Assembly: GCA_018821925.1 (NCBI GenBank)
Contig: JAHJLF010000049.1
Span: forward strand, 1 to 48,202
Source of the DNA: Candidatus Edwardsbacteria bacterium
GTDB taxonomy: Bacteria > Edwardsbacteria > AC1 > EtOH8
Length of the DNA stretch: 48,202 nt
Direction: 5' to 3'
Shown here: positions 1 to 48,202 of the stretch, piece after piece
Position numbering within the stretch: position 1 is the first letter of the stretch
How the letters are laid out: each line of letters starts with the position of its first letter
Position numbers and translations under genes: made by a program
Notes under the pieces: generated by a model
Seen by the model: the letters and a program-made list of their open reading frames with translations, nothing else
Databases searched by the model: none
Told to the model about the DNA's origin: nothing

Positions 1-1701
1 GGGCTTTATGCCAATCCGGAGGCCATAGAGTTTTACGAGAAATGCTTGGCGACGCTGAAAGCCGTAAAACAGACCAAGGATTCGACATTGGAAAAGGCAG
101 AGGTGCTGGGTGCCCAAGGGTCCATCTATAGGCTGATAGGTGAAATGACAAGGGCTCTTAAAAATCTCAACCAGGCAGTCAAGGTGACGGCCGGGGGTGG
201 CAATAGTGCTGTCTCCCGGAAATATACATTGGAGGTCGGCATCATCCATGATATGCTGGGCCAGGCCGACCGCGCCTTTGCCCTGTGGCAAAAAGTACAG
301 AAAGCGGCCCAAAAGGACAAGGACAAGGAGGCCCAGGCCCTTTCCCTGCAAAATCAAGGACTGCTGTACTTGCGAAAAGGGGACCCGGCCAAAGCCGTCG
401 AAGATTTCCAGACCGCCTTGAAGGTTTTTGAGGAGCTCAAGGTTAAAAAACACATTGCCCGGATAAACTCGCACCTGGCCCAGGCTCAAGAGGTCATGGG
501 GAATCTGGACAAGGCCATCGAGCATAATGGCATCGCCCTGGCGATATCCCAGGATATCAACTACCTGGAGGGGATAGCCTCTTACAACAATAACCTGGGC
601 ATCAATCTGCTGATGACAGGCAGCATAGAGCAGGCTGCGGCTAATTTCAGGACCGCCTTTAACATGGCTGGGAAGATCGGGGACCGGAGGGTCGAATCCC
701 TGGCCGGTTTCAACCTGGGCAACTGCCAGTACATCATGGGGAATTACGATTCGGCTCATGAATATTACCAAGGCGCTCTGTCCTCGGCCCGGGAGATAGG
801 CGATATCGCCCAGCAGATGAACATAGACATCAACTTGGGATGCTTGCAACAGGTGAGGGGAAATGCCAAGGCCGCCCTGGAATACCACAGCAATGCCCTA
901 GAAATAGCCTTGAAGATAGGGGACAGAAACAACGAACTGGAGACCAAGCGCAATCTGGGGATCGATCTTTCCATGTTGGCTGATTACGACAAGGCCCGGT
1001 CCGAATTTGAAAGCGGGCTCAAACTGGCCCTGGAGATAAGCGACCCCCGGATGGTGGCCTATATTAGGGCCAACTACGGGCTGACCATGGTCAATCTTCG
1101 AGATCTGAACCAGGCTGAAAAGCTTCTATCAGAGGCCCTGGATGACGCCAGGAAGGTGGGGGACCCCGAGGTCATCCTGTCGGTGGTCCGGGGCTTCATA
1201 GAGCTGAACCTGGCCAAGGGCGATTTCGGGGCCGGCCAGCAGGAAGTTGACAGGGCCCTGAGGATATCCGGCGATACCCATAACAAGAGAGAACGAGCCT
1301 ATGCCCTGATGTACAGCGCCCTGCTGATGGTCCAGCAGAACGAACATGAAGGGGCGTCGGCTCCCATATCGGAATCGCTGACCCTGGCCCGGGAAATGAA
1401 GGATGGTATCCTGTTGTGCAAGCTTTATCTGATCTCGGCTCGAAGATCGCTGGCCTGCGGATCGATCAACGAGGCTCAGATGTTCATAGTGGACGCCAGG
1501 GAGGAAGCGGCCAAAAGCGGGGCCAGGGAGGAAATGGCAGACAGCCATGGCCTGATGGCTCAGCTTAAAAAACTGCAGGACCAAAGCGATGAAGCCGAAA
1601 CCGAATTAGCCAGGCAGAAGAAGGAGCTCGACGACATTGCCATGAATATTCCGGAGTATTTAAGAAAAGGATATATAGAAGCCAGAATATCTTCCGAGTA
1701 G
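1..1701 (+). CDS. TPR-repeat protein, 5' end outside the window
   Basis: The frame is open from base 1. The residues before the first possible internal start (a TTG at 46) already read as a TPR helix (NPEAIEFYEKCL), so the gene begins upstream and only its C-terminal part is here. The visible part is about a dozen tandem TPR units of roughly 40 residues, for example GNLDKAIEHNGIALAIS, GNYDSAHEYYQGALSSA and GNAKAALEYHSNALEIA. The chain ends in a charged helix with no catalytic domain. TPR superhelices are protein-binding scaffolds. In related bacteria such long arrays often form the C-terminal half of signalling proteins such as Ser/Thr kinases or cyclases, so a catalytic domain may lie upstream (inference). 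The gene is followed by a bidirectional terminator shared with the convergent neighbour. Confidence 0.9.
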   Translation, partial: GLYANPEAIEFYEKCLATLKAVKQTKDSTLEKAEVLGAQGSIYRLIGEMTRALKNLNQAVKVTAGGGNSAVSRKYTLEVGIIHDMLGQADRAFALWQKVQKAAQKDKDKEAQALSLQNQGLLYLRKGDPAKAVEDFQTALKVFEELKVKKHIARINSHLAQAQEVMGNLDKAIEHNGIALAISQDINYLEGIASYNNNLGINLLMTGSIEQAAANFRTAFNMAGKIGDRRVESLAGFNLGNCQYIMGNYDSAHEYYQGALSSAREIGDIAQQMNIDINLGCLQQVRGNAKAALEYHSNALEIALKIGDRNNELETKRNLGIDLSMLADYDKARSEFESGLKLALEISDPRMVAYIRANYGLTMVNLRDLNQAEKLLSEALDDARKVGDPEVILSVVRGFIELNLAKGDFGAGQQEVDRALRISGDTHNKRERAYALMYSALLMVQQNEHEGASAPISESLTLAREMKDGILLCKLYLISARRSLACGSINEAQMFIVDAREEAAKSGAREEMADSHGLMAQLKKLQDQSDEAETELARQKKELDDIAMNIPEYLRKGYIEARISSE

Positions 1702-1717
1702 GCAGGCAGAATGAATA

Positions 1718-1748
1718 AAAAAGCGGCCCCGTAATGGGGCCGCTTTTT
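1718..1748. terminator. Bidirectional rho-independent terminator
   Basis: A perfect 13-bp inverted repeat (AAAAAGCGGCCCC / GGGGCCGCTTTTT) with a 5-base loop carries A and T tracts at the two ends. It lies between the convergent TPR gene and the secreted-protein gene and can end transcription from both sides. Confidence 0.9.
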
Positions 1749-1759
1749 CGTTTGAACCG

Positions 1760-4700
1760 TTATCTCAGCAGCGTAATCTTCTGGGTCAGACAACCCTGTC
1801 CGGAAGTCAGGCGGTAGAAATATACGCCATTGGCCAGGTTCCGGCCGTTGTCATCGGTGCCGGTCCAGTTGGCGGCATAACTGCCGGGTTGTTTGACATC
1901 GTCAAATATGGTCTTTACAAGGTGCCCGCAGATATCGTAAACTTTTAACGCCATTCTTTCCTGCCGGTTGGTGCTGTAACGGATCTGGCAATTGTTGTTA
2001 AATGGATTGGGCATGGCTTTTAAGCTGTATGAATAGATATCGGCTGCCACAGGGGTGTTCACCAACACCGGCCCGTACCATTCGACAAATTCCATATTAT
2101 CCTGGGCCCCTAGGCGATACAGATATGCCTGCCCCAGCAGGGCCGAATTATCCTGGTAGCTGTAGTCCGAACCCGAGCCTGAGCCGGGTAGCTCAACCAG
2201 CCGGGCATAATTTCTCCCGTCGTCGGAAGAACGCTCCACCAGCCACAGATCGTGATCCTCCTCCAGGCCGCTCCGCCAGGCCAGGTTTACACTTCCCTGC
2301 TCGTAAGCCGCGGCAAACATGGAAAGTTCCACCGCCAAGGGGGTAGCCACCACCCGGGGGGAAACCCCGGAGGCCAGGCTGTTGAATTGATAATAAGAGC
2401 CGTATTTGGCCGGCACCTTGGCGCCCTTTGTAGTGATGGAATTGGTTGTGGGAAAAGCGTTCCATGGATTGTCGCTGGTTTCATATTGGGAAACCGCCAA
2501 AAATTTAAATACGTTACCCACGGTATATTTTAAATAACTAAAGGGTACCCGCATTTCAGCGTAAGTGAATTTATTGATGCTGTCCAGATAAGGCCTATTG
2601 GATGCAAGATAGGTTGCTATGGGAACTGAATCAACCCAGGCTGAACCGTTCCATTTCTTCAAAGATATTGAGTCGGCATTTTCAAAAATCAGGCAGAAAT
2701 CTGGCCGGAAATTGATATCGAATCCGGCGGATCCGGTACCGTTGTATTTAAAAGTTGAGTCGGCCCCTCCGGTGCGGGTGTCAAAGTAGAATAACAGGTC
2801 TCCAGCGGTGCGCCAGTCATTGCGGCCGTAACCCAAGTATAGATTGGATGCATCCCATGTGGTAAAGAGCGTATCCCTTAAACCCACTGCTCCAATCCGC
2901 GTTCCAATCCGTTCACTTTTGCAGAAATCATTTACGGCGCCGAATGTAATATAACCCAATCTTATCGTATGGGGAGTGACCGTATCTCCTGAAGCCACAA
3001 TGCGAGGCTCATTACCCAAAGTACCCCACCTGATGGGAGAACTTTCATCACCGGCTTTTAAAGCAAAGATCAAGGTATCTCCTGGAGCAAAACCGTAAAC
3101 AGTTTTCTTCTCAAGCACACCAGCATTTGCTGGCGTCCAAGTCTGGTAATATGTAGAACCAGTGTCGATAAAATCGATTTCGGAACTTATTTTGCCCAAG
3201 TCGGAAACAGCGGAATTGTACTTGGAATATTTCAGCCAATACTTGGTGGCCTTTTCTGTAGCATCGTCATCGCTGACAGCCGTCCACGAAAGCTCTACGG
3301 TACCCTCAATGGTGCCGGTGTAAACCGAATCCACCAGGTCAACAATCGGTTCCGGTTCCACATTGAAGCCCTGGTAGGCCAATATCCGGCGGGTCAGCTC
3401 TGAAGCGGTGCTGGGGTGAATCCCGTTGCTTAAGGAGCCGATGGAGAAGGTCAGGTACACGTTTTTATGTGTAGAGGCCTTCTCGCCTTTATAGTAGCTT
3501 CCATAGGTGGTGGCCCGTCCGTAGGTAATTTTCCCGGGGCCGTCGCTTTCCATAACAAGTTGAGAACCAGCTGCCAGAGGACCAATTATATCCACAGAAT
3601 TATCCGGCCCTTGCTGAAATGGGTAATCAAAATTCATTCCTTCGGTAAAGGTTCCGGGCAAGCCGCTTATTTTCTGGATATTGCCGGTTTCGGATGAATT
3701 GCCTGGACCGATATATTTGGAGCCGAAATACGAGAATAATGTGGTCGCATTGTACATCTCGCCGAAATCATTTCCGGCCACGATCAAACAGCTCAGGCTG
3801 TCCGTGGCAAAAGCTTCCAAAGAATCCTGCTGTTCTTCCTGTATGACCCCGGCGGTGGAGCCGTCTTCGGCATAGCCCAAGTCCAGCAGGCACAGGTCAT
3901 ATGCGGCGCTGCTGTTCAGCTTTTGTTTGTCCCGCCACATGTATTCCAAGACTTCGGTGTTGGTGATTTGGACAAACAATTGGTTTGGTATATTACGCTC
4001 CTTAAAGGCCAACACATAAGCCGAATCCAACGGAATGTAAATAGAATCCGGCTCGGCGATGGGATCCTCGTTCCAGCCGGGGGTGGATGGATTATCATAA
4101 TTCTTCTTGGGGTGATACCAGATAGTGCGCCCGGCGGCCTTGTCGTTGCTGATGTTGTAGTTTACGCCCACGGCATCCAGGGTATCGTCCTTATTGACAT
4201 TAAGCATGTAATACTGCCCGAAGATGTCGCCCCGGCCGTTGACCCGGCTGGAATCCAGCCAGGCCACAGAGAACAATTCGCCAAAACGGCAAACCGCCGG
4301 GGCCCGCTGGCCGTACCAGGGGTTTTGGTTGACTGTTTTGACCGCAGCGTTGAACCGGCCGGCCTTGTCAAAATAACGGGCCCGTATCTGATACATAAGA
4401 GATGTATTTTGGGAGTCGGCCCAGCTGGTCCAGAATGAAACGTTGTCTATGCCCATGGTCACCGACGGTATCCGGCAGGCCACCGGGGCGACGGTAAGGT
4501 TAACTTTGATGTTTAGGTTGATCGGCTTGGCGTCGGGATCGAAACGCTGGGCGCCAATATCTCCGTAGGCATTGCTTTGGAAACTCAACCACACGATCGT
4601 GAAATAGCCAGTGTCAGAGACGGCGATGGCGGGGGTGAAATGCCATCTTTCGACGTCGCTATTGACCTGCTTGCTGGCTGTGAGCGGGGAAAGATCTGGT

Positions 4701-5416
4701 TTGAAATATCGAAAATAGATATCGGCCCGGGCCAGTCCGTCGCGGTTGTCCTGCCAGGCCACGGCAATACCTTTGTCGCTGAAGCTGACGACAGGTAGAA
4801 TGTGGGCTACTTTTAGCCCGTCCTCGTTTAGTTTGATGTCGGGCGACTGCGGCTCGAACTTATAGTTGAACAGCCTGGCCCAAATGTCAATCTGCCCATC
4901 CCGGTCTTCCTGCCAAACTATAACGAAGTCCTGGGTGCGCTTATTTACAGCAACCTTGGGAAATTTAGCGTTGTTCACGATTTTTTCTGTGACCCTTATT
5001 TCGTCCGTCATCGGTTTCCCGTTCTTGTCCAGCTTGCGGCCATAAAGCTGCCACAGTTCCCCGGGTTTCATTACAGAGTCCTGCCAGACCACAAAAAAGA
5101 AATCCCCCACCGTTCCGGCCACATCGGGCTGCTCCTGGGTATGCTCGTCCACCCGGATCCGGTTGACCAGAAAGGAGCCGGTAGCCGCTGCCGGTTTCCG
5201 TTCCCATATCCGGCCGTAGATGTTGAAATTTCCGTCGCGACTGTCGGCCCATACATAACGGGAGCCGTAATTCTCGTCCATCACAGCGGCCGGGGCCCGC
5301 TGGGTAGCTTCGCCGGCATCGTTGTCCCACAGGAATATTTTACAGGTATCCTGGGCTGCCTGGGCCACACAAGCGAAGGCAGCAGTAAGTAAAACCATTA
5401 ACCATAATTTTTTCAT
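1760..5416 (-). CDS. Giant secreted protein with beta-propeller-like repeats, FN3-like and DOMON/CBM9-like regions and FlgD-like sorting domain
   Basis: The product is 1218 residues. Residues 1-20 are a signal peptide (MKKLWLMVLLTAAFACVAQA). Residues of about 25-430 carry repeated units of the type VVWQDNRDG.ADIY.R.F, as in secreted beta-propeller-like proteins. A fibronectin-III-like stretch follows at about 720-830. A DOMON/CBM9-like region (ITFGAVNDF...TTWDASNLYLGY) follows at about 850-1010. The last 70 residues (MPNPFNNNCQIRYS ... GVYFYRL) are a FlgD-like C-terminal domain of the kind used as a type IX-like sorting signal, so the protein is probably exported and surface-attached or released. 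Its start codon overlaps the stop of the upstream winged-helix gene (ATGA), and its Shine-Dalgarno (GGAGAG) lies inside that gene, so the two are translationally coupled. Substrate or ligand is unknown. Confidence 0.9.
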   Translation of the reverse strand: MKKLWLMVLLTAAFACVAQAAQDTCKIFLWDNDAGEATQRAPAAVMDENYGSRYVWADSRDGNFNIYGRIWERKPAAATGSFLVNRIRVDEHTQEQPDVAGTVGDFFFVVWQDSVMKPGELWQLYGRKLDKNGKPMTDEIRVTEKIVNNAKFPKVAVNKRTQDFVIVWQEDRDGQIDIWARLFNYKFEPQSPDIKLNEDGLKVAHILPVVSFSDKGIAVAWQDNRDGLARADIYFRYFKPDLSPLTASKQVNSDVERWHFTPAIAVSDTGYFTIVWLSFQSNAYGDIGAQRFDPDAKPINLNIKVNLTVAPVACRIPSVTMGIDNVSFWTSWADSQNTSLMYQIRARYFDKAGRFNAAVKTVNQNPWYGQRAPAVCRFGELFSVAWLDSSRVNGRGDIFGQYYMLNVNKDDTLDAVGVNYNISNDKAAGRTIWYHPKKNYDNPSTPGWNEDPIAEPDSIYIPLDSAYVLAFKERNIPNQLFVQITNTEVLEYMWRDKQKLNSSAAYDLCLLDLGYAEDGSTAGVIQEEQQDSLEAFATDSLSCLIVAGNDFGEMYNATTLFSYFGSKYIGPGNSSETGNIQKISGLPGTFTEGMNFDYPFQQGPDNSVDIIGPLAAGSQLVMESDGPGKITYGRATTYGSYYKGEKASTHKNVYLTFSIGSLSNGIHPSTASELTRRILAYQGFNVEPEPIVDLVDSVYTGTIEGTVELSWTAVSDDDATEKATKYWLKYSKYNSAVSDLGKISSEIDFIDTGSTYYQTWTPANAGVLEKKTVYGFAPGDTLIFALKAGDESSPIRWGTLGNEPRIVASGDTVTPHTIRLGYITFGAVNDFCKSERIGTRIGAVGLRDTLFTTWDASNLYLGYGRNDWRTAGDLLFYFDTRTGGADSTFKYNGTGSAGFDINFRPDFCLIFENADSISLKKWNGSAWVDSVPIATYLASNRPYLDSINKFTYAEMRVPFSYLKYTVGNVFKFLAVSQYETSDNPWNAFPTTNSITTKGAKVPAKYGSYYQFNSLASGVSPRVVATPLAVELSMFAAAYEQGSVNLAWRSGLEEDHDLWLVERSSDDGRNYARLVELPGSGSGSDYSYQDNSALLGQAYLYRLGAQDNMEFVEWYGPVLVNTPVAADIYSYSLKAMPNPFNNNCQIRYSTNRQERMALKVYDICGHLVKTIFDDVKQPGSYAANWTGTDDNGRNLANGVYFYRLTSGQGCLTQKITLLR

Positions 5417-5784
5417 TTCTTCTCTCCTTTACCGGAATTGCTTTTTACCCTTATTGATTCCACGGCCACCATCAGCAATCTCAATCTAGCAGATTTATCG
5501 GTCATGCCGCTTTTTAATTTTTCAAATATAGGTGCTTTTTCTGACGACAGATGGTAATTGTCCTGGTTGTTTTCATTTGAGTACAGCACCCCCTGCATCA
5601 GCAGGTCATCTATAGCCTTTTTTATTGCTTCCTCGGTGCGTCCGGTCATTTTGGTCAGGCTGCAGACCGATTCCTGAGCCATGGGCTGACGGCTGTAGTG
5701 AATAAGGATATTCCATTTTTCAAAACAATCAACGGTATCCTTAATGAAAATGCTAAGCTCCGGGAAGTCCTTTGAATTATACAT
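5413..5784 (-). CDS. Small winged-helix-like regulatory protein
   Basis: The product is 123 residues. The start is placed at 5784 because AAAGGA lies 5 bases before that ATG. A longer frame opening at a TTG (5841) has no ribosome binding site and would include the sigma-54 promoter. Residues of about 20-80 (KWNILIHYSRQPMAQESV ... EAIKKAIDDLLMQGVL) have the helix spacing of a winged helix-turn-helix, including a recognition-helix-like stretch and a wing. No signal peptide is seen. I do not recognise a named family. The stop overlaps the start of the giant secreted protein by 4 bases, so this protein is probably made in fixed ratio with it and may regulate it or its export (inference). Confidence 0.75.
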   Translation of the reverse strand: MYNSKDFPELSIFIKDTVDCFEKWNILIHYSRQPMAQESVCSLTKMTGRTEEAIKKAIDDLLMQGVLYSNENNQDNYHLSSEKAPIFEKLKSGMTDKSARLRLLMVAVESIRVKSNSGKGEKK

Positions 5785-5824
5785 GTAAATCCTTTGTGCT
5801 ATTATTGTTAACACTAGAATTACA

Positions 5825-5840
5825 TGCAAATAGTATGCCA
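5825..5840 (-). promoter_or_regulatory. Near-consensus sigma-54 promoter (-24/-12)
   Basis: Read on the minus strand, the site is TGGCATACTATTTGCA. It has GG at -24, exactly 10 bases, then GC at -12, and it matches the consensus YTGGCACG-N4-TTGCW except at two positions of the -24 element. The predicted start point is near 5814, giving a leader of about 30 bases before the AAAGGA/ATG of the winged-helix gene. A sigma-54 activator gene lies directly upstream on the same strand. Confidence 0.75.
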
Positions 5841-5845
5841 AGAAA

Positions 5846-5872
5846 AAATAACAACTTAACTTGTTGTTATTT
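5846..5872 (-). terminator. A/T-rich inverted repeat: likely terminator of the sigma-54 activator gene
   Basis: This is a 10-bp perfect inverted repeat (AAATAACAAC / GTTGTTATTT) with a 7-base spacer, followed on the minus strand by a run of T. It lies about 85 bases beyond the stop of the sigma-54 activator gene and 6 bases upstream of the -24 element, so it could equally be an operator or activator site. Confidence 0.5.
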
Positions 5873-5956
5873 GTAGAGTTAGTTGTTTGATTGTTTGATA
5901 TGATTTCTTGAAAAGTTATACTATTAAATAATCCAAGAATAATATAATAGTATAAA

Positions 5957-7459
5957 CTACGGTTTAGATATATTGAGTTCTTTTATAAGCCGAGACAAAT
6001 AAGTGGGTTGTATTTTTATGGCGGAAGCGGCTTTACGTTGATTCCAGTTGTTTGCATTCAAGACTTTTATCAAATATTCTTTTTTGAAAATTTTCTGCGC
6101 CTCATCCCAGGGAAGATTGGCTGGCAACGCTATGTCCTTTTTACCGCCGACGCCGATATCCTGTAGCATGATGTTATTAATTACTTTTCCCGATGATATC
6201 ACTACCGCCCGCTCAATGACATTCTGAAGCTCCCTGATATTTCCCGGCCAGTTGTATTCCAGCATGGAACTGATCACATCGGCTGAAAATCCCGTGATAT
6301 TTTTTTTGGTCTCCCGGCAGAAATATTTCAAAAAATGATTGGCCAGGACCGGTATGTCCTCCCGCCGCTGTCTTAGTGGCGGTAAAAATATCTGGAACAC
6401 GTTCAGGCGGTAATACAGATCCTCCCGAAACTGGTTTTCCCTGACTAATTGTATCAGATCGTGGTTGGTGGCTCCGACTATCCGGACATCGACCTTGATG
6501 GTTTCACTGCCGCCCAGCCGTTCAAATTCGCGCTCCTGCAACACCCTCAGGATCTTGGCTTGAACCGCCAAAGGAAGGTCGCCCACCTCATCCAGAAATA
6601 TGGTCCCCTGGTGGGCCAGCTCAAACCGGCCCCGCCTTAAGTTGGTGGCTCCGGTGAAGGAACCTTTTTCGTGACCGAACAATTCCGACTCCAGCAGCTC
6701 CAGGGGTATGGCGGCGCAGTTTACGGCGATGAAAGCCTTGTCGCGCCTGGGGCTTTGGTTATGGGTGTATCTGGCCAGAAGTTCTTTCCCGGTGCCGTTC
6801 TCCCCCTGCAGTAAAACCGTGGTATTGCTCAAGGCCACCTTCTGAGCCAGGCCTAAAACCTCCTGGATGGACGGGCTTTCTCCGATAATGGTGTAGCGGC
6901 TGGCGATGTCATCCTTGAGCTGAAGGTTCTCGGTCTGCAGCTTGTGATATTTGTCGGCATTCTCCAGGACCCGGGCCGCCATCTCGGCCACTTTCAGAAG
7001 AAGCTCCTGATCACGTTCGTCAAAGGACTGGCTTTCCTGCTTGTTCAAGACTTCTATGACTCCGACCGTCTTGTCGTCCAGCACCAGAGGAACGCATAAC
7101 AGCGAGCGGGTGATGAATTTGGTCTTTTCGTCAATGCCCTTGTACCAGCGGTTGTCCGTATCCGTCTGATTGACTATCTGCGGTTTCTTCTCCCTGGCCA
7201 CCCAGCCGGCTATGCCCTGGCCCATAGGAACCGAAAGCTTTTTCAATTCCTCCGAAACCTGCCCGGTGGCATGGGCGAAATGAAGCCTTTGGGTATTCTC
7301 ATCCAACAGCAGCAAAGAGCTGGCCTCGGCCATGGTCAGTGTTTTGGCTGCTTCCATGATCATATCCAGCAGCTGGGTCTGGTCCAGGGTCGATGACAAC
7401 GCCTTGCTTAACGAGTATAGAAATTCAAAATCGTTGTTTGAATCTGGATTCTGTTTCAT
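5957..7459 (-). CDS. Sigma-54-dependent transcriptional activator (GAF + AAA+ + Fis-type HTH)
   Basis: The product is 500 residues from the ATG at 7459, which has AAGGAG 7 bases upstream. The frame extends 22 codons further but without a ribosome site. An N-terminal GAF domain covers about residues 10-165 (ASSLLLLDENTQRLHFAHAT). The AAA+ domain has Walker A GENGTGKE with K225, the sigma-54-contacting loop as GSFTGA, and Walker B GTIFLDEVGDL. A Fis-type HTH closes the protein (NWNQRKAASAIKIQPTYL). The GSFTGA variant keeps the essential FTGA. The family uses ATP to remodel the closed complex of sigma-54 RNA polymerase, and the GAF domain is expected to bind a small ligand. The nearest sigma-54-type promoter is the one at 5825-5840, directly downstream on the same strand, making that operon the obvious target (inference). 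Confidence 0.95.
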   Translation of the reverse strand: MKQNPDSNNDFEFLYSLSKALSSTLDQTQLLDMIMEAAKTLTMAEASSLLLLDENTQRLHFAHATGQVSEELKKLSVPMGQGIAGWVAREKKPQIVNQTDTDNRWYKGIDEKTKFITRSLLCVPLVLDDKTVGVIEVLNKQESQSFDERDQELLLKVAEMAARVLENADKYHKLQTENLQLKDDIASRYTIIGESPSIQEVLGLAQKVALSNTTVLLQGENGTGKELLARYTHNQSPRRDKAFIAVNCAAIPLELLESELFGHEKGSFTGATNLRRGRFELAHQGTIFLDEVGDLPLAVQAKILRVLQEREFERLGGSETIKVDVRIVGATNHDLIQLVRENQFREDLYYRLNVFQIFLPPLRQRREDIPVLANHFLKYFCRETKKNITGFSADVISSMLEYNWPGNIRELQNVIERAVVISSGKVINNIMLQDIGVGGKKDIALPANLPWDEAQKIFKKEYLIKVLNANNWNQRKAASAIKIQPTYLSRLIKELNISKP

Positions 7460-7516
7460 GATATTGCTCCTTAAAAGTAATGAAAAACCAAAGATGAACA
7501 ATTTTATAATATAACC

Positions 7517-7545
7517 CTTATACAATTTAATAATATCAATGTAAA
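7517..7545 (-). promoter_or_regulatory. Sigma-70-type promoter of the sigma-54 activator gene
   Basis: On the minus strand TTTACA (7545-7540) is followed after 17 bases by TATAAG (7522-7517). The start point would fall about 50 bases before the ATG at 7459. Both boxes deviate slightly from consensus. Confidence 0.45.
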
Positions 7546-7596
7546 CAAGTCAAGTCAAGTAAAAAATATAATTAAATATTGCATAAAATAAACCCG

Positions 7597-7625
7597 TTGA
7601 CAGTATGAAATTACAGTGTTATCAT
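7597..7625 (+). promoter_or_regulatory. Strong sigma-70-type promoter
   Basis: TTGACA (7597-7602), a 17-base spacer and TATCAT (7620-7625). Transcription would start at about 7632. This supports translation of the next gene from the ATG at 7652 rather than from the ATG at 7631, which would sit at the transcript's first bases. Confidence 0.7.
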
Positions 7626-7651
7626 TATGAATGAATCATTATGGAGGAATT

Positions 7652-8497
7652 ATGTTCAGCAATATTTTGAAGATTGTTTTATTAGCTGTTTTGGCATCGA
7701 CCCCTTTGACAGCTCAAAACAATAAGAAGATCAAGGGGAAAGCCTATTCCGGAGAATCCCGCCAGACCAGCGTTTCCGGGGAATATGCCATGCTGAAGGG
7801 ACTCTTCTCCTATGGTGCGGCAGTCTATCAATTCCAGCTTCCGGCCACCACCGACCGGATAAAGGCCAGATTAAACTTCAAAAATTTGAAAAACAAATGG
7901 CTTAAGATATACGTTTATAATTATGGAATCGCCTTCGACGATTTTTCCATCCGCAATAAACGGCTGGGTCCCAACTGGAGGCTGTGGGAAGCGACCGACA
8001 GCGATGGTTTATGGGAATCCCACAGCCCCAAGCATATTTATACAACATCAAACGATGGCCGGATTGATTACCTGGGGCCGCAGAATATCTTCAAGGTTAT
8101 GTTTTATGCCGATGGGGGCATACCTTTCATCAGCGACGGAAGATTCATTATCAAGCAAATAGAGTTGGGGTACAGCACCAGCGAAAGCCTGCTCCCGGAT
8201 ATCGTTACTTCGAAGGATGTTTGGATCGAGGGAAATTTTATGCTGGTCAGGGGAGTGGGGCGGACTAAAAACAGGATAGACGCGCCGGGTTATGAGGCTC
8301 TGCCGAAGCTTACGGCCCTAAGGCTGGCCAAGGTGGATGCCTATAAAAAGCTGGCGGTGGCCCTGAAAAAGATACCCCTATCCGGCGGAACTGTGGCCAT
8401 TCCGGGCAGCCAGGTGCGGTCCACTCGTTACATCAGCGACGCCGAGGTGGAAATTATACTGGAGGTACCGCTGGCCAGTCTGCATGAGAAAAAATAA
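7652..8497 (+). CDS. Exported protein with LPP20-like C-terminal domain
   Basis: The product is 281 residues from the ATG at 7652, chosen because GGAGG lies 5 bases upstream and the promoter start point is at about 7632. Residues 1-21 are a signal peptide ending near TPLTAQN. The middle is beta-rich. The C-terminal 80 residues (LTALRLAKVDAYKKLAVALK ... VRSTRYISDAEVEIILEVPL) have the pattern of the LPP20 / FlgT-N-like family of envelope proteins: A-rich helix, DAY.KLA, then alternating strands. There is no lipobox. The molecular role is unknown; periplasmic or outer-membrane-associated location is inferred. It is divergent from the sigma-54 activator gene and stands 52 bases before pcrA. Confidence 0.75.
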   Translation: MFSNILKIVLLAVLASTPLTAQNNKKIKGKAYSGESRQTSVSGEYAMLKGLFSYGAAVYQFQLPATTDRIKARLNFKNLKNKWLKIYVYNYGIAFDDFSIRNKRLGPNWRLWEATDSDGLWESHSPKHIYTTSNDGRIDYLGPQNIFKVMFYADGGIPFISDGRFIIKQIELGYSTSESLLPDIVTSKDVWIEGNFMLVRGVGRTKNRIDAPGYEALPKLTALRLAKVDAYKKLAVALKKIPLSGGTVAIPGSQVRSTRYISDAEVEIILEVPLASLHEKK

Positions 8498-8549
8498 ATA
8501 GTGCAAAATACACCGCATTGAAGGCATCATAACTACAGAAAGATTTTTA

Positions 8550-10694
8550 ATGGACTTTTTAGCAAAGCTCAACCCCGAGCAAAAAGAAGCTGTCACCTAT
8601 CTGGAGGGTCCCTTGCTGATACTGGCCGGGGCGGGCTCCGGAAAGACCCGGGTGCTGACTCACCGCCTGGCTTACCTGGTGGGGCAGGGCGTTTGCGCCC
8701 CCTGGGCCATCCTGGCGGTGACCTTTACCAACAAAGCGGCCGGGGAGATGAAAAACCGGGTGGGCCGCTTGATAAATCGCAGCGTGGACGGTCTGTGGGT
8801 AGGGACTTTCCATTCGGTCTGCGCCAGGATACTGCGCAAAGAGGGATATCTCCTGGGATACCAGCGTGATTATACCATCTACGACGAGAATGACAAGCTG
8901 GCCCTGATGAAAAAAGTGATGAGCGCCCTGGCCATCCCGGAACGCAGAGTCCCGGTAAAAGCCGTGATATCACGCATCTCCAGCTCCAAGGACAGCTTGG
9001 TGGGGCCGGAGGAATACCAGAAGATGGCCTACGATTTCTTTGAAAAGGAAGTGGCCAAGATATTTAGCCTCTACCAGCAGGAATTGCTGAAGAACCAAGC
9101 CATGGATTTCGACGATCTGATCTTCAATACCGTAAAAATACTGTCCGGCAATAAAAAGGTTCTAGACGATTACGGCCATAAATTCAAACACATCCTGGTC
9201 GATGAGTATCAGGACACCAACCGCGCCCAATATATGCTGGTAAAACTGCTTTCCCAGAGCCATCGCCAGCTATGTGTGGTGGGCGATGACGACCAGTCTA
9301 TCTACGGCTTCCGGGGGGCGGATATTCGGAATATCCTGGAGTTTGAAAACGATTTTCCCGAGGCCAAGATCGTCCGCCTGGAGCAGAACTACCGCTCCAC
9401 CCAGGTCATTCTGGAATGTGCCAATCAGGTGGTCAAGAACAATGCCGGTCGCAAGGGCAAGGAGTTGTGGACCGACAACCCCAAAGGGGAGAATGTCTCG
9501 CTGTGGTGCGCCTGGGACGAGCGCGACGAGGCCGAAAAGATCTGCCGGGCCATCAAGGAGCATTGGACCAAAGGCTCTTTAAAGGACTGCGTGATACTCT
9601 ACCGCACCAACGCCCAGAGCCGGGCGCTGGAGGACTCCCTGCGGCGAGCAGCGGTGCCCTATCTGATAGTGGGCGGCCTGAAATTCTACGAACGCAAGGA
9701 GATCAAAGATATTTTGGCCTATCTGCGGGTGGTGGTCAACCCGGCGGATGCCGTCGGCTTGAAAAGGATCATAAATATTCCGCCCCGTGGCATTGGCGAC
9801 ACCAGCCTGTCCAGGATTGAATCCTATGCCGCTGAGAGGGATATTTCCCTGTTCCAGGCTCTTAAGGAAAACGACCAGGTGCCCGGACTGGGGCCGGGCA
9901 TAAAATCGGCTGTCAGCGGGTTCGTAAAGGATTTGGAAAAGCTGATAGCCTTAAAAGATTCCTTGAATGCCCAGGAGCTGATCACAAAGGTCATCGAACA
10001 ATCCGGCTATATAAAGTTCATCGGCAGCCAGTATCTGGACAAGGTCGAGGCCGATAGCCGGACCGAGAACGTTCAGGAGCTGGCCTCGGCCGCCAACGAA
10101 TTTTGCGAGCGTTCGGAGGATAAGAGCCTGCCCGCTTTTCTGGCCGAGGTATCCCTGGTGGCCGATATCGACCGCTGGAACGATTCCGCCGAGGCGGTTA
10201 CGCTGATGACCATTCACAACGCCAAAGGGCTGGAATTTCCCCAGGTGTTCATCACCGGGCTGGAGGAGGGGCTGCTGCCGCACCGGGCCTCGCTGGATAC
10301 CATTGAAGAGCTGGAGGAGGAGCGGCGGCTGTTCTATGTGGCCATCACCAGGGCTCAAAACAAGCTGACGCTCTGCTCGGCCATGTCCCGCCGACATTTC
10401 GGCGGACTGATACAATCATTACCCTCCCGCTTCATTGCCGAGCTGCCCAGGGAGAACCTGGATGCCGATTTGCCAAGAAGCGAAAAACAGGCCGGCGATT
10501 TCCCTAGGGAATCCCAGGAGGGAACTCACCAAATCCAGGCCAAGGGCCTCAAGGGTAAGCGGGTACACCATGAGATATGGGGCCAGGGCCAGGTGGTGGA
10601 TGCCGAGGGAGACGGCGATGATGTGAAGCTCTCTATAGTTTTCGGCGGCGGGGTGAAGAAAAAAATAATGGCCGGATTTGTGGAGTTCATGTAA
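8550..10694 (+). CDS. pcrA: ATP-dependent DNA helicase PcrA/UvrD
   Basis: The product is 714 residues, close to the usual 720-740 for PcrA. All superfamily 1A motifs are present: Q motif LNPEQKEAV, Walker A AGAGSGKT at about residue 27, Ia TFTNKAAGEMK, II VDEYQDTN, III GDDDQSIYGFRGAD, IV QNYRST, V TIHNAKGLEFP and VI YVAITRAQ. The last 45 residues (GKRVHHEIWGQGQVVDAEG) are the small Tudor-like C-terminal domain typical of PcrA. The enzyme translocates 3' to 5' on single-stranded DNA in repair, replication-fork clearance and plasmid replication. The ribosome site is weak (AGAAAGA). Confidence 0.97.
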   Translation: MDFLAKLNPEQKEAVTYLEGPLLILAGAGSGKTRVLTHRLAYLVGQGVCAPWAILAVTFTNKAAGEMKNRVGRLINRSVDGLWVGTFHSVCARILRKEGYLLGYQRDYTIYDENDKLALMKKVMSALAIPERRVPVKAVISRISSSKDSLVGPEEYQKMAYDFFEKEVAKIFSLYQQELLKNQAMDFDDLIFNTVKILSGNKKVLDDYGHKFKHILVDEYQDTNRAQYMLVKLLSQSHRQLCVVGDDDQSIYGFRGADIRNILEFENDFPEAKIVRLEQNYRSTQVILECANQVVKNNAGRKGKELWTDNPKGENVSLWCAWDERDEAEKICRAIKEHWTKGSLKDCVILYRTNAQSRALEDSLRRAAVPYLIVGGLKFYERKEIKDILAYLRVVVNPADAVGLKRIINIPPRGIGDTSLSRIESYAAERDISLFQALKENDQVPGLGPGIKSAVSGFVKDLEKLIALKDSLNAQELITKVIEQSGYIKFIGSQYLDKVEADSRTENVQELASAANEFCERSEDKSLPAFLAEVSLVADIDRWNDSAEAVTLMTIHNAKGLEFPQVFITGLEEGLLPHRASLDTIEELEEERRLFYVAITRAQNKLTLCSAMSRRHFGGLIQSLPSRFIAELPRENLDADLPRSEKQAGDFPRESQEGTHQIQAKGLKGKRVHHEIWGQGQVVDAEGDGDDVKLSIVFGGGVKKKIMAGFVEFM

Positions 10695-10754
10695 TACCCA
10701 GGCAGATCGTTAAAACACTGCTTGAAATTATCAGCAGTTATTATTATATTTCAT

Positions 10755-11717
10755 ATGAATATCAAGCCACGCTTCATAGAACTTTATAAAACCGGAGATC
10801 TCGAAAAAAAGAGCCGGGAGGCCCATGATCTTTTAACCTGCTGTACCCTCTGCCCCCGTAGCTGTGGAGTCAACCGTTTGCAGGGCCAGCTTGGTTTCTG
10901 CCGGTCCGGATTTCTGCCCACGGTCTCCAGCTATAACGCTCATCACGGCGAGGAGCCGCCGATATCGGGGACCCGTGGCTCGGGAACCATTTTCTTCAGT
11001 CACTGCAATCTGTCCTGTTGCTACTGCCAGAACTGGCCCATAAGCCAACTGGGACAGGGACAGGAGGTTTCTTGCGAAAGGCTGGCCGGGATGATGATGG
11101 AGCTGCAGCAAAGGGGCTGCCACAACATCAACTTTGTTACTCCTTCCCATATGATCGCCCAGATCCTGATGGCGCTGGAGATCGCCGTTCCCCAAGGGTT
11201 TAATCTGCCGTTGGTCTACAACACCAGCGGGTATGATTCGCTGGATTCCTTAAAACTGCTGGAGGGGGTAATAGACATTTATCTGCCGGATATCAGATAC
11301 ACCGATCCCGGGGCGGCGGAGAGATATTCGGGAGCAGGGGATTATCCGGCGGTCAATCAGGCGACATTAAAGGAGATGTGGCGGCAGGTGGGCGAACTGC
11401 AACTGGACGACGAGGGGATAGCGTTCAGGGGAATGCTGGTAAGGCATCTGGTGCTGCCTAATGGATTATCGCAAACCAAGGAAGCTTTAAAATTTTTATA
11501 CTGTGAAATATCGCCCAGGGTGCACTTGTCACTTATGTCCCAGTTCTTTCCAGCCCACAAGGCAAACCAAACGGCCGAACTGGGAAGAAACATCAGCCGG
11601 GAGGAATACCGACAGGCAGTGGAATGGACGAAGGAGTACGAGTTGGAGAACGGCTGGCATCAGGAGTTGGACGATACCGGAGGCGGGCCTCCGGACCGGA
11701 TAGTGAAAACCACTTAA
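10755..11717 (+). CDS. PflX-type radical SAM protein
   Basis: The product is 320 residues from ATG 10755; a TTG at 10722 would add 11 residues and neither start has a clear ribosome site. The radical SAM cluster motif is C84-x3-C88-x2-C91 (CNLSCCYC), followed by the usual aromatic and QN. An N-terminal extra Cys set (CTLCPRSCGVNR ... GFC) is the mark of the PflX / COG1313 group, relatives of pyruvate-formate-lyase activases. Later motifs are VYNTSGYDSLDSLKLLEGVIDIY and LPNGLSQT-like. The family reductively cleaves S-adenosylmethionine to a 5'-deoxyadenosyl radical; the protein it activates is unknown and no glycyl-radical enzyme is nearby. It is followed after 20 bases by the sensor kinase. 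Confidence 0.9.
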   Translation: MNIKPRFIELYKTGDLEKKSREAHDLLTCCTLCPRSCGVNRLQGQLGFCRSGFLPTVSSYNAHHGEEPPISGTRGSGTIFFSHCNLSCCYCQNWPISQLGQGQEVSCERLAGMMMELQQRGCHNINFVTPSHMIAQILMALEIAVPQGFNLPLVYNTSGYDSLDSLKLLEGVIDIYLPDIRYTDPGAAERYSGAGDYPAVNQATLKEMWRQVGELQLDDEGIAFRGMLVRHLVLPNGLSQTKEALKFLYCEISPRVHLSLMSQFFPAHKANQTAELGRNISREEYRQAVEWTKEYELENGWHQELDDTGGGPPDRIVKTT

Positions 11718-11737
11718 AACAATATCATCTTCACCTA

Positions 11738-13363
11738 ATGAATACTAAGTGCTGGGAAGACAGAAATTGCCAGCAGAAAGAATGTCCGGTCCGCCGCCGA
11801 GGCGGCAAGCACTGCTGGCTCAGCGAGCCCCGTCCGGGCTTTGACGGGCAGTATCTGCCATTCCGTGAACGGCTCTACCGGCACTGCCGCGGTTGCATCC
11901 ATTTCCATGAAATCATCGAAAGGGCCACCGGGCGCAGAGCGGACGACCGCCTGATGTCCGATACCCTTTTTAAACTACTGGAGGAGATGGGCTCCTTTCA
12001 CGAAGAGGTGGCCAGATCTAACCAGGCCCTTACCGAGAATGTTCAGAACCTGGCCATGCTCAATGAAGTGACCAAGGCCCTGCAGTCCACCCTGGACCTG
12101 AAACAGACCCTGCATATAATCCTGACCGGGGTCACGGCGGCGGAAATTTTAAGGCTGAACCGGGCATTTTTACTGCTGCTGGACGACAGCCGGAAAAACC
12201 TGGTGGGAGAGATGGCGGTCGGCCCCACCGGTCCGGAGGAAGCGACAAAGATATGGGACGAGCTTAAAAGCAGCCCCGCCAGTTTTAAGGAATTGGCTAT
12301 GCGGCCTCATCATGAAATAAACGGCAACGAATATGTCAACCGGCTGGTCAGGGAGATAAAAGTGCCGGTTGACGATTACGACAACGTCGCCATCAGGGCC
12401 ATCAGCCTAAGGAAACCTTTTTTGGTAAGCGATGCCCATGCCACACCGGGGGCCAAGGGCTTTGCCGCAGTTCTCAAGGTCAGTAATTTCGTGATAGTTC
12501 CCCTGATTGCCGAGAACGAACCGCTGGGGGTATTGATGGCGGATAATTCGATCACCCAGGCGCCCATCGTGCAAGGCGACCTGACCCTGCTGGAGATATT
12601 TGCCGGCCAGGTTGCCAGCGCCATCCGCAATGCCAAGCTTTATCAGCAGCTGCAGATGAAGGTCAAGGAGTTACGGGAAAGCCAGGACAAGCTGATAAAA
12701 GCCGAGAAAATGGCCTCCATCGGAGAGATCGCCACTACTCTGGCCCATGAAATGAGGACCCCGTTGGTATCCATCGGCGGCTTCATCAACTCCATGGCCA
12801 AGCAGCAGCCGGACAACCGGCCCTTTGAAAAGCAGTTCAGGATAATAGGCTCCGAGATCGAGCGCCTGGAGGCGGTCCTCTCCGACACCCTGGAGATGGC
12901 TCGATTCAAAGAACCGGAGCTGGTCCGGGCCGACATCAATACCATCATTGACGATTGTCTTAAACTGCTGCTGCCGGAATTTGAGGACAAGAAAATAGAG
13001 ATACAAGCCAGCTTCAACTGCCCGGAACATCTGATCTGGCTGGATAAACTGCAGCTACCCCAGGTTTTTTTTAATATATTCAAGAATGCCATTCATGCCA
13101 TGCCGACCGGCGGTCTGCTGCGGGTCGAAACCAGAAGAACCGACCCCAACGATATTGAGATAACGATCTCCGACACCGGATCCGGCATATCCGGCGACCA
13201 TATAGACAGAATATTCGAACCCCGGTTTACCACCAAGAACGGTGGCAGCGGCATAGGACTGGCCCTCAGCAAGAAGATCATAAACAGTCACCGGGGAGTG
13301 ATAAAAGCCGAGTTAAGGCCGGAAGGCGGGACCGCCTTCACCATCAGCATTCCGTTGATATAG
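11738..13363 (+). CDS. Soluble sensor histidine kinase with Cys-rich N-terminus and GAF domain
   Basis: The product is 541 residues. The ATG at 11738 is chosen because the upstream 38 codons overlap the previous gene and are Arg/Gly-rich non-domain sequence. Residues 1-65 hold the pattern CWEDRNCQQKECP ... HCW ... CRGC, a Cys/Trp-rich motif found at the start of many uncultured-bacterial signalling proteins and likely to bind a metal or Fe-S cluster (inference). A GAF domain (about 105-305), a coiled linker, the HisKA box with phospho-acceptor H337 (LAHEMRTP) and a HATPase domain with N box (NIFKNAIHAMP), G1 (DTGSGI) and G2 (GSGIGLAL) follow. There are no transmembrane segments, so it senses a cytoplasmic signal. 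The response regulator is 40 bases downstream. Confidence 0.93.
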   Translation: MNTKCWEDRNCQQKECPVRRRGGKHCWLSEPRPGFDGQYLPFRERLYRHCRGCIHFHEIIERATGRRADDRLMSDTLFKLLEEMGSFHEEVARSNQALTENVQNLAMLNEVTKALQSTLDLKQTLHIILTGVTAAEILRLNRAFLLLLDDSRKNLVGEMAVGPTGPEEATKIWDELKSSPASFKELAMRPHHEINGNEYVNRLVREIKVPVDDYDNVAIRAISLRKPFLVSDAHATPGAKGFAAVLKVSNFVIVPLIAENEPLGVLMADNSITQAPIVQGDLTLLEIFAGQVASAIRNAKLYQQLQMKVKELRESQDKLIKAEKMASIGEIATTLAHEMRTPLVSIGGFINSMAKQQPDNRPFEKQFRIIGSEIERLEAVLSDTLEMARFKEPELVRADINTIIDDCLKLLLPEFEDKKIEIQASFNCPEHLIWLDKLQLPQVFFNIFKNAIHAMPTGGLLRVETRRTDPNDIEITISDTGSGISGDHIDRIFEPRFTTKNGGSGIGLALSKKIINSHRGVIKAELRPEGGTAFTISIPLI

Positions 13364-13403
13364 GGATTTATCGGGGTCTGTAACCTTTAAAAAGGAGCGT
13401 ATC

Positions 13404-13766
13404 ATGAGAACTATTTTGGTGGTCGACGATGAGGAGAATATCCGCATTTTATACCAGCAGGATTTTACGGCTAACGGTTACAAGGTGATCTGTGCGGCGA
13501 CGTTGGATGAGGCCAAGAAGGAGTTCTCCCAGAACCAGGTAGACCTAGTGGTCCTGGACCTTAAGCTTACCGCTCACGACGGCGGCCTGGAGATGCTGCG
13601 CTGGATGAGGGAGACCAACCGCAAGATCCCCATCATCATCAATACCGCCTATCCGGCCTATAAGACGGATTTCTCCTCCTGGCTGGCCGATGCCTATATT
13701 GTAAAATCCAGCAACTTGGATGAACTGAAAGATAACATAGCCCGACTTCTTGAAGAAAACAAATAA
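13404..13766 (+). CDS. Receiver-only response regulator
   Basis: The product is 120 residues consisting of a single REC domain: acidic pair D8/D9, phospho-acceptor D52 (VVLDLKL), T81 and K101 (YIVKSS). There is no output domain, so it acts by protein contact or phosphotransfer, as CheY- or Spo0F-like proteins do. AAGGAG lies 7 bases before the ATG. It is cotranscribed with the kinase upstream and stands 21 bases before the outer-membrane-like protein gene. Confidence 0.95.
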   Translation: MRTILVVDDEENIRILYQQDFTANGYKVICAATLDEAKKEFSQNQVDLVVLDLKLTAHDGGLEMLRWMRETNRKIPIIINTAYPAYKTDFSSWLADAYIVKSSNLDELKDNIARLLEENK

Positions 13767-13787
13767 ATACTGTTCGGGAGAAAAAAC

Positions 13788-15083
13788 ATGAAGCATTTAT
13801 CTATATGGGCTGTTATCTTATCCTGTCTGGCAACTCCAGCGGTGGGCGATGAACTGTATCTGTTGGCAGGCAGTAAATTCAATGGAACAGTAATCATGTG
13901 GGGCCAGGAAGATATTACCTTCGTTCTTAAGGGCACCACCATAAATGAATCTTTCGATATCTCGGTGAAATCTATCTCCCAGATTATTTTAAGCGATAAC
14001 ACCATACATGTTCCGGGCGAGGATAGCTGGATCGCCAGCGGGGGGCTAAGTCAGGAACAACTGGCAGGATTGGGTCTGCTGGGCCAGCCGTCGAATAATA
14101 TAACTAGATTTGAGGAAAAGGGTACCGCCGGGCTGATTTCACCGGCAAAGATAATGGCAACCAGGAACCCGTTTGCCGTCGATCTGTCATTAAAAAAAAT
14201 GTCGGGGTATACCGATTATCACATTGAGATAGTGGAAGGATACATAACCTGGCAAAGCATCCTGGCCTTTCCTCTGGATGGTAATAAATTAACCGTACAA
14301 GCTTCGTACTTAAAACATCCTTTCAAGGATCCTAAGAAAGATCTTAGTTTTGAGTTGTTGTATGCCCGGTATATGACTGACCCCAAAGAGGCCATGGTCG
14401 ATTCCGATTACGGGGTATATGAAGCAGGTTCTTTTACCGAGAAATGGGTTTGGAGCGCCACCAAGTCCACCGCGAAAGCCAGCATCAATGAAATATCCGC
14501 TAAAACGCTGATAGGCATGGATCTGGGAAATAACATCTATGGCGCCCTTATCCTGGGGTATCGTTATCTTAAATGCTCTTATGATATCTTCGGGATTGAT
14601 GGCTGGCAACAGCCGGAATACGGGGGAGAAATCTATTCTTTTGATGTTTATCAGAACTACAATGTGCTGGACTACCGCATATCCTATCATTTGCCCCTGG
14701 CCGGGATAAAACTGGATATCGGGATGACCGATAACGTAATGATCGCAGGAGAACTATTGTGGCATCCAATGTCAAATGTCAACGACTTCGACGACCATAT
14801 TTTAAGAAAGAAAACCGCAGTTTCGCAATGCCATGGTGGCGGGTGGGGGGCTTCAATATCAACCAAGATATTAGCAGGGCACCTGAAAAAAGCGGAGATA
14901 TTCGTTGGGGCCGGATTTGAAATGACAAGGGTCAGCACCACCGGCGAACAACAGCAGACATTCTATGGTGATGATCCGGGAACCACCGATATTGATGAAA
15001 CTGGTCTTAGTTATACAGATATTGATAATTCAATAAACTTGAAACAGCAGGCCATAGGGTTTTTTATGGAGACCCGATTTTAA
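13788..15083 (+). CDS. Exported beta-rich, outer-membrane-like protein
   Basis: The product is 431 residues. Residues 1-20 are a signal peptide (MKHLSIWAVILSCLATPAVG). The segment directly after it (DELYLLAGSKFNGTVI ... FVLKGTTI) resembles the short SH3-like beta modules that precede outer-membrane barrels. The rest alternates aromatic and polar residues in amphipathic strands and ends in Phe (FMETRF), the usual C-terminal signature of outer-membrane beta-barrels. No family is recognised. GGGAG lies 8 bases before the start. It follows the two-component pair closely and may be in the same transcript. Confidence 0.7.
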   Translation: MKHLSIWAVILSCLATPAVGDELYLLAGSKFNGTVIMWGQEDITFVLKGTTINESFDISVKSISQIILSDNTIHVPGEDSWIASGGLSQEQLAGLGLLGQPSNNITRFEEKGTAGLISPAKIMATRNPFAVDLSLKKMSGYTDYHIEIVEGYITWQSILAFPLDGNKLTVQASYLKHPFKDPKKDLSFELLYARYMTDPKEAMVDSDYGVYEAGSFTEKWVWSATKSTAKASINEISAKTLIGMDLGNNIYGALILGYRYLKCSYDIFGIDGWQQPEYGGEIYSFDVYQNYNVLDYRISYHLPLAGIKLDIGMTDNVMIAGELLWHPMSNVNDFDDHILRKKTAVSQCHGGGWGASISTKILAGHLKKAEIFVGAGFEMTRVSTTGEQQQTFYGDDPGTTDIDETGLSYTDIDNSINLKQQAIGFFMETRF

Positions 15084-15098
15084 AGGAAGAAAGAAAAG

Positions 15099-15953
15099 AT
15101 GAACTTGCTCAAAACTATCATATTAATGACGGGGTTAACGGTTATCCTGGTTTTAGTCGGGGACCAACTGGGCGGCCGGCAGGGGATGATGATGGCCTTG
15201 ATATTTGCCGGAGGGATGAATCTTTTTGCCTACTGGTTCTCCGATAAGTTGGCCTTGATGAGCTATCGGGCCAAGCAGGTGTCCGAGGCCGAGGCCCCGG
15301 AACTGCACTCTATTGTCCGGGGTTTGGCCACCAGGGCCGGGATACCCATGCCCAAGGTCTTTATCATTCCCTCGGCATCCCCCAACGCCTTTGCCACCGG
15401 GCGCAATCCCAGCCATGCCAGCGTGGCGGTGACCGAGGGCATAATGAGCCTTCTTAATCGGACGGAGCTGGAAGGGGTAATCGCCCACGAGCTGGCGCAT
15501 ATCCAGCACCGCGATATCCTGATCGCCTCGATCGTGGCCACTCTTGCCGGAGCCATAACCATGATCGCCCGGATGGCCGGTTGGGCCGCCATGTTCGGCG
15601 GTTACGGCGGGAGGGGCAATGACCGAAACAGCGGTGGCGGAGCCATAGGTTTCATTCTGATGGCCATATTGGCTCCGATTGCCGCCCTGCTGGTGCAGAT
15701 GTGGATCTCCCGCACCCGGGAATACGACGCCGATGCCGGGGGAGCCAGGATAGCCGGAAATCCCTCCGGCCTGGCCAGCGCCCTGGAGAAACTGCAAAGG
15801 GGGGCGCAGGCGCGGCCCCTTCAGGCCAATCCCTCCTCGGCCCACATGTTCATCGTCAATCCGCTCTCGGGTAAAAGCCTGATGAGCCTGTTCTCCACCC
15901 ATCCTCCCATTGAAGAAAGGGTGGCCAGACTGAGGGCCCTGGCCAGGGGGTAG
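15099..15953 (+). CDS. htpX: Membrane zinc metalloprotease HtpX (M48B)
   Basis: The product is 284 residues, the usual HtpX length. Two N-terminal membrane helices (about 5-22 and 30-47) are followed by the zinc site HELAH with H130, E131 and H134, two further hydrophobic segments after it (about 140-165 and 180-205), and the third-ligand region with E in TREYDADAGG. The family degrades misfolded membrane proteins at the cytoplasmic face together with FtsH. AAGGAAG stands upstream. It is 15 bases after the outer-membrane-like protein gene. Confidence 0.96.
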   Translation: MNLLKTIILMTGLTVILVLVGDQLGGRQGMMMALIFAGGMNLFAYWFSDKLALMSYRAKQVSEAEAPELHSIVRGLATRAGIPMPKVFIIPSASPNAFATGRNPSHASVAVTEGIMSLLNRTELEGVIAHELAHIQHRDILIASIVATLAGAITMIARMAGWAAMFGGYGGRGNDRNSGGGAIGFILMAILAPIAALLVQMWISRTREYDADAGGARIAGNPSGLASALEKLQRGAQARPLQANPSSAHMFIVNPLSGKSLMSLFSTHPPIEERVARLRALARG

Positions 15954-16019
15954 CTTTTAGGGTAAAAGGGGTGTATAATTCATAAAACGAGGCAATAACT
16001 TTTTTAAGGAAACCGATCG

Positions 16020-18638
16020 ATGAAAAAAACGGGGTTGTTATTTGCGTTGGCTTTCTCTTTGCTAGGCGGGTATCTGTTCGCTCTGCCGGTGGGGATCTAC
16101 AAAGTCGAACTTGCTCCCGGCACCGATGCCTACCGCTATGCCGCCGACAAAGGCTGGGAGGTGTTTTATGCCATGGAGGAACAGCTGCTGGTGTCCGACA
16201 GGCAGAGCATTTTAAATGACAGCAAGATCATCAATGCCGAAAAGATATACCAGGGCGATTCGAAAAACCTAAAGTGGGCCTATCAGAGAAAAGGCTTTGC
16301 TGCCGCCGCCCCGGCCCAAAAAATCATCTTCTCCCATAACGGAAGCTATCTGCTGGAAGCCCCCGATATCAAGCATTCAACCGCCAAGGACTACGAGTCT
16401 TTTACCATCAAGAATTTCTCCGGGGAGCCGATCAGGCTCAACGCCAATACCTATGTGCTGGGCACAACCCTGGTCAGGGATTCCTCGATAGCGACGCTGA
16501 CCCATCTGGTGGATACCGCCCAGGTACGCACCCGGATAGAAGCTTTGCAATCTTTTAACACCAGATTTTTAGACGCCGCCAATCATGACTCGGTGGTAGG
16601 TTGGATACGGAATCAGTTTCTGAACATGGGCATTACCGATGTTATATTAGATACCTTTAATATCGGCTTCGGTCCCAAACAGCATAATATCATCGCTACT
16701 ATACCGGGTCTTTTAGACACATCGGTCGTTTATATCGTGGGGGGGCATTACGATTCCTATTCTGACAGACGTTATTCAGATCCTTTAATAAAATACTCTC
16801 AAGCCCCCGGCGCTGATGATAACGCCTCAGGCACGGTGGCGGCCATGGAGATGGCCCGGGTGCTGGCCCAGCCCGGCAACCGGCCCAACAGCACGGTCAG
16901 GTTCATTGCCTTTGATGCGGAGGAATATGGTCTGTTCGGCAGTGAATATTATGCCCAGCAGGCTCTGGCAGAGGGTAAGGACATAGGATGCATGCTCAAT
17001 TACGATATGATCGGATATAAAGGCAACGACAGCACTTTTATCTCCAAACTTTATCCGGGCTCGGAAGAATATGCCTACATGCTGGGACAGCTGGCCGGAT
17101 GGTACGGCCGAACCGCCGACACCAATCTGGTGCCGGTATACAACAGCGTTTATTTGAACGGCAGCGATAGCTGGGAATTCTCCATTCGCGGGTTTCCGGT
17201 GACCTACAGCGAAGAGGATGTTTTCAGCACGGTCTATCACCAGACCAACGACAGCACTACATATATGAACATGCGCTATGTTACCAGCATTATCAAGGCT
17301 GGGACGGGGTTTTTGGGCACGCTGGCCAACTATCCCCAGAAGGTAGCCGATGTCATCGCCAGCGATATCGGAACCGGAACCGAACTGGCGGTGGATTGGA
17401 CCCCGAATGCGGCATCCAACATCGCGGGCTATAAAATCTATTATGGCTATACCAGCGGGTCTTACGTCTATAACCAATACACTACTTCATTATCCGACAC
17501 CATATCGGGGCTGACATCAAACGCCAACTGTTATATTACCGTCCGGGCGGTTGACACTGACGGGAAGGAGAGCCCGATTGCCGCCGAGGCTATCGGCGTT
17601 CCGGTACTGCTGACGCTGGATAAGGGAATCCTGGTGGTGGACGAGACCCAGAACTGGACGGCGGGGAGCTTCCCCCGGGATACCACCCAGGACAAATATT
17701 ACCGGGATCTTCTGGAGGGCTATACCATAACCGAGCATGAATATGGCTCCAGCGGTGAGAAGCCGGGCCTGATCAACCTGGCCCCCTATTCCACAGTCTT
17801 CTGGCATGCCGACGACTACAGCTCACCGATGTTGAACAGCTGCGTTAACGACCTGAAGTTGTATTTGTCGCACGGCGGCAAATTGTGTATAGCCGGCTGG
17901 AAGCCCAGCGCGGATATCACCGGCAGCAATATTGATACTGCTCATTACTATGCGGGCAGTTTTATGTACGACTACATGAAGGTGTCCCAAATGAGCCGAT
18001 CACTAACGGCGGATTCGTTCCAGGCAGCGGTGGGTAAACTGAGTTATCAGGATGTCTCAGTGGATCCGGCCAAGGTGCCGGTGGTCTCCTGGGGCGGGAC
18101 CATGCGTTATATAGAGAAGCTGACGCCGGTATCACCGGCCGAAGGGATCTACAATATAGACATGAAAAACGACAGCAGTCTTTTTGAGGGACAGAACTGC
18201 GGGGTGAGGTATTTGGGAAGCGACTTCAAGACGGCCCTTCTAGGCTTCCCGCTGTACTTCATGGATCAGGCCCAGGCCAAGGCGGCGGTTCAGAAGATCA
18301 TGGATGATTTTGGGGAGGTTAGCGGGGTGAGTGGCAATCCGGAGGACAAGATCCCGGCTTTGAACTTCAAATTATCCCAGAACGCTCCCAACCCCTTTAC
18401 CAAGTTTACAGTTATCAGTTACCAGTTGCCGAAGGCCGGCCGGGTCAGGCTCAATATCTATAACATAGCCGGGCAGTTGGTGAAGACACTGGTCAATAAA
18501 GATCAACAGGCGGGAATTTATGTCCTCAACTGGGACCGGAAAGACAATAATAACAAGCAGGTCAGCGCCGGGGTGTACATCTATCATTTAAGCACTGGCG
18601 ACAATACCCAAAGCCGGAAGATGGTAGTGCTAAAATAA
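16020..18638 (+). CDS. Secreted M28-family aminopeptidase with FN3-like and FlgD-like sorting domains (copy 1)
   Basis: The product is 872 residues with a signal peptide (about 1-21). The peptidase domain (about 175-445) shows the two-zinc site of family M28: H243 (GGHYDSY), bridging D266 (GADDN), catalytic E301 with zinc ligand E302 (FDAEEYG), D329 (NYDMIGY) and H407 (VYHQTND). An FN3-like domain (about 455-525) and an alpha/beta region (about 535-770, beginning GILVVDETQNW) follow. The last 85 residues are a FlgD-like type IX-like sorting domain (NAPNPFTKFT ... SAGVYIYHL). The family removes N-terminal residues from peptides; here it acts outside the cell. The second copy follows immediately. 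AAGGA lies 9 bases before the ATG, and a TATAAT lies at 15974. Confidence 0.93.
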   Translation: MKKTGLLFALAFSLLGGYLFALPVGIYKVELAPGTDAYRYAADKGWEVFYAMEEQLLVSDRQSILNDSKIINAEKIYQGDSKNLKWAYQRKGFAAAAPAQKIIFSHNGSYLLEAPDIKHSTAKDYESFTIKNFSGEPIRLNANTYVLGTTLVRDSSIATLTHLVDTAQVRTRIEALQSFNTRFLDAANHDSVVGWIRNQFLNMGITDVILDTFNIGFGPKQHNIIATIPGLLDTSVVYIVGGHYDSYSDRRYSDPLIKYSQAPGADDNASGTVAAMEMARVLAQPGNRPNSTVRFIAFDAEEYGLFGSEYYAQQALAEGKDIGCMLNYDMIGYKGNDSTFISKLYPGSEEYAYMLGQLAGWYGRTADTNLVPVYNSVYLNGSDSWEFSIRGFPVTYSEEDVFSTVYHQTNDSTTYMNMRYVTSIIKAGTGFLGTLANYPQKVADVIASDIGTGTELAVDWTPNAASNIAGYKIYYGYTSGSYVYNQYTTSLSDTISGLTSNANCYITVRAVDTDGKESPIAAEAIGVPVLLTLDKGILVVDETQNWTAGSFPRDTTQDKYYRDLLEGYTITEHEYGSSGEKPGLINLAPYSTVFWHADDYSSPMLNSCVNDLKLYLSHGGKLCIAGWKPSADITGSNIDTAHYYAGSFMYDYMKVSQMSRSLTADSFQAAVGKLSYQDVSVDPAKVPVVSWGGTMRYIEKLTPVSPAEGIYNIDMKNDSSLFEGQNCGVRYLGSDFKTALLGFPLYFMDQAQAKAAVQKIMDDFGEVSGVSGNPEDKIPALNFKLSQNAPNPFTKFTVISYQLPKAGRVRLNIYNIAGQLVKTLVNKDQQAGIYVLNWDRKDNNNKQVSAGVYIYHLSTGDNTQSRKMVVLK
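18183..18319 (+). repeat. Near-identical block shared by the two M28 genes (copy 1)
   Basis: The 137 bases match 20858-20994 with a single difference (A at 18228, C in the other copy). The surrounding 3' halves of both genes, from about 17570 and 20250, are also highly similar, while the 5' halves are not. Confidence 0.9.
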
Positions 18639-18706
18639 AAGAGAAAAACTTAATGGCAGTTCTATTATAGAATAATTCAGAAATCGAATTGTTATGAGGA
18701 ATGACG

Positions 18707-21313
18707 ATGAAAACTAATATCTTAATAATTGCCATAACCATACTGTTGGCATTATGCTGGCCAGTTCCAGCAATATGTCAGCAAAGTTTTTTTTATATCG
18801 AAGGAAATTATAATCGTGATTTCATCCAAAGAACAGACAAGCCTGAATATGAAGTCATCGCCAGATTTGGATCGGGTTATATTATCACTGGCTTGAAAAC
18901 GGATCATGCTCGGCTAGTTAACTGCGATCTTAGGGTAACTTGCCTTGGCACGATGGATGAAACTTGTCTTTACCGTTTAAAATCCGATGGTGCCGTTGAC
19001 CCAGAGGCCTTGCGATCTTTGGGGCGTATACTCATCCAACGTGGCAATGATGTGTTGATAGCCGCCAATGTGGTAATTCCTATCGAACGATTAATAATTG
19101 CGCCCGGTATCACACTATCCCCAATTTCTCTAAAGGGACTTCCTTTTAGACCGACACCATTGTTATCAACCGGTCAGATCCAATACGATCCCGTTATCGC
19201 GGCAATGGTTTCATCTATCGACACCACATCGATTCAAAATCGAATTCTCGCTTTGCAGTCCTTAGGTACTAGATATTACCTTTCATCTAATCGTTTTACC
19301 ATCGCCGACACTATACGCCAATGGTTCACATCCATGGGTATTCCTCTTGTGGAGTTCGATACTCTTTACACTGCGGAATACGATTCGATCGGCAGCAACC
19401 TATCGATTAACGTCATAGCGACCATACCGGGTTCTAAAGATACTTCTGTGATATATATATCCGGTGGGCACTACGATTCCTATACCGGAATATACACCCC
19501 TGCTCCGGGGGCCGACGATAACGGCACCGGATTGGCGGCAACTCTGGAAATGGCCAGGATCATGGCACTATTCCCTCCCAGAAAAACTGTACGTTTTATT
19601 GCATTCGCTGCTGAGGAGGTCGGAGCATTGGGAAGCATACATTATGCGGGTGTTGCTGATTCTTTAGGTATGGATATTGGTTGCGTATTAGTGAATGATG
19701 TTATGGGATATGTTGGCAATAATGGGGAAATTCAAATATATAGGTATCCGGGGTTTGAAGCATATGGTGAACTATTAGGTCAAACCGCTCAAATTTATAC
19801 CACACTCATTCCGCAGTTTATTCCGGGATATTACAGTAGCGACGATTATCCTTTCTTCGAACGAGGTTACCCAGCAACTCGGGGAAAGGAATACCCATAT
19901 AGCCCATACTGGCATACGATGCAGGATATCATTGATTATGTAAGCATTCCTTATTGTAGTCAACTTACCGGCGCCGGGCTGGCAATGATAGCTACTCTTA
20001 CTAATTATCCTGGAATTGTTCAAAATCCCGTGGTTAGTGACCTGGGCGACGGGGAACGACTTCAAATCGCTTGGGAAGAGTTAAATGAACCCGAGATACA
20101 CGGATACAATATCTATTATGGTTATGCTAGCGGATCCTATGCATACAGTAAATATACAACCTCATTATGTGACACAATTTCGGGGCTAACATCAAATGTT
20201 AATTGTTATATTACCGTTAGAGCCGTGGACAATGATGGCAGAGAGAGCCCGATTGCCGCCGAGGCTATCGGCGTTCCGGTACTGCTGACACTGGATAAGG
20301 GAATTTTAGTGGTGGACGAGACCCAGAACTGGACAGCCGGCAGCTTTCCCCGGGATACCACCCAGGATAAATACTACCGTGATCTTTTGGATGGCTACAT
20401 CATCACGGAACACGAGTATGGGACCAGCGGTGAGAAGCCGGGCCTGATCGACCTGGCCCCCTATTCCACAGTCTTCTGGCATGCCGACGACTACAGCTCA
20501 CCCATGCTGAACAATTGCGTAAGCGACCTGAAGTTGTATTTGTCGCACGGCGGCAAATTGTGCGTAGCCGGCTGGAAGCCCAGCGCGGATATCATCGGCA
20601 ACAATATTGATACAGCCCATTACTATGCCGGCAGCTTTATGTATGACTATATGAAAGTATCGCAGATGAGCCGATCACTAATGACGGATTCGTTCCAGGC
20701 GGCGGTTGGCAAACAGGGCTATTCGGATATCTCGGTGGACCCGGCCAAGGTCCCGGTGGCATCGTGGATCGGGACCATGCGGTATATAGAGAAGCTGACC
20801 CCGGTGTCTCCGGCCGAGGGGATATATGATATAGACATGAAGAACAACGGAAGCAGTTTTGAGGGACAGAACTGCGGGGTGAGGTATTTGGGAAGCGACT
20901 TCCAGACGGCCCTTCTAGGCTTCCCGCTGTACTTCATGGATCAGGCCCAGGCCAAGGCGGCGGTTCAGAAGATCATGGATGATTTTGGGGAGGTGAACGG
21001 CGTATACGGGAAACCGGAAACAGAAAATCGGATAACGGCAATGCATCTGTTCCAAAATGCTCCCAATCCATTCAACAAACAGACTTCAATAAAGTACCAG
21101 CTGCCTAAGGCTGGACGGGTCAGGCTCAATATCTATAACATAGCCGGGCAGTTGGTGAAAACACTGGTCAACAAAGATCAGCCGGCAGGAAGCTATACCC
21201 TCAGCTGGGACCGGAAGGACAACCATAACAAGCAGGTCAGCGCCGGGGTGTACATCTATTATTTAAGCACCGGCGACAAGTCCCAAAGCCGAAAGATGAT
21301 AGTGCTGAAATAA
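18707..21313 (+). CDS. Secreted M28-family aminopeptidase with FN3-like and FlgD-like sorting domains (copy 2)
   Basis: The product is 868 residues from the ATG at 18707, which has GAGGA 6 bases upstream; an ATG at 18701 directly abuts that site. A signal peptide covers about 1-25. All M28 zinc-site elements are kept: H255 (GGHYDSY), GADDN, AAEEVG, VNDVMGY and WHTMQD. FN3-like, alpha/beta and FlgD-like sorting domains follow in the same order as in the upstream copy. The peptidase half is only distantly similar to copy 1 and uses more A/T-ending codons. From about 20250 the DNA becomes nearly the same as copy 1. This points to domain-wise gene conversion after an old duplication, or to grafting of a common secretion and stalk module onto two different peptidases. 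Confidence 0.93.
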   Translation: MKTNILIIAITILLALCWPVPAICQQSFFYIEGNYNRDFIQRTDKPEYEVIARFGSGYIITGLKTDHARLVNCDLRVTCLGTMDETCLYRLKSDGAVDPEALRSLGRILIQRGNDVLIAANVVIPIERLIIAPGITLSPISLKGLPFRPTPLLSTGQIQYDPVIAAMVSSIDTTSIQNRILALQSLGTRYYLSSNRFTIADTIRQWFTSMGIPLVEFDTLYTAEYDSIGSNLSINVIATIPGSKDTSVIYISGGHYDSYTGIYTPAPGADDNGTGLAATLEMARIMALFPPRKTVRFIAFAAEEVGALGSIHYAGVADSLGMDIGCVLVNDVMGYVGNNGEIQIYRYPGFEAYGELLGQTAQIYTTLIPQFIPGYYSSDDYPFFERGYPATRGKEYPYSPYWHTMQDIIDYVSIPYCSQLTGAGLAMIATLTNYPGIVQNPVVSDLGDGERLQIAWEELNEPEIHGYNIYYGYASGSYAYSKYTTSLCDTISGLTSNVNCYITVRAVDNDGRESPIAAEAIGVPVLLTLDKGILVVDETQNWTAGSFPRDTTQDKYYRDLLDGYIITEHEYGTSGEKPGLIDLAPYSTVFWHADDYSSPMLNNCVSDLKLYLSHGGKLCVAGWKPSADIIGNNIDTAHYYAGSFMYDYMKVSQMSRSLMTDSFQAAVGKQGYSDISVDPAKVPVASWIGTMRYIEKLTPVSPAEGIYDIDMKNNGSSFEGQNCGVRYLGSDFQTALLGFPLYFMDQAQAKAAVQKIMDDFGEVNGVYGKPETENRITAMHLFQNAPNPFNKQTSIKYQLPKAGRVRLNIYNIAGQLVKTLVNKDQPAGSYTLSWDRKDNHNKQVSAGVYIYYLSTGDKSQSRKMIVLK
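20858..20994 (+). repeat. Near-identical block shared by the two M28 genes (copy 2)
   Basis: Matches 18183-18319 at 136 of 137 bases. Confidence 0.9.
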
Positions 21314-21332
21314 AAAGACAAGCCAACCAACA

Positions 21333-21364
21333 GGCCGCCCTTAAAAAGGCGGCCCGTTTTTATT
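21333..21364 (+). terminator. Rho-independent terminator after the M28 pair
   Basis: Stem GGCCGCC / GGCGGCC with an 8-base loop, followed by CGTTTTTATT, 20 bases after the stop codon. Confidence 0.85.
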
Positions 21365-21491
21365 AAGCAACAAAGATATTACAGCATCTTATATTCTTTT
21401 CAACTTTTAACTGCTTTTGTCGCCCCTCTGTGTTAAAATACTAAATATGCCAAAGGGGTTTTCTTTATGACAATATAAGATATCTATCTTC

Positions 21492-21520
21492 TTGATTTTT
21501 TCTGTCCGATAATAGATAAT
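21492..21520 (+). promoter_or_regulatory. Putative promoter of addAB
   Basis: TTGATT (21492-21497), a 17-base spacer and GATAAT (21515-21520). The start point would be about 40 bases before the addA ATG, in a gap that holds no gene. Confidence 0.45.
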
Positions 21521-21565
21521 CAACCCCAGGCCTTAATTGATAAATCAACCAATCGGAGCGTTACA

Positions 21566-24500
21566 ATGTCCGAAGTGTTAATAAAAGACAGCGAATACAA
21601 ATTTCCCCACCTGCTGGTGGTCTCGGCCTCGGCCGGGTCCGGCAAGACCCACGCCCTGACCCTTCGCTATGTCCAGTTCCTGCTATCCCCGGCAATCCCC
21701 CAGAACGAGGTTCAGAATATACTGGCCATCACCTTCACCAAGAACGCCGCCCGGGAGATGAAGGAACGGATAATTGCCTGGCTGAAAGCTCTGGCCCTGA
21801 ACAGTGACAAGGAAACCCTGGCCCAGACGGCAGCTGTTTTAAAGATCAAACCAAAGGAGATTCCCGCCGCGGCTGCCGCGGCGCTGGACCGGATCCTGAA
21901 AGGTTATTCCGATTTTCAGGTTCAGACCATAGACAGCTTCGATAAAAACATCTTCATGGCATCGATAAATGATTTTGACCTGCCGTCGGACATAGAGCTG
22001 GCCCTCAACTACACCGACCTGCTGAATTATTCCATCGCCGACATGCTGAGCCGGTCCGGAAAGGATGAGGCCCTGGACAGATCGCTGGATGATTTCATCT
22101 CCACCCTAAACCGTACCGAGGGGGCGATCTTTGCCTGGAAACCCGAAGAAAAGATGGCTAAAGAATTCTCGGTGCTTCTTGGCATAGAAGCCAAGAAGTA
22201 CGGAAACATCATCGATCATTCGGAGCCCGGCAAGGTGAATCAGTTCTTAATCGTAATAAAAACGGAATATGAAGGCATAATCACTGAAGCCCAAAAAAGC
22301 GGCCTGGAGCTGAAGAAACCAAGCAAATTCATGGAATATGTGTCATCCCGCGAAATATCTAAACTTCTGGATCTGACGATATCCAACCGGACCCTGCCGG
22401 TTGCCAAACCTAAAAAGGCAGACAAGGCCTACGAACAAATGATGGGCCGTTGGCTGGAACTCCGACAGGTTTTCGAGCAGCTGGCCTATGCCCATGCCAC
22501 ATCGTACTACAGCGCCTATGCCCGGCTGTTCGGGGATTTTAAAACCTACCTGGCGCGGTCCCAAAAACAACTGGGTATTGTCCACTTGAACGATCTGGGG
22601 CGTTATTTAAACGGATACCTTAGGGAAGAGATCATTCCCGAGGTCTATCTGAGGCTGGGTGCCCGGCTCAACCATTTCCTGATAGACGAATTTCAGGACA
22701 CCTCGCCCATGCAGTGGTTGACGCTGGATCCCCTGTTTAGGGAGGCCCTGTCTCGCCAGGGTTCGCTGTTCGTGGTGGGCGACGTCAAACAGGCCATCTA
22801 CATGTTCCGCAACGCCGACTACAGGATTATGCGGCAGATGATGGAAGAGGCCAAATCCGCCAAGGGCGGGGAGAAGGTCCCGGCCAGTGTGGCCGGCAGC
22901 GCCCATGTCAAGTCCCTATTGAACAACTACCGCAGCGGGGGGGTGATAGTCGATTATGTGAACGGTGTGTTTAAGGGAAAACTGAAAGCAATGCTGGGCA
23001 CCGAGGATTTTGCCGCCGATGACAGCGGCTTGACTGAATATGAACAGCAGGCCCTGCCGGAAAGAAAGTCCCAGGGTTATGTGCTGGTGAAGCACATTCC
23101 GGCCAAGGCCTCCGAGCCCGAAGATGGGGAAACAAATGGAGACGAAAGTCCGGCGGCCGAAACGGAGGAGACTGGCCCGCCGGAGCCGGGCCGGGATGAT
23201 CTTTTAGCGATAATCAAGGATGTCCTATCGCGGGGATATTCTCCCCGGGACATAGCCGTGCTGGCCCATAAGAATGCCCAGCTGGAGGATGCAGTGGGCT
23301 GGCTGAACAAGGCCGGCATACCGGTGGCCTCGTCCAGTTCGCTTGATATCCGGAACCGCAAGGTGGTGGCCGAACTGGCGGAGCTGTTGAAATTCCTGGA
23401 CTCGCCGGTGGATGACCTGTCATTTTACCGTTTCATCAGTGGGAATATAATGAACCGTGCGGCATCATCATTAAACATCAACCTGACACCGGAACTGCTG
23501 CACGCCCTGTTGGCCGTCCGCCGGGAAAGCCGGGAATACCTCTACCAGTGTTTCAAGCGTGATGCCGTACTGGGACAGCTGTGGTCAGTTTTCCTGGAGC
23601 CGCTCTACCAAAAAGCGGGCTATTATCCACTTTATGACCTGCTCTCCCTGGCAATGAAGGCGCTGAATGTCTTTGCCAATTTTGCCGAGGAGGCCGATTC
23701 TCTGGCCAAGATGCTGGAGTCGGTCAACGGCCTGGAGGCCAAGGGAGCCAACAGTATCCGTGATTTTCTGGAGCAAGCCGGGCGCCAGGACCAGGAACTG
23801 TTCCAGCAGGAACTGCCGGAATACGGCGATGCCGTCCGGCTGATGACCTTCCACAAGGCCAAGGGTCTGGGCTTTCCCGTCGTAATAAACCTGTTGTATG
23901 ACTCCCGGGCCTCGAAAGGATCGATTTATTACGCCAAGGAGGGGGATGACCTTGCGCTTTACAGAATAACCAAGCAGACGGCCGAGATCAATGACACCCT
24001 GGGCGGAATATTTGACCGCCAGGCCATTGATGATCAAATAGCCGAGATGAACCTGCTTTATGTGATCTGCACCAGAGCCAAGTATGAGCTTTATAACCTG
24101 GTGGTTTACAAAAGTGATAAATGTTTTTATAAAAGGCTTTTTGACGTAACCGAGAAGGGTGCTAAGCGTGATGTGAAAGGAGACAAGGCGACCCAGTCTC
24201 CCACCGAGATCATCCTGCCGGAAAACTTTGCCAGGAAAGACGACATCAGGGGGGATAAATGGACCAGCCATCGCCTGCATGAGACCCGCAAGGGGGAGGT
24301 TTATCACCGGGCCCTGGAACTTGCCGAAGAGCCATCGGGCCGATTAAACGAAGAGGTCGAGCGGGTATTTGCCCGGCTGGAAAAGGAGGGAACGCTGTCT
24401 GATTTCTCCGCGGCCGAGGCCACAGAGATGAAACAGCATGTCGCCACATTCCTCGAAGATCAAAAGATAAAAGAATGGTTCCGGACTGACGAAGGAAGGA

Positions 24501-24733
24501 ATATCTCTAAGGAGAAGAATTTCATCGGCCGGGATGGAAGACTTTACCGTATGGATCGTCTGATAGTCCAGGATGAGCGGCTGACCCTGGTTGATTTCAA
24601 GACCGGTCGGGAGGGCGACCACCGGAAGCAGATGAAGGAATATGCTGAGATCCTGGGGGAGGTCTATCCCGGCAAAAAGATCAGGGTCTTTATCGCCCAT
24701 GTCGAAACCGCCAAAGTGGAGGAATTATCATGA
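21566..24733 (+). CDS. addA: AddA-type helicase-nuclease subunit
   Basis: The product is 1055 residues, shorter than Bacillus AddA (about 1230) but in the range of Bacteroidetes-type proteins. UvrD-like motifs are complete: Walker A SASAGSGKT with K27, Ia TFTKNAAREMK, II IDEFQDTSP, III GDVKQAIYMFRNAD, IV NNYRS, V TFHKAKGLGFP and VI YVICTRAK. The C-terminal PD-(D/E)XK nuclease has VDFKTG with D1010 and K1012. With AddB it forms a helicase-nuclease that resects double-strand breaks up to a Chi-like sequence and loads RecA. GGAG lies 7 bases before the start. The stop overlaps the addB start by 4 bases. Confidence 0.93.
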   Translation: MSEVLIKDSEYKFPHLLVVSASAGSGKTHALTLRYVQFLLSPAIPQNEVQNILAITFTKNAAREMKERIIAWLKALALNSDKETLAQTAAVLKIKPKEIPAAAAAALDRILKGYSDFQVQTIDSFDKNIFMASINDFDLPSDIELALNYTDLLNYSIADMLSRSGKDEALDRSLDDFISTLNRTEGAIFAWKPEEKMAKEFSVLLGIEAKKYGNIIDHSEPGKVNQFLIVIKTEYEGIITEAQKSGLELKKPSKFMEYVSSREISKLLDLTISNRTLPVAKPKKADKAYEQMMGRWLELRQVFEQLAYAHATSYYSAYARLFGDFKTYLARSQKQLGIVHLNDLGRYLNGYLREEIIPEVYLRLGARLNHFLIDEFQDTSPMQWLTLDPLFREALSRQGSLFVVGDVKQAIYMFRNADYRIMRQMMEEAKSAKGGEKVPASVAGSAHVKSLLNNYRSGGVIVDYVNGVFKGKLKAMLGTEDFAADDSGLTEYEQQALPERKSQGYVLVKHIPAKASEPEDGETNGDESPAAETEETGPPEPGRDDLLAIIKDVLSRGYSPRDIAVLAHKNAQLEDAVGWLNKAGIPVASSSSLDIRNRKVVAELAELLKFLDSPVDDLSFYRFISGNIMNRAASSLNINLTPELLHALLAVRRESREYLYQCFKRDAVLGQLWSVFLEPLYQKAGYYPLYDLLSLAMKALNVFANFAEEADSLAKMLESVNGLEAKGANSIRDFLEQAGRQDQELFQQELPEYGDAVRLMTFHKAKGLGFPVVINLLYDSRASKGSIYYAKEGDDLALYRITKQTAEINDTLGGIFDRQAIDDQIAEMNLLYVICTRAKYELYNLVVYKSDKCFYKRLFDVTEKGAKRDVKGDKATQSPTEIILPENFARKDDIRGDKWTSHRLHETRKGEVYHRALELAEEPSGRLNEEVERVFARLEKEGTLSDFSAAEATEMKQHVATFLEDQKIKEWFRTDEGRNISKEKNFIGRDGRLYRMDRLIVQDERLTLVDFKTGREGDHRKQMKEYAEILGEVYPGKKIRVFIAHVETAKVEELS

Positions 24734-27552
24734 ACCGGACCATAGTTCTTTCCAAGGGCGGCGACCTGGTGGCCGGGGCGGTTGAAATATTGCTGGAGCA
24801 GGGAGAGAATCTGGACCAGTCCCTGCTTGTCTTTCCCGGCAAAAGGCCGGCCGTTGCGGTCTACGAACTTTTGGCGGCCAAGAAGGGCAAAGCCATGGCC
24901 GGTCCGGAGATCTTGTCAATAGATGAGTGGGTTGACGGGGCCTGTGATGAACTGGGGTTGATCACCCGGCCGGTCTCTCCCGCCGATGGAATGGCCCTGC
25001 TATACGACCTGCACCGGGAACGGGGCTCTTTCGGGGCCGGGAAGAAAGATTACAGTCTGGATGAATTCGCTCCCTGGGGTTTCAAGCTCCAGGCCGATTT
25101 TGACGAACTTTATATCGAGGGGGTAAGGCCCGAACAGCTGTCATCGTTCCAGGCGCTGGCCGAGCAAAAGATCCCACCCCGGATGCAAAAGGATTTCAGT
25201 GACTTTTCAGGCATGTACCGGGCCTTTTATGACAAGATCCAAGCTGAGGGGCTTTCTACCAGGGCCTGGCGGTATGCCCGGGTTTCGGAGGGAACGGCCC
25301 GGCTGAAACTTGGCAAATATTCCTGCATCATTTTGGCCGGGTTTTATGCCCTAACCCGGGCCGAGCAGGCGATATTCAGGGAATTGCTGAAGTTGGATCA
25401 GACTACCATCCTGCTCCAGGACGGGCCGGGCATCGAAGGCATAATCAAGGCCCTGGGTTTAAAACCGGAGATGCCGGAGACAAAGGGACCAAATGCTAAA
25501 CCGCATTATCATCGGGCCAGGGACATTCATGGCGAGGTTTTCGGGCTGAACCAGATACTGAAAGGCACCGGTAAACTCGACGGCCGGGCGATCATCCTGC
25601 CGTCCCCGGAGAGCCTGTTCCCATTGGTGGAACATACCCTGCCTCTAACGGGAGACGATTGGAACATATCAATGGGCTACCCCCTGTTCCGAACCCCAAT
25701 CTACGCCATGATCAAGGCCCTGCGACAGGCTCTGGAACAAAAAAATGATAACAGGTATTATTTACAGGATTACCTGGGATTATTGTTGCATCCCTATCTG
25801 AAGAATATCAAGATGGGGGATTCTGTCCAGGCAGGACGGATACTGGCCCATACCGTAGAGGAGCAGTTGACCCAACATCAAGCCCGGTTCGTCGAGCTTG
25901 AGGTTATCGAGCGGGACCAGGAACTGGTTAAAAAATTCTGCGAAAGGTGCTCGGTGGGAGGCAATCATGATGTTAGCCGGGACTTGGCGGGGAAACACCT
26001 GGCAAATATCCACCAGGTGGTGTTCCGGAATTTTGACCAGATCGCCGATATCGGGGATTTTGCCGGGAAACTTCAGAACCTGGTGTCCTTCATTTCCCGC
26101 GAGGGTTCGGCCAACCGGCATCCTTATACTTCGGCCTTCATAGAGTCGCTGCTGAACGGCCTGGAGGACCTGCGACACTCAATGCTGGCCGGCCAGAGGT
26201 TTGACCGGGTGGGTTCCTATTTCCGCTTTCTGGAGCACTTCCTGGGCAGCATAGCGGTGCCTTTCGGAGGCAGCAGCTCCCGCTGCCTGCAGGTGCTGGG
26301 GATGATGGAAACCAGGGGCATAAAGTTCCGGGAGGTATTTTTGCTGGACGCCAACGAAGGCATACTTCCACCCGGAAAGTCACCGGACACCCTTCTGCCG
26401 CACGCCATGCGCCAGGAGCTGGGGCTGATCGGCTACCGGGAGCGGGAGATGATCCTGAAATATTACTTTGAGAATCTGGTTTGGGGTGCGGAGGATGTTC
26501 ATATATTCTTCCGGGAGGGCGACGGCCAGGAAAAGAGCCGTTTTGTTGAGGACCTGATGTGGCGGGAACAACAGAGGACAAATGACCCGAAGGCCGGAAG
26601 GCCAAGCCCGGTGTTCTTCCGGACAATTTTCGGACATGGCGACCCCCGGCCCATCGCTAAGAACCAGGAAGTGATCGGGCAACTAGCAGGCATGAGTTTT
26701 TCGCCCACTATGCTGGACAGTTACCTGAAATGCCCGCTACAGTTTTATTACCATTATGTAATGGGGCTGAAGGAGAAGGAGGAGGCCGGAGAAGAGGTGG
26801 ACCAGAGCATGATAGGCAAACTAGTCCACGGGATACTGGAGAATTTCTTTGAACGATGCAAGGGTAAAAAGCTGACCATCGTCAAGGGTGATAGGAAAGA
26901 AATCAAGGAGATTTGCGACAAGGCATTTGCCAAAGAATTCGGCCAGGTGCTGGACGGCCCGGTCCGGCTGATCAAGATGCAGGTGGAGAACCGCCTGGAG
27001 GCCATTTTGCAGTATCATGACCAGCACCTGAAAGACATCGAGATCATCAGCAACGAGGACACCCTGACCGGCAGCATGAAATTGGAAGACGGGCGCCTGG
27101 TGATGCTCAACGGAAGGGTCGACCGGGTCGACCGGAGGGGCCAAGATATCTTCATTCTGGATTACAAGACGGGAGCCAACCCGTCCAAGCCCAATAACAA
27201 GAAAGTTCAACTCGATGGCCGGGTAGACTGGCACAGGACCGTAAAATCGGTGCAGTTGCCGTTGTATCTGCTGTTGTACAAGGACAAGCACCAGGAAGTT
27301 CCGGTTGAGGTATTGAACAGCGGCCTGCTGGTGCTGGGAAAAAAAGCGATCTGTCAGGAGAACCTGTTCGAGGCCTCCGATTCCCGCCAGGAATTGTTAG
27401 AAAGGTATCATCGGGTGATAAAAGCCCTGATAACCGAGATCCTTGATCCGGCCGAACCATTAGGCGATTGTCCAGATCCGAGCACGACCTGCCCGAACTG
27501 CAATTATACCATCATCTGTGACAGGCAATGGATCAAGGCAGCGGGAGGTTGA
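24730..27552 (+). CDS. addB: AddB-type helicase-nuclease subunit with Fe-S cluster nuclease
   Basis: The product is 940 residues, starting in the ATGA that ends addA. The C-terminal nuclease has GRVDRVDR and LDYKTGANP (D811, K813). Four cysteines, C668 (LKCPLQFYY) and C921-x2-C924-x5-C930, reproduce the AddB iron-sulphur staple around the nuclease domain. The N-terminus reads SKGGDLVAGAVEILL where a helicase would have GxxGxGK(T/S), so the Walker A is lost, in keeping with AddB acting as an inactive helicase that scans for the recombination hotspot. It is about 200 residues shorter than Bacillus AddB. Confidence 0.9.
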   Translation: MNRTIVLSKGGDLVAGAVEILLEQGENLDQSLLVFPGKRPAVAVYELLAAKKGKAMAGPEILSIDEWVDGACDELGLITRPVSPADGMALLYDLHRERGSFGAGKKDYSLDEFAPWGFKLQADFDELYIEGVRPEQLSSFQALAEQKIPPRMQKDFSDFSGMYRAFYDKIQAEGLSTRAWRYARVSEGTARLKLGKYSCIILAGFYALTRAEQAIFRELLKLDQTTILLQDGPGIEGIIKALGLKPEMPETKGPNAKPHYHRARDIHGEVFGLNQILKGTGKLDGRAIILPSPESLFPLVEHTLPLTGDDWNISMGYPLFRTPIYAMIKALRQALEQKNDNRYYLQDYLGLLLHPYLKNIKMGDSVQAGRILAHTVEEQLTQHQARFVELEVIERDQELVKKFCERCSVGGNHDVSRDLAGKHLANIHQVVFRNFDQIADIGDFAGKLQNLVSFISREGSANRHPYTSAFIESLLNGLEDLRHSMLAGQRFDRVGSYFRFLEHFLGSIAVPFGGSSSRCLQVLGMMETRGIKFREVFLLDANEGILPPGKSPDTLLPHAMRQELGLIGYREREMILKYYFENLVWGAEDVHIFFREGDGQEKSRFVEDLMWREQQRTNDPKAGRPSPVFFRTIFGHGDPRPIAKNQEVIGQLAGMSFSPTMLDSYLKCPLQFYYHYVMGLKEKEEAGEEVDQSMIGKLVHGILENFFERCKGKKLTIVKGDRKEIKEICDKAFAKEFGQVLDGPVRLIKMQVENRLEAILQYHDQHLKDIEIISNEDTLTGSMKLEDGRLVMLNGRVDRVDRRGQDIFILDYKTGANPSKPNNKKVQLDGRVDWHRTVKSVQLPLYLLLYKDKHQEVPVEVLNSGLLVLGKKAICQENLFEASDSRQELLERYHRVIKALITEILDPAEPLGDCPDPSTTCPNCNYTIICDRQWIKAAGG

Positions 27553-27650
27553 GAAGCGGGATCCTTCAACGGCAACCTGTGTGAGAAGTAAAACAACTTT
27601 CATTTTAATATCCCGCCAACTTGCGACGGGATAATTCATGAATATTTAGA

Positions 27651-27679
27651 TTGACATCAATAAATTAAGGTGTTAAAAT
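27651..27679 (+). promoter_or_regulatory. Promoter of tRNA-Ser(TGA)
   Basis: TTGACA (27651-27656), 17 bases, TAAAAT (27674-27679); about 28 bases separate the -10 box from the tRNA. Confidence 0.75.
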
Positions 27680-27707
27680 TAAATATTAAAGATGGCAATG
27701 CCATGAT

Positions 27708-27795
27708 GGAAGCGTGGCCGAGTGGTTGAAGGCGGCGGTCTTGAAAACCGCAGTGCTGCAAGGCACCAGGGGTTCAAATCCTCTCGCTTCCGCCA
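27708..27795 (+). tRNA. tRNA-Ser (anticodon TGA), CCA encoded
   Basis: Acceptor arms GGAAGCG / CGCTTCC with discriminator G and encoded CCA. Anticodon stem GCGGT / ACCGC holds loop CTTGAAA (anticodon TGA). The long variable arm typical of serine tRNAs and the T arm AGGGG-TTCAAAT-CCTCT are present. Confidence 0.97.
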
Positions 27796-27802
27796 TTTTG
27801 CA

Positions 27803-27909
27803 AGAACCCCTGGAGTGGTTGAAGACCACGGGGTTCTCCGCCGGCAGGAATTATGCAAACAAGGCGACGGCGGATGCGCCGCAGGTGCAAAATCCTCTCG
27901 CTTCCGCCA
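27803..27909 (+). pseudogene. Decayed tRNA-Ser-like copy
   Basis: Two blocks of the preceding tRNA-Ser recur: GAGTGGTTGAAG (27720-27731 and 27813-27824) and the 3'-terminal 20 bases ending in CCA (27776-27795 and 27890-27909). The distance shifts from 93 to 114 bases, so the middle carries an insertion of about 21. The acceptor 5' arm and a normal anticodon stem are missing. The 5' part has become a strong hairpin (AGAACCCC...GGGGTTCT with inner GTGGT/ACCAC). It is not expected to function as a tRNA. Confidence 0.65.
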
Positions 27910-27960
27910 GAATGTTCATGATCAAATCACAGTTAGAATTGCTTGCCCGACAGGGCCATC

Positions 27961-27989
27961 TTGAATTTTAGACCAAAAAACAGTATAAT
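27961..27989 (+). promoter_or_regulatory. Promoter of tRNA-Ser(GCT)
   Basis: TTGAAT (27961-27966), 17 bases, consensus TATAAT (27984-27989), 19 bases before the tRNA. Confidence 0.75.
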
Positions 27990-28008
27990 TAGTTTAGATG
28001 TTTAATGC

Positions 28009-28102
28009 GGAGAGGTGGCCGAGTGGCCGAAGGCGACGGTTTGCTAAACCGTTATACGGTTTTAAAGCTGTATCCAGGGTTCAAATCCCTGCCTCTCCGC
28101 CA
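28009..28102 (+). tRNA. tRNA-Ser (anticodon GCT), CCA encoded
   Basis: Acceptor GGAGAGG / CCTCTCC, discriminator G and CCA. Anticodon arm ACGGT-TTGCTAA-ACCGT gives anticodon GCT. The long variable arm ACGGTTTTAAAGCTGT is typical of a class II tRNA. Confidence 0.97.
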
Positions 28103-28137
28103 TGAGACTTATGGCTAACACCAAAAAATAAATACCA

Positions 28138-28166
28138 ATAAAAGGCGGAGCATTCCGCCTTTTATT
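28138..28166 (+). terminator. Rho-independent terminator after tRNA-Ser(GCT)
   Basis: Stem AAAGGCGGA / TCCGCCTTT with a 4-base loop, followed by TATTATTA. Confidence 0.8.
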
Positions 28167-28203
28167 ATTAGGGAATAAAGTATGGTTTTAAACGGTATAT
28201 AAT

Positions 28204-28740
28204 TTGGAAACACTAAGCGACCAAGAACTGATAGAAAAAGTGCTGTCCGGCCAGGACGCCTATTACAGCCAGCTGGTGAAAAGATACCAGCGGGCTATCT
28301 ATTCCACTGCCGCCAGGTACCTAAGAAGCCATGCGGCGGCCGACGAAGCGGCCCAGGAAACATTCATCAAGGCCTATTTTTCACTTAGAACCTACAATAA
28401 CCAGTACCGGTTCTATACCTGGCTGGTGCGGATAACCATAAACCTTTGCCATGATGCGGTAAAAAAACAACAACGGTACGTGACCTTGGAGGAAGATCAC
28501 CAACTGTCGGACTCCGATGACCCTCTGGAGAATGCCATTCAGAACGACTCCTGCCAAAGGATCAGGAACGAGATAGACGGCCTGCCAAACGACCAGCGGG
28601 AGGTCCTCTTATTAAGGGTCGATAAAGAGCTTTCCTATGAAGAGATCAGCCGGGCCCTGAAAATCCCCCTGGGGACGGTAATGTCCCGGCTGTTCCGGGG
28701 AAGAAAGACCCTGATGGAAAGGTTGAAGGATGTAATATGA
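28204..28740 (+). CDS. ECF-type RNA polymerase sigma factor
   Basis: The product is 178 residues from a TTG start; no ATG/GTG fits, and the N-terminus LSDQELIEKVLSGQD aligns with the normal start of the family. Region 2 (LVKRYQRAIYSTAARYL ... AAQETFIKAYFSL) and region 4 (LPNDQREVLLLRVDKELSYE ... LGTVMSRLFRGRK) are complete, with the short linker typical of extracytoplasmic-function sigmas. The stop overlaps the start of the anti-sigma gene (ATGA), the standard arrangement for a sigma and its cognate anti-sigma. No ribosome site is visible before the TTG. Confidence 0.95.
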   Translation: METLSDQELIEKVLSGQDAYYSQLVKRYQRAIYSTAARYLRSHAAADEAAQETFIKAYFSLRTYNNQYRFYTWLVRITINLCHDAVKKQQRYVTLEEDHQLSDSDDPLENAIQNDSCQRIRNEIDGLPNDQREVLLLRVDKELSYEEISRALKIPLGTVMSRLFRGRKTLMERLKDVI

Positions 28741-29360
28741 ATAAGAATGAACATAAAATAGATCTGGACCAATTGCAGGCCTATATTGACGGGCAGTTGG
28801 ATCAGCGGGATCGAGCCATGGTAGATGCCCATCTAAGCCATTGCCCGGAATGCCAGGGGCTGGTCACGCAATTGAAGAACCTGGACCAGGCCGTGGCCGA
28901 TGCGGAATGCCAATCGGCTCCCGAGGGATACTTTGACACCTTGGCTTCCAGAGTGGCCGGCGGCATCGCCCAAAGAAAGATAGCCCGGAAGAAAACGCCC
29001 CTATGGGGAATTTTTAACTGGGGTGGAATGCCGATAGCTGCCGCGGCTTCGGTGATCATTTTATTGGTCATTTCCGTGAACCTGTTTTACTCCGGAGAAT
29101 TCTCCAACCCCCGGGAAACAGAGCTTGATAAAGCCGTCAGCATGGTCAAAGACGAAGAACCGCTCCTGGCCCGGGCTCCGGAAAAGAAATCCCGGGCGGC
29201 GGCCCCACGCGCCAGGCAGGAGATGGCGCTGGTTGCTGCGGCGCCCCACGTGGTGTATGAGGTGAAGACCATCGTCATCTTCCTGCCGGCTGATGATTCG
29301 CCCTGCCCGCCGCCGGAGATCTCCACCGCCATAGAAATAGATATTCCCAACGGAAGTTGA
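28737..29360 (+). CDS. Membrane anti-sigma factor with zinc-finger (ZAS) domain
   Basis: The product is 207 residues. The N-terminal anti-sigma zinc motif reads H32-x3-C36-x2-C39 (HLSHCPEC) after an N-terminal helix. One membrane helix follows at about 100-120 (IAAAASVIILLVISVNLFY). The remaining extracytoplasmic part is about 85 residues, Ala/Arg-rich, and ends with a Pro-rich segment. It should hold the preceding sigma factor at the membrane until an envelope signal releases it. The signal and regulon are not visible here. Confidence 0.9.
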   Translation: MNKNEHKIDLDQLQAYIDGQLDQRDRAMVDAHLSHCPECQGLVTQLKNLDQAVADAECQSAPEGYFDTLASRVAGGIAQRKIARKKTPLWGIFNWGGMPIAAAASVIILLVISVNLFYSGEFSNPRETELDKAVSMVKDEEPLLARAPEKKSRAAAPRARQEMALVAAAPHVVYEVKTIVIFLPADDSPCPPPEISTAIEIDIPNGS

Positions 29361-29374
29361 TCGCCGGGAAAATT

Positions 29375-29406
29375 AAAAAGGGGAAAGCGTATGCTTTCCC
29401 CTTTTT
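29375..29406. terminator. Bidirectional rho-independent terminator
   Basis: A perfect 14-bp stem (AAAAAGGGGAAAGC / GCTTTCCCCTTTTT) with loop GTAT lies between the convergent anti-sigma and tonB genes. Confidence 0.9.
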
Positions 29407-29422
29407 CCGTTGTCTGACGCAA

Positions 29423-30244
29423 CTATTTTCCCAAGGAGAAGGTGATGGGATAGGCCAGCCAAACCCTTACCGCCTTGCCGGAGGAGGCCAGGGCCGGAGA
29501 GAAGATGAATTGCCCGGCGGCAGCCACCGCCGCTTCGTCCAGGGCCGAATTGCCGGAGCTTCTTACGATCTCCACCTTCATGATATGGCCGTCATAGTCA
29601 AGCAGCAGATTCAGGTAGACCCGGCCTTCGGCCTGGGCGGCGATGCAGATTGAAGGGTAGACAGGTTTTATGGATTTGAGCAATACTGGCTTTTTGCTCA
29701 GTTCCTGGAAGATCCCGGATTCGGGGATATCGTTGTCCTTGACAAATTCGACTGGTCCTTTTATGGTATCGGGGTTAACAGCATTAGCAATCAGGGCGTT
29801 GTTTAGATCCCTTTGAGAAAAGCCGCCGTCATCCGTTGCCAGGGCATCAGCCACCGGCGTGGGGATGCCGGGCATCGGGGCGGCAATCGCTTTCGGCAGG
29901 GAATGATCTATATCAATAAATCTTTTATCTATAGGCGGAGGCGGAGGCAACTGGTAAATAATGATTTTTGTTTTGTCAGGCACATATATGGTATTGTCGG
30001 AAGCAAGTTTGGCATTTTGGATGTTTTGATATAATGAATATCCCGCCGAAGAGAGCATAATCAAAATCAGTCCGTAAACCGTAAATAACAGGCCAAGCTT
30101 CAGGTCATTGCTCTCAATGGGCGCATAGTTGCTCCGGGTATATCCCTTTGAAAATGCAGGCTTTAAGCGCAGGAAGGCCGAGCTTAAGGCGAATCCGATC
30201 AGGACTCCAGCCAGCGGGAATAACCAGATATAGTTGTGTGGCAT
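29423..30244 (-). CDS. TonB-family energy transducer
   Basis: The product is 273 residues. It has two N-terminal hydrophobic helices (about 6-24 and 49-71) instead of the single anchor of classical TonB. A short Pro stretch (QLPPPPPIDK), a Pro/Ala-rich periplasmic linker and a C-terminal TonB domain follow (PVYPSICIAAQAEGRV ... SSGNSALDEAAVAAAGQFIF ... VWLAYPITFSL). The domain docks to the TonB box of outer-membrane receptors and passes on proton-motive energy. ExbB and ExbD are not in the window. AAAGGAGG stands 9 bases before the start. A receptor that could be its client is encoded at 32648-34633. Confidence 0.92.
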   Translation of the reverse strand: MPHNYIWLFPLAGVLIGFALSSAFLRLKPAFSKGYTRSNYAPIESNDLKLGLLFTVYGLILIMLSSAGYSLYQNIQNAKLASDNTIYVPDKTKIIIYQLPPPPPIDKRFIDIDHSLPKAIAAPMPGIPTPVADALATDDGGFSQRDLNNALIANAVNPDTIKGPVEFVKDNDIPESGIFQELSKKPVLLKSIKPVYPSICIAAQAEGRVYLNLLLDYDGHIMKVEIVRSSGNSALDEAAVAAAGQFIFSPALASSGKAVRVWLAYPITFSLGK

Positions 30245-30360
30245 CTTCCGTTCCTCCTTTTATCCAATATACCGTAAAGGGAGGAATTTTATTCCCAGCC
30301 AATCGCTGAAAAGTCAAATTATATTGAAATCTTAGTTACCCCGGGCCCTCTGCCGCTGGG

Positions 30361-31920
30361 TCATTTAGTAGGATTGTTTTTAAAAAGGAATGATTTAATA
30401 AGAAGGGCAAGAATAGGGAGAAGTGAGGCGAGGAGGATAAATAAAACGAAGATATCGCCATGCTTCTGATAAAAGGTTCTGGTGTTTAAAAGCGGGATGG
30501 CATTGGTTATTATTATTTGTTTATAAAGGGGGGTGGGTTTGATGTTCTCTCCGGTGGGCAGGATGAACATGGAGATGCCGGAGTTGGCGCAGCGGGCTAT
30601 CGCTCGCCGCTGTTCCACCGCCCGGAAGACGGCCATTTCGGCGTGCTGGCGGGCCGCCCCGGATCGCCCGAACCACCCGTCATTGGTGATGTTGACCAGG
30701 AACCTGGCGCCCTGGCTTACTTGTTTTCGGGCGATCTCCGGGAAGATGGATTCAAAACAGATCATACAGGAGAAATTTATGCCGCCCAAATCGAAAACAA
30801 TGCTGTCGGCTCCCGGGGTCCATTCACCCTCGCCAAAATTAACATTTCTGATAAAGGGTATCTTATCCTTGTAGGGGAACCTTTCGCCGAACGGCACCAG
30901 GTGGCTTTTGGCATAAGAATTGGTCAATCCGTAGATGGGACGTATCAAAAAGGCCGAATTATAATAAAGCTGTCTTTGCTGACTTGGTTCATAGGAAAAG
31001 TCCGGAACCCCGGTCAGGATGCTGCTTTTTAAATCATTGGCCAGGGAAAGGGCTCGTAAAAAATATTCCGGCTCATACCGGAGATAAAAAGGCAGGGCCG
31101 TTTCCGGCCACACCAGCAGATCAACCGGCTGTTTTAGGGCCTGCCGGCTGAGGGAATCATAGGTCTGCCAGTTATATTCTCGAAAATCGTGATCCCAACG
31201 CAACCCCTGTTCTATATTTCCCTGTATCAGGGAGACGTTGAGCATAGGGGCATTGCGCATCTCTTTATTTACCCTGGATAGCATAATTTTACCGATTAGC
31301 GGCGGCATAACAAAGATCAGCAGCACCAAGGATATTTTTAAAACAGCCGGGGTGGTCAACCGGAAGGGCCGGTTAGCGATGAAATATTTTATAAGCCAAT
31401 AAATCAGCCCGTTCATCAGAACGATCCAGAAAGTAATCCCGTATACCCCGGTAAAAGAGGCCATCTGAATGGCGCTGGTCCACCTGGCCAGGCTATAGCC
31501 CAATGAGCCCCAGGGGAAACCCAGGATGCCGTGGCTGCGGAGGAAATCGAACAGCACCAGGCCGAATGGGGCCGCCCACCAAAACGGTATATTTAATCTG
31601 CCAGACAACCATTTGGCTAGAGAAAAAGAAGCGGCAAAGAAAAGGGAAAGATAGGCTGCGATTAAAACCACTCCCAAGTATAACAGTGGCTTGACCCAGC
31701 TCTCCACCGCAGGGTTGAACACTATCCAATGAAGCAGGCCGCAGAAGAAGAAAAATCCGCTCAGCCAGGCAACAAGAAACGCTCTGCGAACAGAGAGATT
31801 TTCAATGCCGAAATACAAGGGGATCAATGAGACAAATGCCAGGGGCCACAGGGAAAAGAGGGGGAATATAAGGAATAATAAAAGACTGGTAATGGAAGCT
31901 AAAATAAAACTGCGTCGCAT
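30361..31920 (-). CDS. lnt: Apolipoprotein N-acyltransferase Lnt
   Basis: The product is 519 residues. The N-terminal half has six or seven membrane helices; the C-terminal half is a nitrilase-fold domain with the catalytic triad E273 (WPETALPF), K338 (KSHLVPFGE) and C388 (MICFES), at nearly the same positions as in E. coli. The enzyme adds the third acyl chain to the N-terminal Cys of lipoproteins in the inner membrane. Its start lies 1 base after the purN stop with no ribosome site of its own, so it is probably translated by coupling to purN. Its presence indicates triacylated lipoproteins, such as BtuF encoded nearby. Confidence 0.96.
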   Translation of the reverse strand: MRRSFILASITSLLLFLIFPLFSLWPLAFVSLIPLYFGIENLSVRRAFLVAWLSGFFFFCGLLHWIVFNPAVESWVKPLLYLGVVLIAAYLSLFFAASFSLAKWLSGRLNIPFWWAAPFGLVLFDFLRSHGILGFPWGSLGYSLARWTSAIQMASFTGVYGITFWIVLMNGLIYWLIKYFIANRPFRLTTPAVLKISLVLLIFVMPPLIGKIMLSRVNKEMRNAPMLNVSLIQGNIEQGLRWDHDFREYNWQTYDSLSRQALKQPVDLLVWPETALPFYLRYEPEYFLRALSLANDLKSSILTGVPDFSYEPSQQRQLYYNSAFLIRPIYGLTNSYAKSHLVPFGERFPYKDKIPFIRNVNFGEGEWTPGADSIVFDLGGINFSCMICFESIFPEIARKQVSQGARFLVNITNDGWFGRSGAARQHAEMAVFRAVEQRRAIARCANSGISMFILPTGENIKPTPLYKQIIITNAIPLLNTRTFYQKHGDIFVLFILLASLLPILALLIKSFLFKNNPTK

Positions 31921-31921
31921 C

Positions 31922-32560
31922 TTAGTTCTGTGCTTTTAAGGGGGTTGCTTTGTTTCCGGCGGTCTCTAATTTGCCATGGGCGATCATAGATATGGCCTGG
32001 GAATAGGCGATGTGCTCCTCTTTCAGCACCCTGGCTGCCAGGGTGTTCGGAGTGTCCTCCGGCAGCACCGGCACTGTTCTCTGCAGGATGATGGGGCCGT
32101 GGTCCACCTCTTTGTCCACAAAGTGAACCGTACAGCCCGATACTTTTTCCCCGGAGGCCAGCACGGCCTGATGCACCTTGTGGCCGTAAAATCCCTTGCC
32201 GCCAAAGGCCGGCAGCAGGGCGGGATGGATATTGATAATGCGGTTGGGATAGTGGTCTATGAAAAACGGACTAAAAATGCGCAAAAACCCGCAAAGGCAG
32301 ATCAATTGGGCTTTCTGGCGGTCAATAATGGCGGACAACTCCCGGTCAAAAAGTTCGCGGGTGGGATAGTCTTTATTATTGACGACGAACCAGGGAATGC
32401 CGTGCTTTTGTGCCCTTTCCAAAGCGCCGGCACCGGGAACGTTGGAGATGACGGCCACTATCCGGGCATCAAGCCGGCCGGATTCGATATTATCAATTAT
32501 GGCCTGGAGATTGGTTCCGCCGCCGGAGGCCAGGCAGGCTAATTTCAATTTATCATCCAT
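31922..32560 (-). CDS. purN: Phosphoribosylglycinamide formyltransferase PurN
   Basis: The product is 212 residues, the usual size. Substrate loop ASGGGTNLQAI, catalytic region INIHPALLPAF (Asn and His), and HGPIILQ after the catalytic Asp in EVDHG. It transfers a formyl group from 10-formyl-THF to GAR in step 3 of purine synthesis in the cytoplasm. No ribosome site precedes the ATG, and the promoter at 32568-32596 puts the transcript start at or next to the start codon, so the mRNA may be leaderless. It is paired with lnt. Confidence 0.96.
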   Translation of the reverse strand: MDDKLKLACLASGGGTNLQAIIDNIESGRLDARIVAVISNVPGAGALERAQKHGIPWFVVNNKDYPTRELFDRELSAIIDRQKAQLICLCGFLRIFSPFFIDHYPNRIINIHPALLPAFGGKGFYGHKVHQAVLASGEKVSGCTVHFVDKEVDHGPIILQRTVPVLPEDTPNTLAARVLKEEHIAYSQAISMIAHGKLETAGNKATPLKAQN

Positions 32561-32567
32561 ATAAAGG

Positions 32568-32596
32568 ATTTTATACTAAGTGATGGCGGTTGTCAA
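32568..32596 (-). promoter_or_regulatory. Promoter of purN-lnt, predicted leaderless transcript
   Basis: On the minus strand TTGACA (32596-32591), 17 bases, TAAAAT (32573-32568). The usual start point 6-8 bases further on falls at about 32560-32562, that is on the purN ATG. Confidence 0.7.
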
Positions 32597-32600
32597 ATAT

Positions 32601-32628
32601 AAAAAGCCCGAGGTGGATCGGGCTTTTT
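32601..32628 (-). terminator. Terminator of the cobalamin operon
   Basis: Stem AAAAAGCCCGA / TCGGGCTTTTT with a 6-base loop, 20 bases after the receptor stop codon on the minus strand. The T tract continues on both strands. Confidence 0.88.
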
Positions 32629-32647
32629 GTGGTTAAAAATCAAACGA

Positions 32648-34633
32648 TCAGTTCCAAAGCTCCATGGATATGCCGAAAGCATAGCTCCTGCGGGGCATGG
32701 GATATCCGGCCCGCACCTGGTATTCGGCGTTGAACAGGTTGTCGATCTTGTAGAACAAAAGCGCATCCCTGATCTTCAACGACAGCGTTTGGCCGGAAAC
32801 GAAATAACGCGGCAGTTCGGATCCCGGATTAAATTCATCGGGGTGGCTGGCCAGCTGGCGGTCCTTGTACTGGGTGTTTAACTGCCAGCTGAGCGAGAGA
32901 TGGTCTGTGATGGGGTAACCCTTAACAGCAAATGACAGGTTGGCGGAATTGGCCGGAGTGTAATTCAACTCCCGGTTGCTATCTGAAAAGCCGAATTGAA
33001 ATTTAGCAGAAACATCTACTACTTTTGCCAAACAATAATTATAGCTGGCATTTAGGACAAAATATTTCAGCAGCGATGCCCCACCGTTAATTTCAAAACC
33101 GGTTGTTTTAACTTCGGTAAGGTTGGCTGTTTGAGTAAAAAAAGTATCGGGGAGGATGAAAGTTGTCTGATTCCAATTAATAAGGTCTGTGGTGTTGCGT
33201 TGGTATAAACAGATGGAACTATTATACGAAGCGTTCTCCTGCTTGTAGCCGATCTCATACTGGTTGCTTTTTTCGGGGTTTAGTGTGTCATTGCCGGAAT
33301 AAATAGATACGTCCCAGGGGGAATTATAAACTGAATACCAATACAATTCATTGACAGTAGGTGCGCGATAGGCTATGCCGTAAGTGGCATATAAAGCGTA
33401 CTGCTTGGTTAATTGCCAACTGGAAGAAATCGAAGGTGAAATTTGGCGTGGATAAGATGAATTCTTGTCGTACCTCACACCGGCAACGACCAGCCAGGGC
33501 GATAATGGTTTGACCTCCTGATTTATAAAGGCCGAGTACTGATCAATATTGTGATCTCCGGAATTATCGCTTTCGCTCGTTACTTGCTGATAGGCGCCCC
33601 CAAAGACCACATTGAATTTTTGCCGGAAGCCATAATTAAATTGAACATCTGCATTGTTCTGTCTGGAGAAATTTCTGGTGCTGGAATTATAATCGTAACT
33701 GTAGAAAATATTATCCACCATGCTTTGTCCGAACTTTATCTTAACAAGATCGGAATAAGAAATATTGGCGTAAAAATCCTGCTGGTCGTCTAACATCCGG
33801 TCATGCAAGGTGGCGCCATATATAAGGCTCCCCGGCGACCCGCTCATCGACTGGTATGAGTGGTATTCCAGGCCGACCTTTAAAAGGTTTATCGGCGTTG
33901 CGGTGGCGCCCAAAAAATAATTACTGCCGCTGTAATCGGAATTGGGTCGTTCTCCGTCGGTGCTTTTCCAATCAGCCGAAAGGGAGATGCTCAAAAACCG
34001 GTTCAACTGCCGGGAAAGGATGGCCGACATTGTCTGCTGTTTATGCTTCCCGTATTGATAGGTTATCTTGGAATAAGGCTTTTCAGGGGCGTCGTCAATG
34101 GTTATTATATTGACCACTCCGGCCAGGGCATTGGCCCCGTAAAGAGCTGAGGCCGGTCCCTTGACCACCTCGATCCGTTTTATGTTGCCGGTTATCTTAT
34201 TAAGGTCGTAGCCCCCGGTCAATGCCGAGTTCAAAGGCATGCCATTTAGCAGAAAAAGGACCTGTTCGGAAGACGAGCCCCTGATGTTGAATGATGCCAC
34301 GCTGCCCAGCCCCCCGGTAATCCCCACATTGCCCCCCGATACCTGCGAGAAGGCTGTCACTGCCCCTCTGGATGGATCCATGGAATCTGCCTGAATGATG
34401 GAAACGCTGGCTGGGGCCACCAACTGGGCCAGAGGAGTCCTGGTGGCGGTCACCACTATACCTTTTAAGGTAAAAACCGGGATGCTATCGGACAATGCAG
34501 CCGGTTTGATTATTCCATCCCCGGACAAAGTATCAAGGGATACATTGGGGTCGTTGCCGGGGGCGTTTGGGCCCCTTAGAGAGTCCCCATGGGAGGCTGC
34601 CAAGATCAGGCTAAGCATCAAGGCGGTTAGCAT
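32648..34633 (-). CDS. TonB-dependent outer-membrane receptor, probably for cobalamin (BtuB-like)
   Basis: The product is 661 residues. A signal peptide (about 1-14) is followed by a TonB-box-like segment (GIVVTATRTP), the plug domain (FNIRGSSSEQVLFLLNGMPL ... IKRIEVVKGPASALYGANAL) and a 22-strand-type barrel ending in the aromatic strand SYAFGISMEL. AAGGAG lies 5 bases before the start. It is the last gene of an operon that begins with a B12 riboswitch and contains the complete BtuFCD transporter, and this context, rather than sequence alone, supports cobalamin or a related corrinoid as the substrate. Confidence 0.92.
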   Translation of the reverse strand: MLTALMLSLILAASHGDSLRGPNAPGNDPNVSLDTLSGDGIIKPAALSDSIPVFTLKGIVVTATRTPLAQLVAPASVSIIQADSMDPSRGAVTAFSQVSGGNVGITGGLGSVASFNIRGSSSEQVLFLLNGMPLNSALTGGYDLNKITGNIKRIEVVKGPASALYGANALAGVVNIITIDDAPEKPYSKITYQYGKHKQQTMSAILSRQLNRFLSISLSADWKSTDGERPNSDYSGSNYFLGATATPINLLKVGLEYHSYQSMSGSPGSLIYGATLHDRMLDDQQDFYANISYSDLVKIKFGQSMVDNIFYSYDYNSSTRNFSRQNNADVQFNYGFRQKFNVVFGGAYQQVTSESDNSGDHNIDQYSAFINQEVKPLSPWLVVAGVRYDKNSSYPRQISPSISSSWQLTKQYALYATYGIAYRAPTVNELYWYSVYNSPWDVSIYSGNDTLNPEKSNQYEIGYKQENASYNSSICLYQRNTTDLINWNQTTFILPDTFFTQTANLTEVKTTGFEINGGASLLKYFVLNASYNYCLAKVVDVSAKFQFGFSDSNRELNYTPANSANLSFAVKGYPITDHLSLSWQLNTQYKDRQLASHPDEFNPGSELPRYFVSGQTLSLKIRDALLFYKIDNLFNAEYQVRAGYPMPRRSYAFGISMELWN

Positions 34634-34652
34634 CTATTCTCCTTAATATTTA

Positions 34653-34856
34653 TTATCCGGTCAAACCGATCATGATCTGTCTTTGTTTCTGAGCGAACTT
34701 TATTTTGTTCTCCTTTGCCAGCCAGCCCAGGGCCAGGTAAAGGTTTTTATCGTCAAGCTTGGTGCTTCTTTTTAAAGCGCTGATATTCTGCTCGCCTTTG
34801 GCATTCAATTCGTGCCAGATTGTTCCGGCATTTTTGCCGATATTCATTTCCCACAT
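34653..34856 (-). CDS. Small winged-helix protein (DUF2582-like)
   Basis: The product is 67 residues. The sequence GTIWHELNAKGEQNISALKR ... LDDKNLYLALGWLAKENKI is the compact winged helix-turn-helix seen in DUF2582 proteins. AAAGGAGG stands 7 bases before the ATG, so it is well translated. It sits 14 bases after btuD and 19 bases before the receptor gene, inside the B12 operon. The role is unknown; a DNA-binding or protein-binding accessory is possible. Confidence 0.85.
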   Translation of the reverse strand: MWEMNIGKNAGTIWHELNAKGEQNISALKRSTKLDDKNLYLALGWLAKENKIKFAQKQRQIMIGLTG

Positions 34857-34870
34857 GAAATTTCCTCCTT

Positions 34871-35635
34871 TTAAATAAGAATTTGTGGTCTATTGGTTCT
34901 GGGATGCAAAACGATATCGATATCGGTTTCATAAACCGGCGTTAGGATGGTTGCGTTCAGCACTTCGTTGGGCGGGTTGTCAGCGGCGATGGCCCCTTGA
35001 TGCAGTAATATTATCCGGTCGCAAAAACTGGCGGCCAGGTTCAGGTCGTGCAGAACAGCTATTACCAGAACCCCGATTTCGGAGCTCAACTTTCTGGCCG
35101 TTCCCAGGATCAGGCGCTGATGCTTGAGGTCCAGGTGATTGGTGGGTTCATCCATTAATAACACTTTGGGCTGCTGGGCCAAGGCCCGGGCCAATATTAC
35201 CCGTTGCCGCTCGCCGCCCGAAAGTTCGGTGATCGGGCGATCCTTTAGCTGATAGCAGTCACTCTGCCGCATCGCCTCCTCAATGATCCTATGATCCCCG
35301 ATTGTTTCATCCTGCAGGGCTTTGAGGAACGGGCTCCTACCCATGGCCACTATTTCGTAGGCGGTAAAATCGAAGGGAAAGAAATTGTCTTGAAAAACAA
35401 CTGCAACCATACGGGCCAGAGCCTGTGAATTATATCCGGCAATATCCTTTCCTCCGATAGTTATCCGGCCGGGGAAATTACCCCTTAATCCGGCCAGGCA
35501 AGATAACAAAGTGCTTTTGCCGGAGCCGTTGGGCCCGATCAGCCCTATCATCTCTCCCGAAGCGGCCTGTAGGCTGATATCGCGAAGGGCCGTAATCGGG
35601 CCGTAGCGGTATGTCAGATGGTTTATAGCTATCAT
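34871..35635 (-). CDS. btuD: Cobalamin ABC transporter ATPase BtuD-like
   Basis: The product is 254 residues from the ATG at 35635, which gives a 4-base ATGA overlap with btuC; a start at 35659 would add 8 residues and has no ribosome site. Walker A GPNGSGKST, Q loop, signature LSGGERQR, Walker B VLLMDEP and switch His (VLHD) are all present. It powers the BtuC permease at the inner membrane. Family members also serve haem and siderophore transporters; the B12 riboswitch settles the assignment. Confidence 0.92.
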   Translation of the reverse strand: MIAINHLTYRYGPITALRDISLQAASGEMIGLIGPNGSGKSTLLSCLAGLRGNFPGRITIGGKDIAGYNSQALARMVAVVFQDNFFPFDFTAYEIVAMGRSPFLKALQDETIGDHRIIEEAMRQSDCYQLKDRPITELSGGERQRVILARALAQQPKVLLMDEPTNHLDLKHQRLILGTARKLSSEIGVLVIAVLHDLNLAASFCDRIILLHQGAIAADNPPNEVLNATILTPVYETDIDIVLHPRTNRPQILI

Positions 35636-36597
35636 ATCTTCTGTGATTTTTTTCTCCATAACAGGAAAATGAAAAACGGTACGCCCAAAAGGGCGGTAAT
35701 GACGCCAACCGGGATTTCAAAATTTCCGAAGCTTCTGGCCAGAGTGTCCGAGAGGATCAACAGGCTGGCGCCCAACAGTCCGGAAACAGGCAGCAGCCTT
35801 TTATTGTCCGGCCCCGAAATCATCCTTCCCAGATGGGGTACCATCAACCCGATAAAGCCTATCACTCCGGCCAGGGAAACCAGCGCTGCCACCATCAGGG
35901 CGATGATAAAGAACACAGATTTTTTCAGCCGTTCCACCGGAACCCCCATGCTCTGGGCCTGGGCCTCCCCCAGGGTCAGCAAGTTCAGGTTTTTCGACTG
36001 GATCCACAGATAGATAGACCCCGCCACCACCAACACCGAGGCGATGGCTAGCAGGAAGACCGTGTCCCGGGTAAACAGGATCCCCAGATTGCCCATTAAA
36101 ATGTAGATCATATCCTGTAGCTGCCTTCCGGCCAGGGACATCAGCAGCATTATCAGGCCGGAGAAAAAGGCATTGACCACCACGCCGGATAATATCATGG
36201 TCTCTGAAGGAAGCCGCCCGTGGACCCGGGCCAGCCGGTAGACCAAAAAGATGGCGGCCACTCCGAAGGAGAAGGAGAATAACTGCAATGTGAAAGCACC
36301 GACAAGACCGGACGATAGACCCAGGATCAATGCCAAAGCCATGCCGCAGGCCGCTCCGCCGGAAACCCCCAGCAGATATGGTTCGGCCAGGGCATTGCCC
36401 AAAACCGCCTGCAGGGCGGTGCCGGAAACGGCCAGGCCCATCCCCACCAGGGCGCCCAGCAATACCCGTGGCAGCCGGATGGAGGCTATCTCCGGGCTGA
36501 CGAACAGTCCGAATCCACCAGGGCCAAAGGAAAGACCGGCTAAAACTGCCAGGAAAAGTATCAGCGGCGACAGCCAGACTAAATGCTTACTTCTCAT
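35632..36597 (-). CDS. btuC: Cobalamin ABC transporter permease BtuC-like (FecCD family)
   Basis: The product is 321 residues with about ten hydrophobic helices. It carries the FecCD hallmarks RLPRVLLGALVGMGLAVSG, the coupling segment LGEAQAQSMG and GLMVPHLGRM. It forms the transmembrane path for B12 with BtuD and receives it from BtuF. It overlaps the btuF stop by 11 bases and the btuD start by 4. Confidence 0.94.
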   Translation of the reverse strand: MRSKHLVWLSPLILFLAVLAGLSFGPGGFGLFVSPEIASIRLPRVLLGALVGMGLAVSGTALQAVLGNALAEPYLLGVSGGAACGMALALILGLSSGLVGAFTLQLFSFSFGVAAIFLVYRLARVHGRLPSETMILSGVVVNAFFSGLIMLLMSLAGRQLQDMIYILMGNLGILFTRDTVFLLAIASVLVVAGSIYLWIQSKNLNLLTLGEAQAQSMGVPVERLKKSVFFIIALMVAALVSLAGVIGFIGLMVPHLGRMISGPDNKRLLPVSGLLGASLLILSDTLARSFGNFEIPVGVITALLGVPFFIFLLWRKKSQKI

Positions 36598-37486
36598 AAA
36601 ATATTCTATTCAGCTCTTTTAATCCCATAACAGAACGGGGCCCGGCCCGCAGGACAATATCCAGATCCAGGTCGTCGAACACTTTTTTATTCTTGACCGC
36701 CGGGATGTTCTGCCAGCCGATCCTTTCAGATAATCGTTTTTTATCGGTCTGGGGATGGAGTATCAATACAATATCCGGCCGTCGTTGAATGACGATCTCC
36801 GGGTTGATGACAGCATAATCCTGGCCGATATCCGAAACGATATTTTCACCTCCGGCCTGTTCAATCAGCAGCCCTACCAAACCCATGTTGCCGGCGGTCA
36901 TCAACGGCTGTGACGAAATCTCGGCATATACCTTGGGCCTTTTGCCCTGCGGGATCACCTCCAGGGAAGATTTTATTTCTCTCAGGGCTGTTCCGATATC
37001 AATCAGCAGGGAATCGGCCACCGCTTGTTTGTTTAAAACCACTGAAAGAAGTTTGATGTCTCGGAAGATATCATCAATGCTGACCGGATTTAAAACCACC
37101 ACCGGGATTTTCAGTGCCTCCAGTTTGGCCAGGATAGGAGTATTCTTCGTTCCCACAATGACAGTCAGGTCGGGTTTTAAAGCCAGGATCCTCTCCAGAT
37201 TGGCGGTGGTAGCGTCGCCAACTATTTCTTTTTCCTTGGTCTGCGGGGGATAATTGCACCAAGCCGTGATGCCGACCAGCTTGTCCTCGGCGTGCAGGGC
37301 GTAGATCATTTCCGTCACATTGGGAGCGAAGGAGATCACCCTGACGGGAGTTTTTGATAATGTAACTGTCCGGCCGATATCGTCGGTTACGGTTAATTTT
37401 TCACCAGAATAAAGCTGTTGGGGTTCCTTTTGACTACAGCTTATAAAAAAGAATGTCGTTATGATAAACAGAAAGGTTTTTTTCAT
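36587..37486 (-). CDS. btuF: Cobalamin-binding lipoprotein BtuF-like
   Basis: The product is 299 residues. The signal ends in a lipobox with C17 (FFFISC), so the protein is a lipoprotein. The body is the class III periplasmic-binding fold: RVISFAPNVTEMIYAL, GITAWCNYPP and a C-terminal lobe (VINPEIVIQRRPDIVLILHP). It delivers corrinoid from the periplasm to BtuC. It is the first gene after the riboswitch. A GGGGGTG stands immediately before the ATG. Confidence 0.92.
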   Translation of the reverse strand: MKKTFLFIITTFFFISCSQKEPQQLYSGEKLTVTDDIGRTVTLSKTPVRVISFAPNVTEMIYALHAEDKLVGITAWCNYPPQTKEKEIVGDATTANLERILALKPDLTVIVGTKNTPILAKLEALKIPVVVLNPVSIDDIFRDIKLLSVVLNKQAVADSLLIDIGTALREIKSSLEVIPQGKRPKVYAEISSQPLMTAGNMGLVGLLIEQAGGENIVSDIGQDYAVINPEIVIQRRPDIVLILHPQTDKKRLSERIGWQNIPAVKNKKVFDDLDLDIVLRAGPRSVMGLKELNRIFYEK

Positions 37487-37497
37487 ACACCCCCAAT

Positions 37498-37532
37498 TTA
37501 AAAGACTCGAACCTTATGAAAAGATTCGAGCC
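37498..37532 (-). terminator. Riboswitch-controlled attenuator hairpin
   Basis: On the minus strand the arms GGCTCGAA (37532-37525) and TTCGAGTC (37511-37504) form an 8-bp stem with one G-U pair, followed by TTTT. It lies between the aptamer and btuF. Confidence 0.7.
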
Positions 37533-37589
37533 TTGACCTTAAAACAAATCAAGCCCGACCTTTTCCCTCGAAGGTCCGGTAAATATTGT

Positions 37590-37762
37590 GTCAAGGCCGG
37601 TCTCCTGGCTTGCCCGGATCATAAGCGCCTTCCCGTGGTAACAGTGGCATTATGCTTATATCCATTATTTGGGCTTACAGTTGCGGGGCAGCTCCCGATT
37701 TTCTAAAAAATTCAGAGCACGGGATTCCCGATTATCTCCCTTAAATTAGGGAGCACCTTAAC
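37590..37762 (-). promoter_or_regulatory. Cobalamin riboswitch aptamer
   Basis: On the minus strand the conserved parts occur in order: AAGGTGC entry, GGGAATCCCGTG, GAGCTGCCCCGCAACTGTA, the B12 box ATGCCACTG, CGGGAAGGCG, and the closing GATCCGGGCAAGCCAGGAGACCGGC split over the 3' side. P1 closes with GTTAAGG (37762-37756) and CCTTGAC (37596-37590). It senses adenosyl- or methylcobalamin and precedes the B12 uptake operon. Confidence 0.96.
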
Positions 37763-37769
37763 AAACGAG

Positions 37770-37798
37770 ATTATATAAGAAATATTAAATTATGTCAA
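37770..37798 (-). promoter_or_regulatory. Promoter of the cobalamin operon
   Basis: On the minus strand TTGACA (37798-37793), 17 bases, TATAAT (37775-37770). The start point falls at the first base of the riboswitch. Confidence 0.85.
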
Positions 37799-37812
37799 GG
37801 ATACTAAAATTG

Positions 37813-37829
37813 GGCTGCCAGATGCAGCC
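37813..37829 (-). terminator. Probable terminator after tRNA-Ser(CGA)
   Basis: Hairpin GGCTGC / GCAGCC with loop ATCTG, followed on the minus strand by CAATTTTAG. The T tract is imperfect. Confidence 0.5.
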
Positions 37830-37860
37830 TGCTGATTATTTTGCCCATTTGGGCGTAGTC

Positions 37861-37953
37861 TGGCGGAGAGTCAGGGATTTGAACCCCGGATCCCGTTCAT
37901 CACGGAATACACGATTTCGAGTCGTGCGCCTTCAGCCGCTCGGCCAACTCTCC
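37861..37953 (-). tRNA. tRNA-Ser (anticodon CGA), CCA encoded
   Basis: On the minus strand: acceptor GGAGAGT / ACTCTCC, discriminator G, encoded CCA. Anticodon arm CACGA-CTCGAAA-TCGTG gives anticodon CGA. The long variable arm is present. It lies 32 bases after the tadA stop codon and may be cotranscribed with it. Confidence 0.96.
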
Positions 37954-37985
37954 GCTTGTAGATAATGGTATTTGGATAACAGATT

Positions 37986-38456
37986 TCAGGGGTTTTGAGA
38001 ACGGCGTTTTTTAAAGAAATCTTTTAATAGCTGCGAGGCCTCTTTGTCCATTACGGCCCGCTCCACCTTGATCCGGTGGTTGAGGCGCTTATCCTCGACG
38101 ATATTGAAAACCGAGCCGCAGGCCCCGGCCTTGGAATCCGAAGCCGCAAAGGCCAGCCGGTCAATGCGGGCCAGCACCATGGCTCCGGCGCACATGGAGC
38201 AAGGCTCTAAAGTTACATACAGAGTGCAGCCGGTCAGCCGCCAGCGGCCCAGTTTTTTAGCAGCCTGCTTGAGGGCAATAAGCTCGGCATGCCGGGAGGC
38301 GTCTTTTTGAGCTTCCACCTGATTCCAGCCTCTTCCGATGATCTTATAATCATGAACGACCACGGCCCCCACCGGGACTTCATTGTTCAGGGCCGCCTTT
38401 TGGGCCAGCTTCAGGGCCCGTTGCATGAAATATGTATCGCTATGTTTCTTTTGCAT
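37986..38456 (-). CDS. tadA: tRNA-specific adenosine deaminase TadA
   Basis: The product is 156 residues. Zinc/catalytic motif HAE (H56, E58) and PCSMC (C86, C89) are those of the TadA deaminase fold; VPVGAVVV and LTGCTLYVTLEP are family landmarks. It deaminates A34 of tRNA-Arg(ACG) to inosine so that one tRNA can read CGU, CGC and CGA. The substrate tRNA gene lies directly upstream on the same strand: its CCA ends 7 bases before this ATG, leaving no room for a ribosome site outside the tRNA. Confidence 0.95.
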   Translation of the reverse strand: MQKKHSDTYFMQRALKLAQKAALNNEVPVGAVVVHDYKIIGRGWNQVEAQKDASRHAELIALKQAAKKLGRWRLTGCTLYVTLEPCSMCAGAMVLARIDRLAFAASDSKAGACGSVFNIVEDKRLNHRIKVERAVMDKEASQLLKDFFKKRRSQNP

Positions 38457-38463
38457 AATAAAA

Positions 38464-38540
38464 TGGTACGCCCGAGAGGATTCGAACCTCTAACCTACGG
38501 ATTCGTAGTCCGTTGCTCTATCCAGTTGGGCTACGGGCGC
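38464..38540 (-). tRNA. tRNA-Arg (anticodon ACG), CCA encoded
   Basis: On the minus strand: acceptor GCGCCCG / CGGGCGT (first pair G-U), discriminator A, CCA. Anticodon arm ACGGA-CTACGAA-TCCGT gives anticodon ACG. T arm AGAGG... reads GGTTCGAATCC. This is the tRNA whose A34 TadA converts to inosine. Confidence 0.97.
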
Positions 38541-38552
38541 ACTTCAATGGCA

Positions 38553-38582
38553 ATTATAACCATTAAATGGCATTCAAGTCAA
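38553..38582 (-). promoter_or_regulatory. Promoter of the tRNA-Arg-tadA unit
   Basis: On the minus strand TTGACT (38582-38577), 18 bases, consensus TATAAT (38558-38553), 12 bases before the tRNA. Confidence 0.8.
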
Positions 38583-38635
38583 GATGTTTGATAAAGATGA
38601 TATTCCGGCATACTAATTTGTTTTGAAATTAATGT

Positions 38636-38664
38636 TTGTCAAATTAAAGATTTTATAGTATATT
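38636..38664 (+). promoter_or_regulatory. Promoter of the glycosyltransferase-like gene
   Basis: TTGTCA (38636-38641), 17 bases, TATATT (38659-38664), about 40 bases before the first ATG. Confidence 0.6.
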
Positions 38665-38707
38665 AAACAAAGGATAAAGATCATTTTACAGCCAGGAAAA
38701 GAGACCT

Positions 38708-39694
38708 ATGAAAATAAGTCCTAAAATATTCCTGCTGTCATCTCTCTTGATGTATACGCTTATCATCACAGCCCATGGGAGGAAAACTATGGAGAATATC
38801 GTTTTTGCCACCTTTGCCCAGGATGAATCCGAACTGGAACAGGCTCTGGTGCTGGCCAGGAGCCTGCGCACTTTTGGCGGAGATATGAAAGAGGCGCCAT
38901 TCTGGCTATACCTTCCGGCCGAATCACCCGAACTGGCGGGGAAGATCGGCGATAGGTCAGCGCCGCTGAATATCAAGGTGCGGACATCCGCCACTCCCGA
39001 AGCGGCCATGGATTACTATTATTCCGGCAAGACCTTCGCCGCCGGCAATGCCGAAGGGGCCGCCGCCGGGAATTTTAAGGTACTGGCCTGGCTGGATGCC
39101 GATAATGTCATCGTCCGGGAGCCGAAGGATTTTCTTATAAAAGACGGGGTTTGCTTCGGCTGGCGGCCGGTGATGCTCAAACTGATCGGTTCGGCCTATA
39201 ATCAGCCGCCCGACGAATTCTGGTCACGATTGTACGCTAAACTCTCCGTAAAGCCGGAAGCGATCTTTCCCGTAACCACGCCGGTGGATAACGAGCAGAT
39301 AAGGGCATATTTCAATGCCGGGATACTGATAGTCCGGCCCGATCGGGGGATCCTGCGAAAATGGCCGGTATTCTATGAAAAGCTATATTCCGATCCATTC
39401 TATCAGGATGAAAGCAAAAAGGATATTAAAAAAAACATCTTCCTGCACCAGACGGCCCTGGCTGGGGCGGTGCTGAATATGCTCAACCGGGATGAGATGG
39501 TCTGTTTCGACGACAGGCACAATTATCCCTTCTTCTTTTTTGAGAAATACCCAGCCCACAAACAACTGAAATCGCTGGATGATGCCGTTACCATCCGACA
39601 TGATGGAGTGATGTATCGAGATAAGGGCTGGAGGGATAAGATGGCGGATACCTCAAAGATCGCCCAGTGGGTAAAAAGTCAATTCTCTCAATAA
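38708..39694 (+). CDS. Glycosyltransferase-like protein (GT-A type DxD), two possible starts
   Basis: The product is 328 residues. The core resembles a nucleotide-sugar-dependent GT-A fold: VFATFAQDESELEQALVLA, the DxD-like D130-x-D132 in AWLDADNVIV, a later YFNAGILIVRP segment and an acidic C-terminal part (FDDRHNYPFFFF). From the first ATG the protein starts with a signal-peptide-like stretch (KIFLLSSLLMYTLIITA). An in-frame ATG at 38789 has a strong GGGAGG 6 bases upstream and would give a cytoplasmic 301-residue enzyme starting MENIVFATF. Both starts are plausible. Donor and acceptor are unknown. The family assignment rests on the DxD and fold pattern only. Confidence 0.65.
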   Translation: MKISPKIFLLSSLLMYTLIITAHGRKTMENIVFATFAQDESELEQALVLARSLRTFGGDMKEAPFWLYLPAESPELAGKIGDRSAPLNIKVRTSATPEAAMDYYYSGKTFAAGNAEGAAAGNFKVLAWLDADNVIVREPKDFLIKDGVCFGWRPVMLKLIGSAYNQPPDEFWSRLYAKLSVKPEAIFPVTTPVDNEQIRAYFNAGILIVRPDRGILRKWPVFYEKLYSDPFYQDESKKDIKKNIFLHQTALAGAVLNMLNRDEMVCFDDRHNYPFFFFEKYPAHKQLKSLDDAVTIRHDGVMYRDKGWRDKMADTSKIAQWVKSQFSQ

Positions 39695-39715
39695 TAATGA
39701 AAATCGGACAAGAAT

Positions 39716-39750
39716 AAAAGAAGCCGTTACGGTTAGTAACGGCTTCTTTT
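39716..39750 (+). terminator. Strong rho-independent terminator
   Basis: A 15-bp perfect stem (AAAAGAAGCCGTTAC / GTAACGGCTTCTTTT) with a 5-base loop, just after the glycosyltransferase-like gene. Confidence 0.9.
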
Positions 39751-39757
39751 ATCAAAC

Positions 39758-39806
39758 TGGTGCGCCATAAAGGACTCGAACCTTTGACCCGCTGATTAAG
39801 AGTCAA
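39758..39806 (-). pseudogene. 3' fragment of tRNA-Lys(CTT): island attachment site
   Basis: On the minus strand the sequence runs from inside the anticodon stem (TTGACTCTTAATCAGC, anticodon CTT) through a perfect T arm (AAAGG-TTCGAGT-CCTTT) to acceptor ATGGCGC, discriminator A and CCA. The D arm and the 5' acceptor strand (expected GCGCCAT) are absent. A tRNA 3' half at the point where base composition changes is the standard scar of site-specific integration. The missing 5' side faces the AT-rich region to the right. Confidence 0.8.
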
Positions 39807-40019
39807 ATCTGGGCCTTTTATAGAAGAATTGTGATTTCAAGGAGTTCATAAAAACAGCTTATCAATTCGGGGGTTATAGTATTTTGTTAATTTTGTGGGC
39901 TTTGTTTATTTATACCAGTATTGCTTCAAACATGGCACAAATTTGGCACAAACGCCCCTCCTTAGGATGAGGGGCGAGGCTTGGTTTTAAAAAATAAGAA
40001 AGGTAAAAGAAAGGAATAT

Positions 40020-40136
40020 ATGATCCATAAGACACTTACATTTCTCCAGGAGCATTTACGGGGAGCTGAGAATAAATTGAATCTATTTAAAAGTGGAATA
40101 ATCCGGCTTCAATACCGGGCTATTCTTTTATGTTGA
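40020..40136 (+). CDS. Possible small peptide or gene remnant
   Basis: ATG at 40020 is preceded by AAAGGA and opens 38 codons starting MIHKTLTFLQEHL. The N-terminus has the look of a real helical protein start, but the frame then runs through a terminator-like hairpin and stops. It may be the truncated beginning of a lost island gene. No function can be assigned. Confidence 0.25.
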   Translation: MIHKTLTFLQEHLRGAENKLNLFKSGIIRLQYRAILLC

Positions 40137-40325
40137 CAAAATGAATATAATGAGAGTATGATATATTTTATTAGGATGTTATTATGTTATATCATGATTA
40201 ACGATGTTTTCATTGAAAATTAAAAAGAAAGTAAAATTAAACATCTATAGTTTTGCTTGATATATTAAATTCTTTTTTGGCAAGTAATAGCTATATCGGT
40301 TCAATCATATACAATTGAATTTTGC

Positions 40326-40354
40326 TTGACACATAATTAAATATATAATAAAAT
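40326..40354 (+). promoter_or_regulatory. Promoter of the ATPase-STAS-PIN unit
   Basis: TTGACA (40326-40331), 17 bases, TAAAAT (40349-40354). The expected start point (about 40361) is only 9-18 bases before the GTG/ATG start codons, in keeping with the lack of a Shine-Dalgarno. Confidence 0.7.
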
Positions 40355-40369
40355 CTTTAATTCATAATT

Positions 40370-41254
40370 GTGGACAAGATGATTTATAACTTCAATAGAA
40401 GAAGCATTAAGAGCGATTATTCGGGATATGAAGAATTAATTAATTTTTTTACAATAACCAGTTCTTTGCAGGCTCAAGATATTCATATTGACTTCAGTAA
40501 TATATTTTTTAATGCTAATCTATGTGCAGTATTAGGAGCAATGTTTGAGGAACTGCAAAAGCGAACGAATAGAATATTTATTCAAAATGTTGATCGAAGA
40601 TTAATAACATTACTTAAGCGGAATAAATTTCTCACTTATTTCGGTAGCCGCGAATTGCCTGATTATTATAAAACAGTTATAAAATACAGCAAGTTCGGTA
40701 TTCATGAATTAAAAATATTTAATGAATACTTGCAAAAAGACTTACTTTCAGCTCAACATATACCACAAATGTCGGAACGACTAACTAAGAAAATTAATGA
40801 AAGTTTACTTGAACTATTTGATAATGCTGTAGCGCATGGTGAATGCGTTAATATTTTTAGCTGCGGTCAATATTATCCCATTCATAAAGCTTTAGATTTT
40901 ACGGTTGTTGATATTGGAACAACTATACAAGAAAATGTGAATAATTATCTGAGAGAAAATTGTTCAGCAACTGAGGCGATTGACTGGGCAGTAAAAGATG
41001 GCAATACTACAAAAATTGGTTCTATTCCGGGTGGCTTGGGGTTATATTTAATACGGGAATTTTTAAAAATCAATAAGGGGAAAATACAAATAATCTCATC
41101 AGATGGTTTTTGGGAAGAAACTAATGGTAAGGTAATAGTGAAAAAATACAGCAATGCTTTCCCAGGAACGATAGTCAACATTGAATTTAATATTGATGAA
41201 AAGTATTATTGTTTTAAATCAGAAATTAATGACATTGAAAACAATTCAACTTAA
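40370..41254 (+). CDS. GHKL ATPase with STAS-like N-terminal region
   Basis: The product is 294 residues from GTG 40370, or 291 from ATG 40379; neither has a ribosome site. The N-terminal half (DIHIDFSNIFFNANLCAVLG ... NVDRRLITLLKRNKFL) has the strand-helix pattern of a STAS-like domain and resembles the next gene's IIDFANIKLLTSIFLNAAIG. The C-terminal half is a histidine-kinase-like ATPase: N box ESLLELFDNAVAHGE, G1 VVDIGTTI and G2 GGLGLYLIREF. There is no HisKA phospho-acceptor domain, so it is not a classical sensor kinase; it is closer to the anti-sigma-kinase type (SpoIIAB/RsbW fold). It is the first gene of a three-gene AT-rich unit with a STAS-like protein and a PIN nuclease. Confidence 0.8.
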   Translation: MDKMIYNFNRRSIKSDYSGYEELINFFTITSSLQAQDIHIDFSNIFFNANLCAVLGAMFEELQKRTNRIFIQNVDRRLITLLKRNKFLTYFGSRELPDYYKTVIKYSKFGIHELKIFNEYLQKDLLSAQHIPQMSERLTKKINESLLELFDNAVAHGECVNIFSCGQYYPIHKALDFTVVDIGTTIQENVNNYLRENCSATEAIDWAVKDGNTTKIGSIPGGLGLYLIREFLKINKGKIQIISSDGFWEETNGKVIVKKYSNAFPGTIVNIEFNIDEKYYCFKSEINDIENNST

Positions 41255-41265
41255 GGATGAAAACA

Positions 41266-41631
41266 ATGTCCGATAAAGAGGAAATACAAATAATAATTTT
41301 TCAAGAAGCTGGTTGCGACGCTGCTGTTTCATACGAGGATGGTAATAATGTTTTTCTTCGTATTGAGCAGGCTTTCACAAACGCTCAAAGTGTTATTATT
41401 GACTTTGCAAATATTAAACTCTTAACTTCAATATTTTTAAATGCCGCAATAGGACAATTGTTTGGTAAATACGATGAGATATATATTCAAACGCATTTAA
41501 AAATAATTAATATATCGGAAGAAGATAATATAACATTTATGAAAGTTATTGAAAGAGCCAAACAATATTTTAATAATAAAAAAAATGATGGGATTGATAG
41601 AAACATCGATAAGGTTATGAATGATGAATAA
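41266..41631 (+). CDS. Small STAS-like protein (DUF4325-like)
   Basis: The product is 121 residues from ATG 41266, which has AAGGA 8 bases upstream; an ATG at 41257 overlaps that site. Core SVIIDFANIKLLTSIFLNAA is the STAS-like strand-turn-helix in which anti-anti-sigma factors carry the phosphorylatable Ser/Thr; several Ser/Thr are available here (L-T-S). The C-terminal 25 residues are Lys/Asn-rich. Its gene overlaps the PIN gene by 11 bases and follows the ATPase gene by 11 bases. A switch partner of the ATPase is the natural reading (inference from SpoIIAA/SpoIIAB-type modules). Confidence 0.7.
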   Translation: MSDKEEIQIIIFQEAGCDAAVSYEDGNNVFLRIEQAFTNAQSVIIDFANIKLLTSIFLNAAIGQLFGKYDEIYIQTHLKIINISEEDNITFMKVIERAKQYFNNKKNDGIDRNIDKVMNDE

Positions 41632-42190
41632 TTGTCATGATATTCGCAGATATAGCCCCAAGAATGATGACAGATTTATTTTAGATACAAATATCTGGGC
41701 TTATCTGTATTGCAATGTGCCTGCAAAGAAATATTTTATACGAGAGTATAGTGGATTTTTTAAGAAAATCATAAATTCTGGTGCATCAATATTTATTTCG
41801 TCGTTAATATTGTCAGAGTTTATTAAAATATACCATCAAATCGAGTTTGAGTATTTAAAATTAAAGGATCCAATGAAATATGTAAACTATAAATCTGACT
41901 ATCGTAATACTCATGATTATTGTGTAGCAATGAAAGGCGTGAAGAATGTTTTGACCAACAATATAATGAAATGTGCAAAACCTATTGATGATAAATTCAA
42001 ATCGATTACTATAGAGCAGTTAATAGATGATGTCGAGAATTGTGATTTTAATGACAAATATCATGCGATTTTAGCAAAAATTGAAAATTTATCACTTGTT
42101 ACTAATGATGGCGATTATCAAAGTAAATCAATTAATAATATAAATATACCGATATATACATGCAACGATAAACTACTAAAGCCGAAATAA
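41621..42190 (+). CDS. PIN-domain nuclease-like protein
   Basis: The product is 189 residues. PIN-type acidic residues are in place: D22 (FILDTNIWAYLY), E66 (LILSEFIK), D142/D145 (CDFNDKYHAI) and D163/D165 (VTNDGD). It is longer than VapC toxins (about 130) because of an insert between E66 and D142. PIN proteins cut RNA, often tRNA or mRNA, in toxin-antitoxin and defence systems. AAGG lies 6 bases before the ATG, and the start lies inside the end of the STAS-like gene, so translation is coupled. No VapB-like antitoxin is next to it; the two upstream genes would have to hold it in check. Confidence 0.8.
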   Translation: MMNNCHDIRRYSPKNDDRFILDTNIWAYLYCNVPAKKYFIREYSGFFKKIINSGASIFISSLILSEFIKIYHQIEFEYLKLKDPMKYVNYKSDYRNTHDYCVAMKGVKNVLTNNIMKCAKPIDDKFKSITIEQLIDDVENCDFNDKYHAILAKIENLSLVTNDGDYQSKSINNINIPIYTCNDKLLKPK

Positions 42191-42450
42191 CTATTTGATT
42201 TTTATAATATACCATATATCGGATTAAGCCTTAATATTGCTCGACATTGGTGCTATTATATCGATAATGAGATTGACCCTCATATTGTACCATGTGTATC
42301 TTTAGGTTAGTTGAGAAAGATGAATATGCTATTATTAGTCACTTTATATAAAGGTGATAAGGAATGTTCGGATTTGGAGTAAGATATAAGAAGCCGCAAT
42401 TAAATTGCGGCTTCGGTGATATCAGGGTATCTTTTTAAAGACGATTATTT
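42191..42450 (+). other. Intergenic stretch after the PIN gene
   Basis: No gene with a start codon is visible. The PIN frame stays open for 39 codons beyond its TAA (to the TAG ending at 42310). An 11-bp perfect hairpin GAAGCCGCAAT / ATTGCGGCTTC at 42390-42414 lacks an immediate T tract but may end the PIN unit. Confidence 0.5.
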
Positions 42451-44010
42451 ATGAAACTATCCGACATTTGCTTCGAGTGGCACCTTGCTAATAAAGTTAG
42501 TAAAGTTTTGATTCAGGAGTGTGTTGATCTCTTTTCTGCACACTATGGTATATGGGGGAAGACGGCACCTTATGGCTTAACTCCTGGAGAGCGAGTCCGT
42601 CTCTCCCCGAAGCGGATGAGTGCTCTTTTGACTGGCCCTGATACTTGGCTTGCTCTCGCGCGTCACGAAGACTACCTGGTTGGTTACGCTGTTGCAGTTC
42701 AGGCCATCGTTCCGGATAAAGGAATCTTGTCGTGGGTTTCACAATTAGTTGTTCATTCAAAATATCAAGGAATGGGTATTGCCAAGAATCTTCTGGCGTC
42801 TGTATATGGATTCTCTGATCACTTTTCGTGGGGGCTTGTCACTGCCAATCCCAAGGCCGTTAGGGCATTGGAGAAGGCAACTCGACGTAGAGTGGACCCA
42901 TCTATGGTATATACACATTCAGACTTGCTAAGGGCGTTCGCCAAAGAACACGTTCCATATGTTGGTGAAGGTATTTTTCGTTGTGATGAGACTCGATCTG
43001 TTGTAGACACATCCTTCCATCTCGATCTCGACGAACTTGACTCTCTTATTATGGCAACGTCCGATGTGAGTAAGGAGCCATGGAAATTGGGTGAGCTTGA
43101 AGCCGGAGAAGAGTGGATAGCGTTTACCTTCAACGAACAAAAGCCGTTTCCAATTACTTGCTCAGACCTTGACATACTTCTCCAGCATTCCGAACAAAAG
43201 CTATGGCAAGCTTTCGAACGCATGACGCTTGACGACAACCATCGTTGGATGAAATTCGCTGCGGAAGAGGTCAAATACCTAATGGAGACCTACGAAATAT
43301 GTCCAGGCTCTCGAATTCTTGATCTTGGTTGTGGTACGGGTCGCCATTCCCTCGAAATGGCCAGGATGGGGATGGACGTCATTGGAGTTGATTTTATTAC
43401 AATGTTTATTCAAAAGGCTAAAGAAAGAGCGGCCATACAAAAACTTCACTCTTGCTCCTTCTATATTGGTGACGTGCGAAATCTTGACTTTGATCATACA
43501 AGGTTCGATGTTGTACTTGCTCTATACGACGTCGTTGGATCCTTTGCAAGCGAAGAAGAGAATATGGCAATTTTAAGGACTATTGTGAATCGATTGACTC
43601 CTGGTGGCCTTGCAGTAATTTCAGTGATGAATATGCACCGAACCGAGCATAACGCACTTTTCCGTGCTTCATTGAGAGATAATCCAGAAGAACTCTTCCG
43701 TCTTCCTCCAAGTAGCACGATGGAGTCGTCTGGAAATGTATTTGATCCGAGATACTATCTAGTAGATTCTTATTCTGGCGTTGTCTATCGTCGGGAGCAG
43801 TTTAGTCGTGGAGAGCAGCTTCCAACCGAGATTATTGTGCGTGATAAGCGATATACAAGGGAATCCATTGCTAGTCTTGTGAGGGAGAGTGGTCTTGAGA
43901 TCCTTAACGTTCGATATGTTCGCGCAGGTCAATTCGATAAGGAAATAGACCCCGTGAAAGCCAAAGAAATATTGGTAATAGCAAGGTCTCCAGTAATAAA
44001 AAACGTTTGA
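42451..44010 (+). CDS. GNAT acetyltransferase-SAM methyltransferase fusion
   Basis: The product is 519 residues. An N-terminal GNAT domain covers about 1-170 with the acetyl-CoA loop at Q106-G-M-G (VVHSKYQGMGIAKNLL). A linker of about 100 residues contains a WMKFAAEE helix. A class I methyltransferase domain follows from about 280 with motif I LDLGCGTGRHS at about 290, acidic VIGVDF, a GDVRNLDF loop and TPGGLAVISVM. The C-terminus ends in a strand (ILVIARSPV). Substrates are unknown; the fusion suggests two modifications of one substrate. Codon use and GC content are clearly higher than in both neighbours, so it probably joined the island separately. The ribosome site is weak. Confidence 0.85.
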   Translation: MKLSDICFEWHLANKVSKVLIQECVDLFSAHYGIWGKTAPYGLTPGERVRLSPKRMSALLTGPDTWLALARHEDYLVGYAVAVQAIVPDKGILSWVSQLVVHSKYQGMGIAKNLLASVYGFSDHFSWGLVTANPKAVRALEKATRRRVDPSMVYTHSDLLRAFAKEHVPYVGEGIFRCDETRSVVDTSFHLDLDELDSLIMATSDVSKEPWKLGELEAGEEWIAFTFNEQKPFPITCSDLDILLQHSEQKLWQAFERMTLDDNHRWMKFAAEEVKYLMETYEICPGSRILDLGCGTGRHSLEMARMGMDVIGVDFITMFIQKAKERAAIQKLHSCSFYIGDVRNLDFDHTRFDVVLALYDVVGSFASEEENMAILRTIVNRLTPGGLAVISVMNMHRTEHNALFRASLRDNPEELFRLPPSSTMESSGNVFDPRYYLVDSYSGVVYRREQFSRGEQLPTEIIVRDKRYTRESIASLVRESGLEILNVRYVRAGQFDKEIDPVKAKEILVIARSPVIKNV

Positions 44011-44367
44011 ACTAAAACCCGTTTGACGTGATATTCTCGTGCAATTTGGCCTACCCGCTTCGGAAAAAAAGACTAAAAGAAACAACAACAAGTATTACTA
44101 GAATTCGATATATTATGATCAATTTTAACTCAGCACGATAGCGATCAATAAATTATCATATCCTATCCGGAGACTTATAGTTGTTTGGATATAGAGCAAA
44201 CAGTACATTGCTGTAAGGCTAAATTATATTTTATTTATTGTTGACAGATACTAAATATAGTGATAATATTACCGTTATCGTTCTGTTTAGATATTAATCT
44301 GGGAGACCATCAGCTTAGTTTTATTATAATTTTTTTATAAAACATATTGATTTAAAAGATCATCACA
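44011..44367 (+). other. Intergenic region with promoter of the nucleotide-enzyme unit
   Basis: No gene is visible in these 357 bases. The first 60 keep the composition of the methyltransferase gene, then the sequence becomes very AT-rich. It contains the promoter at 44241-44269 and a leader of about 90 bases. Confidence 0.6.
44241..44269 (+). promoter_or_regulatory. Promoter of the deoxyribosyltransferase-dGTPase-radical SAM unit
   Basis: TTGACA (44241-44246), 17 bases, TAATAT (44264-44269). The start point would be about 90 bases before the first ATG. Confidence 0.7.
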
Positions 44368-44748
44368 ATGGATAAAGAAATCAAATATATATACCTAGCA
44401 CATCCATTTACTGACAATTATGAATATAATATTAAAAGAGTGACTGCTATAGCAAATGCTATTGTAAAACATTCGATAGATAATCCAGATTGTTTTTTTG
44501 CTCCTATAGTTCCACATTTAATTTTATCGGTGTTTAATGAGGAGAAGGACAATTCCGTAAGATCATACACAGAAGAAATAAGTAAAAATTTAGTACTTTT
44601 CTGTGACGAATTATGGCTTGTTTCAGATATCATCTCAAAGGGTATGCAGTTAGAAATACAATCAGCTCAGGAAAACACCATACCTATAAGAAAATGGTCA
44701 GAAATTAAATTAATAGTACCTATACTATGTCAATTTGATAATATTTAA
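44368..44748 (+). CDS. Nucleoside 2-deoxyribosyltransferase-like protein (DUF4406-like)
   Basis: The product is 126 residues. The pattern IYLAHPF, ANAIVKHS, FFAPIVPHLIL, a short polar stretch, then CDELWLVSDIISKGMQLEIQ and a final IPI strand is that of the nucleoside 2-deoxyribosyltransferase / DUF4406 fold. In that fold an acidic residue attacks the deoxyribose of a nucleoside or nucleotide (compare DNPH1-type hydrolases). The Glu in GMQLEIQ is the likely nucleophile. It is the first gene of a tight three-gene unit, 24 bases before the dGTPase-like gene. Confidence 0.75.
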   Translation: MDKEIKYIYLAHPFTDNYEYNIKRVTAIANAIVKHSIDNPDCFFAPIVPHLILSVFNEEKDNSVRSYTEEISKNLVLFCDELWLVSDIISKGMQLEIQSAQENTIPIRKWSEIKLIVPILCQFDNI

Positions 44749-44772
44749 CTTGTTATTATTTTAAGGAATAAA

Positions 44773-46125
44773 ATGTCTTATCTTGAGATAGAAAAAATTA
44801 AAGAAAAAAATATTGTTCCATGGGCCGCAACGTGCGAGAAATATAATAATGATCCTGATGAAAGAAGAAGTGCATTTAAACATGATGAGGATGAGTTTAT
44901 TTATTCATCTGCGTTACGTAGACTTGCGGATAAAACCCAAATAGTGGTTAAGCCAGAATTTGTTGAGCAATACCGATCTAGATTAACGCATACTTTAGAG
45001 GTACAGCAAATAGCAGAAAGTATAGGTTCACATCTTTCCTTAAATAATGAACTTATTAATGCTATTGCGTGTGGTCATGATTTGGGCCATTGCCCATATG
45101 GCCATGCAGGAGAAAGAGCCATACAAGGAATATTTAAAGCGAATATACTACCGTTATGTGATCTTGGGAAACTTAAAATTAATTTAACAGAAGCATTATA
45201 TTTTTACAATATAAAGGTAAAAATAAAGCGTGAAATACAACCATATTATTTATTTCACCATGCTGTTAATTCGGTTAGAATAATCGAAAGGAAGATGAAA
45301 GGTATAGGATTTATAACAAAAAGGGGAATTATTACTCATAGTTGGAGTCCATGGCAGAATCAAAGCAAAATAAAATATGGTATCCCAGATACACTTGAGG
45401 CACAAGCTGTTGCTATAGCTGATCAGATTGCTGGTATAAATCATGATACCGAGGATATTTTAAATTGTAAGGAATCAGATTATGATATTGATAAAATAAA
45501 AAAAGCCGGATCAAAACATATAGATAATAAGGGTTATTTGAAATATTCTGATGCGTATGCGATATTCAACGAATGGTTTTTAACAACGGAATCTACTCAT
45601 ATAAATGGATGGGGGCGTAAAAAAAGGTTAAGAAATATAATCAATAGTGTTATTGATTACTCTTCGGATGAGATTTACAAATATTATATTGCAAAGGAAC
45701 CAAGAAGATATGGAGAAGAACCTGTACTTCAATTAGATAAAAACATTAAATCTTTCTTATCTGGATATGAGTCTTTTATCCGTAGCGAAATAATACAAGT
45801 AAAGAATTGTTTTAAACAAAGAGACGCACAGGCAGAAGCTGAAATAGGAACGGCATTTAATTTTTTTAAAATAAGAGATGAAAATGATCAAACAAATATT
45901 AAGGAAAAGGAGAAAGAGTGCATAAATGCATTTAAATTATCGATAAGCGATGATAGATATAACGAGGATAAAATATTTATTGCTTTTATAAATAGTTTAA
46001 AAAAACATAATGGAGATAAATTACGACATTACCTTGAGATAATTGATTTTGTGTGTGGTATGACAGACACATATTTGCATAAAATCATAGGTATTGCCAA
46101 TGAGCAGTTCAATAACAGTAAATAA
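44773..46125 (+). CDS. HD-domain dNTP triphosphohydrolase (dGTPase-like)
   Basis: The product is 450 residues, AAGGA 5 bases before the ATG. The dGTPase family features are present: FIYSSALRRLADKTQI, metal ligand H73 in SRLTHTLEV, H102-D103 in CGHDLGHCPYGHAGE, a later ligand Asp in EAQAVAIADQIAGINHD, and the family's aromatic FHHAVNSVRI. Such enzymes hydrolyse dGTP (or other dNTPs) to the nucleoside and triphosphate. Homologues limit phage and viral replication by draining dNTPs. Here the gene is an AT-rich island gene between a deoxyribosyltransferase-like and an RlmN-like gene, unlike a housekeeping dgt. Confidence 0.88.
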   Translation: MSYLEIEKIKEKNIVPWAATCEKYNNDPDERRSAFKHDEDEFIYSSALRRLADKTQIVVKPEFVEQYRSRLTHTLEVQQIAESIGSHLSLNNELINAIACGHDLGHCPYGHAGERAIQGIFKANILPLCDLGKLKINLTEALYFYNIKVKIKREIQPYYLFHHAVNSVRIIERKMKGIGFITKRGIITHSWSPWQNQSKIKYGIPDTLEAQAVAIADQIAGINHDTEDILNCKESDYDIDKIKKAGSKHIDNKGYLKYSDAYAIFNEWFLTTESTHINGWGRKKRLRNIINSVIDYSSDEIYKYYIAKEPRRYGEEPVLQLDKNIKSFLSGYESFIRSEIIQVKNCFKQRDAQAEAEIGTAFNFFKIRDENDQTNIKEKEKECINAFKLSISDDRYNEDKIFIAFINSLKKHNGDKLRHYLEIIDFVCGMTDTYLHKIIGIANEQFNNSK

Positions 46126-46152
46126 TAAAAAGGTTATTATATTATAATAAAT

Positions 46153-47061
46153 ATGGGTACATTGACAAATTATAAAATATCTTCTGACGGTTCGAAGAAA
46201 TATATTTGGGAAACAGAGGATGGCTTGCATTATGAATCCGCTCTGGTTGATTTAGATTATAGAACCCCAAATAAAGTAATTTGCGTATCATCAGCTATCG
46301 GTTGTACTATAGGTTGTAAGTTTTGCAAAACAGGGCAAAAATACCATAGAAATTTAAATAATAGAGAAATCATTGAACAAATAGAAAATATTATACAACA
46401 TGATAGACTAAAAAGTGCATCATCTTCTAAAATGTTCGAAATTAGTTTTATGGCGATGGGTGAACCCCTTTTGAATTACAATAATCTAATAAAAACATTC
46501 GATTGGCTTGGAAAAGAGTATGGTGATAATCTTGAAGTAACGGTATCTACTGCAGGCCTAGTAAATAAAATATATGAACTTGCTGAACTAAATTATCCTT
46601 TTAGTATCGATTTGCAGATATCATTACATTCTACTGATCAGTATTTGAGAAATAAGTTAATGCCAGGTTTAAGAGACAATATTAAAGATATTATTAATGC
46701 ATCTGAATATTATGCTAGGAAGGTTAAAAGAAAGGTCTGCATTAATTACTTATTGCTTAATAATGTTAATGATAGTGAGAAAGAGCTAAGGGCCTTACAT
46801 AAATTATTGAACCCAAAATATCATTATGTAAAATTATCAGAAATAAATTCTAATAGCTCACACTTTAGTAAGCCTCCCGATAGCAAATATAAAATATTTT
46901 ATAATTTCCTTTTAAGTAAAAATATTGAGACAAAATTGTTTAAAAGCAAAGGTGTTGACATCGGAGCTGGATGTGGGCAATTATCTGCAGCAGAGGATAT
47001 AAGGTTAACATCTTTAAATTATAATAGAACAAATTCGAAGAAAATCAATACAGTATTTTAA
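46153..47061 (+). CDS. Short RlmN/Cfr-family radical SAM methyltransferase
   Basis: The product is 302 residues. The radical SAM cluster motif is C51-x3-C55-x2-C58 (GCTIGCKFC). The RlmN/Cfr-specific pieces are also present: C44 in ICVSSAIGC, the GMGEP-like AMGEPLLN, LQISLHS and the methyl-carrying C274 in GAGCGQL. Both mechanistic cysteines of the family are therefore kept and the enzyme should methylate an adenine in RNA (C2 or C8). It lacks the N-terminal accessory domain (about 80-90 residues) that RlmN uses to bind 23S rRNA/tRNA, so its target may differ. It begins 27 bases after the dGTPase-like gene with no close ribosome site. Confidence 0.85.
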   Translation: MGTLTNYKISSDGSKKYIWETEDGLHYESALVDLDYRTPNKVICVSSAIGCTIGCKFCKTGQKYHRNLNNREIIEQIENIIQHDRLKSASSSKMFEISFMAMGEPLLNYNNLIKTFDWLGKEYGDNLEVTVSTAGLVNKIYELAELNYPFSIDLQISLHSTDQYLRNKLMPGLRDNIKDIINASEYYARKVKRKVCINYLLLNNVNDSEKELRALHKLLNPKYHYVKLSEINSNSSHFSKPPDSKYKIFYNFLLSKNIETKLFKSKGVDIGAGCGQLSAAEDIRLTSLNYNRTNSKKINTVF

Positions 47062-47079
47062 TTATATGAGTATTGATTT

Positions 47080-47919
47080 ATGAGAAAAATTCTCTTCTAT
47101 ATTATTTCCCTCCTCTCTTTTTCCCTTCTAAACGCCCAACAAGAAGCAACAACATCTGATGGAAAGAAAGTAATCCTCTTTGAGGATGGAACCTGGCAAT
47201 ATGCTGTTTACATTACTGAAATAAAACCCGTACATATTGATTTCCTTGAAATCCCGGAAAATCCCTCTTCTTGCCAAATGGTGGTTCATGCAGGGTATAC
47301 TCTTTCATATAATGAGGAGCATGAGCAGGCCAATTGGGTGGCTTATGAATTGACTGAGAAAGAGACAGAAGGGAAGCATAAGAGGACGAATAAATTCATT
47401 GTGGATCCGGATATCTCAACTGGATCAGCAACCAGCAAAGATTATAAGAAATCAGGCTATGATCAGGGACATTTAGTGCCGGCCGCGGATATGGCCTGGT
47501 CCCAAACTGCAATGACGGAATCGTTTTATTACAGCAACATGAGTCCCCAGGAACCAAGCTTCAATCGCGGTATTTGGAAGAAGCTGGAAGAACAGGTCAG
47601 GGGGTGGGCAAGAGAGAATAATGCAATATATGTCATTACAGGGCCTGTATTGACTGATGGATTGCCCACCATAGGCCCAAATAAGGTCTCTGTGCCCAAG
47701 TATTATTACAAAGTGATATTGGACTATACTCTCCCCGAAATAAAGGCTATTGGCTTTATAATGCCCAACGCGGGGTCATCAGAGCCATTACAGAGCTACA
47801 CAGTGACTGTGGACAGTGTTGAAAAGTTTACTGGGATAGACTTCTTTTATCGGCTTCCGGATGACCAGGAGAAGATAATAGAAAGTATTCTTGATGTCGG
47901 GGCCTGGTTTAAAGAATAG
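47080..47919 (+). CDS. Exported NucA-type DNA/RNA non-specific endonuclease
   Basis: The product is 279 residues with a signal peptide (about 1-19). A short N-terminal module (DGKKVILFEDGTWQYA) precedes the beta-beta-alpha-metal nuclease: catalytic motif D128-Q-G-H131 (YDQGHLVPAADM, where DRGH is usual), metal-ligand Asn in FNRGIWKKLE (N162) and a typical IYVITGPVL strand. The family cuts DNA and RNA without sequence preference, mostly outside the cell or in the periplasm. Composition is between that of the island and the chromosome. The Gln for Arg in DRGH is a known natural variation. Confidence 0.9.
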   Translation: MRKILFYIISLLSFSLLNAQQEATTSDGKKVILFEDGTWQYAVYITEIKPVHIDFLEIPENPSSCQMVVHAGYTLSYNEEHEQANWVAYELTEKETEGKHKRTNKFIVDPDISTGSATSKDYKKSGYDQGHLVPAADMAWSQTAMTESFYYSNMSPQEPSFNRGIWKKLEEQVRGWARENNAIYVITGPVLTDGLPTIGPNKVSVPKYYYKVILDYTLPEIKAIGFIMPNAGSSEPLQSYTVTVDSVEKFTGIDFFYRLPDDQEKIIESILDVGAWFKE

Positions 47920-47972
47920 TAAGCTTGCTCTTTGTAATATAATCCCGCAATTCAAAATGGAGAAGATCAAAG

Positions 47973-48202
47973 ATGAAACAAAAACTCGTTCTCCTCTTGA
48001 GTTCCATTCTATTTGTGGGACTCTTTGCAAATAATTCTTTTGGGCAGGATGATCAAACAGTTTATGTTACAAGAACAGGTGCTAAATATCACCGGGTAAC
48101 TTGCAGCTATCTTCGCCAGAGTTCAATACCAATGAAACTGTCAGAAGCAGTTAATTATTATGGTCCTTGTTCAAGATGCCATCCCCCCGTGTTAAACAAT
48201 CA
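47973..48202 (+). CDS. Small exported protein with Cys motif, 3' end outside the window
   Basis: The frame opens at ATG 47973 and is still open at the window end (76 codons visible). A signal peptide (MKQKLVLLLSSILFVGLFA) is followed by VYVTRTGAKYHRVTCSYLRQ and GPCSRCHPP. The pattern TG..YHR..C.YL...C..C.PP is a small putative metal-binding module found at the ends of secreted nucleases and competence-type proteins. It follows the exported nuclease by 53 bases on the same strand and may act with it (inference). Confidence 0.8.
   Translation, partial: MKQKLVLLLSSILFVGLFANNSFGQDDQTVYVTRTGAKYHRVTCSYLRQSSIPMKLSEAVNYYGPCSRCHPPVLNN

Follow-up and report, generated by a model that had tools for sequence, protein, structure and literature searches.

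A tRNA-Lys(CTT) 3' fragment that very probably marks the outer attachment site of a genomic island in an uncultured bacterium

Islander-type islands in tRNA genes (tDNA islands) combine an intact tRNA gene with a 3' fragment in the same orientation, a tyrosine integrase and a site in the anticodon loop, and in Islander those with 3' fragments (3760) far outnumber those with 5' fragments (159) (PMC4383910). At tRNA genes, elements of reversed orientation leave the 5' part as the fragment (Zhao and Williams 2002, as cited in PMC6563490). The locus described here shares these Islander-type features, the common orientation of gene and fragment being seen on one contig in a relative (G001), and differs in that its own ends lie on separate contigs and its host is uncultured. 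Its integrase also has relatives that resemble the reversed-orientation elements: 17 of 47 face the 5' end of a tRNA gene and one genome (G098) carries a 5' fragment, whereas the lineage of the window itself has the usual orientation and a 3' fragment. The window, i.e. the whole stretch of 48,202 nucleotides analysed, is the entire contig C49 of genome G000 (2.44 Mb, 95 contigs), from an uncultured bacterium that belongs, with UBP2_UBA4780 (G005 below), to one family.

A preliminary description of the window had placed a tRNA-Lys(CTT) 3' fragment at 39758-39806; the identity is right, and the coordinates were shifted by one, the real block being 39757-39805. The fragment and the features around it are as follows:

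39720..39753, no strand assigned: hairpin and T run, terminator-like, just outside the tRNA 3' end (by eye).
39757..39805, minus strand: 3' fragment of tRNA-Lys(CTT), very probably attR, the outer attachment site; over 49 bp the same as the intact gene of contig C93.
39806..40149, plus strand: attachment-arm DNA conserved with genome G001 (39756-40149 vs G001:C5 281.16-281.55 kb, 86.5%).
39933..39953, plus strand: twin repeat of sequence TGGCACAAATTTGGCACAAAC, putatively an arm site for the integrase, with counterparts at C93:10128 and in relatives.
40370..41254, plus strand: GHKL-type ATPase (motifs by eye; no Pfam family; phrog_3364, function unknown, 1.6e-36).
41257..41631, plus strand: STAS-like protein (Pfam DUF4325, 1.3e-13).
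41621..42190, plus strand: PIN-domain protein (Pfam PIN, 1.7e-6).
42451..44010, plus strand: GNAT-methyltransferase fusion, G+C 0.45 (Pfam Methyltransf_31, 4.3e-20; Acetyltransf_1, 6.7e-6).
44368..44748, plus strand: DUF7768 protein, deoxyribosyltransferase-like (Pfam DUF7768, 3.3e-16; phrog_355, 2.4e-11).
44773..46125, plus strand: dGTPase-like HD-domain protein (Pfam HD, 9.7e-10; PADLOC dGTPase, 4.7e-42; no NCBIfam cut-off reached).
46153..47061, plus strand: RlmN-like radical SAM protein without the RlmN N-terminal part (TIGR00048, 7.9e-62, profile 72-349 of 355).
47080..47919, plus strand: non-specific endonuclease, conserved backbone by the cargo slot (Pfam Endonuclease_NS, 1.1e-57; in two of eight genomes).

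The block consists of 48 bases counted inward from CCA, with the inner limit just ahead of the anticodon loop (7 nt, at 39796-39802), plus one base past CCA. It reproduces the gene's 3' part without a mismatch over 49 bases, which bears out the earlier reading of a fragment that reaches CCA and lacks the tRNA 5' half. ARAGORN found four tRNAs in the window and none at 39757-39805, where Rfam gave a sub-threshold tRNA match only (16.5 bits vs a gathering threshold of 29). A 39-bp piece of the fragment gave a single match in the window and no match in 100 shuffles (up to 3 mismatches). A 52-bp pattern searched in the own genome with the same tolerance was found at two sites, one in the window without any mismatch and one at C93:10214-10265 with 3, which are confined to the 5' end of the pattern. 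The latter interval lies within an intact tRNA-Lys(CTT) whose acceptor begins GCGCCAT, the only other copy of the block found in G000 at up to 3 mismatches; a second copy in just such a gene had been predicted from the window. Partial tRNA genes are known in prokaryote genomes (PMC9897764), and a chance pseudogene or partial duplication with no island behind it would be of that kind. We consider this extremely improbable and rejected it, given the shuffles and the finding of the predicted partner with an integrase beside it; the same layout in G001 and a displaced flank in genomes G006 and G009 (see below) speak against it as well.

The G+C content falls from 0.468 at 39001-40000 to 0.289 at 40001-41000. 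The preliminary description had set the turn to AT-rich DNA at 39807; the change is real but does not fall exactly there, and ~344 bp of conserved arm DNA come first after the block. Within this stretch, 42451-44010 (0.45) and 47080-47919 (0.43) are not strongly AT-rich. As had been expected, the DNA beyond the missing 5' side of the fragment is low in G+C and looks foreign. To the left of the island, a cobalamin riboswitch was found at 37578-37775 (minus strand).

The intact gene on C93 shows the matching asymmetry, with G+C per kilobase of ~0.29-0.46 on its 3' side and ~0.50-0.56 on its 5' side, where the first gene is one that we take to be larA. The expected integrase gene was also found there: inside the interval, to the island side of the intact gene, C93:8262-9314 encodes a tyrosine integrase of 350 aa (Phage_integrase, 1e-38) that is aimed at the tRNA 3' end and stops ~900 bp short of the tRNA. 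It shares 98% identity with the integrase of genome G002, and the integrase module compares with G001 at 81-83%. A 67-aa HTH_17 protein (1.7e-11) encoded directly upstream is probably excisionase-like. The integrase and the tRNA are separated by two small genes (9315-10213; L003). This two-gene cassette probably entered the tail of the integrase, because the translated stretch YGTNKAQTVKEGPSQ adjoining the C93 tRNA resembles the integrase tail of G005, in which the integrase abuts the tRNA and the cassette is absent. Together, the island pieces on C49 and C93 amount to 18.6 kb; a search for an exact end overlap of 15-300 bp between the two contigs found none, and they were not joined.

Thus, G000 contains both an intact tRNA gene and a fragment reaching the end of that gene, located on two contigs, and the arrangement on one replicon is seen in G001, where an intact tRNA-Lys (C5:202269) is followed downstream by a 3' fragment (C5:281501) on the same contig, in the same orientation and 79 kb away. 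The intact gene had been predicted beyond the right end of the window; G001 displays this orientation on one contig, and in G000 the two parts sit on separate contigs. Among the 10 genomes searched, the block was present in nine, with two copies in G000, G001 and G006, one in six genomes and none in G008. The gene on the left flank of the fragment has matches in four of 98 genomes, including its own.

Agreement between fragment and gene starts 3 (G000), 1 (G001) and 0 (G006) bases before the 7-nt loop CTCTTAA (tRNA strand). Since in all three the agreement takes in the loop and what follows it, these alignments place the crossover in the anticodon loop. A twin repeat lies inside both ends, its copies reading TGGCACAAATTTGGCACAAA (window 39933) and TGGCACAAATAAGGCACAAA (C93 10128), and with 3 mismatches allowed it occurs at both G001 ends and adjoins the intact tRNA in G002, G005 and G006. 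When up to 2 mismatches are allowed, it matches the window once (shuffle mean 0.06; at least one match in 5 of 100 shuffles). The strict repeat was found in five of 47 loci of related integrases (L094, L095, L098, L102 and L129), between the integrase match and the tRNA in four of them and inside the integrase tail in L095; L100 carries a near-identical one. The twin repeats are putatively arm-type integrase sites.

We conclude that the fragment is very probably the attR of a genomic island placed in tRNA-Lys(CTT) by a tyrosine integrase. This follows from the duplication of the block, the intact gene with an integrase beside it, the paired arm repeats and the presence of both ends on one contig in G001, and further from the displaced flank in G006/G009, the exchange of cargo between similar ends and the low G+C on the inner sides. 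The island would have brought its own copy of the tRNA 3' part, and a crossover in the 7-nt anticodon loop would have joined this copy to the host 5' half; the intact gene would then come to lie at the integrase end (C93), with the original 3' part of the host pushed to the window position. We infer the chemistry of the exchange, the present mobility of the element and the continuity of the island between C49 and C93.

A comparison with island-free relatives had been proposed, and a sister genus offers one. In G009, of the sister genus g4, the intact tRNA-Lys is followed by the DNA and genes that lie outside the fragment in G006 (~82-87% over longer pieces), and upstream of the tRNA the two genomes match over ~20 bp only. 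This shift of the flank is the displacement expected of an insertion, seen in a sister genus and not in the genus of the window. An empty site carrying the window's own flanks was not found among the relatives compared. G003 was tried as an empty site and rejected; the DNA past its tRNA matches the 238-241 kb block of G001, not the outer flank of the window.

The 79-kb interval of G001 includes bactofilin, PilMN and secretin genes, which argue against one clean island, and part of this block follows the intact tRNA-Lys of G003 without a window-type integrase. Another segment of the interval matches contig C2 of G002. A search of G000 for homologues of the 210-220 kb segment of G001, run without a positive control, found none. 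PilMN at 40% identity or more was found in G001, G003 and G006 among 10 genomes, with weaker matches in others. The entire interval was therefore not accepted as one clean 79-kb island, owing to its chromosome-like blocks and the segments shared with G003 and G002. Two Rhs-repeat proteins (2431 and 1729 aa) flank the bactofilin block (L041 2805-10100; L040 12967-18156). Directly outside the G001 fragment lies a large serine recombinase gene (G001:C5 281516-283114; L032 517-2115), the 3' end of which overlaps the fragment; ~17 kb separate it from the left-flank gene, and this may be a second element. In G006, the integrase is near the fragment and not near the intact tRNA, and ~157 kb of contig extend inward of the fragment; its integrase module (G006:C14; L036 5284-8989) is aimed at the side on which the fragment is cut short, opposite to the arrangement in G000, G001 and G002. 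The mosaic interval of G001, the serine recombinase and the odd layout of G006 together identify the site as a hotspot with a mosaic history.

An alternative reading is that an older insertion left the fragment as a scar, that the cargo is a defence hotspot grown beside it, and that C93 belongs to a separate element with chromosome in between. The chromosome-like blocks in the G001 interval are in line with this, as is the location of parts of that region on contigs C53 and C54 in G000, C54 having chromosome-like G+C and a tRNA-Val. The wholly different cargo of G000 and G001 would fit as well. Nevertheless, the arm by the fragment is conserved, its twin repeat matches the repeat at the integrase end in both G000 and G001, and the orientation is that expected of a single insertion, so we hold an older scar to be quite unlikely and retain the island with attR at the fragment.

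The window from 47129 to 48202, which takes in most of the endonuclease, matches G001 at 90%, and the ~7 kb between the arm and the endonuclease have no DNA similarity to G001. In the latter, the slot beside the fragment contains a short Argonaute (PADLOC pAgo_I, 1.5e-167) and its TIR partner (Aga_TIR, 2.6e-64), a pair (L042 18362-19915 and L031 17758-19122) that is presumably of the SPARTA type and is absent from the window. Given different cargo in G000 and G001 between otherwise similar ends, the slot takes up different cargo. In the window, the DUF7768, dGTPase-like and RlmN-like genes stand in a row (44368-47061) with G+C near 0.30. dGTPases act against phages by nucleotide depletion. The window protein matches the PADLOC dGTPase profile and differs from the known defence enzymes in falling below every NCBIfam cut-off listed and in standing with DUF7768 and RlmN-like genes, and its function is a predicted one; the RlmN-like protein likewise scores 209 bits against TIGR00048 vs a cut-off of 290. 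PADLOC named no known system beyond weak matches for the ATPase, STAS, PIN, DUF7768 and RlmN-like proteins. A defence role of the window cargo genes is plausible, and the trio is possibly a candidate nucleotide-depletion defence set. Two short single-sequence peptide pattern scans found no relatives of the trio in viral contigs. Plasmid or phage records matching the trio peptides numbered 233, 245 and 25, and each of the seven examined matched just one of the three genes.

As to the class of the element, Pfam named no relaxase or type IV secretion genes among 10 C93 proteins and the eight window proteins right of the fragment, which represent an incomplete island; these were looked for as marks of an integrative and conjugative element, and HerA/DUF87-like ATPases are present. 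As to virion structural and packaging genes, the marks of a prophage, PHROGs, applied to 10 proteins of this incomplete island, gave integrase matches and a weak terminase match (3.2e-6) for a HerA-like ATPase. In the G001 interval, 19 of ~80 ORFs were scanned by Pfam. We regard the element as an ordinary, well-marked tDNA island; the by-product of most interest is the mixed orientation seen among the relatives of its integrase.

This family was sampled as 47 loci (L094-L140) from a scan of genome contigs. Seventeen face the 5' end of a tRNA and nine, with the window's lineage among them, the 3' end, these 26 being the loci with a tRNA gene that begins no more than 700 bp past the integrase match; five have the tRNA upstream of the integrase and 16 have none within 700 bp, as counted by ARAGORN in its default circular mode, which wraps round the ends and makes the upstream tRNA of L137 an artefact. 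L094 is on the same contig as G001 and L095 is the same DNA as the G005 locus (identical over the stretches compared), so these two are not independent of the relatives above. The mix of orientations is clearest at L100, L105/L143 and L146; L100 shares 42 identical tRNA bases with the tRNA-Lys(CTT) gene of the window, yet its integrase approaches the gene at the 5' end. The 5'-type genome G098 has an exact 5' part of tRNA-Arg(CCG) on another contig that ends one base past the anticodon loop, with an inner-side repeat resembling one on the integrase side (by eye). The G098-type tRNA pattern matched four of 11 genomes, two of them with a second copy, and the second copy of the tRNA-Arg(CCG) pattern in G099 ends at a contig edge. 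No far-end tRNA fragments were found within the flanks covered for the 26 loci that have a tRNA close by or in a further stretch of L097.

An integrase tree was built from 28 of the 47 loci, minus L112 and L115 (too short) and plus G000, G002 and G006, giving 29 rows, 18 of them labelled. The clade of the window is fully supported, and support for its nesting among 5'-type rows is moderate at the forks concerned (83/91 to 90/91, not starred); other 3'-type rows fall outside. The labels require at least 2 changes, and none of 200 bootstrap trees allowed 1, yet the starred branches alone are compatible with one origin. We lean slightly towards the view that one integrase family can reverse which tRNA half is duplicated, in that a near-symmetric anticodon arm may let the attachment core flip relative to the integrase arms. 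A literature search by title and abstract, with Zhao and Williams 2002 and Williams 2002 outside its scope, found no description of one integrase family in both orientations, and we do not claim that it is unpublished.

From the 49-base scar alone, the polarity of the island, the identity of a gene off the contig and its acceptor stem were deduced correctly, and such tRNA scars are good markers in broken assemblies. At tRNA genes, where 5' fragments are rare, the relatives of this integrase are a natural test case for what determines in which orientation an element integrates. In these little-studied uncultured bacteria, the island family combines a mapped insertion site with a slot for varied candidate defence genes.

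What the first reader, a model, noticed from the sequence alone, without database searches (positions are those of the whole stretch)
40326..42190. Candidate new defence or toxin module: GHKL ATPase + STAS-like protein + PIN nuclease
Three overlapping or abutting AT-rich genes with one promoter encode a SpoIIAB/RsbW-type ATPase fold with its own STAS-like N-terminus, a free STAS-like protein and a PIN-type RNase with all acidic residues. Established: GHKL kinases and STAS proteins form partner switches that sequester a third protein. Inference: here the third protein is a nuclease rather than a sigma factor, so the module may be an abortive-infection switch releasing an RNase. The insert of about 75 residues between PIN motifs could be the docking surface.
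Basis: partly seen in the sequence, partly recalled or inferred. Interest (0 to 1): 0.85.

Follow-up and report, generated by a model that had tools for sequence, protein, structure and literature searches.

The report
VapKSC kinase-switched toxin-antitoxin operon
The three genes are a real operon and belong to VapKSC, a bacterial anti-phage toxin-antitoxin switch published in June 2026, in which a kinase marks the antitoxin so that it lets go of an RNA-cutting toxin; this copy is a new member from an unrelated lineage, not a new kind of system.

Summary
Window 40379-42190 carries a STAS+GHKL ATPase, a free STAS-like protein (DUF4325) and a PIN nuclease with all its acidic residues. The same order recurs in 25 of the 28 loci found across bacterial and archaeal genomes, and on phages, a plasmid and an E. 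coli prophage. The three proteins diverge together, and strong homologues of this PIN in 386 genomes sit behind the STAS gene wherever the contig allows a test. A 2026 EMBO J paper (PMC13373217) named it vapKSC and showed that VapS is the antitoxin of VapC, that a phosphomimetic in VapS releases VapC, and that the operon protects E. coli from a phage. Membership was tested here. Profiles of our VapS and VapC hit the solved Escherichia VapS/VapC complex 9Z7O (E 6.6e-26, 3.9e-17). The VapS phosphosite, VapC D28 and VapK F54 align with window S55, D22 and F43. Additions: three archaeal contigs, phage-borne copies, insertion inside Hma, type I R-M, BREX-like and CRISPR loci, VapK loss with VapSC kept, and an accessory island next to a tRNA-Lys fragment. 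Verdict: new member of a known kind.

The parts
40326..40354 (+). sigma-70-like promoter candidate TTGACA-17-TAAAAT
   Evidence: 11/12 matches; promoter-like sites are not enriched over shuffles, so weak
40379..41254 (+). vapK: N-terminal STAS-like domain plus SpoIIAB-type GHKL kinase, 291 aa (alternative GTG start 40370)
   Evidence: 31% identity over about 250 aa, E 4e-35, to E. coli VapK
40505..40507 (+). codon of VapK F43, aligned with the defence-essential VapK F54 / CapK W68 (predicted ssDNA-stacking residue)
   Evidence: in-frame ATG 5 codons upstream turns F49 into F54; W 18 / F 7 of 25
40811..40837 (+). GHKL N-box E145-N149-H153
   Evidence: invariant in 25 of 25
41266..41631 (+). vapS: STAS-like DUF4325 antitoxin, 121 aa (alternative ATG 41257, 124 aa)
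   Evidence: (PF14213 E 1.3e-13); profile vs 9Z7O VapS E 6.6e-26; 35% over 78 aa
41428..41430 (+). codon of VapS S55, aligned with Escherichia VapS S48, the phospho-acceptor position
   Evidence: S 21 / T 6 of 27 orthologues
41621..42190 (+). vapC: PIN-domain ribonuclease toxin, 189 aa; D22, E66, D142, D145, D163, D165; start overlaps the end of vapS by 11 nt
   Evidence: (profile vs 9Z7O VapC E 3.9e-17)

Best explanation
The trio is a VapKSC operon. At rest VapS (41266-41631) is bound to the PIN ribonuclease VapC (41621-42190) and blocks it. When phage infection or DNA damage produces single-stranded DNA, the STAS-GHKL kinase VapK (40379-41254) binds it in the groove between its two domains (aromatic F43), becomes active and phosphorylates VapS at S55. 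Phospho-VapS lets go of VapC, which then cuts cellular RNA (probably tRNA or rRNA) and stops growth, so that the phage cannot multiply. The overlap of vapS and vapC couples their translation, which should keep antitoxin in step with toxin. Shown for the Escherichia relative: VapS-VapC complex, VapC toxicity, neutralisation by VapS, loss of binding with S48E, phage protection, and loss of protection with F54A, S48A or D28A. Inferred for this copy: everything functional. Not shown anywhere: direct ssDNA activation of VapK, and the RNA target.
For: All three proteins match the published system: VapS and VapC profiles hit PDB 9Z7O with no other convincing hit, window VapK matches E. coli VapK, and the three residues shown to be needed for protection are conserved. 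Same gene order in 25 of 28 genome loci. The three distance matrices correlate (Mantel r 0.73-0.85, 0 of 2000 permutations as high). In 386 genomes the seven strong PIN hits that can be tested follow the STAS gene. VapK is broken while VapS and VapC stay open in two genomes (G043, G326), as expected if VapS is the antitoxin and VapK the trigger. GHKL model closest to SpoIIAB, PIN model closest to VapC toxins (Z 12.5). At least 10 of 26 genome loci have a strong known immune gene beside the trio, close to the published 36%. Mechanism: PMC13373217.
Against: No experiment on this copy. The sequences are remote from the tested one (VapC 25%, VapS 35%, VapK 31% identity). VapK of the published system was insoluble, so ssDNA activation rests on CapK, on an AlphaFold 3 model and on F54A. 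The broken vapK copies come from metagenome assemblies and could be sequencing errors. The tethered ATPase-STAS model (pTM 0.75) used a read-through chain and its interface was not inspected.
Confidence: 0.92

Rival explanations
1. Classical SpoIIAB/RsbW partner switch: the GHKL protein itself sequesters the PIN nuclease, and unphosphorylated STAS protein pulls the kinase off to free it.
For: The GHKL domain is closest to SpoIIAB, which holds sigma-F in this way.
Against: The solved complex is VapS-VapC and VapS alone neutralises VapC (PMC13373217). vapK is broken in two genomes that keep open vapS and vapC. The vapS-vapC overlap is the conserved one (mostly -11 nt), whereas vapK-vapS spacing varies.
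Confidence: 0.04
2. A CapKS-type transcriptional switch: the STAS protein is a repressor and the PIN gene is merely its regulated neighbour.
For: CapK and CapS are related by domain (PMC13373217).
Against: The window STAS protein is only about 121 aa and its orthologues show no winged-helix domain after the STAS fold. Its nearest solved relative is VapS.
Confidence: 0.02
3. A stress-response or element-stabilising toxin-antitoxin operon in which phage defence is only a by-product of a DNA-damage signal.
For: Occurs on prophages, a plasmid and an island beside a tRNA fragment. The published discussion itself calls the line between stress response and immunity fuzzy.
Against: Embedded in Hma, R-M, BREX-like and CRISPR loci; protection against a phage shown for the relative. 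Not exclusive with the main explanation.
Confidence: 0.15

Closest known systems
VapKSC (Escherichia sp. E4736; EMBO J 2026, PMC13373217; PDB 9Z7O)
   Same: Gene order, domain make-up of all three proteins, phosphosite, aromatic ssDNA-site residue, VapC active site, long spacing between PIN motifs, neighbourhood with immune genes.
   Different: 25-35% identity; different host lineage; the vapS-vapC overlap is longer here (11 nt against 1 nt in E. coli JNE25-001).
CapK + CapS (same paper)
   Same: STAS-GHKL kinase plus STAS substrate with a conserved serine; ssDNA-activated.
   Different: CapK has an extra N-terminal HTH and CapS a winged-helix DNA-binding domain; the output is transcription of a neighbouring immune operon, not release of a toxin.
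SpoIIAB/SpoIIAA and RsbW/RsbV partner switches
   Same: GHKL Ser/Thr kinase fold (Z 10.9 to SpoIIAB) and STAS substrate.
   Different: There the kinase holds a sigma factor; here the STAS protein holds a nuclease. The kinase here has its own STAS-like N-terminus.
VapBC toxin-antitoxin systems
   Same: VapC-type PIN fold (Z 12.5) held by an adjacent antitoxin.
   Different: The antitoxin is a STAS protein, not a VapB DNA-binding protein, and release is by phosphorylation rather than by proteolysis (the latter from general knowledge).

Membership tests
VapKSC | Three-gene operon kinase-STAS-PIN in this order | tested here: met
   recurrence
VapKSC | VapK with STAS-like and GHKL domains, homologous to Escherichia VapK | tested here: met
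   (E 4e-35)
VapKSC | Aromatic residue at the ssDNA site (VapK F54) | tested here: met
   window F43; W/F in 25 of 25
VapKSC | VapS with absolutely conserved Ser/Thr (S48) | tested here: met
   window S55; S/T in 27 of 27
VapKSC | VapS C-terminal helical region after the STAS domain | tested here: met
   (orthologue L019: helices 376-394 and 396-412 of the read-through chain); alignment
VapKSC | VapC PIN catalytic acids (D28 and others) | tested here: met
VapKSC | VapS neutralises VapC; phosphorylation releases it; ssDNA activates VapK; phage protection | not testable with these tools
   needs bench work; shown in part for the Escherichia relative
CapKS | Winged-helix DNA-binding domain on the STAS protein and N-terminal HTH on the kinase | tested here: not met
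   STAS protein 121 aa with no such domain; kinase starts directly with the STAS-like domain
VapBC | VapB-type antitoxin next to VapC | tested here: not met
   the adjacent protein is DUF4325/STAS-like
SpoIIAB/SpoIIAA-sigma partner switch | Sigma factor as the regulated partner | tested here: not met
   third gene is a PIN nuclease; no sigma factor in the operon
Any system in PADLOC-DB 2.0.0 | Profile match for the three proteins | tested here: not met
   only a short weak hit (PDC-M43B, 18 bits) for VapK, none for VapS or VapC; the library predates VapKSC

The most novel reading that the evidence does not exclude
VapKSC is a mobile, widely shared guard cassette that slots into other defence operons (between hsdS and hsdR, inside Hma, next to BREX and CRISPR genes) and into prophages. 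There it reads out the ssDNA left when the host system cuts DNA or is overcome, much as PrrC guards a type I R-M system; its range includes archaea.
Probability: 0.3. Interest if true: 0.5.

Novelty: new member of a known kind. Interest (0 to 1): 0.3.

Why it matters
An unaided reading of raw sequence arrived at a mechanism that an independent laboratory published in 2026. The comparison adds breadth: remote bacterial lineages, probable archaea, phages and a plasmid, with the three functional residues kept. It gives a remote homologue on which the unproven steps (ssDNA activation of VapK, RNA target of VapC) could be tested, since the Escherichia VapK was insoluble.

Tried and rejected
A PIN-only scan of viral contigs and tblastn of the PIN in plasmids gave nothing, because single PIN sequences are too divergent. 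Pfam hits of VapK to baeRF families are below cut-off and are taken as chance. PADLOC PDC-M43B (18 bits over 42 residues) was rejected as noise. Paper searches for DUF4325 plus PIN and for HATPase/PIN/defence found nothing relevant; only the search on STAS domain/anti-phage found the key paper. PADLOC's original Hma paper does not mention the trio. DUF4325 pairs without PIN (L004, L005, L010, L011, L066) exist, partly in ordinary chromosomal surroundings, and orphan STAS genes occur (L069, L083); DUF4325 alone is therefore no marker of this system. I looked for direct repeats bounding the island and found none within 38.3-48.2 kb.

Full report
Check of the observation. Pfam finds DUF4325 (STAS-like) in gene 2 at 1.3e-13 and PIN in gene 3 at 1.7e-6, both over the curated cut-off. 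Gene 1 gives HATPase_c only at 0.0078. A TTGACA-17-TAAAAT site lies at 40326-40354, although promoter-like patterns as a class are not enriched in this AT-rich stretch.

It is not a local accident. tblastn found the same trio on Deinococcus gobiensis plasmid P5, Streptococcus phage Javan172, where the PIN gene is not annotated, a phage scaffold from human faeces and a viral contig. A scan of 84,980 species genomes gave 28 loci. All but three carry ATPase, STAS and PIN in the same order and strand; of the exceptions one is cut by the contig end, one is spurious and one has a split PIN gene. Hosts include Desulfuromonadales, Spirochaetia, Elusimicrobia, Nitrospira, Gemmatimonadota, Dysgonomonas, Methylomonas, Neorhizobium, Sulfurovum and three contigs assigned to archaea (Methanosarcinaceae, Methanothrix, GoM-Arc1). 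The archaeal ones are metagenome contigs, so binning errors are possible.

The three genes are inherited as one unit. Pairwise distances of the three proteins over 25 loci correlate (Mantel r 0.85, 0.84, 0.73; none of 2000 permutations as high). A profile of the PIN in 386 genomes gave eight strong hits; seven could be tested, all behind the STAS gene, and the eighth sits at a contig end. Two weak hits (about 1e-6) are other PIN proteins. The start of the PIN gene overlaps the end of the STAS gene in most loci, usually by 11 nt.

Structure. AF2 of the PIN (24 orthologues) gave pLDDT 94.4 and pTM 0.89; its best PDB matches are VapC toxins (Z 12.5, 127-128 residues, 2.2-2.3 A). For the kinase I read through the stop between ATPase and STAS gene of orthologue L019 as one chain, with ten further in-frame loci. 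The model has pLDDT 89.7 and pTM 0.75. Its GHKL part matches SpoIIAB best (Z 10.9, 135 residues, 2.8 A), above histidine kinases and topoisomerases at about 8. The read-through chain is an artificial tether and I draw no conclusion about the interface.

What it is. A literature search found PMC13373217 (EMBO J, June 2026), which describes exactly this operon and names it vapKSC. There VapC is toxic, VapS neutralises it, S48E abolishes binding, the operon gives about 100-fold protection against phage Bas42, and VapC D28A, VapS S48A or VapK F54A each remove protection. I tested membership directly. Profiles of our families hit PDB 9Z7O 'Escherichia VapS' at 6.6e-26 and 'Escherichia VapC' at 3.9e-17, with nothing else convincing. 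Window VapS and VapC match these chains pairwise (35% over 78 aa, E 2e-15; 25% over 185 aa, E 4e-14). An E. coli vapKSC was located through a viral contig and its VapK matches window VapK at E 4e-35. VapS S48 corresponds to window S55 (S or T in 27 of 27), VapC D28 to D22 (24 of 24), and VapK F54 to F43 (W or F in 25 of 25). For the last, an in-frame ATG five codons upstream of the annotated E. coli start turns F49 into F54.

How it works. By homology, VapS blocks VapC; VapK senses ssDNA, phosphorylates VapS at S55 and so releases VapC. For the Escherichia relative the toxin, antitoxin, phosphomimetic and phage steps are shown; ssDNA activation of VapK and the RNA target are not. For this copy all of it is inference from homology. 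An independent hint that VapS and not VapK restrains VapC: two genomes have a broken vapK beside open vapS and vapC (G043 frameshift, G326 internal deletion), though assembly errors cannot be excluded.

Surroundings. Known immune genes lie beside the trio in at least 10 of 26 genome loci: Hma (L020, L021, L031), type I R-M between hsdM/hsdS and hsdR (L026, L027, L032), type IIG enzymes (L024, L029), BrxC (L033) and Cas3 (L016). The published figure is 36%. In the window itself, homology with a same-genus genome stops at 39677, and at 39758-39805 lies a fragment of tRNA-Lys whose full copy is elsewhere in the genome. The trio thus sits at the start of an accessory island, probably integrated at a tRNA gene; this step is inference.

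Verdict. This is a new, remote member of VapKSC. The additions are taxonomic and contextual breadth and conservation of the three functional residues.

Noticed in passing
window 39758-39805: Fragment of a tRNA-Lys(CTT) gene on the minus strand (3' half); a 93% match lies at an intact tRNA-Lys elsewhere in the genome (G000:C93), and synteny with same-genus G001 ends at 39677. Probable attachment-site remnant of the island 39.7-48.2 kb.
   Followed up: partly
window 44368-47061: Second AT-rich operon: DUF7768 protein, divergent dGTPase-like HD protein and an RlmN-like radical SAM protein. No strong relative of the HD protein in 193 genomes (E <= 1e-60) and only a partial one on plasmids. Could be a nucleotide-depletion defence operon.
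   Followed up: partly
window 47080-47919: Secreted-looking DNA/RNA non-specific endonuclease (Endonuclease_NS, E 1.1e-57) right after that operon.
   Followed up: no
L008 1420-3192 and L034 5992-7767: Trio directly downstream of a T7 gp14-like internal virion protein gene, in a phage scaffold and in a Neorhizobium genome: carriage among virion genes of a podovirus-like element.
   Followed up: partly
L009 4030-6652 (Streptococcus phage Javan172): HTH regulator and ImmA/IrrE-type peptidase directly upstream of vapKSC, next to the integrase; the PIN gene is not annotated. An IrrE-like peptidase also precedes the trio in L003. May add transcriptional control by DNA damage, or be the phage's own lysogeny switch.
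   Followed up: partly
L021 2423-12766 and L031 1490-12675: The trio sits between HmaA and HmaB, followed by two genes that fit Septu PtuA and PtuB by size (PtuA hits in the tally): a cargo slot inside Hma.
   Followed up: partly
L092 4666-6525 (E. coli JNE25-001): vapKSC in E. coli lies between mntR and prophage tail genes, found in 2 of 5426 E. coli genomes.
   Followed up: partly
C-terminus of VapK orthologues (A9): Most VapK proteins end in a conserved (E/D)IF motif right before the stop, possibly a short docking tail; the window copy ends differently.
   Followed up: no
L062, L063, L065, L071, L074 and other DUF4325 hits: About 350-residue proteins join a GHKL-like part to a C-terminal DUF4325 in one chain, natural fusions of kinase and STAS partner without a PIN gene.
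   Followed up: partly

Follow-up and report, generated by a model that had tools for sequence, protein, structure and literature searches.

A stand-alone anti-phage dGTPase was reportedly described by Tal et al. in 2022, and the known defenses that drain dNTPs are either single genes or, as in Clover, genes accompanied by a nucleotidyltransferase regulator. In Clover, the dGTPase effector CloA is regulated by the nucleotide signal of its partner CloB (PMC12265719). The roles of the cysteines in the two-SAM methyl transfer of RlmN and Cfr have been described (PMC5130265), and Z-phages combine dNTP hydrolases with DmtZ, an enzyme of the nucleoside deoxyribosyltransferase (NDT) family, to install a C2-substituted adenine (PMC12884076).

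We analyzed a locus of a Candidatus Edwardsbacteria bacterium that places a dGTPase-type gene between genes for an NDT-fold protein and an RlmN/Cfr-like radical SAM enzyme. The window is an entire contig of 48,202 nucleotides from a 2.44-Mb draft genome that is 99.4% complete. The features considered are the following:

39758–39804, − strand: displaced 3' half of tRNA-Lys(CTT), att copy at the left boundary of the element (exact 47-nt copy)
39805–40149, no strand: element-side end segment, also present in G003, a genome of the same genus (blastn of 39756–40149 against L278, 394 bp)
44241–44269, + strand: promoter-like site TTGACA-17-TAATAT (10/12 match, TG before the −10 box; not significant alone)
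44368–44748, + strand: gene 1, DUF7768, NDT-fold protein of 126 aa (Pfam, PHROG, fold)
44773–46125, + strand: gene 2, long dGTPase-type HD triphosphohydrolase of 450 aa (NCBIfam, PADLOC, residues)
46153–47061, + strand: gene 3, short RlmN/Cfr-like radical SAM methyl synthase without N-terminal domain, 302 aa (NCBIfam, cysteines, AF2 model, tree)
47080–47919, + strand: secreted DNA/RNA non-specific endonuclease, right flank, a gene of the element outside the trio (PF01223, E 1e-57)

Organization and enzyme families of the trio

The list of open reading frames places the three genes on the + strand, 24 and 27 bp apart, in agreement with the original prediction. Their G+C content is ~30%, compared with 44–55% across most of the adjoining chromosome, and the close spacing and common AT-rich composition suggest co-transcription as an operon. 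The prediction also had one promoter serving all three genes. A + strand site is indeed present at position 44241, and a single promoter driving the trio is plausible, but the AT-rich stretch contains 29 promoter-like matches, not clearly more than the 22.5 expected from shuffling (SD 4.9), additional 9/12 sites fall between and within the genes, and the + strand showed no terminator.

Gene 1 matches the Pfam family DUF7768 (E 3e-16) and PHROG 355, "nucleoside 2-deoxyribosyltransferase" (E 2e-11). The top PDB fold matches of its AlphaFold2 model (20 aligned sequences; pLDDT 87.8) are nucleoside 2'-deoxyribosyltransferases (Foldseek; 8pqr, E 2.8e-4, TM 0.58), followed by DNPH1 (8rpt) and MilB (4jel). 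Searching PDB sequences with the profile of gene 1 gave no NDT; the NDT match came from the fold search only. Glu96, at the position of the nucleophile, is invariant in the alignment of relatives; Tyr9 is present, at a position that is Tyr or Phe in DUF7768 relatives, and the Asp/Asn position is ambiguous. Membership in the NDT superfamily is supported by the fold, and the protein is a predicted hydrolase or transferase. The DUF7768 relatives are phage proteins, often annotated as nucleoside 2-deoxyribosyltransferases, that adjoin DNA polymerase, primase or helicase genes. Their Pfam family is identical to that of gene 1 but, unlike gene 1, they lie in replication modules and have neither a dGTPase nor a radical SAM neighbor. 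A plasmid search produced no match to gene 1.

Gene 2 contains an HD domain (Pfam, E 1e-9) and matches the PADLOC dGTPase (E 5e-42) and the NCBIfam dGTPase models (best E 3e-46), with every NCBIfam score under the curated cut-off (102 bits vs. 400 for the anti-phage dGTPase model NF041026 and 129 vs. 152 for TIGR01353). Because of these low scores, we regard the protein as a divergent long member of the dGTPase-type HD enzymes and a predicted dNTPase. The HD residues H73/H102/D103/D217 and the dyad H111/E114 are conserved, H102/D103 and H111/E114 being invariant in the alignments, and each metal or dyad residue described for CloA and SpdGTPase (PMC12265719) has a counterpart. The closest NCBIfam and PADLOC neighbors include anti-phage dGTPases. 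With the stand-alone type (NF041026, PADLOC dGTPase), gene 2 shares the HD motif, the H/E dyad and the logic of dNTP depletion, but it scores far below the cut-off of that model and has a longer C-terminal part and two partner genes. Gene 2 can be aligned end to end with long dGTPases of three genomes from the Bacillota side and of two viral contigs; these were rejected as further trios, having no NDT or radical SAM neighbor. Separately, a provirus contains a long dGTPase of the size of gene 2 a few kilobases from genes that by eye look RloA/RloB-type (L303:651-6176).

Clover resembles the trio in pairing an HD-type dGTPase effector with a nucleotide-acting partner enzyme in an operon within a mobile or defense context, and its HD motif and HE dyad are present in gene 2 (H102/D103, H111/E114). 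However, the dGTPase of the trio is accompanied by an NDT-fold protein and a radical SAM methyl synthase in place of CloB, and no CloB-like Pol-beta nucleotidyltransferase was matched among the neighboring ORFs at 40370–47919. Activation and inhibition by dTTP/p3diT are features of Clover. Since the partner gene is missing, we do not classify the locus as Clover.

Gene 3 scores 209 bits against the RlmN model TIGR00048 (cut-off 290) and covers model positions 72–349 of 355. As the match begins at position 72, the N-terminal domain is missing; the GC..GC motif is preceded by 49 residues, compared with about 110 in full-length proteins. The CX3CX2C cluster (Cys51/55/58) and the mechanistic Cys44 and Cys274 are conserved, and the AF2 model matches the RlmN structure 6fz6 (E 1e-23). 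Gene 3 thus has the cluster, the methyl-carrier and resolving cysteines and the fold of RlmN and Cfr, but its identity to them is about 36% at best. In a tree of 45 sequences, the 17 sampled phage short RlmN-like proteins formed one group (98/98) and full-length RlmN and Cfr another (100/97), with the gene 3 protein outside both on a long end branch, its exact position uncertain. Judged by the missing domain and this placement, gene 3 is not a simple copy of RlmN or Cfr. The concern raised with the original prediction, that gene 3 could be the only RlmN of the cell, was removed by a full-length RlmN on contig C76 of the same genome (375 bits). As the genome also encodes a second dGTPase elsewhere, we do not consider genes 2 and 3 to be housekeeping copies. 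At the level of families, the prediction was borne out: two genes belong to families acting on deoxynucleotides, and the third retains the adenine-methylating active site. The same genome encodes a third, short RlmN-like protein (L003:1140-2082, on contig C26) that may be catalytically different, since Val replaces the cysteine at the position of RlmN Cys118.

The integrative element and its counterpart in a sister genome

The tRNA half at 39758–39804 has an intact counterpart, tRNA-Lys(CTT), in the same genome (G000:C93:10214-10289), with a tyrosine integrase gene nearby. Two copies of the 47-nt sequence are present in this genome and in G003, and one copy in each of two other genomes of the genus (G001 and G002). 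The orientation of the tRNA half puts the element on its right, including the trio and reaching the contig end; to the left, the chromosome is collinear with G003 (window 36193–39677). Identity to G003 is 87–90% over the initial 0.35 kb of the element (86.5% in the 394-bp blastn match) and from position 47129 to the contig end. The DNA homology at 47129 begins within the endonuclease gene (47080–47919), whose protein is 87% identical in G003.

Between these common flanks, G003 contains a TIR-APAZ gene and a short Argonaute (L278:16263-19122; PADLOC E 3e-64 and 1.5e-167), which by their sequence matches are a SPARTA-type pair, a known phage defense. In the window genome, the same interval holds a GNAT-methyltransferase gene and a HATPase/STAS/PIN cassette in addition to the trio. 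The trio and the SPARTA-type pair share the interval and not an identical position, and other cargo also lies within it. The att duplication, the flanks shared with G003 and the SPARTA-type pair in its interval together are the strongest support for the trio being mobile, defense-type cargo of an integrative element, with one relative compared.

Other contents of these intervals are recorded separately. In the window element, an AT-rich cassette at 40370–42190 encodes HATPase-like, STAS-like DUF4325 (E 1e-13) and PIN-domain (E 2e-6) proteins and is possibly a separate defense or toxin–antitoxin unit. At 42451–44010, a fusion of GNAT and a class I methyltransferase has a weak match to PADLOC mad2 (E 1e-21, in the generic methyltransferase part) and a G+C content of about 45%, unlike the cassettes on either side. 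In G003, a gene beside the SPARTA-type pair (L278:14086-15690) encodes a protein of 534 aa that matches nothing in Pfam or PADLOC. Also in G003, L282:2517-9936 contains a serine recombinase whose C-terminus overlaps a tRNA-Lys att copy, followed by a C5-cytosine DNA methylase and a Vsr endonuclease; it is probable that another element lies here in tandem at the same site.

Relatives of the trio in other genomes and phages

We searched for the gene 2 dGTPase in about 1,230 genomes (thresholds from E 1e-15 to 1e-28). Of these, 10 belong to the phylum, loci led to 22, and the rest are samples of three large phyla (396, 399 and 399 genomes). At E ≤ 1e-20, the gene was absent from nine relatives, three of them of the same genus. 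A motif-anchored alignment scan for gene 3 using the pattern DIG[GA]GCGQ, which the gene 3 protein matches, covered 84,980 species genomes, and no relative that it returned exceeded 37% identity. Single-protein scans of genome contigs and viral contigs gave no match, and an alignment-based scan with gene 3 recovered full-length RlmNs and phage-type short proteins. Searches of phages, plasmids and IMG/VR yielded several hundred loci and revealed no checked locus with two of the three genes. Some apparent relatives of gene 3 were discarded: the plasmid matches were RlmN or cfr relatives of about 30% identity, one apparent Vibrio plasmid match was a frameshifted RlmN, and several gut "phage" matches were housekeeping rlmN genes located in host DNA, one of them adjoining a PrkC-like kinase.

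The expectation that the trio is conserved together in other genomes thus failed within the reach of the search: neither a second trio nor any pair of its genes was found in the ~1,230 genomes, the ~85,000-species motif scan and the several hundred phage and viral loci, although sensitivity is limited by the scans resting on exact short motifs and samples. The trio appears unique or very rare within what was searched, absence not being proof, and its functional linkage rests on one locus, since no second genome has any two of the genes.

Truncated RlmN-like proteins are abundant in large phages (L021-L100, L305-L347), with 191 confirmed in one IMG/VR scan. They share with gene 3 the truncated architecture and a length of about 300 aa, but form a monophyletic clade with the motif IGGGCGQLW (nearly all of 80 retained proteins), whereas gene 3 has IGAGCGQLS and a separate branch. 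Among 80 phage loci, NAMPT and/or NMNAT-Nudix genes were nearby in 17, tRNAs in 12, a macro-domain-like protein (by eye) in 9 and an NDT-like PF15891 protein in 7; some relatives are near tRNA clusters. Counted by cluster, NAD-salvage genes neighbored the short RlmN-like genes in 8 of 40, in large phages and without matched control, and are a hint of little weight toward nucleotide chemistry. Two other short bacterial RlmN-like proteins from the alignment-based scan (L102 and L131) have neighbors unrelated to the trio. One of them (L102:7980-8822) has neighbors that by eye are dioxygenase-like and B12-type radical SAM genes, in a setting resembling a biosynthetic cluster, and the substrates of truncated RlmN-like enzymes may be other than RNA.

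Possible functions of the trio

The enzymatic activities, substrates and defense role of the trio are ones that we infer. With some doubt, we read the trio as horizontally acquired cargo of the element that is most likely a candidate anti-phage operon centered on the gene 2 dGTPase, a variant of the dNTPase-type candidate defenses that is neither Clover nor RlmN/Cfr. Upon infection, the HD enzyme would cut dNTPs into deoxynucleosides and triphosphate, and the NDT-fold protein would remove or exchange the base of a deoxynucleoside or dNMP. This would block salvage of the sugar–base unit and turn the depletion into an irreversible drain from dNTP through deoxynucleoside to free base, an idea suggested by the two nucleotide-directed enzymes in tandem. 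Gene 3 would C2-methylate adenine in a substrate for which the RNA-binding N-terminal domain of RlmN is dispensable, perhaps a small adenine nucleotide setting when the dNTPase is active, or perhaps a tRNA. A small nucleotide is conceivable because RlmN chemistry targets adenine C2 and the RNA-binding domain is missing; the NAMPT, NMNAT and NDT-like neighbors of the phage relatives, an uncontrolled observation, are compatible with it. Precedents for the mechanism are Clover, in which a partner's nucleotide controls the dGTPase effector, and the Z-phages, in which dNTP hydrolases act together with an NDT-family enzyme.

Against a defense role, the trio has no classical sensor or toxin domain. 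The DUF7768 relatives sit in phage replication modules, and gene 1 could represent ordinary phage nucleotide metabolism. Mobile elements also bear non-defense cargo. It is less likely, but deserves to be taken seriously, that the trio consists of element-borne nucleotide-metabolism genes of phage origin without immune role, tuning dNTPs for replication of the element or carried as passengers. The phage DNA polymerase, primase or helicase genes beside DUF7768 homologues, the wide occurrence of short RlmN-like enzymes in large phages and the NAMPT and/or NMNAT-Nudix genes near 17 of the 80 fit such an origin, whereas the setting, a bacterial integrative element with a SPARTA-type system in its counterpart, the absence of replication genes beside the trio and the separation of gene 3 from the sampled phage clade (98/98) do not. 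Rather unlikely, in our view, is that gene 3 acts on its own, without genes 1 and 2, as an accessory RNA methylase, producing m2A at tRNA A37 or 23S A2503 and either shielding phage-targeted RNA or giving drug resistance. Its nearest solved relatives are RlmN and Cfr, all mechanistic cysteines are retained, and 12 of 80 phage relatives have tRNAs in the locus; yet gene 3 lacks the N-terminal domain, branches outside the full-length RlmN and Cfr clade (100/97) and would join a full-length RlmN already in the cell. The missing domain and this placement weaken, without refuting, the original suggestion that gene 3 protects the ribosome.

A joint synthesis of a C2-methyl-adenine deoxynucleotide, with gene 3 methylating, gene 1 adding deoxyribose and gene 2 clearing the competing dNTP, to serve as a decoy nucleotide or DNA base, seems improbable. 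It has a parallel in Z-phages, in which dATP/dGTP hydrolases and DmtZ build a C2-substituted adenine nucleotide (PMC12884076), and both the adenine C2 methylation of RlmN and the loss of the RNA-binding domain would suit it. The hydrolases of Z-phages are Dut-like/DUF5664/DatZ, their route uses PurZ and they have no radical SAM enzyme. For such a synthesis in the trio, the locus has no kinase, polymerase or PurZ-like gene, a literature search turned up no pathway by which a radical SAM enzyme makes free 2-methyladenine nucleotides, and the NDT Tyr, replaceable by Phe in DUF7768, and the ambiguous Asp/Asn position argue against it. Slightly more improbable still is a full pathway in which the trimmed RlmN-type enzyme would C2-methylate adenine in a small nucleotide, the NDT-fold protein would move the base to deoxyribose, the HD dNTPase would remove the normal competitor, and the product would poison or mark phage DNA or act as an immune signal.

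The short RlmN-like enzymes of large phages, which lack the RNA-binding domain, form an unassigned family of interest in its own right. If the candidate anti-phage operon is real, it would bring to the defenses that drain dNTPs a new means of regulation or a new chemistry, in which the dGTPase is accompanied by a radical SAM methyl synthase and by an enzyme that exchanges or removes bases.
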